Virus record (IMG/VR): IMGVR_UViG_3300033388_004813 | Coordinates: 1 to 37,351 of that record | Length of the DNA: 37,351 nucleotides | From: a virus | Reading direction: 5' to 3' (one strand) | In this document: positions 1 to 37,351 of the stretch, piece by piece | Numbering within the stretch: the stretch's first letter is position 1 | Layout: each line of letters begins with the position of its first letter | Program-made: the position numbers and the translations under genes | The notes under the pieces: generated by a model | What the model was told of the DNA's origin: nothing | The model's input: only the letters and a program-made list of their open reading frames with translations | The model's database searches: none

Positions 1-18
1 TTTCTGCGTAGTTTTCAT
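1..18 (-). CDS. Start of a truncated leftward gene
   Basis: Only the first six codons (MKTTQK) lie in the window. An AGGGGATTAATT ribosome site sits directly upstream of the ATG, and the gene follows the HNH endonuclease gene by about 50 bases. Nothing can be said about function. Confidence 0.5.
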
Positions 19-67
19 AATTAATCCCCTGTTTAATTTGAAGATAGAATATCCCTTTTTGATTTTA

Positions 68-616
68 TTATTCTATATGCGTCCATTGTTTTCTGTTGAC
101 AATATTACTTATATGTTGACGACTAATATTAAAATCTTTAGCTATTTTTCTTTGTAATTCACCTTTTTTATAACGGTTACGAATTTCCCTAACCTTTTCA
201 TTTGTTAATTTTGCTCGCCCATGTTTTTCGCCATTAGGTTTTAATCCAATTTTAAATGCATGCTTTTCGTTTTCTAATTGTGTAACTATTTCCAAATTCT
301 TAAGTCGATTATCGGTCTTAATGCCGTTAATATGATTTATTTGCAAATTATCGGGGATTTCACCATTGAAATAAACCCAAACAACACGATAAGCAAAACA
401 ATTAACTTGTTTGCCATTAATTTTTCCACTTAAGCATAAATACCCATATTCGTTTTTATATTCCATACGCCTCTTTTTAATTGAGATAAAGGGAATTTCT
501 GCAAATTGACTTTTATATCTTCTTGCTAAACGCCAAACCTTATTTTCGTTATCAATTTCCAAATAACCCTGATTTATAAGGTCAATAAATAGATATTCAT
601 TGTGTGATGGTTTCAT
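68..616 (-). CDS. HNH homing endonuclease with C-terminal helix-turn-helix
   Basis: Probable free-standing homing endonuclease that nicks or cuts DNA. The central HNH_3-type core reads INHINGIKTDNRLKNLE. The C-terminus (QRKIAKDFNISRQHISNI) looks like a helix-turn-helix used for target recognition. I chose the ATG at 616 because AGGAAAG lies five bases before it; the TTG at 631 would overlap that ribosome site. It lies downstream of a strong promoter and a structured leader (634-770), so it may be expressed separately from the MoxR gene. Family assignment is secure; the target is unknown. Confidence 0.85.
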   Translation of the reverse strand: MKPSHNEYLFIDLINQGYLEIDNENKVWRLARRYKSQFAEIPFISIKKRRMEYKNEYGYLCLSGKINGKQVNCFAYRVVWVYFNGEIPDNLQINHINGIKTDNRLKNLEIVTQLENEKHAFKIGLKPNGEKHGRAKLTNEKVREIRNRYKKGELQRKIAKDFNISRQHISNIVNRKQWTHIE

Positions 617-633
617 TGTTTCTTTCCTCAAAA

Positions 634-735
634 TAAAAAAGGCGGTTCATTCTGTGTTGAAGTTACCGGATTAAACCAATAACCAGAAATCCCCGCCGTA
701 ATTATTGTCAAAAAGAAAAATCCGACAACTTCAAC
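634..735 (-). ncRNA. Candidate small RNA or structured leader (about 100 nt)
   Basis: Seven bases after a TATATT -10 box the transcript would start with one strand of a 17-pair helix: 735-719 pairs with 672-656. Two of the pairs are G-U wobbles that exist only in the minus-strand RNA. An inner helix pairs 707-702 (CAATAA) with 682-677 (TTATTG). The RNA ends in CCGCC followed by six T residues (645-635). It could be an independent small RNA or an attenuating leader of the HNH gene. No known family was recognised. Confidence 0.5.
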
Positions 736-741
736 AACATC

Positions 742-770
742 AATATAATACTTGAGTGAATAAAAGTCAA
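742..770 (-). promoter_or_regulatory. Sigma70-type promoter, TTGACT-17-TATATT
   Basis: The -35 box TTGACT is at 770-765, the spacer is exactly 17 bases, and the -10 box TATATT is at 747-742. It lies just behind the MoxR gene and points at the candidate small RNA and the HNH gene. Confidence 0.7.
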
Positions 771-810
771 GATTATTTATGCCTATATTTAAAAATATCT
801 TCACCCCCTC

Positions 811-1845
811 TTATAAAGCAATACCACTATTTCTGTCAATCCAATCGATTACCATTTTATTATCGAACAAATCCCTTTTTCTTTCAAGAATATTTTTTAT
901 AGGTAATATAGCAAATTCTGGGGGAATTTTGAAAATCAACTTCATTACTTTGTCAATATTTTTCTCTGTCGTCCTTTGCGCCAACGCACTTGAGTAAGCA
1001 TGCAATATATCTATCTTATCAATAGCTGGTATAACCGCCTTCTCTGGATTAGCTATTGCCTCATCAATATCAGGCAAATTGTTCATCAACTTTAAAAATG
1101 CAATAAACTCAGTTGCAAACCCCTGTCCTGCACTGCCACAAAAAGATGGATAATAACACGATTCTGGCAATCCGCCATTCATAGCATACCCGACATTAGC
1201 AATAGTTCGTGGACATGACGAATTAGTTATATCCATACTTGGCTTGAAATCCATCAAAAAGCTTGGTTTAAATCGTATAAATGCTATCAACTGGAACGGC
1301 ATTTTATTTTTAATAGCCCAACAACACCAATCGGTAAGGTCTGGTTCAAGTTCAAGTATGGTAGCAAATCGACTTTTGACAGGCTCTAATATTCCTGATA
1401 CGCCCGCCTTATCCTGCTTACGATTAGTCGCAGCTATAAATGTAACATGGTCTGATATTGCCTTGCCATTAATAGCACGGGAAAGCAACAAATGCATTAA
1501 ACTGGCTTGAACTACTGCCGGCGCTTGACCCACATCGTCTAAAAACGCAATCGTTAGTTTATCAGCTTCTATCAGCGCTCGTAAATCACCAAACGGTAAA
1601 AATTCTGCCCTATCGTTTACTATTGCAGGCATTCCCTTATAATCTGTGGGGTCAGAAACAACAGGATGTGATATTAAAACATTGGCATTTAGTTTTTTAC
1701 CTATTTGTTTTACAATATCGGTTTTACCAATACCAGGCGCCCCCTTAATTAAAACTGGCTGTTTGTTTTTTATGTAGTAATAAAGTATCTCTAAAAGTTC
1801 GGACGGTGTAACCGTAATCGAATCATTAATTGGATTTTTTGGCAT
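811..1845 (-). CDS. MoxR-family AAA+ ATPase
   Basis: Chaperone-like ATPase of the MoxR/RavA/CbbQ type. Walker A is GAPGIGKT (residues 35-42), Walker B is TIAFLDDVGQ (98-107), sensor 1 is TFIAATNR (135-142), and PVKSRF follows at about 156-161 with the likely arginine finger. Family members usually act on a von Willebrand factor A (VWA) partner to remodel or activate complexes; no VWA gene is visible here, though one could lie beyond the left edge. It sits 15 bases after the small membrane protein gene. Its function in phages is not established. Confidence 0.88.
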   Translation of the reverse strand: MPKNPINDSITVTPSELLEILYYYIKNKQPVLIKGAPGIGKTDIVKQIGKKLNANVLISHPVVSDPTDYKGMPAIVNDRAEFLPFGDLRALIEADKLTIAFLDDVGQAPAVVQASLMHLLLSRAINGKAISDHVTFIAATNRKQDKAGVSGILEPVKSRFATILELEPDLTDWCCWAIKNKMPFQLIAFIRFKPSFLMDFKPSMDITNSSCPRTIANVGYAMNGGLPESCYYPSFCGSAGQGFATEFIAFLKLMNNLPDIDEAIANPEKAVIPAIDKIDILHAYSSALAQRTTEKNIDKVMKLIFKIPPEFAILPIKNILERKRDLFDNKMVIDWIDRNSGIAL

Positions 1846-1860
1846 TTATTATTTTATTCC

Positions 1861-2214
1861 TTATTCCAATGGTTCTAATTCCATAATTTCATCGGGAATA
1901 TATATATCAAATATTGTATTATTCCAATATTGATAATTCGCAAGCCATTTATTCGCATCTATTATTTTTTGCTGTATTGCAGCATTTTCTATATTAACAC
2001 CATTATTCCTTGCATTTTGTACTGTTATTTTTATGGATTTAAATTGCATTATTTCAGATTTTGTACCATAAAAAACCGGTGGGAAAGGAATAAGTATAAA
2101 CACCAAAACAACACCGCTAATAACAGCTACTGGTTCGCCAATATTATTATATGTATATTTATCAATAATAATACCAACAATAATTAACACAACTAAAATA
2201 CTAATAATTAACAT
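1861..2214 (-). CDS. Small membrane protein, two N-terminal membrane segments
   Basis: Two hydrophobic segments (about residues 3-20 and 30-50) are followed by a soluble tail with QFKSIKITVQNARNN and an acidic C-terminus. AAAGGAG lies five bases before the ATG at 2214; a start at 2229 would include the ribosome site. This resembles the small SPFH-like or signal-anchored proteins common in phages, but I do not recognise a named family. It is followed closely by the MoxR gene, so the two are probably cotranscribed. Confidence 0.75.
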   Translation of the reverse strand: MLIISILVVLIIVGIIIDKYTYNNIGEPVAVISGVVLVFILIPFPPVFYGTKSEIMQFKSIKITVQNARNNGVNIENAAIQQKIIDANKWLANYQYWNNTIFDIYIPDEIMELEPLE

Positions 2215-2403
2215 CGTTTCTCCTTTCATATTATTTTATGGCAAGCAAGCAATATAGGAAATATTTAGTAAAACTATATAATACTGTGTGGTTAAAAGTT
2301 TTTAGATTTTTGTAATTACTTGCTTGGCATTTTCCTGTATGCCGTTTGCTAATATAATGAATCGCTAACCAAAAAGCAAATTAATTCGTTGATTGGAATA
2401 TTG

Positions 2404-2583
2404 TTATACTGGTTTTCCCCCTTTTAGTTTTTTATAGATTTTTCTTAAATCATTATTCGGTCTAACATTTTGATAACTTGTTGCTTCATCAATTAATGCA
2501 ATTATTCCAACCTTTGCCCTTGCAATTTCTTCTTTATTAATATGTTCTAATATTTTTTCTTTGGTTTCATCATTCCGTGCCAT
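2404..2583 (-). CDS. Small protein with P63C-like IALIDEATSYQ motif
   Basis: The 59-residue protein begins MARNDETKEKILEHI and contains VGIIALIDEATSYQ. That resembles the GVIALIDEATGYQ motif of phage P63C and Bro-type proteins. It is far shorter than those proteins, so it is either a minimal relative or a fragment. AAAGGA precedes the ATG. Its ribosome site begins a few bases after the tRNA-like element at 2603. Confidence 0.65.
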   Translation of the reverse strand: MARNDETKEKILEHINKEEIARAKVGIIALIDEATSYQNVRPNNDLRKIYKKLKGGKPV

Positions 2584-2602
2584 TATATTTTCCTTTTAAT
2601 TA

Positions 2603-2725
2603 TGTGGGCTGGCAGGATTTAAACCTGCATAATTGAAGTTATGGGCACCCGATGTGGTGTATGAAGCCACATCTATTGTCAATCTCTGCTCCTTGTTAGC
2701 GTCTTTACATTCCGCCACAGCCCAC
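2603..2725 (-). ncRNA. tRNA-like RNA with enlarged centre (about 122 nt)
   Basis: The ends form a perfect 8-pair stem, GTGGGCTG with CAGCCCAC, extendable to 10 pairs. A T-arm follows next to the 3' strand: GCAGG, loop TTTAAAT, CCTGC. After the 5' strand comes TGGCGGAATGTAAAGACGC, very like the D-arm of a class II (leucine or serine) tRNA. The central part is about 68 nt instead of about 30 and forms no standard anticodon arm. It contains a 7-pair hairpin GATGTGG/CCACATC whose loop includes TTCATAC. CCA is not encoded. It may be a decayed tRNA, a tRNA with an insert, or a different RNA. Confidence 0.55.
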
Positions 2726-2729
2726 ATTG

Positions 2730-3070
2730 TTATTCCTCATCAATAACCACATCCGCTGTTTTTGACATTTCTTTGACATAATTATCCCAACCATTTTTCT
2801 TTATCCATAGTATTGCCATAATAACAGCTTGGTGCATAGCCCGGTACAATCATCATGAGGCGGTTGGGTAATTACTTCTGATAATGCTTTCGCATCCTCA
2901 TTATCTTCTGAAATAACACCATAAATATTTTTATAGCTATGAAATTCTGGCTTGACTTCTGGGTTTTTATCCCACCATTTCAATCCTGCTTTTAGCATAT
3001 TGCGACAAGTTTGTTCATAACCACCCCCAAAACCGCTTATTTCTCTCATTTGTTCTGTAAATTCATACAT
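2730..3070 (-). CDS. Conserved phage protein, apparent one-base frameshift
   Basis: The open frame from 3070 runs to 2801 and reads like a conserved phage protein (MREISGFGGGYEQTC, then DNEDAKALSEV, then DDCTG). After the GGG run at 2842-2840 the sense appears to continue in another frame: AMHQAVIMAILWIKKNGWD, ending at 2730. One extra G would join the two into about 113 residues. Either the read has lost a base, or the gene is frameshifted in nature. The function is unknown. The ATG at 3070 has only GAGGA about 15 bases upstream. Confidence 0.6.
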
Positions 3071-3077
3071 TTTAGTT

Positions 3078-3224
3078 CTATAATTCCTCTGGTTTTGGGA
3101 TAGCGATTATCGGGAATATATCATAATTTCCATCTTCAGGAGATTCAAGTCCCAAAAATTCCAGCAATTTAGTTTGCGTGTTTGGCAAAAAATCCTTGGC
3201 ATAGATTTCAAATTCATTATTCAT
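3078..3224 (-). CDS. Small acidic protein, unknown
   Basis: A 48-residue protein (MNNEFEIYAKDFLP...) with no recognisable domain. AGGAGATACC lies before the ATG, and the stop is seven bases from the next gene's ATG, so the two are probably coupled. It is the first gene of a set transcribed from the promoter at 3276-3304. Confidence 0.55.
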   Translation of the reverse strand: MNNEFEIYAKDFLPNTQTKLLEFLGLESPEDGNYDIFPIIAIPKPEEL

Positions 3225-3275
3225 TTTTTGGTATCTCCTGTTTTAAAATTATTATTCCATAATGCAAACAGCTAT

Positions 3276-3304
3276 AATATACTACATTTCACAAAACAAA
3301 GCAA
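3276..3304 (-). promoter_or_regulatory. Promoter, TTGCTT-17-TATATT
   Basis: The -35 box TTGCTT is at 3304-3299 and the -10 box TATATT at 3281-3276, with a 17-base spacer. It sits in the gap behind the 3314-3535 gene and points at the small acidic protein. Confidence 0.5.
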
Positions 3305-3313
3305 GCATTATTT

Positions 3314-3535
3314 TTACTTGTTCGCATTCTTATATCTTACAACAACATAGCCATTCTTTCTGAATTTCTTTTTCGTGTATCCATTTTTCAATAGCCGTTT
3401 CTCAAATTTCCTAAATTCATCCTTATCGCCGTTTTCAATTTTAGCTTTTGGCTTTTTGCTTGCCAATGTTTTGCCTTTTAGTATTTTACTATTTGGTGTC
3501 TTGTTACCACCTGTTGCAAAAATGTCTAATTGCAT
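3314..3535 (-). CDS. Small very basic protein
   Basis: A 73-residue lysine-rich protein (pattern KKPKAKIENGDKDEF, C-terminus KNGYVVVRYKNANK). The charge suggests nucleic acid binding, but that is inference only. AAAGGGGAT precedes the ATG. It lies 12 bases after the MT-A70 methylase and is probably cotranscribed with it. Confidence 0.6.
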   Translation of the reverse strand: MQLDIFATGGNKTPNSKILKGKTLASKKPKAKIENGDKDEFRKFEKRLLKNGYTKKKFRKNGYVVVRYKNANK

Positions 3536-3547
3536 ATATATCCCCTT

Positions 3548-4141
3548 TCAAATATTATCGTTCAAATCAATATCACCATCAACCTCATTACCCCATACAT
3601 CCCAACCCTCTGTTTTCTGACGAGCAAATAGTTCAATACGAGGTAAATCACCAAATAATAATTCTATATTTTTACGAACTTGTTTTGGTTTTTGAGAATG
3701 TTTTTTCCTTATTGCACCAACTAATTGATAAATATTATTTACTTTTTTATATTTAAGCATTGAACCCCTCGTTCCCAATAGACATAATTCACAATTCTTC
3801 ATTGTCCACGCACCAAGAGTCGCAATATTTTTACCATTAACCGTAAGTTTTTCCCATATAAAAGCCACCGTAATATATTTAAACCCCCACGTTTCAATCG
3901 TATTGATTGCTTCCTTTAAATGAGCGTCTGTAGTCCAAAGAAACAATGCACAATCGTCATCTGCTATATTTTTAACAGGCAATTTCTTTATCCAATCTTT
4001 GTTTTGTGTAGGATAATATTTATCTAAAGGTGTAAATCTAACCCCATTATATTTTTGCAATTCTTTACTTGAAAAATGCCACGGCGGGTCTGCCAAAATT
4101 ATTTTATACTTTTTAGATTTTGTTGAATTTTCCGATGACAT
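3548..4141 (-). CDS. MT-A70 family adenine-N6 methyltransferase
   Basis: Transfers a methyl group from S-adenosylmethionine to adenine N6 in DNA or RNA. The catalytic DPPW lies at residues 18-21 in KIILADPPWHF, and ALFLWTTDAHL and WEKLTVNGK follow as in phage MT-A70 proteins. The C-terminus (HSQKPKQVRKNIELLFG...RIELFAR) is the usual family ending. The ATG at 4141 follows GGGAAAAC; an upstream TTG start at 4171 is possible. The gene overlaps the upstream nuclease gene by 29 bases, so translation is probably coupled. Its likely role is genome self-modification against restriction. Confidence 0.9.
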   Translation of the reverse strand: MSSENSTKSKKYKIILADPPWHFSSKELQKYNGVRFTPLDKYYPTQNKDWIKKLPVKNIADDDCALFLWTTDAHLKEAINTIETWGFKYITVAFIWEKLTVNGKNIATLGAWTMKNCELCLLGTRGSMLKYKKVNNIYQLVGAIRKKHSQKPKQVRKNIELLFGDLPRIELFARQKTEGWDVWGNEVDGDIDLNDNI

Positions 4142-4526
4142 ATTTTGTTTTCCCACTTTCCCTAAAATCAATACATTGTTTCAAATTACCATCAATTGTC
4201 GTAATTTTAGCCACTGGTAAATATTGCACTATTCTCTTATCTAAAAAAACAAATGCTACAAAGTCGATTTTGTTTGCTCTTATAGTTCTATTAGCCTTTT
4301 TGCCGGTTCGCAATGAAAATCTATACACATTTTTACTTTTCCCATAGTCAGACTTGTGCATTGATGTTTTTACCTGAATCCTCATTATGCCATTACCTTT
4401 ATCAATTAATACATCATATGGCAATCCTGCATCTGCCAAAAAAGCACTAATCCCTTGAAAAATTAAATCACAACAAACTAAATGCTCACCCGCTTTTCCA
4501 ATTTGTAATTCTTTTGACAAATTCAT
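4113..4526 (-). CDS. PD-(D/E)XK endonuclease-like protein
   Basis: The layout matches the PD-(D/E)XK fold of I-Ssp6803I-type or resolvase-like nucleases: an early glutamate in GKAGEHLVCCDLI, then LPYDVLID, then the IQVKTS strand with the catalytic lysine. At 137 residues the length is typical. AGAGGAG precedes the ATG at 4526. It has its own promoter and operator (4543-4577) and overlaps the MT-A70 gene. The pair could be a compact restriction-modification-like unit, or the nuclease could be a homing enzyme. Confidence 0.75.
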   Translation of the reverse strand: MNLSKELQIGKAGEHLVCCDLIFQGISAFLADAGLPYDVLIDKGNGIMRIQVKTSMHKSDYGKSKNVYRFSLRTGKKANRTIRANKIDFVAFVFLDKRIVQYLPVAKITTIDGNLKQCIDFRESGKTKYVIGKFNKI

Positions 4527-4542
4527 AGTATATTCTCCTCTT

Positions 4543-4577
4543 TATGGTAATATACCATATACTATTATGTTTGTCAA
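4543..4577 (-). promoter_or_regulatory. Promoter TTGACA-17-TATATT with palindromic operator
   Basis: TTGACA lies at 4577-4572 and TATATT at 4554-4549, with a 17-base spacer. The 17-bp palindrome TATGGTAATATACCATA (4543-4559) covers the -10 box, as expected for a repressor site. It drives the PD-(D/E)XK and MT-A70 genes. Confidence 0.7.
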
Positions 4578-4633
4578 GATACTATTGGGGTCAGTATATA
4601 TTATTTGGTATTTTTTTATAAAACCATTCCCTT

Positions 4634-4783
4634 TCAAATATTATCAATTATTTCTTCACACCATAATCTATCAGGTAAATCAATTTGGTTTATTGCATTA
4701 TCCTGATATTCAAAATCAGCTAACAAATCTTCTGCTAAAAAATCGGTTTCCATTTCTGGTTTTGTTGGTTTTGGGTCTTGCAT
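4634..4783 (-). CDS. Small acidic protein, unknown
   Basis: A 49-residue acidic protein (MQDPKPTKPEMETDF..., ending LWCEEIIDNI). AAGGGGAAAAC precedes the ATG. It lies just after the 4802-5044 gene with an 18-base gap, as in one operon. No family recognised. Confidence 0.55.
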   Translation of the reverse strand: MQDPKPTKPEMETDFLAEDLLADFEYQDNAINQIDLPDRLWCEEIIDNI

Positions 4784-4801
4784 TATAGTTTTCCCCTTAT
4801 A

Positions 4802-5044
4802 TTAATTACTCCCGTTCCATACATCATCAATAACGTTTATTACCTCATCGTTTGTAGATATTTGTTTGTGTAATTTGTTGAGAATGGTCTCAATATGTTC
4901 TCTTATAAACCGCAAACTTACATTAAAGCAATATTCGGCTTCTTTAATAATATCATCTTCTGTCCAGTAAGTTGCCATAATTAGTTTATCATCCGGCAAT
5001 TCGTTTTGTAATCTTTTAAGTATTTCTGTTTTAGTTCCTGTCAT
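4802..5044 (-). CDS. Hypothetical protein, 80 aa
   Basis: Mostly charged and probably helical; it contains MATYWTEDDIIKEAEYCF and ends in DVWNGSN. AAAGGATTGG precedes the ATG. It is spaced 16 bases from the zinc-ribbon gene upstream. No family recognised. Confidence 0.65.
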   Translation of the reverse strand: MTGTKTEILKRLQNELPDDKLIMATYWTEDDIIKEAEYCFNVSLRFIREHIETILNKLHKQISTNDEVINVIDDVWNGSN

Positions 5045-5060
5045 TTACCAATCCTTTCAA

Positions 5061-5291
5061 TTACATTTTTTCGGTATCGTGATATTCTATTCTATACCAT
5101 TCCTTACTTTCCTTGCCACAATCATTACAAGTAATATGATACCAATACCAATTATCATCTACACCACTATCGTCAAATTCAACATTATCACCACCACAAT
5201 GACTACATTTCCCTTGACAATCTTCCACATATTTGGTATCATTGTTTATGAAACCGAGTTCTTCTAATTTCCTGATTGAATTTAATGACAT
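5061..5291 (-). CDS. Small zinc-ribbon protein
   Basis: Two CxxC knuckles, CSHCGG (about residue 29) and CNDCGK (about 55), should bind one zinc ion. AAGGAG precedes the ATG. It is one of several small zinc ribbons in this leftward cluster; the role is unknown. Confidence 0.7.
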   Translation of the reverse strand: MSLNSIRKLEELGFINNDTKYVEDCQGKCSHCGGDNVEFDDSGVDDNWYWYHITCNDCGKESKEWYRIEYHDTEKM

Positions 5292-5311
5292 TTTGCCAAT
5301 CTCCTTTTTTG

Positions 5312-5497
5312 TTAATAGTTTTTTTCAATATGCTGTATTTCATCAAGCACGTTTTCGTATGCGTCAATATGCCCCTGTGTTATATCATCATTATTATGAA
5401 GCGCTTTGTTGGTATAATCTTCCAATGCAAAAAGTTCTTGTTCTCTTTGTTTAATACAAAATTGCTTTACCATTCCAAGTTTAGTGTTTTTTGTCAT
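5312..5497 (-). CDS. Small helical protein, unknown
   Basis: A 61-residue charged protein (MTKNTKLGMVKQFCIKQ...) predicted by eye to be mainly helical. TAGGAGGAAG is a very strong ribosome site. No domain recognised. Confidence 0.6.
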   Translation of the reverse strand: MTKNTKLGMVKQFCIKQREQELFALEDYTNKALHNNDDITQGHIDAYENVLDEIQHIEKNY

Positions 5498-5509
5498 TTT
5501 TTCTTCCTC

Positions 5510-5683
5510 CTAAAAATATAGGTAATATTCTGTGCCACATTGCTCGCATATATGAATTGATTTGCAGGAAAAGTCCTTATAATTCTCATTTTGCGAACAA
5601 TGACATTCAATACATTTTTCGGGAATACCTGAATATTCTCCGTTTTCATTAATTGTTAATTTGTTTCCTTTTGTATCAAACAT
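5510..5683 (-). CDS. Small Cys-rich zinc-binding protein
   Basis: Cysteines appear as CIECHC and CEQCG, enough for one zinc site. I chose the ATG at 5683 because GAGAGG lies six bases before it. An upstream ATG at 5737 (adding MITNHKKGEIDEILERYN) is also open, overlaps the previous gene by 17 bases, and has no ribosome site. Function unknown. Confidence 0.55.
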   Translation of the reverse strand: MFDTKGNKLTINENGEYSGIPEKCIECHCSQNENYKDFSCKSIHICEQCGTEYYLYF

Positions 5684-5720
5684 ATTATACCTCTCAAGAA
5701 TTTCATCAATTTCCCCTTTT

Positions 5721-5852
5721 TTATGATTGGTAATCATACATTAATATTATAATTGATTTATGGTCGCCAATAGTTCTACCCCATCCGATGGATTTTAAAA
5801 TTGCAGGTTTCCACACAAAATTGTACATTTTTATGTATCTTATTTTGGGCAT
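5721..5852 (-). CDS. Small basic protein, 43 aa
   Basis: Reads MPKIRYIKMYNFVWKPAIL..., with no known domain. GGAGGAATAAC immediately precedes the ATG, and the ATG is one base past the stop of the upstream gene. That spacing supports a real gene despite its size. Confidence 0.5.
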   Translation of the reverse strand: MPKIRYIKMYNFVWKPAILKSIGWGRTIGDHKSIIILMYDYQS

Positions 5853-5853
5853 G

Positions 5854-6048
5854 TTATTCCTCCGTATCGGTTGTTAGTATTGTTATAATCATTGCAAGCT
5901 CTTTTTCTGTGATGTCAAGCCAATTAGTAGTTTTGCCTATTGAGGCACGGATACACATTTCTTTGGGATATATTAAACCCTTTAATTCTACTAACCGCTC
6001 TACCTGCCCCAACTGCTTTTTACGATATTCTAATGTCTGTTTATCCAT
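5854..6048 (-). CDS. Hypothetical protein, 64 aa
   Basis: Begins MDKQTLEYRKKQLGQVERL and ends in the acidic ITEKELAMIITILTTDTEE. GGGGATAAC precedes the ATG at 6048. Longer upstream starts would run into the 6074-6481 gene. The repeated hydrophobic and charged pattern suggests helices only. Confidence 0.6.
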   Translation of the reverse strand: MDKQTLEYRKKQLGQVERLVELKGLIYPKEMCIRASIGKTTNWLDITEKELAMIITILTTDTEE

Positions 6049-6073
6049 TGTGTTATCCCCATACAATGATTTT

Positions 6074-6481
6074 TTAATTATCAAACCAGAACACAAACCT
6101 AAAATCCTGTAATTCTTTAGGGTATTCCTCTTTATACTCATTAAAGCCCCCATATCCATTGCCGAACAAATATCCCAACTGTTCATGTTCAAAAGTAAGA
6201 CAATTCATTTTTGTTTCTATAAACGCCATAAGTTTTGTAACTTCCCAGGATGAAAGCCACGAATGAGAATGACCATCGAAACCCATTTCATCAGAACAAA
6301 ACTTTGTTGTTTTTGTAATATCTTTTGGTAGTCCTTTCGGCTCTGATATTGGTTTTTCTGAACCCCTAACCCCTGCCATTTTACCAAACAAACCATAATT
6401 ACGATTTAGTTTTGGGTGTGAATAGTGTAGCCACTCATTATTAATCTTAATCTCAACGTGTAAATGAATATCGCAACCCAT
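6074..6481 (-). CDS. Conserved phage protein (MGCDIHLHVE type)
   Basis: The opening MGCDIHLHVEIKI and the internal RNYGLFGKMAGVRG match a family often seen in phages and annotated as hypothetical. His and Asp residues in CDIHLHVE and GHSHSW could bind a metal (inference). AGGGGGGAA precedes the ATG. Length (135 aa) fits. Confidence 0.7.
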   Translation of the reverse strand: MGCDIHLHVEIKINNEWLHYSHPKLNRNYGLFGKMAGVRGSEKPISEPKGLPKDITKTTKFCSDEMGFDGHSHSWLSSWEVTKLMAFIETKMNCLTFEHEQLGYLFGNGYGGFNEYKEEYPKELQDFRFVFWFDN

Positions 6482-6502
6482 ATTTATTCCCCCCTTTTTT
6501 TG

Positions 6503-6604
6503 TTAAAAGATTATTGCAATAATAATATGAATACCAAAGTACACAATCGCTATAATGCACATGTATAGTGTTATTTTATCTAATATGTCAGGTTTGTGTT
6601 TCAT
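6503..6604 (-). CDS. Tiny single-pass membrane protein
   Basis: A 33-residue protein: a short charged start (MKHKPDILDK), then one membrane segment (LYMCIIAIVYFGIHIIIAI). AAGGAGTAACG precedes the ATG, and the gene overlaps the upstream gene by 17 bases. Confidence 0.5.
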   Translation of the reverse strand: MKHKPDILDKITLYMCIIAIVYFGIHIIIAIIF

Positions 6605-6926
6605 CGTTACTCCTTAAATCCTCTTCCGATAATGCCTCTAATGAGTCGTAATAATATTCCTCCTTTGCCTGTTTGAGTGCTTTAATCATATTGGGTAAAA
6701 ATTTTATTTGTAAATGCGTAAGCATTGTCATCATACCATCTTTTTCACCATCATTTTCAAAGGGTTTAAGCTCATTAATTTCTTTATCACATATCCCCTT
6801 TGCAATATTATCCAACGCCTCAACCAGCTTATCAATCTTTTCCTTTTGCTCGTTGATAAACTCCGATTGTCTGACAATTAAGTCCGATGCCGCAACTTTT
6901 CCCGATAATTCAATTTGAATTTCCAT
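6588..6926 (-). CDS. Hypothetical protein with coiled-coil and KALKQAKE tail
   Basis: A heptad-like stretch (FINEQKEKIDKLVEALDNI) is followed by IKALKQAKE, a motif shared with the ends of the genes at 7383-7580 and 7612-7914. The three are probably distant paralogues. AGGGAGTAGGGC precedes the ATG. Function unknown. Confidence 0.65.
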   Translation of the reverse strand: MEIQIELSGKVAASDLIVRQSEFINEQKEKIDKLVEALDNIAKGICDKEINELKPFENDGEKDGMMTMLTHLQIKFLPNMIKALKQAKEEYYYDSLEALSEEDLRSNDETQT

Positions 6927-6958
6927 GCCCTACTCCCTTGCTTGTTCGAGTGTTATAA

Positions 6959-7165
6959 TTAACCTTCATATACTTCATTACAACTAAATTCTTGTAGATA
7001 TAGCCCCCTGAATTTTTTGTTACATGCCTTACAATTAAAAGTAAAAGCAAGAACAGGATACATTGAATAATTTAGCCGTTCAAATTCATCTGTCATATAT
7101 GTATTATCGCTTTTACAATACGGACATACGCCGTCCTCTGAATCTTTAAATTGTTCTCTTAACAT
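6959..7165 (-). CDS. Small zinc-ribbon protein
   Basis: CPYCKS and CKACNK form a zinc ribbon in a 68-residue protein. CPYC-S-D near the start resembles the 10966-11154 protein (CPYCNSDD). AAGGAGTAATAC precedes the ATG. Role unknown. Confidence 0.7.
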   Translation of the reverse strand: MLREQFKDSEDGVCPYCKSDNTYMTDEFERLNYSMYPVLAFTFNCKACNKKFRGLYLQEFSCNEVYEG

Positions 7166-7180
7166 TGTATTACTCCTTGA

Positions 7181-7378
7181 TTAATAATTTTCTTTATCAT
7201 CCAGCGTTATTTCACAGGTATTTGTATCTACATCTACATAAATATCTCTTACATTATATTGTTCATTAAATTCATAATTCTGCTCTGCTATAACAAAAAG
7301 AGAGGTATGATGTTTTACGTCTTCAGTTACATCCTTTATATTGCCATCCGCATTTATAGTAATAAATTGAAGTTTCAT
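7181..7378 (-). CDS. Hypothetical protein, 65 aa
   Basis: Beta-rich by eye (MKLQFITINADGNIKDV..., DIYVDVDTNTCEITLDD). AGGAGTAGAGTA precedes the ATG, which lies four bases past the stop of the upstream gene. No family recognised. Confidence 0.6.
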   Translation of the reverse strand: MKLQFITINADGNIKDVTEDVKHHTSLFVIAEQNYEFNEQYNVRDIYVDVDTNTCEITLDDKENY

Positions 7379-7382
7379 TACT

Positions 7383-7580
7383 CTACTCCTTTGCCTGTTT
7401 AAGTGCTTTGCGTATCATTTCAAGAAAAATGGGCTCTTTCTCATAAAAATGGCTATCTATACTATGCCACCAAGTTAATGTTTCTTCCAATGCCTTAACC
7501 AGTGCTTTTTTCTGTTGCAATAGCTTGACATTTAATTTACGTGCTTCATTTAGATTTGTTTCAATCATATCAATATACAT
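7383..7580 (-). CDS. Hypothetical protein ending in KALKQAKE
   Basis: The helical N-terminus (LNEARKLNVKLLQQKKALVKAL) could form a coiled coil, and the C-terminus is RKALKQAKE. It is likely a paralogue of the 6588 and 7612 genes. AGGAGATTATGAG precedes the ATG. Confidence 0.6.
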   Translation of the reverse strand: MYIDMIETNLNEARKLNVKLLQQKKALVKALEETLTWWHSIDSHFYEKEPIFLEMIRKALKQAKE

Positions 7581-7611
7581 CTCATAATCTCCTGTTAATG
7601 TTTGTGTTGCC

Positions 7612-7914
7612 TTACTCCTTTGCTTGTTTAAGTGTTCGTCTAATTATATCAATACATTCAATAAGAGATTCCCCGTTCTTTTCATCCCATATAGTACACT
7701 GTAATTTAGCTAATAGTTCAGTTAATGCCTTAACCAGCTTATCATAGCTATTACAAGCCCTTACTATAAACTCTTTGTCAAATTCACTTGCTTTAATTGT
7801 TGCCATAACAAAAACAGCCTCCTCAACCATATCCCTATCTTGCCAAACTGTTCTTGCAAGTATTTTATCACCATCAAGCTTATACGGTATCAGTGTATGT
7901 TTTGCCTTATTCAT
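7612..7914 (-). CDS. Hypothetical protein, paralogous tail (TLKQAKE)
   Basis: The 100-residue protein holds YDKLVKALTELLAKL and ends RTLKQAKE, like its two downstream neighbours. GAGGAGGGCAAG precedes the ATG. The N-terminal part (HTLIPYKLDGDKIL) is unique to this copy. Function unknown. Confidence 0.65.
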   Translation of the reverse strand: MNKAKHTLIPYKLDGDKILARTVWQDRDMVEEAVFVMATIKASEFDKEFIVRACNSYDKLVKALTELLAKLQCTIWDEKNGESLIECIDIIRRTLKQAKE

Positions 7915-7942
7915 CTTGCCCTCCTCGTTAATATTAATTGCC

Positions 7943-8212
7943 TTATTCCCATTTTGTAGATTGACCTATAAATCCGTTTCTAATAATTATATTGCGATTA
8001 TATTTTTCTGCTTGTTCTTTTATTAATCGGCTCACAACTTCCCACGCTGTTAAAGTATAATCAACTATATTATCATAATCTGATTTATTTCTCGGCTTTC
8101 CTGATATTAAATGGATAGATATATCGTCTTGCCAAAATCCAAAACAATCTTTATGCTTATAACAAATACCTATATACTTCTTATTCTTTAAAAACCGTTT
8201 TATATCTGTCAT
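7943..8212 (-). CDS. Hypothetical protein, 89 aa
   Basis: Contains CYKHKDCFGFW near the start and a helical centre (LTAWEVVSRLIKEQAEKY). GGGGGGGCAAG precedes the ATG. The GGGGGTCAAG-type ribosome site is shared by the next several genes, marking a block of similar leaders. No family recognised. Confidence 0.6.
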   Translation of the reverse strand: MTDIKRFLKNKKYIGICYKHKDCFGFWQDDISIHLISGKPRNKSDYDNIVDYTLTAWEVVSRLIKEQAEKYNRNIIIRNGFIGQSTKWE

Positions 8213-8232
8213 CTTGCCCCCCCGCTATGTAT

Positions 8233-8421
8233 TTATTCACAAATAACGATATCAAAATCTTTGTTCATAGACGCAACTTTCTGGGCAATTTGGATAGACC
8301 TAATAATCCTAATTTTATTAGCGTCCGGTGTCATTATCGGCTTTCTTGTTTTTGCCAGTTCAACAAAAGAATTGTCCTGGCTCAAATATTCGTTTGTTTT
8401 TCTGTTCTTTATTATAAACAT
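8233..8421 (-). CDS. Hypothetical protein, 62 aa
   Basis: Starts MFIIKNRKTNEYLSQDN. GAGGGGGTCAAG precedes the ATG. The protein is short and mixed alpha/beta by eye, with no recognisable domain. Confidence 0.55.
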   Translation of the reverse strand: MFIIKNRKTNEYLSQDNSFVELAKTRKPIMTPDANKIRIIRSIQIAQKVASMNKDFDIVICE

Positions 8422-8437
8422 CTTGACCCCCTCTTAT

Positions 8438-8593
8438 TTAATATTCCCTACTTTCAAATTCCTCGCAGATATTATCCTCATCTACGCTAATATCTTTATC
8501 GAGCTTACAACAAAAAAGATACGATTTATTGTCATTAAATATTTCCTTAATATATAAGCAATCCAAACAAGTAAAATTGTCATTAACGGTCAT
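8438..8593 (-). CDS. Small Cys-rich protein
   Basis: A 51-residue protein with CLDCLYI, then CC, then C in DNICEEFES. The layout is like the recurring Cys4 proteins of this window. AAGGGGGTCAAG precedes the ATG. It probably binds zinc or another metal (inference). Confidence 0.55.
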   Translation of the reverse strand: MTVNDNFTCLDCLYIKEIFNDNKSYLFCCKLDKDISVDEDNICEEFESREY

Positions 8594-8623
8594 TATCTTG
8601 ACCCCCTTGTTAAAATTTTATGT

Positions 8624-8914
8624 TTAATATCTTTGAATAATAAAACTTTCATCGCTTATTGGTATCACTGTCGTCTCATTAATATCTTTGTAATTTTCAT
8701 ATTCTGTATTATATTCGGCATTAAATTCCTTAATGTTTTCATATTCGGCATACTCATAACAAAAAGCGATAACATCAAGCTCAAATTCTACGCCTATATC
8801 CTGCTCAAGCCGTTCAAGATAATCATATAATGCGAATAATCCATCATAGCTAAAATTATCTTTGCGGATTTCAAAAGCAGTCCTAAAATCATCCATACTT
8901 ACTGTTGTTTTCAT
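8624..8914 (-). CDS. Conserved phage protein (FSYDGLFALYDYLE type)
   Basis: The middle (DNFSYDGLFALYDYLERLEQDIG, given here in two parts: DNFSYDGLFALYDY then LERLEQDIG) and ELDVIAFCYEYAEY match a small acidic protein family widespread in phages. I chose the ATG at 8914 because AAGGAGAAATAAAG precedes it; a start at 8941 would swallow that site. Function unknown. Confidence 0.7.
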   Translation of the reverse strand: MKTTVSMDDFRTAFEIRKDNFSYDGLFALYDYLERLEQDIGVEFELDVIAFCYEYAEYENIKEFNAEYNTEYENYKDINETTVIPISDESFIIQRY

Positions 8915-8975
8915 CTTTATTTCTCCTTGTTTAAACTTCATTGTAAAATGTTGCTTTGTAAATTACATTCCCTTG

Positions 8976-9134
8976 TTAAGTTAATGCTCCAAAAATTTTC
9001 ACAATATAAACTATGCCATTGAATTTAAAATCCTCTTCACAAAGTTTATTAAATTCCTCTTCAGCTTTAAACGGGGTATCAAAATTATCTGTTATAATAC
9101 CACTCCCATCAATAAGTGCATAATTATCTCTCAT
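8976..9134 (-). CDS. Hypothetical protein, 52 aa
   Basis: Reads MRDNYALIDGSGIITDNFD... and ends IVKIFGALT. AAGGGGTTGTAAG precedes the ATG. The pattern looks like a small beta-rich protein of unknown role. Confidence 0.5.
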   Translation of the reverse strand: MRDNYALIDGSGIITDNFDTPFKAEEEFNKLCEEDFKFNGIVYIVKIFGALT

Positions 9135-9172
9135 CTTACAACCCCTTGTTATGCGTTAATCCTGTTTACTAT

Positions 9173-9355
9173 TTAATGACAATACAAACAGCCATTATCT
9201 TTTCTTATTAATAACATATTAAGACAGCGATAAACAACAGTATTTAGAGTAATACTTTCAATTTTCATCGCTTCACATAACGGTTTGCCAAAAACATCCG
9301 AGTTTTCACTTACTTTGACCGTGAATTGCGATTGGAATTGTTCTCTTGTTAACAT
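9173..9355 (-). CDS. Hypothetical protein, 60 aa
   Basis: Begins MLTREQFQSQFTVKVSENS and ends CLNMLLIRKDNGCLYCH. AAAGGGGGTCAAG precedes the ATG. The C-terminal CLYCH could help bind metal but there is no full site. Confidence 0.55.
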   Translation of the reverse strand: MLTREQFQSQFTVKVSENSDVFGKPLCEAMKIESITLNTVVYRCLNMLLIRKDNGCLYCH

Positions 9356-9377
9356 CTTGACCCCCTTTATGTGTTAA

Positions 9378-9629
9378 TTATGCCGGATATTTGTCGTATA
9401 AATATTCATATCCACGTTTTTTCATCCAGCGTTTTATATACATAAATACATAATTAGGCAATGTTGCAAGACTGCAAGTCAATTCTATCCAAAATACACC
9501 ACCGTTATCAATTACAATATTGCCAAGATTATCACAATCAAGCCAATGATAAATCTTCTTGTTTATTTTACTAATATCTTTGTTCAACTCCATATATTCC
9601 CAAAACTCATTTGTTTTTGTGTTGTCCAT
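9378..9629 (-). CDS. Hypothetical protein, 83 aa
   Basis: Tryptophan-rich and helical (EFWEYMELNKDISKINKKI, then FMYIKRWMKKRGYEYL). AGGGGGGTCAAA precedes the ATG. No domain recognised. Confidence 0.6.
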   Translation of the reverse strand: MDNTKTNEFWEYMELNKDISKINKKIYHWLDCDNLGNIVIDNGGVFWIELTCSLATLPNYVFMYIKRWMKKRGYEYLYDKYPA

Positions 9630-9647
9630 TTTGACCCCCCTGTTAGG

Positions 9648-9821
9648 TTATTTACCAAAAATATCATAAAGTAACCGGTATAAATATTCCCTTTTCTCTT
9701 GCTCTTCAGCCGTGGCAGTAAAGGGTTCGCCGGCATCATCGAAGAAAGTGTATGATGTGCCATTATATCGGCTACTCTTGAAGTAAAGCCAGCACTGTTT
9801 CAATAATTCCTTTTGTGTCAT
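9648..9821 (-). CDS. Hypothetical protein, 57 aa
   Basis: Begins MTQKELLKQCWLYFKSSR and ends EYLYRLLYDIFGK. AAAGGAGATTGTAGG precedes the ATG. Compact, probably helical; no family recognised. Confidence 0.55.
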   Translation of the reverse strand: MTQKELLKQCWLYFKSSRYNGTSYTFFDDAGEPFTATAEEQEKREYLYRLLYDIFGK

Positions 9822-9847
9822 CCTACAATCTCCTTTAGTGTTTATGC

Positions 9848-10045
9848 TTAATTAATTACTATATACTTAAAATTGGTATTATTAAACTTGTTTATTTCTT
9901 GTAATATTGTGTTTTTCATTCCCTTGAATCTTGCCTTTGTAGTTTCAAAACAACCTAAATATTTCCATAAATCACAAGACAGGTTGTCAATATCTTGCCG
10001 GCATTGTATTATAACAGTATCTTTACTATAACCGTTCCTATGTAT
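9848..10045 (-). CDS. Probable small gene without a normal start codon
   Basis: An open frame of 65 codons reads like protein (SKDTVIIQCRQDIDNL, then ETTKARFKGMKNTILQEI). GGGAGG lies four bases before an ATA at 10045, exactly where an ATG would be expected. No ATG, GTG or TTG occurs in frame before the internal methionine of GMKNTI. An in-frame stop lies just upstream. It could be a gene that lost its ATG by a G-to-A change, or one using ATA. Confidence 0.4.
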   Translation of the reverse strand: MHRNGYSKDTVIIQCRQDIDNLSCDLWKYLGCFETTKARFKGMKNTILQEINKFNNTNFKYIVIN

Positions 10046-10093
10046 TAAACCTCCCGTTATAAATTATTGTTTTTACTCGTTTTATATTCCACT

Positions 10094-10130
10094 ACTGCCA
10101 ATATGGTAGGTTTTGGCAGTACTTGGCAGT
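10094..10130. promoter_or_regulatory. Operator-like repeat cluster (TTGGCAGT)
   Basis: TTGGCAGT occurs at 10113-10120 and 10123-10130, spaced exactly 10 bp (one helical turn). An inverted copy, ACTGCCAA, is at 10094-10101. Just beyond, CTTTACAT repeats around 10150-10200. This 165-bp gap has no gene and is likely a control region for the leftward genes. Confidence 0.5.
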
Positions 10131-10210
10131 TAACTCAATTCTATCCTATTCAATGTAAGAAAAACTTTACATCACGTAAGGTTTACTTTACATTCCATTA
10201 TTGCAATATA

Positions 10211-10375
10211 TTACTTCTTTACTAAATGGTATGTGATAATTTTTCCAGTTCGTTTTGCCGATATATTGAATCCTTGCTTTATATCATCTATCAATTTTGG
10301 ATATAACCGTTGATGATTGCCGGCTGGTTTCTGGTATATTGTTGCTTGCTGGAATAAGTTTAATTGATTATGCAT
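10211..10375 (-). CDS. Small basic protein, 54 aa
   Basis: Starts MHNQLNLFQQATIYQKPAG and ends RTGKIITYHLVKK. AGGAGATTCACA precedes the ATG at 10375. Its N-terminal QLNLFQ is like the short start of the 3314-3535 protein (MQLDIF). No known domain. Confidence 0.55.
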   Translation of the reverse strand: MHNQLNLFQQATIYQKPAGNHQRLYPKLIDDIKQGFNISAKRTGKIITYHLVKK

Positions 10376-10388
10376 TGTGAATCTCCTG

Positions 10389-10736
10389 TTAATGTTTAAT
10401 CTCAAAATCTTCGCACGGTTCATTATCAGCATTTACCGGGCTTGGATTATAAAAATCGTCATAAACTGAACAAAAATCATAATTTCTGCAATTTTTACAC
10501 GTATTACTTAATAACTCAATCGCTTTTGCTGTATCATAATAATCTGTTACGTTATAAAATTTCGATGTATGATGATATTCATCAGCCCCAATTTTGTTCA
10601 GAATTTCACGGGCTTTTTTTCTCGTACAATTGGTTGCTTTTGAAACAATCTTAACAGCTTTCGTTATCGGAAACAACCCGCCACTTTCTGCCTCGATTGC
10701 ATTGTTTGATTTACTAAATTCACAATATCCAGCCAT
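10389..10736 (-). CDS. Helical DNA-binding-like protein with Cys cluster
   Basis: The N-terminal half (PITKAVKIVSKATNCTRKKAREILNKI, here in parts: ITKAVKIVSKATNC and TRKKAREILNKIG) resembles a small helix-turn-helix. The C-terminal half has CKNCRNYDFC and a later C, the Cys4 layout found repeatedly in this window. AAGGGGGGTTCAAA precedes the ATG. It may be a regulator (inference). Confidence 0.6.
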   Translation of the reverse strand: MAGYCEFSKSNNAIEAESGGLFPITKAVKIVSKATNCTRKKAREILNKIGADEYHHTSKFYNVTDYYDTAKAIELLSNTCKNCRNYDFCSVYDDFYNPSPVNADNEPCEDFEIKH

Positions 10737-10784
10737 TTTGAACCCCCCTTATTTAAATCTCATCAGGCAAACTGTTTGCTTGCG

Positions 10785-10802
10785 ACCGGCCATTAAGCCG
10801 GT
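10785..10802. repeat. Short GC-rich hairpin
   Basis: ACCGGC and GCCGGT (10785-10790, 10797-10802) form a 6-pair stem with a 6-base loop between two leftward genes. No T-run follows, so it is not a standard terminator. It may stabilise or process the transcript. Confidence 0.4.
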
Positions 10803-10807
10803 TTCGA

Positions 10808-10969
10808 TTATTCCTTGTAAGCTTTATCAACATAAACTGGTTTGCCTGTTGATTTAATAATTATAGTTTTTTTGTTACGCCGTTCTGCTCCTTTTAAGGC
10901 ATATTTGCTTTTTTTCTTTGGTTCTGTTTGCTCTGCAAATTGATTACGTTTTACTTTTTTGCGTTTCAT
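10808..10969 (-). CDS. Small lysine-rich basic protein
   Basis: A 53-residue protein, strongly basic (MKRKKVKRNQFAEQ..., RRNKKTIII). GAGGAGGTTAC precedes the ATG. Its ATG overlaps the stop of the 10966-11154 zinc-ribbon gene (ATGA), so the two are translationally coupled. Confidence 0.6.
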   Translation of the reverse strand: MKRKKVKRNQFAEQTEPKKKSKYALKGAERRNKKTIIIKSTGKPVYVDKAYKE

Positions 10970-11154
10970 TTTGTAACCTCCTCGTAAAATGTTGCCTTGT
11001 AAATTACATCCATTGTTTCTGTAAATGCTTTCTTACACTTGTTGCAATGATATTCATAATCAATCGTTTCAAATTCAATTTCCCGTCCCACAATTTCAAT
11101 ATCATCAGAATTACAATACGGACACATTCCCTCGATGTTTTCTTTCCTTTTCAT
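10966..11154 (-). CDS. Small zinc-ribbon protein
   Basis: CPYCNS (about residue 11) and CNKCKK (about 38) form a zinc ribbon in a 62-residue protein. GAGGAGGTTTG precedes the ATG at 11154. It is first after the promoter at 11205-11233 and is related to the 6959-7165 protein. Confidence 0.7.
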   Translation of the reverse strand: MKRKENIEGMCPYCNSDDIEIVGREIEFETIDYEYHCNKCKKAFTETMDVIYKATFYEEVTK

Positions 11155-11204
11155 CTTTACAAACCTCCTCGTTATATATTGTATGTTATGTAGTGTACAA
11201 CAAC

Positions 11205-11233
11205 AATAAAACATAATGCATATTAATTGTCAA
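11205..11233 (-). promoter_or_regulatory. Promoter, TTGACA-17-TTTATT
   Basis: TTGACA lies at 11233-11228 and TTTATT at 11210-11205, spacer 17. The -10 box is weak. It points at the zinc-ribbon gene and the leftward cluster. Confidence 0.5.
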
Positions 11234-11429
11234 GGATTATTTTGCAATATGCAAAAATACTTTATATCGCCTTGCAAGACAACAGCTTACAAAAAAGAAA
11301 AATTCCAATATCGGCTTGCTTTCCCACATCAGAATAAGAATTATTGTAATTGCTATATGTAATAATAAACTAATATTACAGCAATGTATTTTATATTCGT
11401 GCCGTGCATCCTGCTGGTATTTAGCCTTC

Positions 11430-11606
11430 CGGGTATCCAAACTTGCTTTGAATAACTTTGACAATAGCCATAAATCCATTGAAAACAACCGATTTCAACC
11501 CATACTATACTATCAACCGAGCCAAGATAACGCCCTAAATAGCCATTAATCGCAGGCAATATCGGGAAAAACCAGCCATATCAGGCATAAATTCCTCAAT
11601 TGCCAT
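11430..11606 (-). pseudogene. Relict of a paralogue of the 13943-14593 gene
   Basis: In one minus frame the sequence reads EIGCFQWIYGYCQSYSKQV, matching EIVLEAIIGYCQSYAKQL of the intact 216-residue protein. Upstream, YLGRYLGSVDSI aligns with YFIGELARVTKI, and MPDMAGFSRYC in another frame aligns loosely with its SMPMEKEVPLWC. Frames change and a stop interrupts, so this looks like a degraded copy. The similarity is short and was judged by eye. Confidence 0.35.
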
Positions 11607-11649
11607 CTACTATCAGCCACTTCCTCGCCTACTAATCAACCAAACAATA

Positions 11650-11714
11650 CCTTAAACATCCATACAATATGGTAATATTGCCACAATATCCTTGAACATC
11701 CATACAATTTGGTA
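11650..11714. repeat. Two 25-bp direct repeats, 40 bp apart
   Basis: Copies at 11650-11674 and 11690-11714 differ at two positions; both contain AACATCCATACAAT and then TGGTA. The 40-bp period is close to four helical turns, as for a protein-binding array. Confidence 0.5.
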
Positions 11715-11901
11715 TATCAAATCTTGCTACTCTAAATATTGCAGTACTGAAAAATTGTATGACTGGAATTATAAGAACTGAAAACCACGTTATAGTCATA
11801 TCGCTATAATGATATATCGGTAAAACAAGATACATAAAAATATCTATATCTGTATATTGGAATATTACGAAGGGGTATATAAGGGTCATAGGAAAAGAAA
11901 G

Positions 11902-11942
11902 TATAGTACTATATATATATAATAATTAATCTTCATACACAA
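11902..11942 (-). promoter_or_regulatory. Promoter-like site with TATAGTACTATA palindrome
   Basis: The 12-bp perfect palindrome TATAGTACTATA (11902-11913) lies right after a TTGTGT-17-TATATA promoter-like pair (11942-11914). The same palindrome recurs at 26753-26764 over another promoter. Confidence 0.4.
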
Positions 11943-12078
11943 GCACGAACTCTTTTCTATTTTTGAATTTTTTTTCTGGAATTTTTTTACCAAAAACAAC
12001 ACAATAGTTATATTAATATATTTTTATATAGTGGTTTTCTTTTAAACTATGGATTCGTATTTATATGACAGTTTTCTA

Positions 12079-12351
12079 TTATTCATAACAATCCCCCGAT
12101 GTTAAATTTTCGTTAGCCGCATTACCCTTATCATCGGCTTTCCTATTCCATGCTTTTATTATCATATCAATACTATAATTCCGATATTCAGGAAACCTTC
12201 CTATTATTGCATGACAAATATCGCATTCGGCATAATATTCACCATAAAAATTATGGAAATAAATTCTAGCTTTCCCCCCACAAAATGGACATGGTTTTAA
12301 TTCATCTGGACTACAAACAATTGTCCCATTCAATACTGTTTTTTTTTTCAT
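12079..12351 (-). CDS. Lar-like restriction alleviation family protein
   Basis: LKPCPFCGGKARI (about residues 18-30), then ECDICHAIIG, then a final IKAWNRK, is the pattern of the Lar_restr_allev zinc-ribbon family (PF14354). Lar of Rac reduces EcoKI restriction; most family members are untested. GAGGTAG precedes the ATG, three bases after the previous stop. Confidence 0.75.
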   Translation of the reverse strand: MKKKTVLNGTIVCSPDELKPCPFCGGKARIYFHNFYGEYYAECDICHAIIGRFPEYRNYSIDMIIKAWNRKADDKGNAANENLTSGDCYE

Positions 12352-12354
12352 TTT

Positions 12355-12825
12355 CTACCTCATAGTGTTTTCTTTTAAAATACGGCACCAGCACAACGTT
12401 GGTGCATAATATAATTTATAATGCTTACACCCTATAATAAAAAACACACCCTGCGATTTAGGCAACCACAAATTTTCCACCCCAGATTTATTTTTAGGTA
12501 AATAGATAATTGTATCATCATCTAATATGCTTGGTTGACTATCTGGGGATATGAATAGAAATTTAAAGTTTTCAGCATACTCACAATTAAAATATTTTCT
12601 ACTACTATTATGCACACACGATTCACAGATACATGCTGGTCGTTCTACCGCCAACTGTTCTGTGTCTTTTCGATGTATCCCATCATCCCCAAAACAACCA
12701 CACACATATATTACTATACCATTATCTTCACACACATTATATAATTTTTTATAAATACTACATTCTTTTTTCATGTCACATTCTTTACAAACACCGGCGA
12801 TATAATTAATTGCTTCTTCCTTCAT
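12355..12825 (-). CDS. Cys-rich protein, recurring Cys4 motif
   Basis: The N-terminal CKECDMKKECSIY with a later C fits the CxxC-x5-C-x(~20)-C pattern shared by several genes here. A second set (CICESC...C) follows. GGGAGATTAAAA precedes the ATG at 12825. The motif suggests zinc or Fe-S binding; the function is unknown. Confidence 0.65.
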   Translation of the reverse strand: MKEEAINYIAGVCKECDMKKECSIYKKLYNVCEDNGIVIYVCGCFGDDGIHRKDTEQLAVERPACICESCVHNSSRKYFNCEYAENFKFLFISPDSQPSILDDDTIIYLPKNKSGVENLWLPKSQGVFFIIGCKHYKLYYAPTLCWCRILKENTMR

Positions 12826-12861
12826 TTTTAATCTCCCGTATTTATTTATCACTATATTTTA

Positions 12862-13023
12862 CTAATCCTTCTTACTTTTCTTTACAACTTCTGTATATAA
12901 TACACCGCAATGTTTACATATATAAATATATATAATTTCATTCAGTGTTTCTGCCCTATAAAATACTTTAGTTTTATCACATAGAAAATTAGTATATTCT
13001 AATGGTTCGTGTTTACACATCAT
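12862..13023 (-). CDS. Small zinc-binding protein, 53 aa
   Basis: Starts MMCKHEPLEYTNFLC and holds CKHCGV near residue 37; a C-x-H with CxxC could bind zinc. The ATG overlaps the TGA of the upstream gene (ATGA). AAAGGAAAA precedes it. Confidence 0.55.
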   Translation of the reverse strand: MMCKHEPLEYTNFLCDKTKVFYRAETLNEIIYIYICKHCGVLYTEVVKKSKKD

Positions 13024-13202
13024 TTTTTCCTTTCCCGTTTTGGATACAAATAATCCAACATTTCTTCTGGATAGTTGGTTTTAATATACCTATCAATTGC
13101 ATTGATTTTATACTCTATTGCATTTAACTTAGCAATTATTTCCACACGGTTGTTATAGTATTGGCTTTTATTACCTTTTTGTAAAATATCATTTTTTTTC
13201 AT
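13020..13202 (-). CDS. Small basic helical protein
   Basis: A 60-residue protein (MKKNDILQKGNKSQYYNNR..., ending YPKRERKK). AAGGGGAAATT precedes the ATG at 13202. Helical and basic; no family recognised. Confidence 0.55.
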   Translation of the reverse strand: MKKNDILQKGNKSQYYNNRVEIIAKLNAIEYKINAIDRYIKTNYPEEMLDYLYPKRERKK

Positions 13203-13243
13203 AATCAAATTTCCCCTTATACTATGTAGTGCTGGATATGACA

Positions 13244-13555
13244 TCAGATTTCAATAGAAACAAAGCTTAGTAAATAACTTTTTTCAGTATGCCTATACCC
13301 AATATTATGTTCGCAAAAATAACATTTATTAAAGTCCCAGCGATAGAGCATACCTCCACCATCGCAATTCCCAATAAATATCCTTATACCATTTTTCTTA
13401 CATAGTTTACGCAATGCTTTTTTTAACGTACATGTTTTAGATATTGTGCAATAATCACATACTCCCAATATGGTTCTTGTGTTGCAATTTCCTTTTTTTC
13501 TATCACAAAATTCTTTTAACCCACATTTGTCACACAATCCCTGTATGGTTTTCAT
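13244..13555 (-). CDS. Cys-rich protein with duplicated Cys4 motif
   Basis: LCDKCGLKEFC and VCDYCTISKTC start two related motifs, followed by GNCDGGG and CYFCEHN. It is a paralogue of the 12355 and 13530 proteins. The gene overlaps the 13530-13910 gene by 26 bases, with AAGGA 11 bases before the ATG. Probable metal-binding protein. Confidence 0.6.
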   Translation of the reverse strand: MKTIQGLCDKCGLKEFCDRKKGNCNTRTILGVCDYCTISKTCTLKKALRKLCKKNGIRIFIGNCDGGGMLYRWDFNKCYFCEHNIGYRHTEKSYLLSFVSIEI

Positions 13556-13910
13556 CACTAACAGTTTCCTTTTTTCTTGTTACAAAATGTTTACAATCAA
13601 CTACATACATATCTCTTATATCCGTATTGGTCAACATACATAACAACTTTATTTTTTTCATATATTTACAGTCTATATTACCCATTAAATACAAACAGTC
13701 TTGTAATGTGGAATTATTATTACACTCATTACATAAAATTTTTAATTGATGAACATTATATTCGGGTATATTATCTTTATCAACATATTTATTGCACCAC
13801 GCCATATTAATTTTTACACCATATCTACTATATATTGTATCAATAATCTTATTTATATAACACTGTTTATTTATACCACAATAAAAACAGCTCCTTTTTT
13901 CTACCGACAT
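13530..13910 (-). CDS. Cys-rich protein, recurring Cys4 motif
   Basis: SCFYCGINKQC with a later C, then CNECNN and DCLYLMGNIDCKYMKKIKLL, then VVDCKHF. The second half resembles the rightward proteins at 16826 and 17102 (KSIKLRC...ITKC). AAGGAATTATA precedes the ATG. This similarity links the left and right arms. Confidence 0.65.
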   Translation of the reverse strand: MSVEKRSCFYCGINKQCYINKIIDTIYSRYGVKINMAWCNKYVDKDNIPEYNVHQLKILCNECNNNSTLQDCLYLMGNIDCKYMKKIKLLCMLTNTDIRDMYVVDCKHFVTRKKETVSDENHTGIV

Positions 13911-13942
13911 TATAATTCCTTAATATAAGTAACCGTTTTAAT

Positions 13943-14593
13943 TTATTCCCAACTCTCGGTTTCATCGGCGTCTGATTTTAAATTAGCGTTTGTAATATTA
14001 TCAACACTTGGTTGTGGCTTAACGCTGAGATTATTATCAGAAATTTTTCCTACTTTAATTTTTTGCACGGTTTCTCGCCTGCTGATTTCAGCTTTAAGCT
14101 TACCGGCAGTTTTACCTTTATCTAAATCATCCAAATTTTTGTCCTTATCGGTATTGGGTTCTGCAATAAGTTCACCAGAAGTATCACGTATTGATTTAAA
14201 ATATTCGCCAAGAATTTTCATATACGCTTCTTCGGTATCAGGTATTTTACCAACTTTTTTACCCTGGCGTTTCATTTCCAGAGCATATAGTTGTTTGGCA
14301 TAAGACTGGCAATAACCTATAATGGCTTCCAACACGATTTCGTATTTTTCTATTTTTGTAACACGAGCCAATTCGCCGATAAAGTAATCACACCATAACG
14401 GTACTTCTTTTTCCATAGGCATACTCAATGCCCAATATTTTAGTATATCACCATTACTGGTTTTATTCCTAAATTGTCGCATTTTCAGATAGGCATATAA
14501 ATCTTCAGGCACATTATTTACACGGAAATAAACACGATTGTCTGCCTGTGTAACAAATGTTTTAGTTTTGGATTGAGTTTTTTTGAAATTCAT
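13943..14593 (-). CDS. Conserved phage protein, possibly DNA-binding
   Basis: A 216-residue protein. The N-terminus (VYFRVNNVPEDLYAYLKM) has a ribbon-helix-helix look. The middle (EIVLEAIIGYCQSYAKQLY) recurs in the relict at 11430-11606. The tail is charged and probably disordered. AAAGGATTAGCC precedes the ATG. As first gene of the leftward block beside the control region it could be a regulator (inference). Confidence 0.65.
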   Translation of the reverse strand: MNFKKTQSKTKTFVTQADNRVYFRVNNVPEDLYAYLKMRQFRNKTSNGDILKYWALSMPMEKEVPLWCDYFIGELARVTKIEKYEIVLEAIIGYCQSYAKQLYALEMKRQGKKVGKIPDTEEAYMKILGEYFKSIRDTSGELIAEPNTDKDKNLDDLDKGKTAGKLKAEISRRETVQKIKVGKISDNNLSVKPQPSVDNITNANLKSDADETESWE

Positions 14594-14669
14594 TTTTGGC
14601 TAATCCTTTCGGTTTTGGGATAATTGATATAAATATTTATATGTATTATATTCTATATTCCTATTTGTT

Positions 14670-14697
14670 TTGCGTTGCGAAACCATTATGGTATAAT
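14670..14697 (+). promoter_or_regulatory. Promoter, TTGCGT-16-TATAAT
   Basis: TTGCGT lies at 14670-14675 and TATAAT at 14692-14697. The palindrome ACCATTATGGT sits just before the -10 and shares its half-site with the operator at 4543-4559. Confidence 0.5.
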
Positions 14698-14940
14698 ATA
14701 ACGCTTCAGAATGAAAAAAGCAAGAAGAAAATATAAAAAACTTTAATATATTAAAGTATTAAATACATTCTAACTATTTATTTTGTGTCACGAGACCTTA
14801 TAGAAGAAAATATAAAGAATGTGAAAGAGTTTAAACCGTTGTTTTATATGGAACAATTACATTATCACTATATGAAAGATACTTTAATATAGTTATATAT
14901 AAGCATATTAGGAACAAATAGTTGGGTGGTGTTTTTGGTG

Positions 14941-15059
14941 CTGTATGACGATATGACATGGCGTCTTAATAACTACCTTTATTCAGTATTTCATAAAATA
15001 AACTACACTATTAGTGAAGAAATGTAGTTATTAAAGGGTAGCGTCATATCGTATGACAG
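14941..15059. repeat. Nested inverted repeats in control region
   Basis: The outer arms CTGTATGACGATATGAC (14941-14957) and GTCATATCGTATGACAG (15043-15059) match at 14 of 17 positions when folded. The right arm is itself a palindrome, GTCATA-tcg-TATGAC. The inner arms TAATAACTAC (14967-14976) and GTAGTTATTA (15024-15033) are perfect. This fits an operator array, an origin or a structured transcript. Confidence 0.6.
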
Positions 15060-15210
15060 AGGTAAATATAGGGTTTAAAGCATTGGAAAATATATGGATA
15101 GTGAAAACTATATTAGAGTATCTTCTATATAATGATAAACAGATAAACAAGTAAATACGGTAAGTTACATGTATAATAGAAAAAAAGTTTCATATATTAA
15201 AAGAAATATC

Positions 15211-15239
15211 TTGACAAGCTTGAGCTTTTTGATTATATT
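15211..15239 (+). promoter_or_regulatory. Promoter, TTGACA-17-TATATT
   Basis: TTGACA lies at 15211-15216 and TATATT at 15234-15239. AAGGGAACCGCAAAAGA follows, similar to the sequence after the next promoter. Confidence 0.7.
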
Positions 15240-15288
15240 AAAGGGAACCGCAAAAGATATATATAATTAAAAGTTTTTCAGAAATAAC

Positions 15289-15317
15289 TTGACAGGATGC
15301 TATTTAAGTATTATCTT
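15289..15317 (+). promoter_or_regulatory. Promoter, TTGACA-17-TATCTT
   Basis: TTGACA lies at 15289-15294 and TATCTT at 15312-15317. It is followed by CAGGGAACGCCGAAAAGA and then the HNH gene, which it probably drives. Confidence 0.7.
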
Positions 15318-15347
15318 TACAGGGAACGCCGAAAAGAAGGTGGTGCT

Positions 15348-15818
15348 ATGAAGAGATTTTAGGATAAAGTTGTTAAAAAGGAAAATGGTTGTTGGGAATG
15401 GATTGGTGCAAAGCAAAATAAGGGCTATGGCAGAATAAAAGTAAATAAAAAATTAGTTAGTGCACACAGATTATCTTGGGAGTTATATTATGGCGAAATT
15501 CCCAATGGGATGTTTATTTGCCATCATTGTGATAATCCATCGTGTGTAAACCCAGAACATTTATTTATTGGTACTCGTTCTGAAAATATGAAAGATGCTT
15601 ATAAGGAAGGTAGGGTTCATATGCCAACAAATGGTCACGTTTTCCAAAATGGTCACATACCAAGTAATAGAAAATTAAGTACAGATAGAGCCAAAGAAAT
15701 AAAAGAAATTATAAGAAATAGGTGTAAGAAAAGTTTATATGTATTGTCTAATGAGTTAAATGTTAGTATAGGTATTTTAAAAAGAATAAGTTGTGGGGTA
15801 AGTTATAGAAACGTGTAA
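15348..15818 (+). CDS. HNH endonuclease with in-frame amber at codon 5
   Basis: After a strong AAGGTGGTGCT site the frame reads MKRF, then TAG (15360-15362), then DKVVKKENGCWEWIGAK. This family usually has RFWxKV here, so the TAG stands where Trp (TGG) is expected. The HNH core follows (AHRLSWELYYGEIPNG, ICHHCDNPSCVNPEHLFIG). Downstream in-frame starts would lose the N-terminal motif. It is either a nonsense mutant, a readthrough gene, or starts at ATG 15510 as a remnant. Several other genes here end properly at TAG. Confidence 0.7.
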
Positions 15819-15885
15819 TTTTGCTATCCAGACCAATTATTAACCACTATTATAAAGTTGTGTGTACCAATTATAAAAAAACAAC

Positions 15886-15914
15886 TTGACAGGATTGTGT
15901 TGATATATTATATT
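15886..15914 (+). promoter_or_regulatory. Promoter, TTGACA-17-TATATT
   Basis: TTGACA lies at 15886-15891 and TATATT at 15909-15914. AAAAACAAC precedes the -35, a context shared by several promoters in the window. Confidence 0.72.
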
Positions 15915-15920
15915 AATTAT

Positions 15921-15998
15921 TAGGTCAATTTGCGACATTCAGCCCTATGCAGTACACATTGCCAATCATTCAGGTAATGTCGAGCCATAGGGTTTTTG
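15921..15998 (+). ncRNA. Candidate small RNA with A-B-A'-B' pairing
   Basis: Four 7-base segments alternate: CGACATT (15933-15939), CCCTATG (15943-15949), AATGTCG (15976-15982), CATAGGG (15986-15992), then TTTTT (15993-15997). The pairings can form an H-type pseudoknot. Alternatively, the second (CCCTATG/CATAGGG plus T-run) is a terminator and the first its competitor. The RNA starts at a strong promoter and ends before the next one, so it may be an independent small RNA. No family recognised. Confidence 0.55.
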
Positions 15999-16018
15999 TA
16001 TTTTGCAAAAAAAACAAC

Positions 16019-16047
16019 TTGACAAAAGCGTTTTTATTTCTTATGTT
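16019..16047 (+). promoter_or_regulatory. Promoter, TTGACA-17-TATGTT
   Basis: TTGACA lies at 16019-16024 and TATGTT at 16042-16047, preceded by AAAAAACAAC. It should drive the rightward genes from 16125. Confidence 0.7.
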
Positions 16048-16124
16048 GGTTAGCAGTAAAATGAAATATGAAAACAGCGGGGGAACAGGGAAACTCAAAA
16101 AACACACAAAAAGGGGGTTTTAAA

Positions 16125-16349
16125 ATGTCACTGATTGAAATAGTATTAAGGGGTTTGGGCAGTTTTTGTTTAGCATCATTTTGCTTTGGTCTTTCATTTG
16201 ATATATGGTTGAAAGTTCATTATTATTGGGATAACCCATTATTATTCAGTATGGCAAAACGTATTGTGCGTACATTGCTATATGTGCCGGTAGGGTTTTT
16301 ACCATTAGTTATTGGTGTAATTGCTATTTTACAAATTTGGGGAATATAA
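16125..16349 (+). CDS. Small membrane protein
   Basis: A 74-residue protein with two hydrophobic stretches (about residues 5-25 and 45-70). The ATG at 16125 follows AAGGGGGTTTT; a longer start at 16068 would include that site. It is first in the main rightward operon. Function unknown; a holin-like role is possible but unsupported. Confidence 0.65.
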   Translation: MSLIEIVLRGLGSFCLASFCFGLSFDIWLKVHYYWDNPLLFSMAKRIVRTLLYVPVGFLPLVIGVIAILQIWGI

Positions 16350-16368
16350 AGACAGTAGGGGATAAAAA

Positions 16369-16824
16369 ATGGAGAGTGTATTTGATTTTGCCGAGAAATT
16401 GTCCGCAGGTGAAATGGCAAATAACCCAATGACATTCAGCGAGTTCCAGAAAAATACCATAAAGAATTTATCAAATTTGTCTGGTGGTTTATCCATCGAA
16501 CCAATAGATATTGCGATACGATTTGCGTGTGAAGTTGGCATTATATTCAATATTGTCAATGAGCGGAATAATCCCAATGTGGAGGCAACGCCAATGGCTA
16601 ATTTAAATATGGCTAAATCGCTGGGTAATATGCTAAGGGATATTTGTATTATGGCGGGTAATTATGGATATACGCTAGGGTATGTGAGTAATAAGGCTGG
16701 AAAAATAGAATTAAAGGAATTTGTGTATCCGAAGGGATTGGATAAAAGCGCTGATGTAAAAGAAGCGAACGCTGAAATTATAGAATCTGTTAAAAAGAAA
16801 AAACCGAAAGAAGAGGATTGGTAA
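16369..16824 (+). CDS. Hypothetical protein, 151 aa
   Basis: Helical (VFDFAEKLSAGEMAN, IAIRFACEVGIIFNIV) with a lysine-rich tail. AGGGGAT precedes the ATG. Its composition resembles the leftward 13943 protein (long helices, charged tail) but I see no clear homology. Confidence 0.6.
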   Translation: MESVFDFAEKLSAGEMANNPMTFSEFQKNTIKNLSNLSGGLSIEPIDIAIRFACEVGIIFNIVNERNNPNVEATPMANLNMAKSLGNMLRDICIMAGNYGYTLGYVSNKAGKIELKEFVYPKGLDKSADVKEANAEIIESVKKKKPKEEDW

Positions 16825-16825
16825 G

Positions 16826-17098
16826 ATGGTTGATACTACTGGTTTTGTAACATATGATACGGGCATAACAACTACTTTCATTTCTGATAATCCAAATATT
16901 GTTTATGAACCGTATGATTGTAGGGATTGGTCTGTACCAGCAATTACAACCACATTATATCCTTTTGTTCCTATACATCTTTGTGAAAGTTGTAAAAACA
17001 GAAATAATTGCGTTGTGATGAAATCTATTAAACTACGATGTATGTTGGCTGGTGATATAGAATTTACGATAACGAAATGTAAGGAGTATAAAGGATAA
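16826..17098 (+). CDS. Cys-rich protein, recurring Cys4 motif
   Basis: LCESCKNRNNC, then MKSIKLRCMLAG, then ITKCKEYKG gives CxxC-x5-C plus two later cysteines. It is closely similar to the next gene (KSIKLRC, ITKC), so the two are tandem paralogues. The ATG is two bases after the preceding stop codon. Likely a small metal-binding protein; function unknown. Confidence 0.65.
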   Translation: MVDTTGFVTYDTGITTTFISDNPNIVYEPYDCRDWSVPAITTTLYPFVPIHLCESCKNRNNCVVMKSIKLRCMLAGDIEFTITKCKEYKG

Positions 17099-17101
17099 AG
17101 A

Positions 17102-17422
17102 ATGGCTGCTACTTGGAATATACCATATAATGGGTATGGTACAAGATTGTCGTGCTGTGAATATTGCAAACAACGAGATTGTTGTGCTTTTTTAAAATCT
17201 ATCAAATTGCGATGTATATTATTCGGCGATGTAGAATTTAATATTACTAAATGTGAACATTGTAAATTTGATAAAAAGAGTTATGATGTGGTATTACAGG
17301 AACAAATGCAGATGGCATTTGAAAGGTTACAAAAACAAGATGTTGAAGAACCGTATCGGTTGATTACTAGCGATGAATATGCAAAATATTTGAATGAATA
17401 TAATAAGGATAAGACAAAATGA
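17102..17422 (+). CDS. Cys-rich protein, tandem paralogue
   Basis: CCEYCKQRDCC, LKSIKLRCILFGDVEFN and ITKCEHCKFD mirror the preceding gene. It then carries an extra charged tail (LQEQMQMAFERLQKQ...). AAGGATAAAG precedes the ATG. Its stop overlaps the start of the HAD gene (ATGA), suggesting coupled translation. Confidence 0.65.
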   Translation: MAATWNIPYNGYGTRLSCCEYCKQRDCCAFLKSIKLRCILFGDVEFNITKCEHCKFDKKSYDVVLQEQMQMAFERLQKQDVEEPYRLITSDEYAKYLNEYNKDKTK

Positions 17423-17916
17423 ACCCAATAGAGCAATCATTACAGCAATTGCCGTATGTGGCATTTGACCTTGATGGTACGCTTGCCGAATTTGATTTTG
17501 AGAAATGGTCGAAAGATACAGGCTATATAGGTAAACCGATACAGCGTGTTATGGATATGATAAAGGGATATATAGCTAAGGGTGTTGATGTGAAAATATT
17601 TACAGCACGGGCGGAATTTGAGGCAGATAGGGCTAATATTGCAAAATGGTTGGTGGATAATGGATTGCCAGAGCTTGAGATAACGAATGTGAAAACATAT
17701 GCGATGGTGAAGTTATATGATGATAATTGCGTGCAGATATTTAGTAATCAGGGAATTGGATATAACGATATATTTACTACTATTGTTCAGCCGATTGTAA
17801 AAATGAATAAGGCGGATGTGATGAAAAGAATGGATAAGATTGCCAAGAGCAGTGCTGAGGGCAGAGCGTTAGCAAAAGTGTTAGAACGGTTATTTAAATT
17901 CGTGGAATGGATATAA
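17419..17916 (+). CDS. HAD-superfamily phosphatase
   Basis: Motif I, DLDGT (residues 17-21), carries the nucleophile and acid/base aspartates. Motif II is FTARAE (61-66) and motif III/IV is KLYDDN (98-103). The compact form is like phage 5'-nucleotidase or polynucleotide phosphatase domains. It probably removes phosphate from nucleotides or DNA/RNA ends. The substrate cannot be read from sequence. Confidence 0.8.
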   Translation: MNPIEQSLQQLPYVAFDLDGTLAEFDFEKWSKDTGYIGKPIQRVMDMIKGYIAKGVDVKIFTARAEFEADRANIAKWLVDNGLPELEITNVKTYAMVKLYDDNCVQIFSNQGIGYNDIFTTIVQPIVKMNKADVMKRMDKIAKSSAEGRALAKVLERLFKFVEWI

Positions 17917-17934
17917 TAGAATGGGGGGTTTGAT

Positions 17935-18369
17935 ATGAAAATTGTAATTAACAGATGTTATGGTGGTTATGGTTTAAGCCATAAGGCGGTAATAGAGTAT
18001 GCTAAATTGGTTGATATTAAGTTATATGCATATATTTCTGATGGTGAAATTACTGCAAGTTCCGATAAAAATAAATATAGATTATTTGTGGGTGGCAAAA
18101 GAGATGGGTGGGCTGTAATTCATTATGTGAAGAGAAAATTAAAAGATGGGGAAGATATAGACGATGTTGGCGATAATGATTATTTTTCAGAAGGAGATAT
18201 ACCGAGAAATGATTTATATTTAGTAAAAGTTGTTGAGGAATTGGGTGTAAAAGCAAATGGTAATTATGCTAAATTAAAGATTGTTGAAATTCCAGATAAT
18301 GTTGAATGGCAAATAGAGAAATATGATGGTATGGAATGGGTTGCCGAAAAGCATAGAAAATGGTTATAG
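17935..18369 (+). CDS. Conserved phage protein (MKIVINRCYGGYGLS type)
   Basis: The opening MKIVINRCYGGYGLSHKAV and the ending VEWQIEKYDGMEWVAEKHR are both hallmarks of a family found in many phages and some bacteria. The function is unknown. GGGGGGTTTGAT precedes the ATG. Its length of 144 residues is typical and the gene is intact. Confidence 0.8.
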   Translation: MKIVINRCYGGYGLSHKAVIEYAKLVDIKLYAYISDGEITASSDKNKYRLFVGGKRDGWAVIHYVKRKLKDGEDIDDVGDNDYFSEGDIPRNDLYLVKVVEELGVKANGNYAKLKIVEIPDNVEWQIEKYDGMEWVAEKHRKWL

Positions 18370-18387
18370 CAAAACAGGGGGGTGGAT

Positions 18388-18705
18388 ATGGGGATATATG
18401 AAAAATTAAATGATATTATGAAAGAATCTTATCCAGAGATATATAAAAAAATAATCAGCAATGATTATATATATGGAATTGTATTTACAGATGAGTATAA
18501 GTTTATACAGCATGTAATTAATTATTTTTCTAATATTTCTCAAATGAAGAATTATGGTGTTTTTGAGTTAGAAAAAATTATTGTAGATGATGGTAGGTGT
18601 CGTGTTTTGGTTATTATAGATAATTGGAATAAGGATGAATTTGTGTTAGAACAAGAAAAGTGTTTTAAGTTTGCACTTCAAGAATATCTAAAGGTTTATG
18701 GATAA
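18388..18705 (+). CDS. Hypothetical protein, 105 aa
   Basis: Begins MGIYEKLNDIMKESYPEIY. I chose the ATG at 18388 because AGGGGGGTGGAT precedes it; a GTG lies six bases earlier. Mixed alpha/beta by eye, no family recognised. Confidence 0.6.
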   Translation: MGIYEKLNDIMKESYPEIYKKIISNDYIYGIVFTDEYKFIQHVINYFSNISQMKNYGVFELEKIIVDDGRCRVLVIIDNWNKDEFVLEQEKCFKFALQEYLKVYG

Positions 18706-18765
18706 TGGTACTGATAATAGTTATATAAATTATATTATAATAATAAAACAGGAGGGGGTTTCAAA

Positions 18766-19119
18766 ATGAATGATGGAATTATGGTTGATGTACATCAGAC
18801 AGGTTATACTGATGGTTATGATATTTTTTTTTATTACAAATCTTATGATGGTATGTATATTGCACAAAAATCGCAAAATGGTGTGTTGCGTTACAAAAAG
18901 TATGAGCGTGGTGCTAAGTTAGAGCATCCCACTATAATATTAACACACGATGAGATAAATGCATTTGCCGAAGCATTAGATAAAATCAATGTAAAAATTG
19001 AAAGCGATTCTGTTTTAAAGGGCAAGTATGAGTCAACATTTTTGCATTTAAATGATATGAGAAAAATAGTCAGTAAAAATTTAAATGTAATATTAGATGA
19101 TATAAAGAAACCAGAATAA
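18766..19119 (+). CDS. Hypothetical protein, 117 aa
   Basis: Beta-rich N-terminus (GYDIFFYYKSYDGMYIAQ) and helical C-terminus (EINAFAEALDKINVKI). ACAGGAGGGGGTTTC precedes the ATG, the same leader type as the next gene. No family recognised. Confidence 0.6.
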   Translation: MNDGIMVDVHQTGYTDGYDIFFYYKSYDGMYIAQKSQNGVLRYKKYERGAKLEHPTIILTHDEINAFAEALDKINVKIESDSVLKGKYESTFLHLNDMRKIVSKNLNVILDDIKKPE

Positions 19120-19153
19120 TTATAATATAACAATAAAACAGGAGGGGGTCAAA

Positions 19154-19270
19154 ATGAAATTAGAAAAAGTTATTAAAAAGATGAAAATTGAGGTTGAGAG
19201 GAATGCTGAGAAGAATGCTGGTCATTCTAAACGTGTTGGGTTTTTAAGGAGAATTTTCGGTAATGGTTAA
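19154..19270 (+). CDS. Tiny basic protein, 38 aa
   Basis: Reads MKLEKVIKKMKIEVERNAEK and ends RRIFGNG. ACAGGAGGGGGTC precedes the ATG, and the stop overlaps the next gene by eight bases. The charge pattern is that of a short amphipathic helix. Confidence 0.5.
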   Translation: MKLEKVIKKMKIEVERNAEKNAGHSKRVGFLRRIFGNG

Positions 19271-19664
19271 ACCGATACATATAAAACCATATGATACGTT
19301 AGAAGAATGTTTTTGTGAATTTTTAGAAATTAATTCTGTAGACGAAATAGGTGATAAAGATTATTGGTCTGGGTATAATGGTTCTAAACCATTTAGAATT
19401 AATATAAAAAAATGGTTAACAAGCACTAATTATAAATGTTGGGGATGGGTTGAATATAAAACAAAAACCGTACATTTATGGATAGATAATGATTGTGGAA
19501 TGGATGAATTGGTTTCTACGATAGCACACGAGGTTGCACATTTAAACAAACCGCGATTTAAGGATAAAAAAGAAGAAGAAAAAAAGGCAAATAAATATGC
19601 TGAGGTTGCTAACATGGCATATAATTTTGCGAAAACTTATATAGAGTTACGGGAAGTTACTTAA
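19263..19664 (+). CDS. Putative zinc metalloprotease (HExxH)
   Basis: The motif STIAHEVAHLNKP holds HExxH at residues 89-93, and KEEEKKANKYAEVAN follows with a candidate third ligand. The 133-residue size matches small phage metallopeptidases. The ATG overlaps the preceding gene by eight bases. Substrate unknown; related proteins are also annotated as SprT-like or antirestriction factors. Confidence 0.7.
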   Translation: MVKPIHIKPYDTLEECFCEFLEINSVDEIGDKDYWSGYNGSKPFRINIKKWLTSTNYKCWGWVEYKTKTVHLWIDNDCGMDELVSTIAHEVAHLNKPRFKDKKEEEKKANKYAEVANMAYNFAKTYIELREVT

Positions 19665-19717
19665 AAATGTCATTAATGGCAAAACATAATATAACAATTA
19701 AACAGGAGAGTAGTAAA

Positions 19718-20236
19718 ATGACAGATACGTTATTTATTAGCCGAACAAAAAAATTTTATGATTCTAAATATATAATGACAAGAAAAGAATATATAGATAT
19801 GGCGAAAGACGCCATGGCAGTTTCATTACAATTGTTTGATGACAATTTATTGGCTAGTGATATATGTTTTGAGAAAGGTCGGATGGTGGATAGTTTGTTT
19901 TGTTATTATTTTGAGGGTATAAATAATGGTAGTTGTTTTAATCCAGTATGGGGGGGTAGGTATAGCGATGCTATGTGTGGGATGTGTCCATTAGGGTCAG
20001 ATATTGGATGTTGTGATGGATTGTTGTATAAATCTAATAAAGGCAAAAAAACAAGAGATGATATTAGAAAAGATATTTATAGATATATTAAAAATATTAA
20101 TATAGAAAAAATGGCTGATGAATTGGTTGCAAAAAAAATATTAATAAAGAGAAGGGGTATTGTGAAAACAATATCTAGAGCAATATCCGTATGGATAGAA
20201 GATAAAGTAAGGGAGTGCGTATGTTGTTTTTCCTGA
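19718..20236 (+). CDS. Cys-rich conserved phage protein
   Basis: A central run of cysteines (SLFCYYFEGINNGSC, MCGMCPLGSDIGCCDGL) is followed by a basic helical tail. The ATG at 19718 follows ACAGGAGAGTAG; an ATG at 19667 is also open. It overlaps the next gene by 16 bases. Possible metal-binding protein. Confidence 0.65.
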   Translation: MTDTLFISRTKKFYDSKYIMTRKEYIDMAKDAMAVSLQLFDDNLLASDICFEKGRMVDSLFCYYFEGINNGSCFNPVWGGRYSDAMCGMCPLGSDIGCCDGLLYKSNKGKKTRDDIRKDIYRYIKNINIEKMADELVAKKILIKRRGIVKTISRAISVWIEDKVRECVCCFS

Positions 20237-20526
20237 TAGTATTATTGATAATTACTAATATTGCTACGTTGGTATGGGGTTTTTTATTAGTTCCTAAAGT
20301 TTGCAAATATAAAAGGAAGGCTTTTGCCGAATTAGTAGTTTTAATATCTACTAAGGCTTTAAAGGATTACGGTTCCCTATATTTATTGTCAAGAGCAAAA
20401 ACAAAGGATAAGGATGATTTATACAAAGATACTCTGAGCCATCTTCATCTTGTTCTTTATACACTTAAACACAATGCATTGAGTTATCTTGGTAAAATTG
20501 ATAAAGAAAAGAAATTGGTGAAATAG
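20221..20526 (+). CDS. Single-pass membrane protein, copy 1
   Basis: The N-terminal segment LFFLIVLLIITNIATLVWGF crosses the membrane and a charged helical tail follows. AAGGGAGTGCGT precedes the ATG. It is similar to the next gene (IITNI, then LV), so the two are tandem paralogues. Holin or host-modification roles are possible but unproven. Confidence 0.65.
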   Translation: MLFFLIVLLIITNIATLVWGFLLVPKVCKYKRKAFAELVVLISTKALKDYGSLYLLSRAKTKDKDDLYKDTLSHLHLVLYTLKHNALSYLGKIDKEKKLVK

Positions 20527-20575
20527 TAAATTGGCTAATATATGAGATAAATTAATCCAAACAGGAGGGTTTGAA

Positions 20576-20914
20576 ATGACGATTGCGTTAATAGTTATTG
20601 GTATATTGATAATTACCAATATTGTGATTTTGGTATATTGTTTTTCTTTGGTTCGTAGATATGAGGAATACAAAGCGAAATCAAATTCAATGTTTAGTGC
20701 AATAGTGAGAAATGCCAATATTGCTTCTAATGAATGTGCTTCTGTACGTTCGTTACCAAGAACAAGAGGTAGGAATATGATACAGAGGAGGGCAATTGGC
20801 AGAATTAAGCTACATCTTGATATGATTAGGGCTGATGCAATATATTGGGATGGCAAGAAAAATGATGATGGCGAAAAGGGATTTATTGCGAGGGAATTAG
20901 GTAAGGATGAATGA
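20576..20914 (+). CDS. Single-pass membrane protein, copy 2
   Basis: The N-terminus MTIALIVIGILIITNIVILV is followed by a basic tail with RSLPRTRGRNMIQRR. Shared IITNI...LV and the following tail indicate duplication of the previous gene. ACAGGAGGGTTTG precedes the ATG. Confidence 0.65.
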   Translation: MTIALIVIGILIITNIVILVYCFSLVRRYEEYKAKSNSMFSAIVRNANIASNECASVRSLPRTRGRNMIQRRAIGRIKLHLDMIRADAIYWDGKKNDDGEKGFIARELGKDE

Positions 20915-21068
20915 CAAAAATATTGACAAAAAGATTAGTATAGGTAATCGCAAACATTACAAACATCGGATGGCGAACCCGAAAGTTGGTTGGACAAAAA
21001 CATACCAGGAAGCGTGGGAAGAAATTTTTGAAACCGATAAAGAGATAAGCGATGAAAAAAAGACCTAA
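20907..21068 (+). CDS. Small basic protein, 53 aa
   Basis: Reads MNDKNIDKKISIGNRKHYKH and ends EISDEKKT, with GWTKTYQEAWEEIF in between. The ATG overlaps the previous gene by eight bases, and its stop overlaps the next gene. The frame is supported by this compact overlap rather than by a strong ribosome site. Confidence 0.5.
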   Translation: MNDKNIDKKISIGNRKHYKHRMANPKVGWTKTYQEAWEEIFETDKEISDEKKT

Positions 21069-21678
21069 ATCAAAATCATACCATAAATTAACCGACCTTG
21101 AGAAGAACAGATTTAATATTGCACTTCATTTAAATAAATTAAAGAAGTCGCAGTTCTGTTATCGGCTCAGTATTAATTATGGTAGCTTCCGTGTTTACTG
21201 GACTAAAGATTCGAATCGCAGTTTTCCGGAAGATATATATAAAGCAATATTGGATTATACAAATAAGGTGTATCAAATGGCAATTGATGGTATTAGCCCA
21301 GCCAAGTACGAAATATTGCCGAAAGTGGAAAAACCAGAACCTGGTAAGATAAAATATTTGTCGCAGAAAGAGATTCTGCAAATTGTGGCTGAGAATGTAC
21401 CGGAATTATTTGAATATATCGAGAATAACGATGTGATATATATGGGTATACAGTGTCGAAACCATAACCACGCGCGTCACATTTTTAAAATGTTTAGGAA
21501 GAGAAGGCGTAGTGTTGTAAAGAAAGTCGCGTATTTGAAAAGACCACGCAAGAATGTTGTTGTGCTAGTTACCGAGTCATACAATGTAAATGTATTGAAA
21601 GAAGAGTACATTGATGTTATGGAGAGTCTATTTGGAAACAAAAGGCATCAGTATGGCATAAGGCGGGATTTGATATAA
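21052..21678 (+). CDS. Basic protein, possibly DNA-binding
   Basis: A 208-residue protein with a basic start (MKKRPKSKSYHKLTDLEK), a helical middle (KEILQIVAENVPELFEYI) and a very basic patch (FKMFRKRRRSVVKKVAYLKR). It lies just before the methyltransferase. No named domain recognised. Confidence 0.6.
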   Translation: MKKRPKSKSYHKLTDLEKNRFNIALHLNKLKKSQFCYRLSINYGSFRVYWTKDSNRSFPEDIYKAILDYTNKVYQMAIDGISPAKYEILPKVEKPEPGKIKYLSQKEILQIVAENVPELFEYIENNDVIYMGIQCRNHNHARHIFKMFRKRRRSVVKKVAYLKRPRKNVVVLVTESYNVNVLKEEYIDVMESLFGNKRHQYGIRRDLI

Positions 21679-21703
21679 TAAAATATAGAGGATGGGTTAA
21701 ATA

Positions 21704-22471
21704 ATGCTTGAAACAAATAAAATATATTGTGGTGATTGTTTAGAATTGATGCCAGATATTCCAGATGGTTCTATTGATATGATTTTAACTGATGTTCCTT
21801 ATGGAACGACTGCCTGTAGTTGGGATACTATTATTCCTTTAGAACCGATGTGGGAACAGATAAAAAGGGTTATTAAACCGAATGGTGCTATTGTTATGAC
21901 AGCAAGCCAACCATTTACTACTACATTGATAAGTAGCAATATGAAGATGTTTAAGTATGAGTGGATTTGGGAAAAGAGTGTAGCATCATGTCCTTTTGAT
22001 GCAAAAAATAAGCCAATGAAAATACATGATAATATAGTTATTTTCTCTCTCGGAGATGTTCCTACAAATTCAAGAAATAAAATGAAATATTTTCCACAAG
22101 AACTATGCAAAATTAATAGAGTATGCAAAAATTTAAAAACAAATAGAGTTAGTTATGGTGGTAATAGACCCGGATTAAATAATACTTATGTTCAGAGTTT
22201 TACAGGTTACCCAACATCAATATTAAAATTTAGGAATGATAAAAGATTACACCCAACTCAAAAACCAGTAGCGTTATTTGAATATCTGATTAAAACTTAT
22301 ACCAATGAGGGTGATACAGTTTTAGATTTTGTAATTGGTTCAGGCACAACTGCAGTAGCCTGCATTCGTACAGGCAGGCGATATATCGGTATGGAAATCA
22401 GCCAAGAGTATTGTGATATAGCTAATAAGCGTATAGAGCGAGAACTTTCACAATTAAAATTGGATTTATAA
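21704..22471 (+). CDS. DNA methyltransferase, beta class (N4/N6)
   Basis: Catalytic motif IV is DVPYG (residues 30-34) where most enzymes have DPPY or SPPY; the Val replaces the usual first Pro. The S-adenosylmethionine loop VIGSGTTAVACIRTGR comes near the C-terminus, as in beta-class enzymes. LHPTQKP before it is typical. GGGTTAAATA precedes the ATG. It runs directly into the DnaB-like gene. It probably protects phage DNA. Confidence 0.85.
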   Translation: MLETNKIYCGDCLELMPDIPDGSIDMILTDVPYGTTACSWDTIIPLEPMWEQIKRVIKPNGAIVMTASQPFTTTLISSNMKMFKYEWIWEKSVASCPFDAKNKPMKIHDNIVIFSLGDVPTNSRNKMKYFPQELCKINRVCKNLKTNRVSYGGNRPGLNNTYVQSFTGYPTSILKFRNDKRLHPTQKPVALFEYLIKTYTNEGDTVLDFVIGSGTTAVACIRTGRRYIGMEISQEYCDIANKRIERELSQLKLDL

Positions 22472-22957
22472 ATGACTGAATTATTACCGCCTAATGCCGC
22501 TGATATTGAAAGAGTGGTTCTCTGCGAAATGCTGATAGAACCAGAAGCGTGTGCTACCGCAATAAGTTTATTAAATGAAGATTGTTTTTACAGGCAAAAT
22601 TATAGCATAATATTTTCTGCAATAAAAAAATTATATCGCCGTGACGGTGCTGTTGATATATATTTGCTAGTAAATTTTATTTCTGACGCCGGAAAGCTTA
22701 ATGCTGTTGGTGGCGAAGCTAGTATCTTGGGAATATACAACGAGACGGCTTCAGCGGCGAATATCCACCAACATTGTCGAATATTAACAGAAAAATGGAA
22801 GTTACGTAGCCTAGTTAATCTCGCAACGCTGATAGAAACTAGATGTAACGAATCTGGGCAGAACAGCAGGTTGATTATAGCAGAAATAGAGAATAATCTC
22901 AGTGCGATTTTAAAGAACGAAGTTGTTAAACAGAAGGAAGAAATTGAATCGTGGTAG
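22472..22957 (+). CDS. DnaB N-terminal domain-only protein
   Basis: LPPNAADIERVVLCEMLIEP, then CFYRQNYSIIFSAIKKLY, then VGGEASILGIYNETA and HCRILTEKWKLRSLV match the N-terminal domain of replicative helicase DnaB. The helicase (RecA-like) domain is absent; the gene ends in TAG after EEIESW. It could be a helicase accessory or decoy, or a truncated DnaB. It abuts the methyltransferase on both sides. Confidence 0.8.
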   Translation: MTELLPPNAADIERVVLCEMLIEPEACATAISLLNEDCFYRQNYSIIFSAIKKLYRRDGAVDIYLLVNFISDAGKLNAVGGEASILGIYNETASAANIHQHCRILTEKWKLRSLVNLATLIETRCNESGQNSRLIIAEIENNLSAILKNEVVKQKEEIESW

Positions 22958-22972
22958 GAGGTGGTGCAAAGA

Positions 22973-25969
22973 GTGGAATGGATAAATAAAATTCATCAGG
23001 GTCATACCCTCGATTTGTTGCGACAAATACCAAGTGAATATGTTTCGTGTATCGTAACGTCGCCACCCTATTAGTTCTGGGGACTTCGGGACTACGGGCT
23101 TGAGCCGTTGATATGGGATGGGGATGAAAATTGCGAACATGAGTGGGGGGATTTACAATCTTGCTCTCAACTTCTTTCGTTCAAGGCAGAAGGAATTACT
23201 TTTATAAAGCATACTGGCAAAGATAGTACTATCTCCAACATTCAGGTGGACACACCAACTGCGTGTAGCTTTATAGAGATTAGGAGAGAGACCCAATTGG
23301 ATGAGAATAGCTTTCAAACCAATAGCAAAGGATTTACTTCCAGTAGAAAAACTAATCCGTCCAATTTTGTCGATTGTCCCATCGCCATCGAGTATTCCAA
23401 GAAGATGAGAAATAAGGTGTTCGGGGGGGATAAACAAGAAATTAACAGTTTTGCTTTTACGGGGGAAAATACCAAAACCACCAAACATATTGAGCAACTT
23501 GATAGACCAGATACTCCACCGATAAACAATATTGTTATTTCTTGTCCTCTCCTCTCTAATGGGCTGTGCAGGTGTAATCTGGTTTCTAATAAACTCAGCG
23601 AGTTTCTTATCTTTAGAAACGAAGGAGATAGCTCCTTTATCCATAACATTCCCGTCAGTAATCATGAGACCCAAGAGGTAGGCAAGTTCATTTGTCCACT
23701 CAATAAAAAAGGAAAAATTTACATCCCACTTTCCTTTAGTCCTGTGTTCAATAAAAAATTCGCTCATACATTCTCTACTACAAAAGGAATGTTTGTATCC
23801 CATTTTGGTATGCCATCGAGGGCGTTTCATTTCTTTACCGCAGTAATCACAAATAACAATAGTTCTATAATCTCGGCACTTTTTAGAGCAATGTCGTCTT
23901 TTATTGAAATGGGAAGGTTTGACATTGAAGGGTTTCCCGCATCTTTCACAAATCTTAAGCATACTAATAATATATGTAAAAAGTGTGGTGCTGTCAAGAC
24001 AAATCTTGGACTTGAACCATTTTTTGATGATAAAATTTATTTACTGCCCAATGGAAATATTTTTAAGGTTGGTGGTTATATTTCTCATCTCATGCAGATA
24101 ATGGCAGAATGTAAACGGGTGTTGAAAAAGACGGGGACTATGTGGATTAATTTAGGGGATAGCTATAATACTCAGCATGCTCCCGGCACAACAGATAAAA
24201 AAACAGGGTGGAAATCACCGGGTAATATAATAAACCCAAGACAGAAAGAACACGGTAGAACAGGTGTTAAAAATTATCCTATCAAATCCCTTATCGGTAT
24301 CCCTGAACGCTTTGCTATTCGTATGACAGATGAACTTGGTATGATAAGACGGAACACTATAATTTGGAAAAAACCGAATTGTATGCCGAGCAGTGCAAAA
24401 GATAGGTACACGGTGGATTTTGAGTATATTTATTTTTTTACAAAGTCAGGGAAGTATTGGTTTGAGCAACAGTTTGAACCACATTTGAGAAATTTTAGCA
24501 ATGAAGGTGGTGGATGGCAAGATGGCAAGTACAAACCAAAAGAAAATACTGCGTGGAAAAATGACCCATCTATGAACAGAGGTGCAGAACAAATCTTCAA
24601 TTATAATCCACAAGGACGTAACAAGCGGTGTGTATGGGACGTTACAACAAAGCCATTTCCTGATGCCCACTTTGCCTGTGTTGATATTGATACTGAAATT
24701 CTTACAATAAAGGGTTGGAAAAAGTATACAGAAATAAAGAAATATGATAAATATAATCACGAACACATTAAAGTGGCTACATATAATCTTGATAAAAAAT
24801 TAATCGAATACCAACCACTTAGCTATATAAAAGAGTATGATTTTAATGGGGAATTAATACATATAGGCAATAGGGATTTAGATATTTTAGTAACTTCCAA
24901 TCATAGAAATATAATTAAAAAAAGAAATCAAAATGAACAGATTGTATTAACATCTAATATTACGTATTCAGACAAAATAAGGGTAAATGCTCCGGTATCA
25001 TATCCAGAAAATACTGGTATAGGGAAAACATTTGCAGAATTAATAGGATGGATTATATCTGAAGGTCATTATAAAAAGGGTGGTTGGATTGAAATTTACC
25101 AAAATTTAGGTAAAAAATCAGAACGTATAGATTATTTGTTAAAAAAACTTGAAATACCACATACTAAAAGAATTAGAAACAGGTATTATAAGGATAAAAT
25201 AAAAAACCAAATCACATGGTTTCTTAAAAAGTCGCCATTAGTCGAATGGTGTTTAACGAATATTCCAGATAAAGAGCTTAATCAATTTCTCATATCTTTG
25301 CCACAAAAAGAAATAAAATCGTTATTCAATGGCATTGTGGGTGGTGATGGACATATAAGAAGGGATGATGGTGGATATCATTCTACAGAGGGAAGAGATA
25401 TTTATTTAACAAAAAAAGATTTTATTGGAATTAGGGGAACAAATGGCAATGGTAAAAATATCTTTAGGGAAAAATATAATGGCAAGATATGGTGTCCCAA
25501 AACTCCAAATGGTACATGGGTTGCAAGAAGAAATGGTAAAATATTTATAACTGGTAATACATTCCCAGAAGCCCTTGTCGAGCCGATGATACTGGCTGGA
25601 TGTCCTGAATTTGTATGCAAGAGGTGTGGGAAGGCGAGGGAAAAAATATATAAGAAATTAGTAAAAAAAGATTATTCTGATTTTAGAAGACAGATTCCCA
25701 AAGAGCAGTCTGTAAATAATTATAGAAATACAACAGATAAGGAGTCTATTCCGCGCGAAGAACTCGGCTATACTGATTGTGGATGCAATGCTGGTTTCGA
25801 TGGCGGTATTGTTCTTGACCCCTTCATTGGTTCAGGAACTGTTGGTGTTGTGGCTGTGAAACATAACCGTAAATACATTGGAATTGAGCTTAGCCAATCA
25901 TATATAAAAATGGCAGAGAAGCGTATAGCACCATATACACAACAAACAAAATTGGATTTAATATGGTAA
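22973..25969 (+). CDS. DNA methyltransferase with TAG insert, antisense gene and intein
   Basis: Reading from GTG 22973 (after AGGAGGTGG) gives HTLDLLRQIPSEYV then TSPPY, a 6-base insert TAGTTC (23072-23077), then WGLRDYGLEP. Removing the insert restores the standard SPPYWGLRDYG motif IV. The frame continues to CEHEWGD, then through an in-frame region containing an antisense homing endonuclease (23153-23962), resumes at CKKCGA and reaches DAHFA. There a 294-residue intein begins. The C-terminus holds VLDPFIGSGTVGVVAV, the S-adenosylmethionine loop. If made, the enzyme needs intein splicing, TAG bypass and tolerance or loss of the 270-codon insert. Confidence 0.75.
23153..23962 (-). CDS. LAGLIDADG homing endonuclease, antisense in methyltransferase
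   Basis: Two zinc fingers open the protein (CERCGKPF...CSKKC and CDYCGK...CSREC). Two LAGLIDADG motifs follow, LAYLLGLMITDGNV and LISHLLGILDGDGTI, the dimer-like active-site core. A perfect TTGACA-17-TATATT promoter ends six bases before the ATG, so the message may be leaderless. No ribosome site is seen. The gene's start and stop fit the edges of the insert and its codons lie exactly opposite those of the methyltransferase frame. Confidence 0.9.
   Translation of the reverse strand: MLKICERCGKPFNVKPSHFNKRRHCSKKCRDYRTIVICDYCGKEMKRPRWHTKMGYKHSFCSRECMSEFFIEHRTKGKWDVNFSFFIEWTNELAYLLGLMITDGNVMDKGAISFVSKDKKLAEFIRNQITPAQPIREERTRNNNIVYRWSIWSIKLLNMFGGFGIFPRKSKTVNFLFIPPEHLISHLLGILDGDGTIDKIGRISFSTGSKSFAIGLKAILIQLGLSPNLYKATRSWCVHLNVGDSTIFASMLYKSNSFCLERKKLRARL
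23969..23997 (-). promoter_or_regulatory. Promoter of the antisense endonuclease, TTGACA-17-TATATT
   Basis: TTGACA lies at 23997-23992 and TATATT at 23974-23969, inside the methyltransferase coding sequence. The ATG follows six bases later, so translation would start near the RNA 5' end. Confidence 0.65.
24677..25558 (+). other. Intein with LAGLIDADG endonuclease domain (294 aa)
   Basis: It begins CVDIDTEILTIKGW (Cys1, block A), with VTSNH as block B. The LAGLIDADG-like ELIGWIISEGHY and LFNGIVGGDGHI follow. It ends NGKIFITGN before Thr+1. The flanking sequence joins as DAHFA-TFPEALVEP, the normal methyltransferase motif. The penultimate residue is Gly rather than the usual His. The region between the second motif and block F looks shortened. 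Confidence 0.85.
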
Positions 25970-26127
25970 AACTAACAGTTACCAAAAAAGGAAAAATAAA
26001 CAAAGAGCATGGGCATGATTGGGATAAATTTGTCGGTAAAATTTCTAGTATATTAGCAAAAAATGATAATGCATTTCATAATATTGCGTATAAAGAAAAA
26101 TTTCCAATCTATGAGGAGACAAAATGA
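25963..26127 (+). CDS. Small basic protein, 54 aa
   Basis: Reads MVKLTVTKKGKINKEHGHDW... and ends YEETK. The ATG overlaps the end of the methyltransferase gene, and the stop overlaps the next ATG. No domain recognised. Confidence 0.55.
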   Translation: MVKLTVTKKGKINKEHGHDWDKFVGKISSILAKNDNAFHNIAYKEKFPIYEETK

Positions 26128-26318
26128 TGAAAACGGTGGAAGTGGTTGTTAGTTTTAAATGTGATTACGATGTCCAAAGTGATGATGTGCTGAGTTGGTT
26201 GTCTGATATGCTGGAATTTAATGCGGACTACGATGCGTTTGAAGAAATAACCGGATATAAATTAGAGGAATTGCCAGAAGTATGTGATTTTGAATGTTAC
26301 GAGGAGGTTGGCAGATGA
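26124..26318 (+). CDS. Small acidic protein, 64 aa
   Basis: Begins MMKTVEVVVSFKCDYDV and is acidic, with a helix DVLSWLSDMLEFN. GAGGAGACAAA precedes the ATG. It overlaps both neighbours by a few bases. Confidence 0.6.
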   Translation: MMKTVEVVVSFKCDYDVQSDDVLSWLSDMLEFNADYDAFEEITGYKLEELPEVCDFECYEEVGR

Positions 26319-26743
26319 GCGAAAATACTGATTGTATTGAGCATCCGAAAAAACATTGGGATTTGTTTGTGAAAGAGTGTAAATTTTGGTTGGATTATTA
26401 TGGATTAAAGGGTTGGGATGTAAGATATGTCCATGATGAAGATAATGATAATGCCGGTAGTTATTGGATAAGTGTTGAAGCACGGAAAATAACAATAAAT
26501 CTTAGTAGAGAAACACAAGAATGGTTATGCAATACTCACGAGGTTCAACTTACTGCTTTCCATGAAGTAACAGAGGCAGGGTTGCTTGGTAGGTTAAAGG
26601 AATATGCGAAACATAGATATATTCAAGAACGCGAGATAGATGAATCTACGCACGAAATTGTTGCGGTATTGGAAAATACTATATTTGAAGAATTACGAGG
26701 AAATAAGAAACTAAAAAAGAAAAAGGCAAAAATCAACTTGTAA
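26315..26743 (+). CDS. Metallopeptidase-like conserved phage protein (HEVTE)
   Basis: TAFHEVTEAGLLGRL (HEVTE at residues 83-87) and the later EIDESTHEIVAVLENTIF match a phage family in which the usual HExxH has a Glu in place of the last His. Activity is therefore uncertain. GAGGAGGTTGGCAG precedes the ATG at 26315. Length 142 residues. Confidence 0.65.
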   Translation: MSENTDCIEHPKKHWDLFVKECKFWLDYYGLKGWDVRYVHDEDNDNAGSYWISVEARKITINLSRETQEWLCNTHEVQLTAFHEVTEAGLLGRLKEYAKHRYIQEREIDESTHEIVAVLENTIFEELRGNKKLKKKKAKINL

Positions 26744-26766
26744 TGGTTGCCGTATAGTACTATATT
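26738..26766 (+). promoter_or_regulatory. Promoter TTGTAA-17-TATATT with TATAGTACTATA
   Basis: TTGTAA lies at 26738-26743 and TATATT at 26761-26766. The 12-bp palindrome (26753-26764) overlaps the spacer and -10, a likely repressor site. The same palindrome is at 11902-11913. Confidence 0.5.
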
Positions 26767-26816
26767 GTATTATACTGAAGAGACATAGAGTGTTTATTAA
26801 AAAGAAAGAGGAACCG

Positions 26817-27029
26817 ATGGATAACCAGAGAACGATGGCTTATGTTATAGACACGCTTGAGACTGTGAATGATTATGATGATTTTTCGTCATATGAGTTG
26901 CAGCAGGTGATGATTTCTGACTGTATCGGATTACTCAAAGAATATTACATAAAGGAGTTTTTAGGCATGGTGCCAGCTAGCGATATTGTTGGTTTAACAT
27001 ATAGTGATGTTGATGAAATTGGCAATTAG
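26817..27029 (+). CDS. Small acidic protein, 70 aa
   Basis: Starts MDNQRTMAYVIDTLETVND. AGAGGAACCG precedes the ATG at 26817. Probably a helical bundle by eye; no family recognised. It lies alone behind the promoter at 26738. Confidence 0.6.
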   Translation: MDNQRTMAYVIDTLETVNDYDDFSSYELQQVMISDCIGLLKEYYIKEFLGMVPASDIVGLTYSDVDEIGN

Positions 27030-27062
27030 TATATTTAATTATATTGGATAAGGAATATTCTA

Positions 27063-27353
27063 ATGTTCAATGTTAGTTTTATGGGCATACAGGAATTGAT
27101 AAGCGATTTGTATTGTAGCGAAAAAGAAAAGAATAAGTTGCGTGTCGAAATAAATCGTATGGAAGAAAATGGAATTAGCAAATTGGGCTATAACGTTTCA
27201 TTTGCCAAATGTTCCGAATGCGGTCGTGAAATGATAGTATTTCATGTTCCTCAGCATAGGTTCCCCTATGAATGTTCGGTGTGTGGGAATATGGCGATGT
27301 ATATTGATACCAAAGCGGAAGATAAGTTTGAAAAGGAATTAGAGGGATTGTAA
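27063..27353 (+). CDS. Zinc-ribbon protein with helical N-terminus
   Basis: The N-terminal helix contains CSEKEKNKLRVEINRM. CSECGRE and CSVCGNM then form a zinc ribbon. AAGGAATATT precedes the ATG. It is the last gene before the terminator at 27384. Confidence 0.65.
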   Translation: MFNVSFMGIQELISDLYCSEKEKNKLRVEINRMEENGISKLGYNVSFAKCSECGREMIVFHVPQHRFPYECSVCGNMAMYIDTKAEDKFEKELEGL

Positions 27354-27383
27354 ATTTGGCAAAGCGTGTAAGGTATTGTGTCT

Positions 27384-27417
27384 AGGGTGGTTGCAAATTG
27401 TGATTACCCTTTTTTTA
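27384..27417 (+). terminator. Rho-independent terminator of the rightward block
   Basis: AGGGTGGTTGC and GTGATTACCCT pair with several G-U pairs around an AAATT loop, followed by seven T residues. It closes the block ending with the zinc-ribbon gene. Confidence 0.7.
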
Positions 27418-27419
27418 TT

Positions 27420-27597
27420 ATAGGCATATTAGGTTATTGGTAGGATAATTGTAGATTTAGCTTAATAGTAATATTTAAAGATTATAAATTATGAAATTAA
27501 AATACTTACAAAAACTACGCTTATTATCCAGATTTAAAAGAGCAAAGTGGTTCTATGATACCACCAAACAGGATTATTGAAACGCTAATATGCCTAT
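27420..27597. repeat. 178-bp element bounded by 13-bp inverted repeats
   Basis: ATAGGCATATTAG (27420-27432) and CTAATATGCCTAT (27585-27597) are perfect inverted repeats. The interior has no clear gene; a 29-codon frame at 27491 lacks a ribosome site. It could be a small mobile relic or a long hairpin between convergent genes. Confidence 0.45.
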
Positions 27598-27602
27598 TAT
27601 TT

Positions 27603-27776
27603 TTATCTTTTTTTGTTAAACTCATAACTTATTGCAAATTGGTTTTCCATTCTTGTGCCTTCGGCATAGCCGTTCTTTTTAAATATATCCAATATATCGG
27701 TAAGTATTGTGCTTTCGATTGCATCTGATTCGATTGTTATTTTGACATCATAGCGTGTGAGGTCAAATTTTCTCAT
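27603..27776 (-). CDS. Small protein, 57 aa
   Basis: Begins MRKFDLTRYDVKITIESDA and ends QFAISYEFNKKR. AAGGAGTAAACATC precedes the ATG. Likely alpha/beta by eye; no family recognised. It follows the DUF2158 gene by seven bases. Confidence 0.55.
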   Translation of the reverse strand: MRKFDLTRYDVKITIESDAIESTILTDILDIFKKNGYAEGTRMENQFAISYEFNKKR

Positions 27777-27783
27777 GTGATGT

Positions 27784-27963
27784 TTACTCCTTTTGTGCTA
27801 GTACTAATTCAAGTGTTTGATTTCTAAAACAGTCTTCATTAAGAATGGAATTTTTATCAAACCATTGGCATGTGACAATTCCATTAGTGTTTTCTACCTC
27901 AACTGTCATTGGCAATCCACCCGATTTTAATTGTACTACGTCACCAGCTTTAAATGTACTCAT
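27784..27963 (-). CDS. DUF2158 (YodC-like) small protein
   Basis: FKAGDVVQLKSGGLPMTV followed by CQWFDKN is the hallmark of this 60-residue SH3-like family. AGAGGAGTAATAA precedes the ATG. Function unknown in this family; often carried by phages and mobile elements. Confidence 0.8.
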   Translation of the reverse strand: MSTFKAGDVVQLKSGGLPMTVEVENTNGIVTCQWFDKNSILNEDCFRNQTLELVLAQKE

Positions 27964-27990
27964 TTTATTACTCCTCTTTGTTGTTAATTT

Positions 27991-28109
27991 GTAGGTTGGC
28001 AGGAGTCCCGATTCTCCACCTACTCTGACTTGTGGTGACCCATATATCACCTTTGGGTAACTGATAAGTCTGTGCTATTTTATTTATCGTCTGTTACACT
28101 ACAACCCAC
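27991..28109 (-). ncRNA. Structured RNA candidate next to the tmRNA-like RNA
   Basis: The ends GTGGGTTG (28109-28102) and CAACCTAC (27998-27991) pair over 8 bases with one G-U. Beside the 3' strand, GTAGG pairs with CCTGC. Inside are GTAAC/GTTAC with GATAA/TTATC, and an A-B-A'-B' pair set (ACCC, GGTGA, GGGT, TCACC). The two outer helices resemble those of the 2603-2725 element. It could be a divergent tRNA-like RNA. Confidence 0.4.
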
Positions 28110-28115
28110 CTTTTT

Positions 28116-28254
28116 TGGTGGAGGTGACCGGAATCGAACCGGTGTCCAGACGTTCTTTATTATCCCCAGTACTTTGGTGGGGTCTCGCTGTACTGACGAG
28201 AGCTGCCTTTATAGCATGCCTTCAATACTTGCCTGTCGAATTCCTTTCACCCCC
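28116..28254 (-). ncRNA. ssrA-like: tmRNA-like RNA, 139 nt, no tag reading frame seen
   Basis: The 5' end, GGGGGTGAAAGGAATTCGAC, has the tmRNA D-region signature GGATTCGAC-like. The 3' end is GGACACCGGTTCGATTCCGG, then TCACCTCCACCA. The acceptor GGGGGTG/CACCTCC contains the G3-U70 pair that marks alanine tRNAs, and CCA is encoded. Inside, an H-type pseudoknot (TCTCG/CGAGA plus CAGTAC/GTACTG) resembles PK1. Ordinary tmRNA is about 350 nt with a tag and further pseudoknots; here the sequence goes straight back to the tRNA domain. A short frame ending TAATAA overlaps the pseudoknot and is probably chance. Confidence 0.75.
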
Positions 28255-28255
28255 A

Positions 28256-28597
28256 TTATTTATTCTTCTCTTTAATATGTTTTATGCCTTCATGTAGAGC
28301 ATCTATGAAATCTTGTATATGTTGTTCATCTCTAAATAAAAATTCATCTTCGTATTCTATCGGATAACCCATAAATAATTTTATAGAATTAAAAAATCTG
28401 TAAAATAAACGCGAATACCAAGGTTCCCCATAATATCTATAGTGATATGGTGTAGCCATATTTGAATATAAAGTAAGCCATGGTAAATTTTTTTCAAACT
28501 CAAGAATAAATGTTAATACATGGTCGCCACATTCACAATTTGTTTCGTAAATTACTAAATCATCAAATTCTTTTACTTTTTCTATGGTTGTTGTCAA
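28256..28597 (-). CDS. Conserved phage protein (CECGDHVLTF type)
   Basis: The N-terminal CECGDHVLTFILEFEKN and W-rich middle (EPWYSRLFYRFF, GYPIEYEDEFLF) resemble a family common in phages. I used TTG at 28597 because AAGGAATTAGAC precedes it; no better ATG was found. The gene ends two bases before the tmRNA-like 5' end. Function unknown. Confidence 0.65.
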   Translation of the reverse strand: MTTTIEKVKEFDDLVIYETNCECGDHVLTFILEFEKNLPWLTLYSNMATPYHYRYYGEPWYSRLFYRFFNSIKLFMGYPIEYEDEFLFRDEQHIQDFIDALHEGIKHIKEKNK

Positions 28598-28757
28598 AGT
28601 CTAATTCCTTCAATACTTCATCAAATGGTTTTACGTTTTCCATTTCTTTAGTGAAACATTCGTTACAAAAATAATCACCCAAAAAATCGGTAGCACCCAA
28701 TTTGCCACAAATGTCACATATAGCATTTTCCTCAAATTCAAGTTCCCTGTTGCCCAT
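28563..28757 (-). CDS. Small zinc-binding protein
   Basis: CDICGK (about residue 14) and CNEC (about 31) form a zinc knuckle in a 64-residue protein. AGAGGTTATAG precedes the ATG. It overlaps the transglycosylase gene upstream by 20 bases and the next gene by 35, fitting coupled translation. Confidence 0.6.
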   Translation of the reverse strand: MGNRELEFEENAICDICGKLGATDFLGDYFCNECFTKEMENVKPFDEVLKELDFDNNHRKSKRI

Positions 28758-29396
28758 TATTATCTATAACCTCTTTTACTGTTAATACTTTACTTATAAA
28801 TTCTCTAGTTTCTTTTGGCATAATACCCATATAATATAATTTTAACCCCGCGTTCCACGCCCATAATAATTGTACATCATTTGTAATATTACTATAGTTA
28901 TTTAATTTTACGATATATTTGCACCCGCCAGCAATGTTTTCTTCTGGGTCGTATATATTTTTTACACCGACCATGTTTGCCGTAAGTGGCATTAATTGCA
29001 TAAGACCTCTTGCACCCATATATGATTTTGCATTTGGCTTACCAGCACTTTCTGCATATATAATTGCATATATAAATGATGGTTCGATGTAATATCTGTG
29101 CGAATATTCTTCAACATATTCATACCAATCATCCATTACTTCGAGCAAAACATCGTTATCGATGGTATTGGTATTAATTATAACCCATGATGGTCTTGGT
29201 TCTGCTGGTTCTATCTGTAAAACTTTTTCCTTGATTGTGATGTTCGGTATTGCAATTTTTTCATTTGGTATATAATCCTCATATTTTTGACCTGGTTGAA
29301 TGTTTTTTGTGGTTAGTGTTATTAATGTTGCGATAAGTACGAGTACGCGTGTGGCATATAGTTGCTTATCTATTCTACCCCCCGTTCGTTCGGCAT
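28738..29396 (-). CDS. Lytic transglycosylase (SLT fold), apparent frameshift upstream
   Basis: The SLT pattern is present: catalytic Glu in IIYAESAGKP, then GARGLMQLMP, then LWAWNAGLK. It cuts peptidoglycan between MurNAc and GlcNAc. The frame is open to a TTG at 29148 without ribosome site. It continues upstream with no start codon through a membrane segment (YATRVLVLIATLITLTT). The ATG at 29396 (MPNERG) joins this frame only if the six-C run at 29378-29383 had one more base. So the true protein is probably membrane-anchored and about 220 residues. Confidence 0.75.
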
Positions 29397-29439
29397 TTCG
29401 TTATGGTTTTATGGGTTGCCTCTCACACAAACCATATAG

Positions 29440-29718
29440 TTACTCCTCCGTGGGTTTTAGGTTATTAATGCATTCAAAATATTTTTCTATTAATGTCATT
29501 CTTCCATCAGTATCGCTTTCTGCAAATGTTTTATCTAAACGTGCCATATGTACTATAAACTCAAAATCACTTATAGAGTAGTCACAACGATTTTTACCAT
29601 AAAGTAGTGTGGAAAAATAATTATAATATTTTTCTATTAATGCTATTCTTCCGTCAGTATTACTTTCTGCAAATGCATTATCTGTTTTTACACTTTCCAT
29701 TGTTTCTCTAATTAACAT
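29440..29718 (-). CDS. Small protein with internal duplication
   Basis: AFAESNTDGRIALIEKYY and TFAESDTDGRMTLIEKYF repeat with 13 of 18 matching positions, within 92 residues. The DNA is also repeated (29482-29530 and 29630-29680 areas). AAGGAGAACC precedes the ATG. No known family. Confidence 0.6.
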   Translation of the reverse strand: MLIRETMESVKTDNAFAESNTDGRIALIEKYYNYFSTLLYGKNRCDYSISDFEFIVHMARLDKTFAESDTDGRMTLIEKYFECINNLKPTEE

Positions 29719-29866
29719 TTTGGTTCTCCTTTATTTAATGTTATGTAATGCAAATTCCATAGTTACCTTCAGAATCCCCAATTAGTTACTAATATAATAA
29801 AATAGTCAGGTCTTGTCAAGAGGAAAGTTCAGCTTGTTAGCAAATTGTGTATTTTTGTTAAGCACA

Positions 29867-29953
29867 TAAAAAACCAGTATGCAGTTTTGGGGAACCACAT
29901 ACTGGTATCACAACACACACAGGAGATTTGTAAACCCTGAAGAAGAGCTTACA
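29867..29953 (-). ncRNA. Candidate small RNA ending in a terminator
   Basis: Downstream of the 29960 promoter the RNA runs to a perfect 9-pair hairpin, ACCAGTATG (29906-29898) with CATACTGGT (29881-29873), followed by six T residues. About 85 nt. It contains CTCCTGT, complementary to ACAGGAG, the ribosome site of many rightward genes. It could be a free small RNA or an attenuator before 29718. Confidence 0.55.
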
Positions 29954-29959
29954 CTTAAT

Positions 29960-29989
29960 ATTATAATATATTGACTATCCGTAAGTCAA
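29960..29989 (-). promoter_or_regulatory. Promoter, TTGACT-18-TATAAT
   Basis: TTGACT lies at 29989-29984 and TATAAT at 29965-29960. AAAAACAAC precedes the -35 as in other promoters of this phage. Confidence 0.6.
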
Positions 29990-30038
29990 GTTGTTTTTAT
30001 AGAAAAATTCATATAATGCTATAATGGTATATTCTGTA

Positions 30039-30285
30039 TTATGTTATGGCATTATTTATTTTTTTTATAGATGTTGAATAATTTCTTTCGCCATCATTAA
30101 TATCTTTTTCTGAATAATAGTAGCGTTCATTAAATTCACTTATTTTGCCTATATTAAAGGCACTTGTTGGTCTGTAACTAATAGTAACCCATCACTCTCG
30201 ATTTGGGCTACGTCCATACTTCGCAGATGGTACGTTCAGAATCATCAATTACTATTTCTTTACCATTTGGGAGTATAGTTGTCAT
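30039..30285 (-). pseudogene. NrdD C-terminal-like gene broken by two TAG insertions
   Basis: The start, MTTILPNGKEIVIDDSER, follows GAGAGG. ICEVWT runs into TAGCCCAAATCG (12 bases, 30210-30199). RVMGYY follows, then TAGTTAC (7 bases, 30180-30174), then RPTSAFNIGKISEFNERYYY. Removing both inserts gives CEVWTRVMGYYRPTSAFNIG, typical of small NrdD-like proteins that match the glycyl-radical end of anaerobic ribonucleotide reductase. As it stands the frame is broken. Confidence 0.65.
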
Positions 30286-30404
30286 TGGCATCACCTCTCT
30301 TTCTATTGCTAAGAAACATATAAATTTCCCCATAGATAATTTGCGGACGGTGAATATTGGTATCCATCCGTCCGCTTTTCAAGGAGACAAACTGTTTTGG
30401 AATG

Positions 30405-30500
30405 AAATTGAATGAAACATGAATGGGGTGAATGTTCCCTGTCCTTACGGACGGGCTTTTAAAATCAAAGACTTAAAGACTGCATCCCCAGTCTCAGTAT
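30405..30500 (+). ncRNA. Possible structured RNA upstream of terminase
   Basis: The hairpin CCCTGTCC-TTAC-GGACGGG (30439-30457 region) is followed by CTTTT. AGACTG-CATCCC-CAGTCT (30477-30495 region) is a second hairpin. Its loop can pair with GGGGTG upstream, a kissing contact using G-U only in the plus RNA. It could be a regulatory or packaging RNA. Evidence is weak. Confidence 0.3.
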
Positions 30501-30526
30501 ATTAAAATCCTCATTCACTAAAAAAT

Positions 30527-30555
30527 AAAATACAAAATAAAACATAACAAGTCAA
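30527..30555 (-). promoter_or_regulatory. Promoter, TTGACT-17-TATTTT
   Basis: TTGACT lies at 30555-30550 and TATTTT at 30532-30527. It points at the NrdD-like gene, about 240 bases away. The -35 is preceded by AAACAAC. Confidence 0.5.
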
Positions 30556-30709
30556 GTTGTTTATTGTGCTGTATTTGTAATGTGTTGTGTTGTAATGTGT
30601 TAAATGAATAAATAATTTTTAAGCAGTGTTGTTTGGTGGTTTTATCATAATATTGGGATATACAAAAAGTGAATATTGATATTTTTATTAGATTATTTTA
30701 AAAAACAAC

Positions 30710-30738
30710 TTGCATGATTTGCGGATAAGTGTTATATT
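30710..30738 (+). promoter_or_regulatory. Promoter, TTGCAT-17-TATATT
   Basis: TTGCAT lies at 30710-30715 and TATATT at 30733-30738, preceded by AAAAACAAC. It is the likely late promoter for the terminase block. Confidence 0.6.
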
Positions 30739-30777
30739 ACAAAAAAGTAATTTATAATTATAGCTATTAAACTATAT

Positions 30778-31341
30778 GTGCGGGGTTACAAGGTAGATTA
30801 TGATATAAACACCGAGGTTATGCTAGTAACAAAACACGATACATTCTATGTGAGTAAGGATGGCGAATTTGTTAATTATGCAAAAAATCAGGAATACGAC
30901 CCCCGATACTGCCAAAAACTAATAAATTATTTTAATATTTCTCCATATGATGAGAGATATATACTTGATGAAAAAAAGGGCAAGATATTCGCGGGTCGTG
31001 TTCCTAGAGAAATGCCGATATTGGCTAAGTTTTGTGCTGATATTGGTGTATCGCAGGATTTGGTTAGGGAGTGGGCGAAAGCTCATGTTGAATTTAACGA
31101 AGCATTGAATCAGGCGCGTGATATACAGGAATATATACTTGTTACGAATAGTTTATTAGGTTTATATACTTCAAACGTTGCTATATTTTCAATGAAAAAT
31201 CTTATTGGATGGAAAAATGAGCAAGATATATTCCTTGGTGGCAAGTTATCAATAGAAGGATTAATGAATCAGATAGCACAGGAAAATTCTAATGTAGACC
31301 TTTTGGAGCAGAAGAAAAAAGGATTGAAACTAATTGCCTAA
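30778..31341 (+). CDS. Terminase small subunit
   Basis: The core YDPRYCQKLINYF, then RVPREMPILAKFCADIGVSQ (helix-turn-helix) and LGLYTSNVAIFSMKNLIGW matches the gp3-like DNA-packaging small subunit. Small subunits bind the packaging site and present DNA to the large subunit. The start is uncertain: GTG at 30778 has no ribosome site, and other starts are possible. It overlaps the large subunit gene by eight bases. Confidence 0.85.
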   Translation: MRGYKVDYDINTEVMLVTKHDTFYVSKDGEFVNYAKNQEYDPRYCQKLINYFNISPYDERYILDEKKGKIFAGRVPREMPILAKFCADIGVSQDLVREWAKAHVEFNEALNQARDIQEYILVTNSLLGLYTSNVAIFSMKNLIGWKNEQDIFLGGKLSIEGLMNQIAQENSNVDLLEQKKKGLKLIA

Positions 31342-32917
31342 AACATCGCCATACAAAAAGTACAGACATAAATCTGTAATGAAAAATAAAGTTACCAAAG
31401 ATACGGCTGAAAGTGTATTTAAGTCTAAGGAAATTTTGAATAGTCAATATTGGCGGTTGAATAATTTATATTACATAATAGATAAAAATAATCGCAAAGT
31501 ACTTTTTAGAATGAATAAACCACAGGAAAAATTCTACAAAGACATGCATTATTGGAATATAATTTTGAAAGCAAGGCAGTTGGGGTTTAGTACTCTTATA
31601 GATTTAATGGCACTTGATACGGCATTGTTTAATGATAATGTATCTGTGATGATTATTGCTGATGTTCTTGAGAATGCCGAAAAGATTTTTAAGACTAAAG
31701 TAAAATATCCATATGATAATTTACCGGATGCTATAAAAGAAGCTAGAAAAGCAAAATTGGATAGTGCAAGGCATTTACAGTTTACGAATAATAGTGATAT
31801 TTCGGTTGGTATTTCTGGTAGGACTAGTACAATTGGGTTTTTGCATTTATCAGAATATGCTAAAGTCTGTTGTGAGCATCCCGAAAGAAGTCGTGAGATA
31901 AAGCTTGGTTCATTCCCAGCAGTACATCCTGGCAATCTTTTATTTATAGAATCAACAGCACGTGGTGCTTCTGGTGATTTTTATGATTTATGCAAGGAAT
32001 CACAGGATATGGGAATAAGGGGAGTGCCATTAAATAAGCGACAATTTAAGTTTCATTTTTTCCCGTGGTATGATTCAGAAACCAATAGGCTTAGCCCAGA
32101 GAGCGTTATCATAGAACCGTGGCTTAAAGAATATTTTGCCGATTTAGCTATTAAACATAACATTTTTTTAGACAAAGAACAGCAGGCATGGTATGCTATT
32201 GAATCATCATATTATGGAAGTGATGTACGTTCAGAACATCCGTCATATGCAGACGAAGCATTCCATGTTCCGCTTGAGGGTGCATATTATGCTGTTCAGT
32301 TTAGAAAAATGCGTGAAGATATACCATGCCGTATAACACGAGTTCCATATATGCCGGCATATAATGTTGATACTTTCTGGGATATAGGTGTCGGTGATAG
32401 TACTGCGATATGGTTTACGCAAACCGTTGGTAGAGAACTTCATTTTATAGATTGTTATGAAAATAGTGGTGAAGGTATTCAGCATTATGTAAATATTTTG
32501 CATGATAAAGCTGATGCTGGTAATTGGCGATATGGCAGACATATTGCACCGCACGATATAAATAAACGTGAATTTAGCAATAATGCCGATACGATTTTAT
32601 ATACTGCAAGACGACTTGGTATTAAATTTGAAATAGCTGATAATATAAGAATTGAAGATGGTATTGAGGCTACCAGGCAAATGCTTGGTGTATCATGGTT
32701 TGATGAGGAAAAATGTGCGGATGGTATAGCAAAACTCGAAGCATATCGTAAAGAATGGGATAATAAAAAAGGTATGTGGAAAGATAGACCACTCCATAAT
32801 TTTTGCTCACATTTTGCTGATGCAGTTCGTATGGGTGCTGTATCATGGAAAAAGGAATCATATAGAAGGATAATAAAGGTTACACCAAAAGAAGTTTCTG
32901 CTGTTGGATGGACGTAA
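31334..32917 (+). CDS. Terminase large subunit
   Basis: The ATPase and nuclease that drives DNA packaging. The Walker A-like KARQLGFST lies at residues 79-87 and Walker B LLFIEST at 202-208. The RNase H-like nuclease starts at DIGVGDST (350-357) and a late acidic residue is in SHFADAVRM. The start is TTG at 31334 with AAGGA upstream; the first ATG would be at 31379. 527 residues, a normal length. Confidence 0.92.
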   Translation: MPKTSPYKKYRHKSVMKNKVTKDTAESVFKSKEILNSQYWRLNNLYYIIDKNNRKVLFRMNKPQEKFYKDMHYWNIILKARQLGFSTLIDLMALDTALFNDNVSVMIIADVLENAEKIFKTKVKYPYDNLPDAIKEARKAKLDSARHLQFTNNSDISVGISGRTSTIGFLHLSEYAKVCCEHPERSREIKLGSFPAVHPGNLLFIESTARGASGDFYDLCKESQDMGIRGVPLNKRQFKFHFFPWYDSETNRLSPESVIIEPWLKEYFADLAIKHNIFLDKEQQAWYAIESSYYGSDVRSEHPSYADEAFHVPLEGAYYAVQFRKMREDIPCRITRVPYMPAYNVDTFWDIGVGDSTAIWFTQTVGRELHFIDCYENSGEGIQHYVNILHDKADAGNWRYGRHIAPHDINKREFSNNADTILYTARRLGIKFEIADNIRIEDGIEATRQMLGVSWFDEEKCADGIAKLEAYRKEWDNKKGMWKDRPLHNFCSHFADAVRMGAVSWKKESYRRIIKVTPKEVSAVGWT

Positions 32918-32918
32918 A

Positions 32919-33122
32919 ATGATTAACGAAAAAGAATTTAGAACCAAATTATATATGTTAGCGCGTGAATATAATATACCGCCCGATAACGTTTCCCGTG
33001 ATGGTAATACAAAAACTTTTTATATAGATATCCCTGGGCATATATCAACAAAACAGGCATGTGAAATACAGATGAAATTAAATATATTGTCATATAATTA
33101 CGGCGGATTACAGACCGATTAA
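32919..33122 (+). CDS. Small protein between terminase and portal, 67 aa
   Basis: Begins MINEKEFRTKLYMLAREYN. The ATG at 32919 is one base past the terminase stop. It is probably alpha/beta. Its place between terminase and portal is common for small head proteins, but no family is recognised. Confidence 0.6.
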   Translation: MINEKEFRTKLYMLAREYNIPPDNVSRDGNTKTFYIDIPGHISTKQACEIQMKLNILSYNYGGLQTD

Positions 33123-33136
33123 TAAAGGAAAATAAT

Positions 33137-35320
33137 GTGAATACGGCCAATCCAGTTGGTGCTGAAAATAAAAACGAGATGAGAGATAAGTTCGACCGTG
33201 GAGTTGTTAAAGAAAAACTCGACAAAATTATTGAGCAAAACGCACGTATTACTCAATCCAAACCAGAATTTGTTCATCTGGCATCTTATATAGACAAATG
33301 CTGGTCTGCCGCACGGTCTGCTAAAAGCGAGATTCAGAAGGAATTATATGAAGCTAAACTTCAACGGCGTGGTGAATATAGTCCTGAAAAACTAAAAGAA
33401 ATACAAGCATTTAGTGGTTCGGCTATTTTTATGAATCTTACGGCAGTGAAATGCAGGGCACTTGAGGCGTGGATACATGATGCGTTATCACCAGTTGGTA
33501 GTGAAATATGGGATATAGAACCAACACCAATGCCTGATTTACCTCCACATTTACAGACGTATATACAAGAATTAGTATATTCAAAAGAAGTGTCTAATTC
33601 ACTTGTAATGAATGGTATAGATGACCCGAAAGAATTATATGATTATTTAATGGAAAAAACGCAGGGTGAACTTGAAGCGCAGGCGAAATATGCTGCTGAA
33701 CGTATGAAACTAAAAATAAGTGACCAGTTAGAGGAAGCGGATTGGCGCGGTACTCTTTTGGAAGTGTTATCGGATATTGCTACCTATAAAGCTGGATTTC
33801 TCAAAGGACCGATTGTTAGGCGAAAACCTGCATTATCATGGAAACAGGATGAGCAGGATGGTTCGTGGAGTGCCGTAACGGAAAATAAGATTGTTGTTGA
33901 GTATGATAGAGTCGACCCGTTTGATATATATCCGTCACCGTCATCGACTACAATAAATGATGGTTATCTTATAGAACATCATAGAATGACCCGACAGATG
34001 CTTAATGAGCTTTTAAATGTGCCTGGATATGATGAAGAATCTATACGGCTTGTATTAAAAGAATATGGCGAGGGTGGATTACATGATTGGATTTGGACAG
34101 TCAATTTAAATGAGGAAGCGAGCGATACCGAACAATCTGATTTACAATCTTCACCCGATAATACCATAGATGCACTTGAATTTTGGGGTGATGTGCAAGG
34201 TAAAATGCTTTTAGAATGGGGTATGACAGATGATTTAATAAAAGACCCCGATAAAGAATACCATATTAATGCATGGAAAATTGGTAATTACATCATAAAA
34301 GCCGTTATAAATCAGAATCCAACTGGTAAAAAACCATATTATAAAACGTCATTTGAAAGAACGCCGGGCATGTTCTGGGGTAAAGGTGTACCAGAAGTAA
34401 TGAAAGACATACAGGACATATGCAATGCAACCGCAAGAGATTTAATAAATAATGAGGCTATTTCAAGTGGCCCACAGGTGGGTATTGATATGAATCAATT
34501 AAATATGGACCAGAATTATAAAGAGATGTATCCATGGAAACTCTGGTATTTTGATTCAGAGACTGGTCAAACAAGGAATACAAAAGCAATTGAATTTTTC
34601 CAACCAAATTCAAATGCAGCCGAGTTATTGACAGTCTATGATTCATTCGCAAAGCGTGGGGATGAAGTTACTGGAATCCCGGCATATACATACGGTGGGG
34701 CTGATGTTGGGGGAGGAGGCAAGACTGCGACCGGGTTGAGTATGTTAATGAGTTCAGCTTATAAAAATATAAAGTTTGTGCTTTCAAATATTGATGCACA
34801 AGTTGTTAGACCATCTGTTCAGGAATTATTCAATTTCAATATGGAATATTCTACAGACGAGTCCATAAAGGGAGACCTTAGGGTTATAGCAAAAGGTGTT
34901 ATGTCTGTCGTCGCAAAAGAACAAACAGTAATTCGCCGCAATGAATTTCTATCTGCTGTTGCTGGAAATCCAGTATTATTGCAGGTTGTTGGGATGAGGG
35001 GTATTGCGAACCTCTTGAGAGAAAGCGCTAGGTCGTTAGATATGCCTGCTGGGGATATAGTCATGTCTGAGCAAGAACTTGAGGCATTAGATACGCAAAA
35101 ACAATTAATACAACAAATCCAGCAAATGCTGATAGCTATACAAGAAGGACAGGCAAATTCAGACCAATTAGTACAAATGTTGATGCAGGTTCTTGGTTCT
35201 CAGGAGCAAGGAGGGGTTATGAACAAGGGGACTCCAGAACGCCCTAGTACATTAATGCCTGATGGTGCGAAGGCAGGTGGTGTGGAAGTAAATACTTTTT
35301 TAAATAAACCAAAGGTTTAA
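33137..35320 (+). CDS. Portal protein
   Basis: At 727 residues it fits a large phage portal. The portal forms the dodecameric channel in the capsid. Typical sequence includes FERTPGMFWGKGVPEVMKD, DICNATARDLINNE and TATGLSMLMSSAYKNIKF. The C-terminus is Gln-rich (QQIQQMLIAIQEG). The start is GTG with AAAGGAAAATAAT before it. Confidence 0.9.
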   Translation: MNTANPVGAENKNEMRDKFDRGVVKEKLDKIIEQNARITQSKPEFVHLASYIDKCWSAARSAKSEIQKELYEAKLQRRGEYSPEKLKEIQAFSGSAIFMNLTAVKCRALEAWIHDALSPVGSEIWDIEPTPMPDLPPHLQTYIQELVYSKEVSNSLVMNGIDDPKELYDYLMEKTQGELEAQAKYAAERMKLKISDQLEEADWRGTLLEVLSDIATYKAGFLKGPIVRRKPALSWKQDEQDGSWSAVTENKIVVEYDRVDPFDIYPSPSSTTINDGYLIEHHRMTRQMLNELLNVPGYDEESIRLVLKEYGEGGLHDWIWTVNLNEEASDTEQSDLQSSPDNTIDALEFWGDVQGKMLLEWGMTDDLIKDPDKEYHINAWKIGNYIIKAVINQNPTGKKPYYKTSFERTPGMFWGKGVPEVMKDIQDICNATARDLINNEAISSGPQVGIDMNQLNMDQNYKEMYPWKLWYFDSETGQTRNTKAIEFFQPNSNAAELLTVYDSFAKRGDEVTGIPAYTYGGADVGGGGKTATGLSMLMSSAYKNIKFVLSNIDAQVVRPSVQELFNFNMEYSTDESIKGDLRVIAKGVMSVVAKEQTVIRRNEFLSAVAGNPVLLQVVGMRGIANLLRESARSLDMPAGDIVMSEQELEALDTQKQLIQQIQQMLIAIQEGQANSDQLVQMLMQVLGSQEQGGVMNKGTPERPSTLMPDGAKAGGVEVNTFLNKPKV

Positions 35321-35328
35321 ATAGTATT

Positions 35329-36216
35329 ATGATTAAAGTATGTACTAGGTGTGGTATTAAAAAGGATATTAGCTGTTTTTATAAAGGTAATTGTCCCAAA
35401 GATGGATTGTCTTATACTTGTAAAGATTGTGAAAAAATATGGGTAGAGGGGAATAAAGAAAAATTAAAAAAATATTATGAGGAATATTATAAACAAAATA
35501 GAGAAAAAGCAAGAGAGTTGGCAAAAGAATATTATATATGCAATGCAGATATAATTAAAGCTAAATCAAGGCAATATTATAGTAATAATAAAGAAAAAGT
35601 ATTTGAGAGTGCAAAAAAATACTATAAAAAAAATAAAGATAAAATACTTATTGCAAAAAGGGAATATCATAAAAAAAATAAAGACAAAATAAAGAAATAC
35701 TATGAAAAAAATAAAGAAAAGATACGTGAAAAACACAAAATATATCTCAAAAAACATTATAGGGAAAATTTAGATAAATACAAAGAATGGAGTAAAAATT
35801 GGCGTATTAACAATAGGGATAGAAAAAATGAGGCTGAGTATAATCGTAGGCATAATAATCCAGAAGTTGCATTATCACATTTAATATCTGGGGATATATT
35901 GCGTTCTTTAAAAGGCAATAAAAATAGGATACACTGGGAAACTTTGGTTGGTTATACTTTGCAAGACCTAATGAATCATTTAGAATCTAAATTTCAAGAT
36001 GGTATGACATGGGAAAATCGTGGGCTTTGTGGTTGGCACATTGACCATTTTCGACCCATAAGTTCCTTTAATTTCACATCTTATGAGGATGAGCAATTTA
36101 AAAAATGTTGGGCATTATCCAACTTACAACCACTTTGGGCTTTTGATAACTTATCTAAAGGTGCAAAAATATTACCACAGCCATCACGGGAGGGGGAAAA
36201 AAGTGCTAAAACCTAA
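35329..36216 (+). CDS. HNH endonuclease with zinc ribbon and Lys-rich repeats
   Basis: CTRCGIKKD and CKDCEK form an N-terminal zinc ribbon. A long linker repeats a 13-residue unit (KEYYKKNKDKI-like) about eight times. The C-terminal HNH region reads GLCGWHIDHFRPISSF and later LSNLQPLWAFDN. It is inserted between portal and the next structural gene and overlaps that gene by 14 bases. Homing endonucleases commonly sit here. Confidence 0.85.
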   Translation: MIKVCTRCGIKKDISCFYKGNCPKDGLSYTCKDCEKIWVEGNKEKLKKYYEEYYKQNREKARELAKEYYICNADIIKAKSRQYYSNNKEKVFESAKKYYKKNKDKILIAKREYHKKNKDKIKKYYEKNKEKIREKHKIYLKKHYRENLDKYKEWSKNWRINNRDRKNEAEYNRRHNNPEVALSHLISGDILRSLKGNKNRIHWETLVGYTLQDLMNHLESKFQDGMTWENRGLCGWHIDHFRPISSFNFTSYEDEQFKKCWALSNLQPLWAFDNLSKGAKILPQPSREGEKSAKT

Positions 36217-36463
36217 TGAGGAAGTTTTGCGTGCAATAACCAATCTCAAGGGCGGTACACAATTTGGAATGTTTGAAATTTTAGAATCATGGATTAAAGC
36301 TTTATATGATAATGAAATAAAAGTAGCAATATTTGAGCCTGACATAATTGAGCGTAATTTCGCAGCGGGCAGAGTGCAAATATTAACACATGTTATGAAT
36401 GCCTTTGGAAATGCCGAATCAGAGCTTATTAAAATTGAAAATGGTAAGAAATTAAATAAATGA
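36203..36463 (+). CDS. Hypothetical protein in structural operon
   Basis: 86 residues (MLKPNEEVLRAITNLKG...). GGGAGGGGGAAAAAA precedes the GTG at 36203, and this ribosome site lies inside the HNH gene. Position suggests a head or scaffold role, but the sequence is not recognised. Confidence 0.6.
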   Translation: MLKPNEEVLRAITNLKGGTQFGMFEILESWIKALYDNEIKVAIFEPDIIERNFAAGRVQILTHVMNAFGNAESELIKIENGKKLNK

Positions 36464-36493
36464 ATATTTTGATATATTTTTGATATATAAAGT

Positions 36494-36593
36494 ACAATAG
36501 AATAGCTGGTCGGGTATTCTATTGTAAAAATCACATTTACACAGAAGATACCGACTAAAGGGTGCGTACTCGTTGCATTCCAGAGGTTAGTCG
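36494..36593 (+). promoter_or_regulatory. Structured leader before the structural gene
   Basis: ACAATAGAATA (36494-36504) pairs perfectly with TATTCTATTGT (36515-36525). CGACTAA (36552-36558) pairs with TTAGTCG (36587-36593), and GTCGGGTAT (36509-36517) can pair with ATACCGAC (36548-36555). A weak TTGATA-18-TACAAT promoter precedes it. The helices overlap, so alternative folds are likely. Confidence 0.45.
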
Positions 36594-36638
36594 TAATTTT
36601 ATTCTAACAAGCGAGATTTATTTTGAAAGGGTTTTAAA

Positions 36639-37351
36639 ATGGCAAGATTTGAGAATTTAAATGTAACAACATTGAATGTTGGTACTATTTCTGCGTTACC
36701 TGGGTTATCTGATGCAACAGACAATATTACTATAAATAGGGGTCTTATATTAACTGGTGTTGATACTGGACTTACTACTGGTGGTGTAATACAGGCTGGT
36801 ACTAATGCTGCGAACATTACCGCTGATGTTGCCGACATGAAATTTGTGTCGATGTATTTTGATAATGGTGCATCAAGTGGTGATAACCGTGGTGTGTATG
36901 TGCGGTTAAATTTAACAGGTGGTGGTGGTGGTGAATCTTTAAGAGCATATACTGTTCTTAGCGTAGCTACTGGTACAGCACACGGCGGACACATTAGTTT
37001 AGATTTAGGTACTGCTGGTTCTATTACTGGGTTGGGTGTTGGTGTGAGAAGTACATTAATGTTTCCTAACGATGTAACTTTATCTGGCGGTACATATTCT
37101 GGCGGAATGTCTGAACTGTATTTTTGGGGCGATAATTCCAGTACTACAGATATAACTGGGGTTACAGAACATTCAATTCACAGATTTGTTATTGATGGGG
37201 ATACAACTGCTAAGGCTAAAGTTCAGAATGCATTTTCCATACCGTATGCTCCATCTGGTTCAGGCACTACGAATATGCTTGATACTAATCAAGATTCTAC
37301 TGCATCTACAGATGGGTTGCGTATTCTTATAAATGGTTCGGCATATTATAT
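36639..37351 (+). CDS. Phage structural protein, partial (C-terminus outside)
   Basis: GAAAGGGTTTTAAA precedes the ATG. The sequence is glycine/threonine-rich beta (VTTLNVGTISAL, AHGGHISLDLGTAGSITGLG, ATEHSIHRFV-like TEHSIHRFVIDG). This matches a phage structural protein family of unknown exact place, possibly capsid decoration or tail/hub. At least 237 codons lie in the window. Confidence 0.75.
   Translation, partial: MARFENLNVTTLNVGTISALPGLSDATDNITINRGLILTGVDTGLTTGGVIQAGTNAANITADVADMKFVSMYFDNGASSGDNRGVYVRLNLTGGGGGESLRAYTVLSVATGTAHGGHISLDLGTAGSITGLGVGVRSTLMFPNDVTLSGGTYSGGMSELYFWGDNSSTTDITGVTEHSIHRFVIDGDTTAKAKVQNAFSIPYAPSGSGTTNMLDTNQDSTASTDGLRILINGSAYY

Follow-up and report, generated by a model that had tools for sequence, protein, structure and literature searches.

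A 139-nt RNA with the tRNA-like domain of tmRNA and no canonical tag in a phage genome, and its short viral relatives

The phage locus and its 139-nt RNA

The stretch of DNA analyzed here (the window) corresponds to a 37,351-base virus record in IMG/VR. Its terminase, portal, and DNA methyltransferase genes mark the record as that of a tailed phage, and its terminase is ~44% identical to terminases of phages of Gammaproteobacteria. On the minus strand, a lytic transglycosylase gene (28738-29148), two small open reading frames, a 139-nt RNA, and a DUF2158 gene (27784-28050) follow one another in a row (Table 1). Promoter-like sites around the RNA are no commoner than in shuffled sequences and none stands out upstream. 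This, together with the single-base gap to the preceding stop codon, points to processing of the RNA from a longer transcript. The spacing to the upstream frame suggests co-transcription and processing by RNase P, and a start one base after the stop combined with a CCA end makes it probable that host tRNA-processing enzymes cut the RNA from the phage transcript. An identical RNA with nearly identical flanks is present in a 49-kb sister contig, L009, the only close relative of the window phage that was found. The next related terminases are at most 47% identical, and none of those loci carries such an RNA. As the sole homologue is identical rather than diverged, selection on the window copy cannot be shown. 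Neither the window nor L009 has a second tmRNA, and no SmpB gene was found in these two or in seven other carriers of short forms, so host SmpB would be required.

Table 1. Features of the RNA and its upstream neighbor in the window
Feature	Position	Strand	Basis or remark
139-nt tag-less tmRNA gene	28116..28254	(-)	RF00023 match over the full model span with internal deletion; identical copy in L009
Acceptor stem, 5' strand GGGGGUG, with the G of G3-U70 (alanine identity)	28248..28254	(-)	Sequence; pairing checked
tmRNA D-loop signature GGAAUUCGAC	28235..28244	(-)	Sequence; RF00023 alignment
Helix 2, 5' strand CAGGC	28231..28235	(-)	Pairs with 28147-28151
79-nt insert replacing the tag region and pseudoknots found in ordinary tmRNA	28152..28230	(-)	RF00023 alignment; no canonical tag
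Possible H-type (PK1-like) pseudoknot: S1 28197-28201/28183-28187, S2 28190-28195/28167-28172	28167..28201	(-)	Shuffle test
Competing nested fold: hairpin A 28222-28228/28190-28196, hairpin B 28178-28182/28164-28168	28164..28228	(-)	Constrained minimum-energy fold
UAAUAA, two stop codons in tandem between helix 2 and the hairpins of the insert	28157..28162	(-)	Sequence
Helix 2, 3' strand GUCUG, then GAC (GGAC motif, 28144-28147)	28147..28151	(-)	Pairing; RF00023 alignment
T-arm ACCGGUUCGAUUCCGGU	28127..28143	(-)	5/5 stem pairs
Acceptor stem, 3' strand CACCUCC	28120..28126	(-)	7/7 pairs with GGGGGUG
Discriminator A and encoded CCA	28116..28119	(-)	Sequence
ORF of unknown function, 113 aa, just upstream of the RNA	28256..28597	(-)	One base between stop codon and RNA

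An initial annotation had placed a tmRNA-like RNA here on the basis of its 5' signature, G3-U70 acceptor, T-arm, and CCA, and had proposed an Infernal comparison with the models of tmRNA and of ordinary tRNA. The cmscan search returned the same position and strand with RF00023 (28254-28116, minus strand) at 59.3 bits, above the gathering cut-off of 47 (E 6.6e-21). The alignment covers model positions 1-374 with the middle gone; ~235 model positions are absent, and 79 nt of the RNA stand against 314 model positions that the alignment leaves unshown. The annotated motifs all proved intact in sequence and in a pairing check, and the D-loop without a D-stem, GG-UUCGAC, and helix 2 are present as well. 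The T-arm reads ACCGG-UUCGAUU-CCGGU. The window has a single match to this motif pattern, and 100 shuffles have none. In our alignment with E. coli tmRNA, the A and U of GGAAUUCGAC and the A of GGAC are what we take to be the counterparts of the SmpB contacts A15, U17, and A334.

A chance match or an ordinary tRNA, in favor of which there is a tRNA-like T-arm and nothing else, is exceedingly improbable given the E-value; moreover, the tmRNA model outranks the tRNA model (RF00005) of the same clan, there is no anticodon arm, and ARAGORN reported neither a tRNA nor a tmRNA in the window. A permuted two-piece tmRNA (RF04321) was likewise set aside, as its truncated 30.2-bit match lies below the cut-off of 47 and the halves are in the order 5' then 3'. 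The RF00023 match and the intact tRNA-like domain thus uphold the original assignment: the RNA is almost certainly a tmRNA derivative, and its sequence retains the features required for charging with alanine and for binding SmpB.

Three further observations concern the surrounding DNA. The DUF2158 gene, which comes directly after the RNA, has a leader (27990-28060, minus strand) with two hairpins (GGTGATATATGGGTCACC and GTAGGT...ACCTAC) that match no Rfam family. A 59-nt direct repeat, 88% identical, lies at 29478-29536 and 29625-29683. Between two oppositely oriented gene blocks, an AT-rich region of ~900 bases (14594-15509) has no clear genes and carries imperfect inverted repeats of 47-48 nt; it may be a control or origin region.

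The insert and the search for a tag

The initial annotation had also described the RNA as having no visible tag, as missing the stretch that carries the resume codon, tag, and later pseudoknots, and as retaining one PK1-like pseudoknot. The loss of that stretch agrees with the absent model positions and with the lack of a canonical frame; PK2-PK4 are absent by length, and H5 is also missing. For the pseudoknot the outcome is mixed. Stems UCUCG/CGAGA and CAGUAC/GUACUG can form with loops of 1/2/10, but shuffled sequences gave an equal or better pseudoknot in 12 of 1000 cases when the loop limits were strict and in 59 of 1000 when they were loose. Furthermore, a nested fold, computed with the tRNA-like domain held, reaches -43.0 kcal/mol in the constrained minimum-energy calculation, and the pseudoknot state is estimated to be 5-7 kcal/mol weaker. 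The RNA as a whole folds more stably than its shuffles (z -3.0). Since the CAGUAC segment is able to pair either way, both states may exist, and a PK1-like pseudoknot is regarded here as possible. The insert on helix 2 would represent a remnant, or a remodeled version, of the messenger domain's 5' portion.

The tag search covered all frames of the window RNA that begin at an Ala or Gly codon and end in a stop. None is canonical in position and context. The GCA that does have U(-5) and A(-4) (AUAAAG-GCA) meets no stop before the 3' end, while an open frame, GSSRQYSETPPKYWG, followed by UAAUAA, extends across all of the structured insert and is not preceded by U(-5) and A(-4). Hence the annotated absence of a tag holds for a canonical resume codon and tag but has to be qualified with respect to this frame, which crosses the pseudoknot region and ends in two stops. 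PK1 matters for tagging and PK2-PK4 are dispensable (PMC3968760), so the loss of the latter would not by itself block tagging; the absent frame does.

The open frame and its tandem stops, along with the dispensability of PK2-PK4, raise the alternative of a small tmRNA with an unorthodox tag, e.g., GGC...GGA-UAA-UAA (GSSRQYSETPPKYWG), that adds a non-degron or re-targeting peptide. We regard this alternative as distinctly unlikely for the window RNA. Instead of lying in a single-stranded segment that follows a pseudoknot, the frame takes up the entire structured insert; its first codon is out of context, the AUAAAG-GCA start is not closed by a stop, and no hydrophobic C-terminal degron is encoded. 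In favor of a tag, certain viral relatives of similar size have candidate frames of their own, as described below.

Short tmRNAs in other viral contigs

When viral contigs were scanned with the motif pattern and the matches passed through a fold filter, at least 106 distinct short tmRNAs emerged, nearly all from one viral collection; the counts are lower bounds in both the 112-140-nt and the ~80-nt range. At least 14 distinct RNAs of 112-140 nt (that of the window and at least 13 others) come from viral contigs, and at least 92 distinct RNAs of 79-86 nt, at no fewer than 121 loci and nearly all in viral contigs, are reduced to the tRNA-like domain (e.g., L138, L139, L140, L149, L160, L198, and L203, with at least ~114 other loci). 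The same fold filter gave 0 matches in Markov-resampled versions of the same 5.4 Mb, and the RF00023 cut-off was passed by all 14 larger forms and by 10 of the 10 small forms submitted. Identity at motif positions is partly built into the search pattern, whereas helix 2 pairing is not. Among the matches listed, helix 2 pairs over at least five consecutive bases in 79 of the 92 small forms, and it covaries, a single position showing as many as six standard pair types. A typical apex of the small forms is AAAGCCGCACGCGGAA. Most of them have no encoded CCA; an ACCA end is found in 27 of 92 among the matches listed. The carrier contigs encode terminase, tape measure protein, DNA polymerase, and helicase.

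The small-form pattern was found in 0 of 765 sampled bacterial genomes (369 of one class and 396 of one phylum). A GTDB-wide scan for mid-size forms gave 91 matches, among them a 90-nt pair (L341/L358), and the fold filter left no convincing short tmRNA; the 122-nt match L392 looks like part of a permuted gene. Matches to the window RNA in phage-collection DNA were T-arm/acceptor fragments only, and those examined were full-length or permuted tmRNAs or probable attachment sites. The tmRNA 3' ends beside integrases (L015, L621, and L623) are probably attachment sites and were left out.

Two isolated phages carry short forms, neither of them annotated. Stenotrophomonas phage Jojan60 has an 83-nt tag-less tmRNA (L537:1501-1583; RF00023, 61.8 bits) adjoining a cluster of four tRNA genes. 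In Streptomyces phage Riptide, a degenerate tag-less form (L620, ~569-648) lies between tRNA genes; UUAGAU replaces UUCGAC, its apical hairpin is that of the small forms, and it is not scored by Rfam.

Among the larger relatives, tmRNAs of 138-140 nt (L007:11474-11613, L037:1623-1762, and L327:10686-10823) have a common ACAGCAAATACGG stretch with GCA AAU ACG in frame. The candidate tags are ANTAGLTE in L007/L037 and ANTVGMFK in L327/L333, with the stop at the same codon. A 133-nt tmRNA (L485:1305-1437), in which a pseudoknot was not found, has a well-placed UAAAU-GCA and a ten-residue candidate tag, AFKTTTGRLN, ending in a stop. Judged from sequence, these frames may be tags; none has an SsrA degron-like end. 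This is the evidence for unorthodox tagging referred to above, and possible short tags in some mid-size forms mean that the class may not be one mechanism. Forms of 121-127 nt (L115:4568-4688, L325:9520-9646, and L329:10684-10809) have in common an AAGAC-UG-AA stretch; it resembles the strand that leads into helix H5 in full tmRNA and points to loss of the pseudoknot ring by deletion. A sigma-70 promoter (TTGACA-17-TATAAT) precedes the L327/L333 RNA and ends at its 5' end, and in L115 a promoter sequence ends near the RNA start, which speaks for separate transcription of these RNAs. One viral contig with a 112-nt tmRNA also has a match to the Pistol ribozyme (L491:10932-11017, minus strand; 39.5 bits against a cut-off of 34.5).

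Membership in a broad class of short tmRNAs from viruses strengthens the initial reading of the window RNA as a tag-less tmRNA. It also bears on whether the gene is a functionless, decayed remnant of a captured host tmRNA gene, as the deletion of most of the tmRNA and the lack of an outstanding upstream promoter might suggest. Such decay is very unlikely, as every tRNA-like pair is intact and many unrelated viral contigs contain short forms, in which both acceptor strands are always present and helix 2 covaries; attachment-site fragments, by comparison, retain the 3' end only.

Proposed function and relation to known tmRNAs

The window RNA has features in common with canonical one-piece tmRNA (ssrA, RF00023), i.e., the G3-U70 acceptor, D-loop, helix 2, T-arm, CCA, and possibly PK1. 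In contrast to ssrA (230-400 nt), it is 139 nt long and has no canonical resume codon or tag, no PK2-PK4, and no H5. The full-length tmRNAs of phages such as Bxz1 and Wildcat, and the permuted ones such as that of Stenotrophomonas phage Marzo, are also phage-encoded members of the family, but they keep the messenger domain, which the window RNA does not. A tRNA-like domain without a tag reading frame is likewise seen in tmRNAs of mitochondria and of Mallomonadaceae plastids (PMC11915505); these forms are organellar, however, and the plastid forms are ~65 nt with no large insert. The closest likeness is to mycobacteriophage DS6A tmRNA, a phage-borne tRNA-like domain without a tag. By its published description DS6A tmRNA has little beyond that domain, which fits the 79-86-nt viral forms, whereas the window RNA adds a structured 79-nt insert on helix 2 and is therefore a variant of the DS6A kind rather than a plain member.

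The DS6A tRNA-like-domain RNA inhibits E. coli tmRNA, with SmpB titration as a possible cause (PMC4131195, PMC11915505). By analogy, we propose, with about even confidence for and against, that the window RNA acts as a tag-less phage rival of host tmRNA, the two competing for SmpB and for stalled ribosomes. It is this function that carries most of the uncertainty, not the identity of the RNA. A tRNA-like domain alone is alanylated, and SmpB, which contacts A15, U17, and A334 (PMC8363625), promotes the alanylation (PMC3989591). In the proposed scheme, host tRNA-processing enzymes would release the 139-nt RNA from the phage transcript, host AlaRS would charge it via G3-U70, and host SmpB and EF-Tu would bind its tRNA-like domain, as the intact identity elements suggest. 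Having no usable resume codon or tag, the charged RNA would then compete with host tmRNA, and, as for DS6A, tagging and proteolysis of incomplete proteins would be lowered during infection. A pure decoy, however, needs the tRNA-like domain alone, so the 79-nt insert is left without explanation.

The chief rival of the decoy reading, also raised in the initial annotation, is a tag-less rescue factor: the charged RNA and SmpB would enter the stalled ribosome, the nascent chain would move onto the alanine, and release would follow without a degradation tag, either by drop-off and peptidyl-tRNA hydrolysis or at the UAAUAA stops that adjoin helix 2. The phage would gain recycled ribosomes, and its incomplete proteins would be spared. 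We consider this rescue role unlikely, although the same intact tRNA-like domain would serve it, the tandem stops closely follow the possible pseudoknot, mitochondrial tmRNAs that lack a reading frame are conserved along with SmpB, and very short, two-alanine tags exist in bacteria (PMC11915505). On the other side, the sole resume candidate adjoining the stops is the GGA in UACUGG-GGA-UAA, which has neither U at -5 nor A at -4, and DS6A was reported as an inhibitor, not a rescuer.

A tag-less phage tmRNA was already known from one phage, and in a 2025 survey of >97,000 tmRNA sequences DS6A is the only CDS-less phage form named (PMC11915505). The 139-nt variant with its insert and the breadth of the viral class appear to be new within the open papers searched. 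The unannotated forms in two isolated phages, and the failure of ARAGORN to detect the forms on which it was tried, reveal a blind spot in annotation; the isolated phages that carry short forms are now named and can be used to test function. The finding of at least 106 distinct short tmRNAs turns a rare oddity into a gene that is seen repeatedly in viruses. This recurrence implies that disturbing or rewiring trans-translation brings infecting phages a selective advantage, and it suggests that decoys of the host rescue system are frequently produced by phages. A wider proposal, which we advance tentatively and hold to be rather improbable, is that short tmRNAs in many phage lineages counter or hijack ribosome rescue, the smallest acting as pure SmpB/ribosome decoys and the larger ones, with an insert, allowing tag-free ribosome exit. 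If so, such an exit, through an immediate stop or a non-degron tag, would give the infection ribosome recycling without proteolysis.
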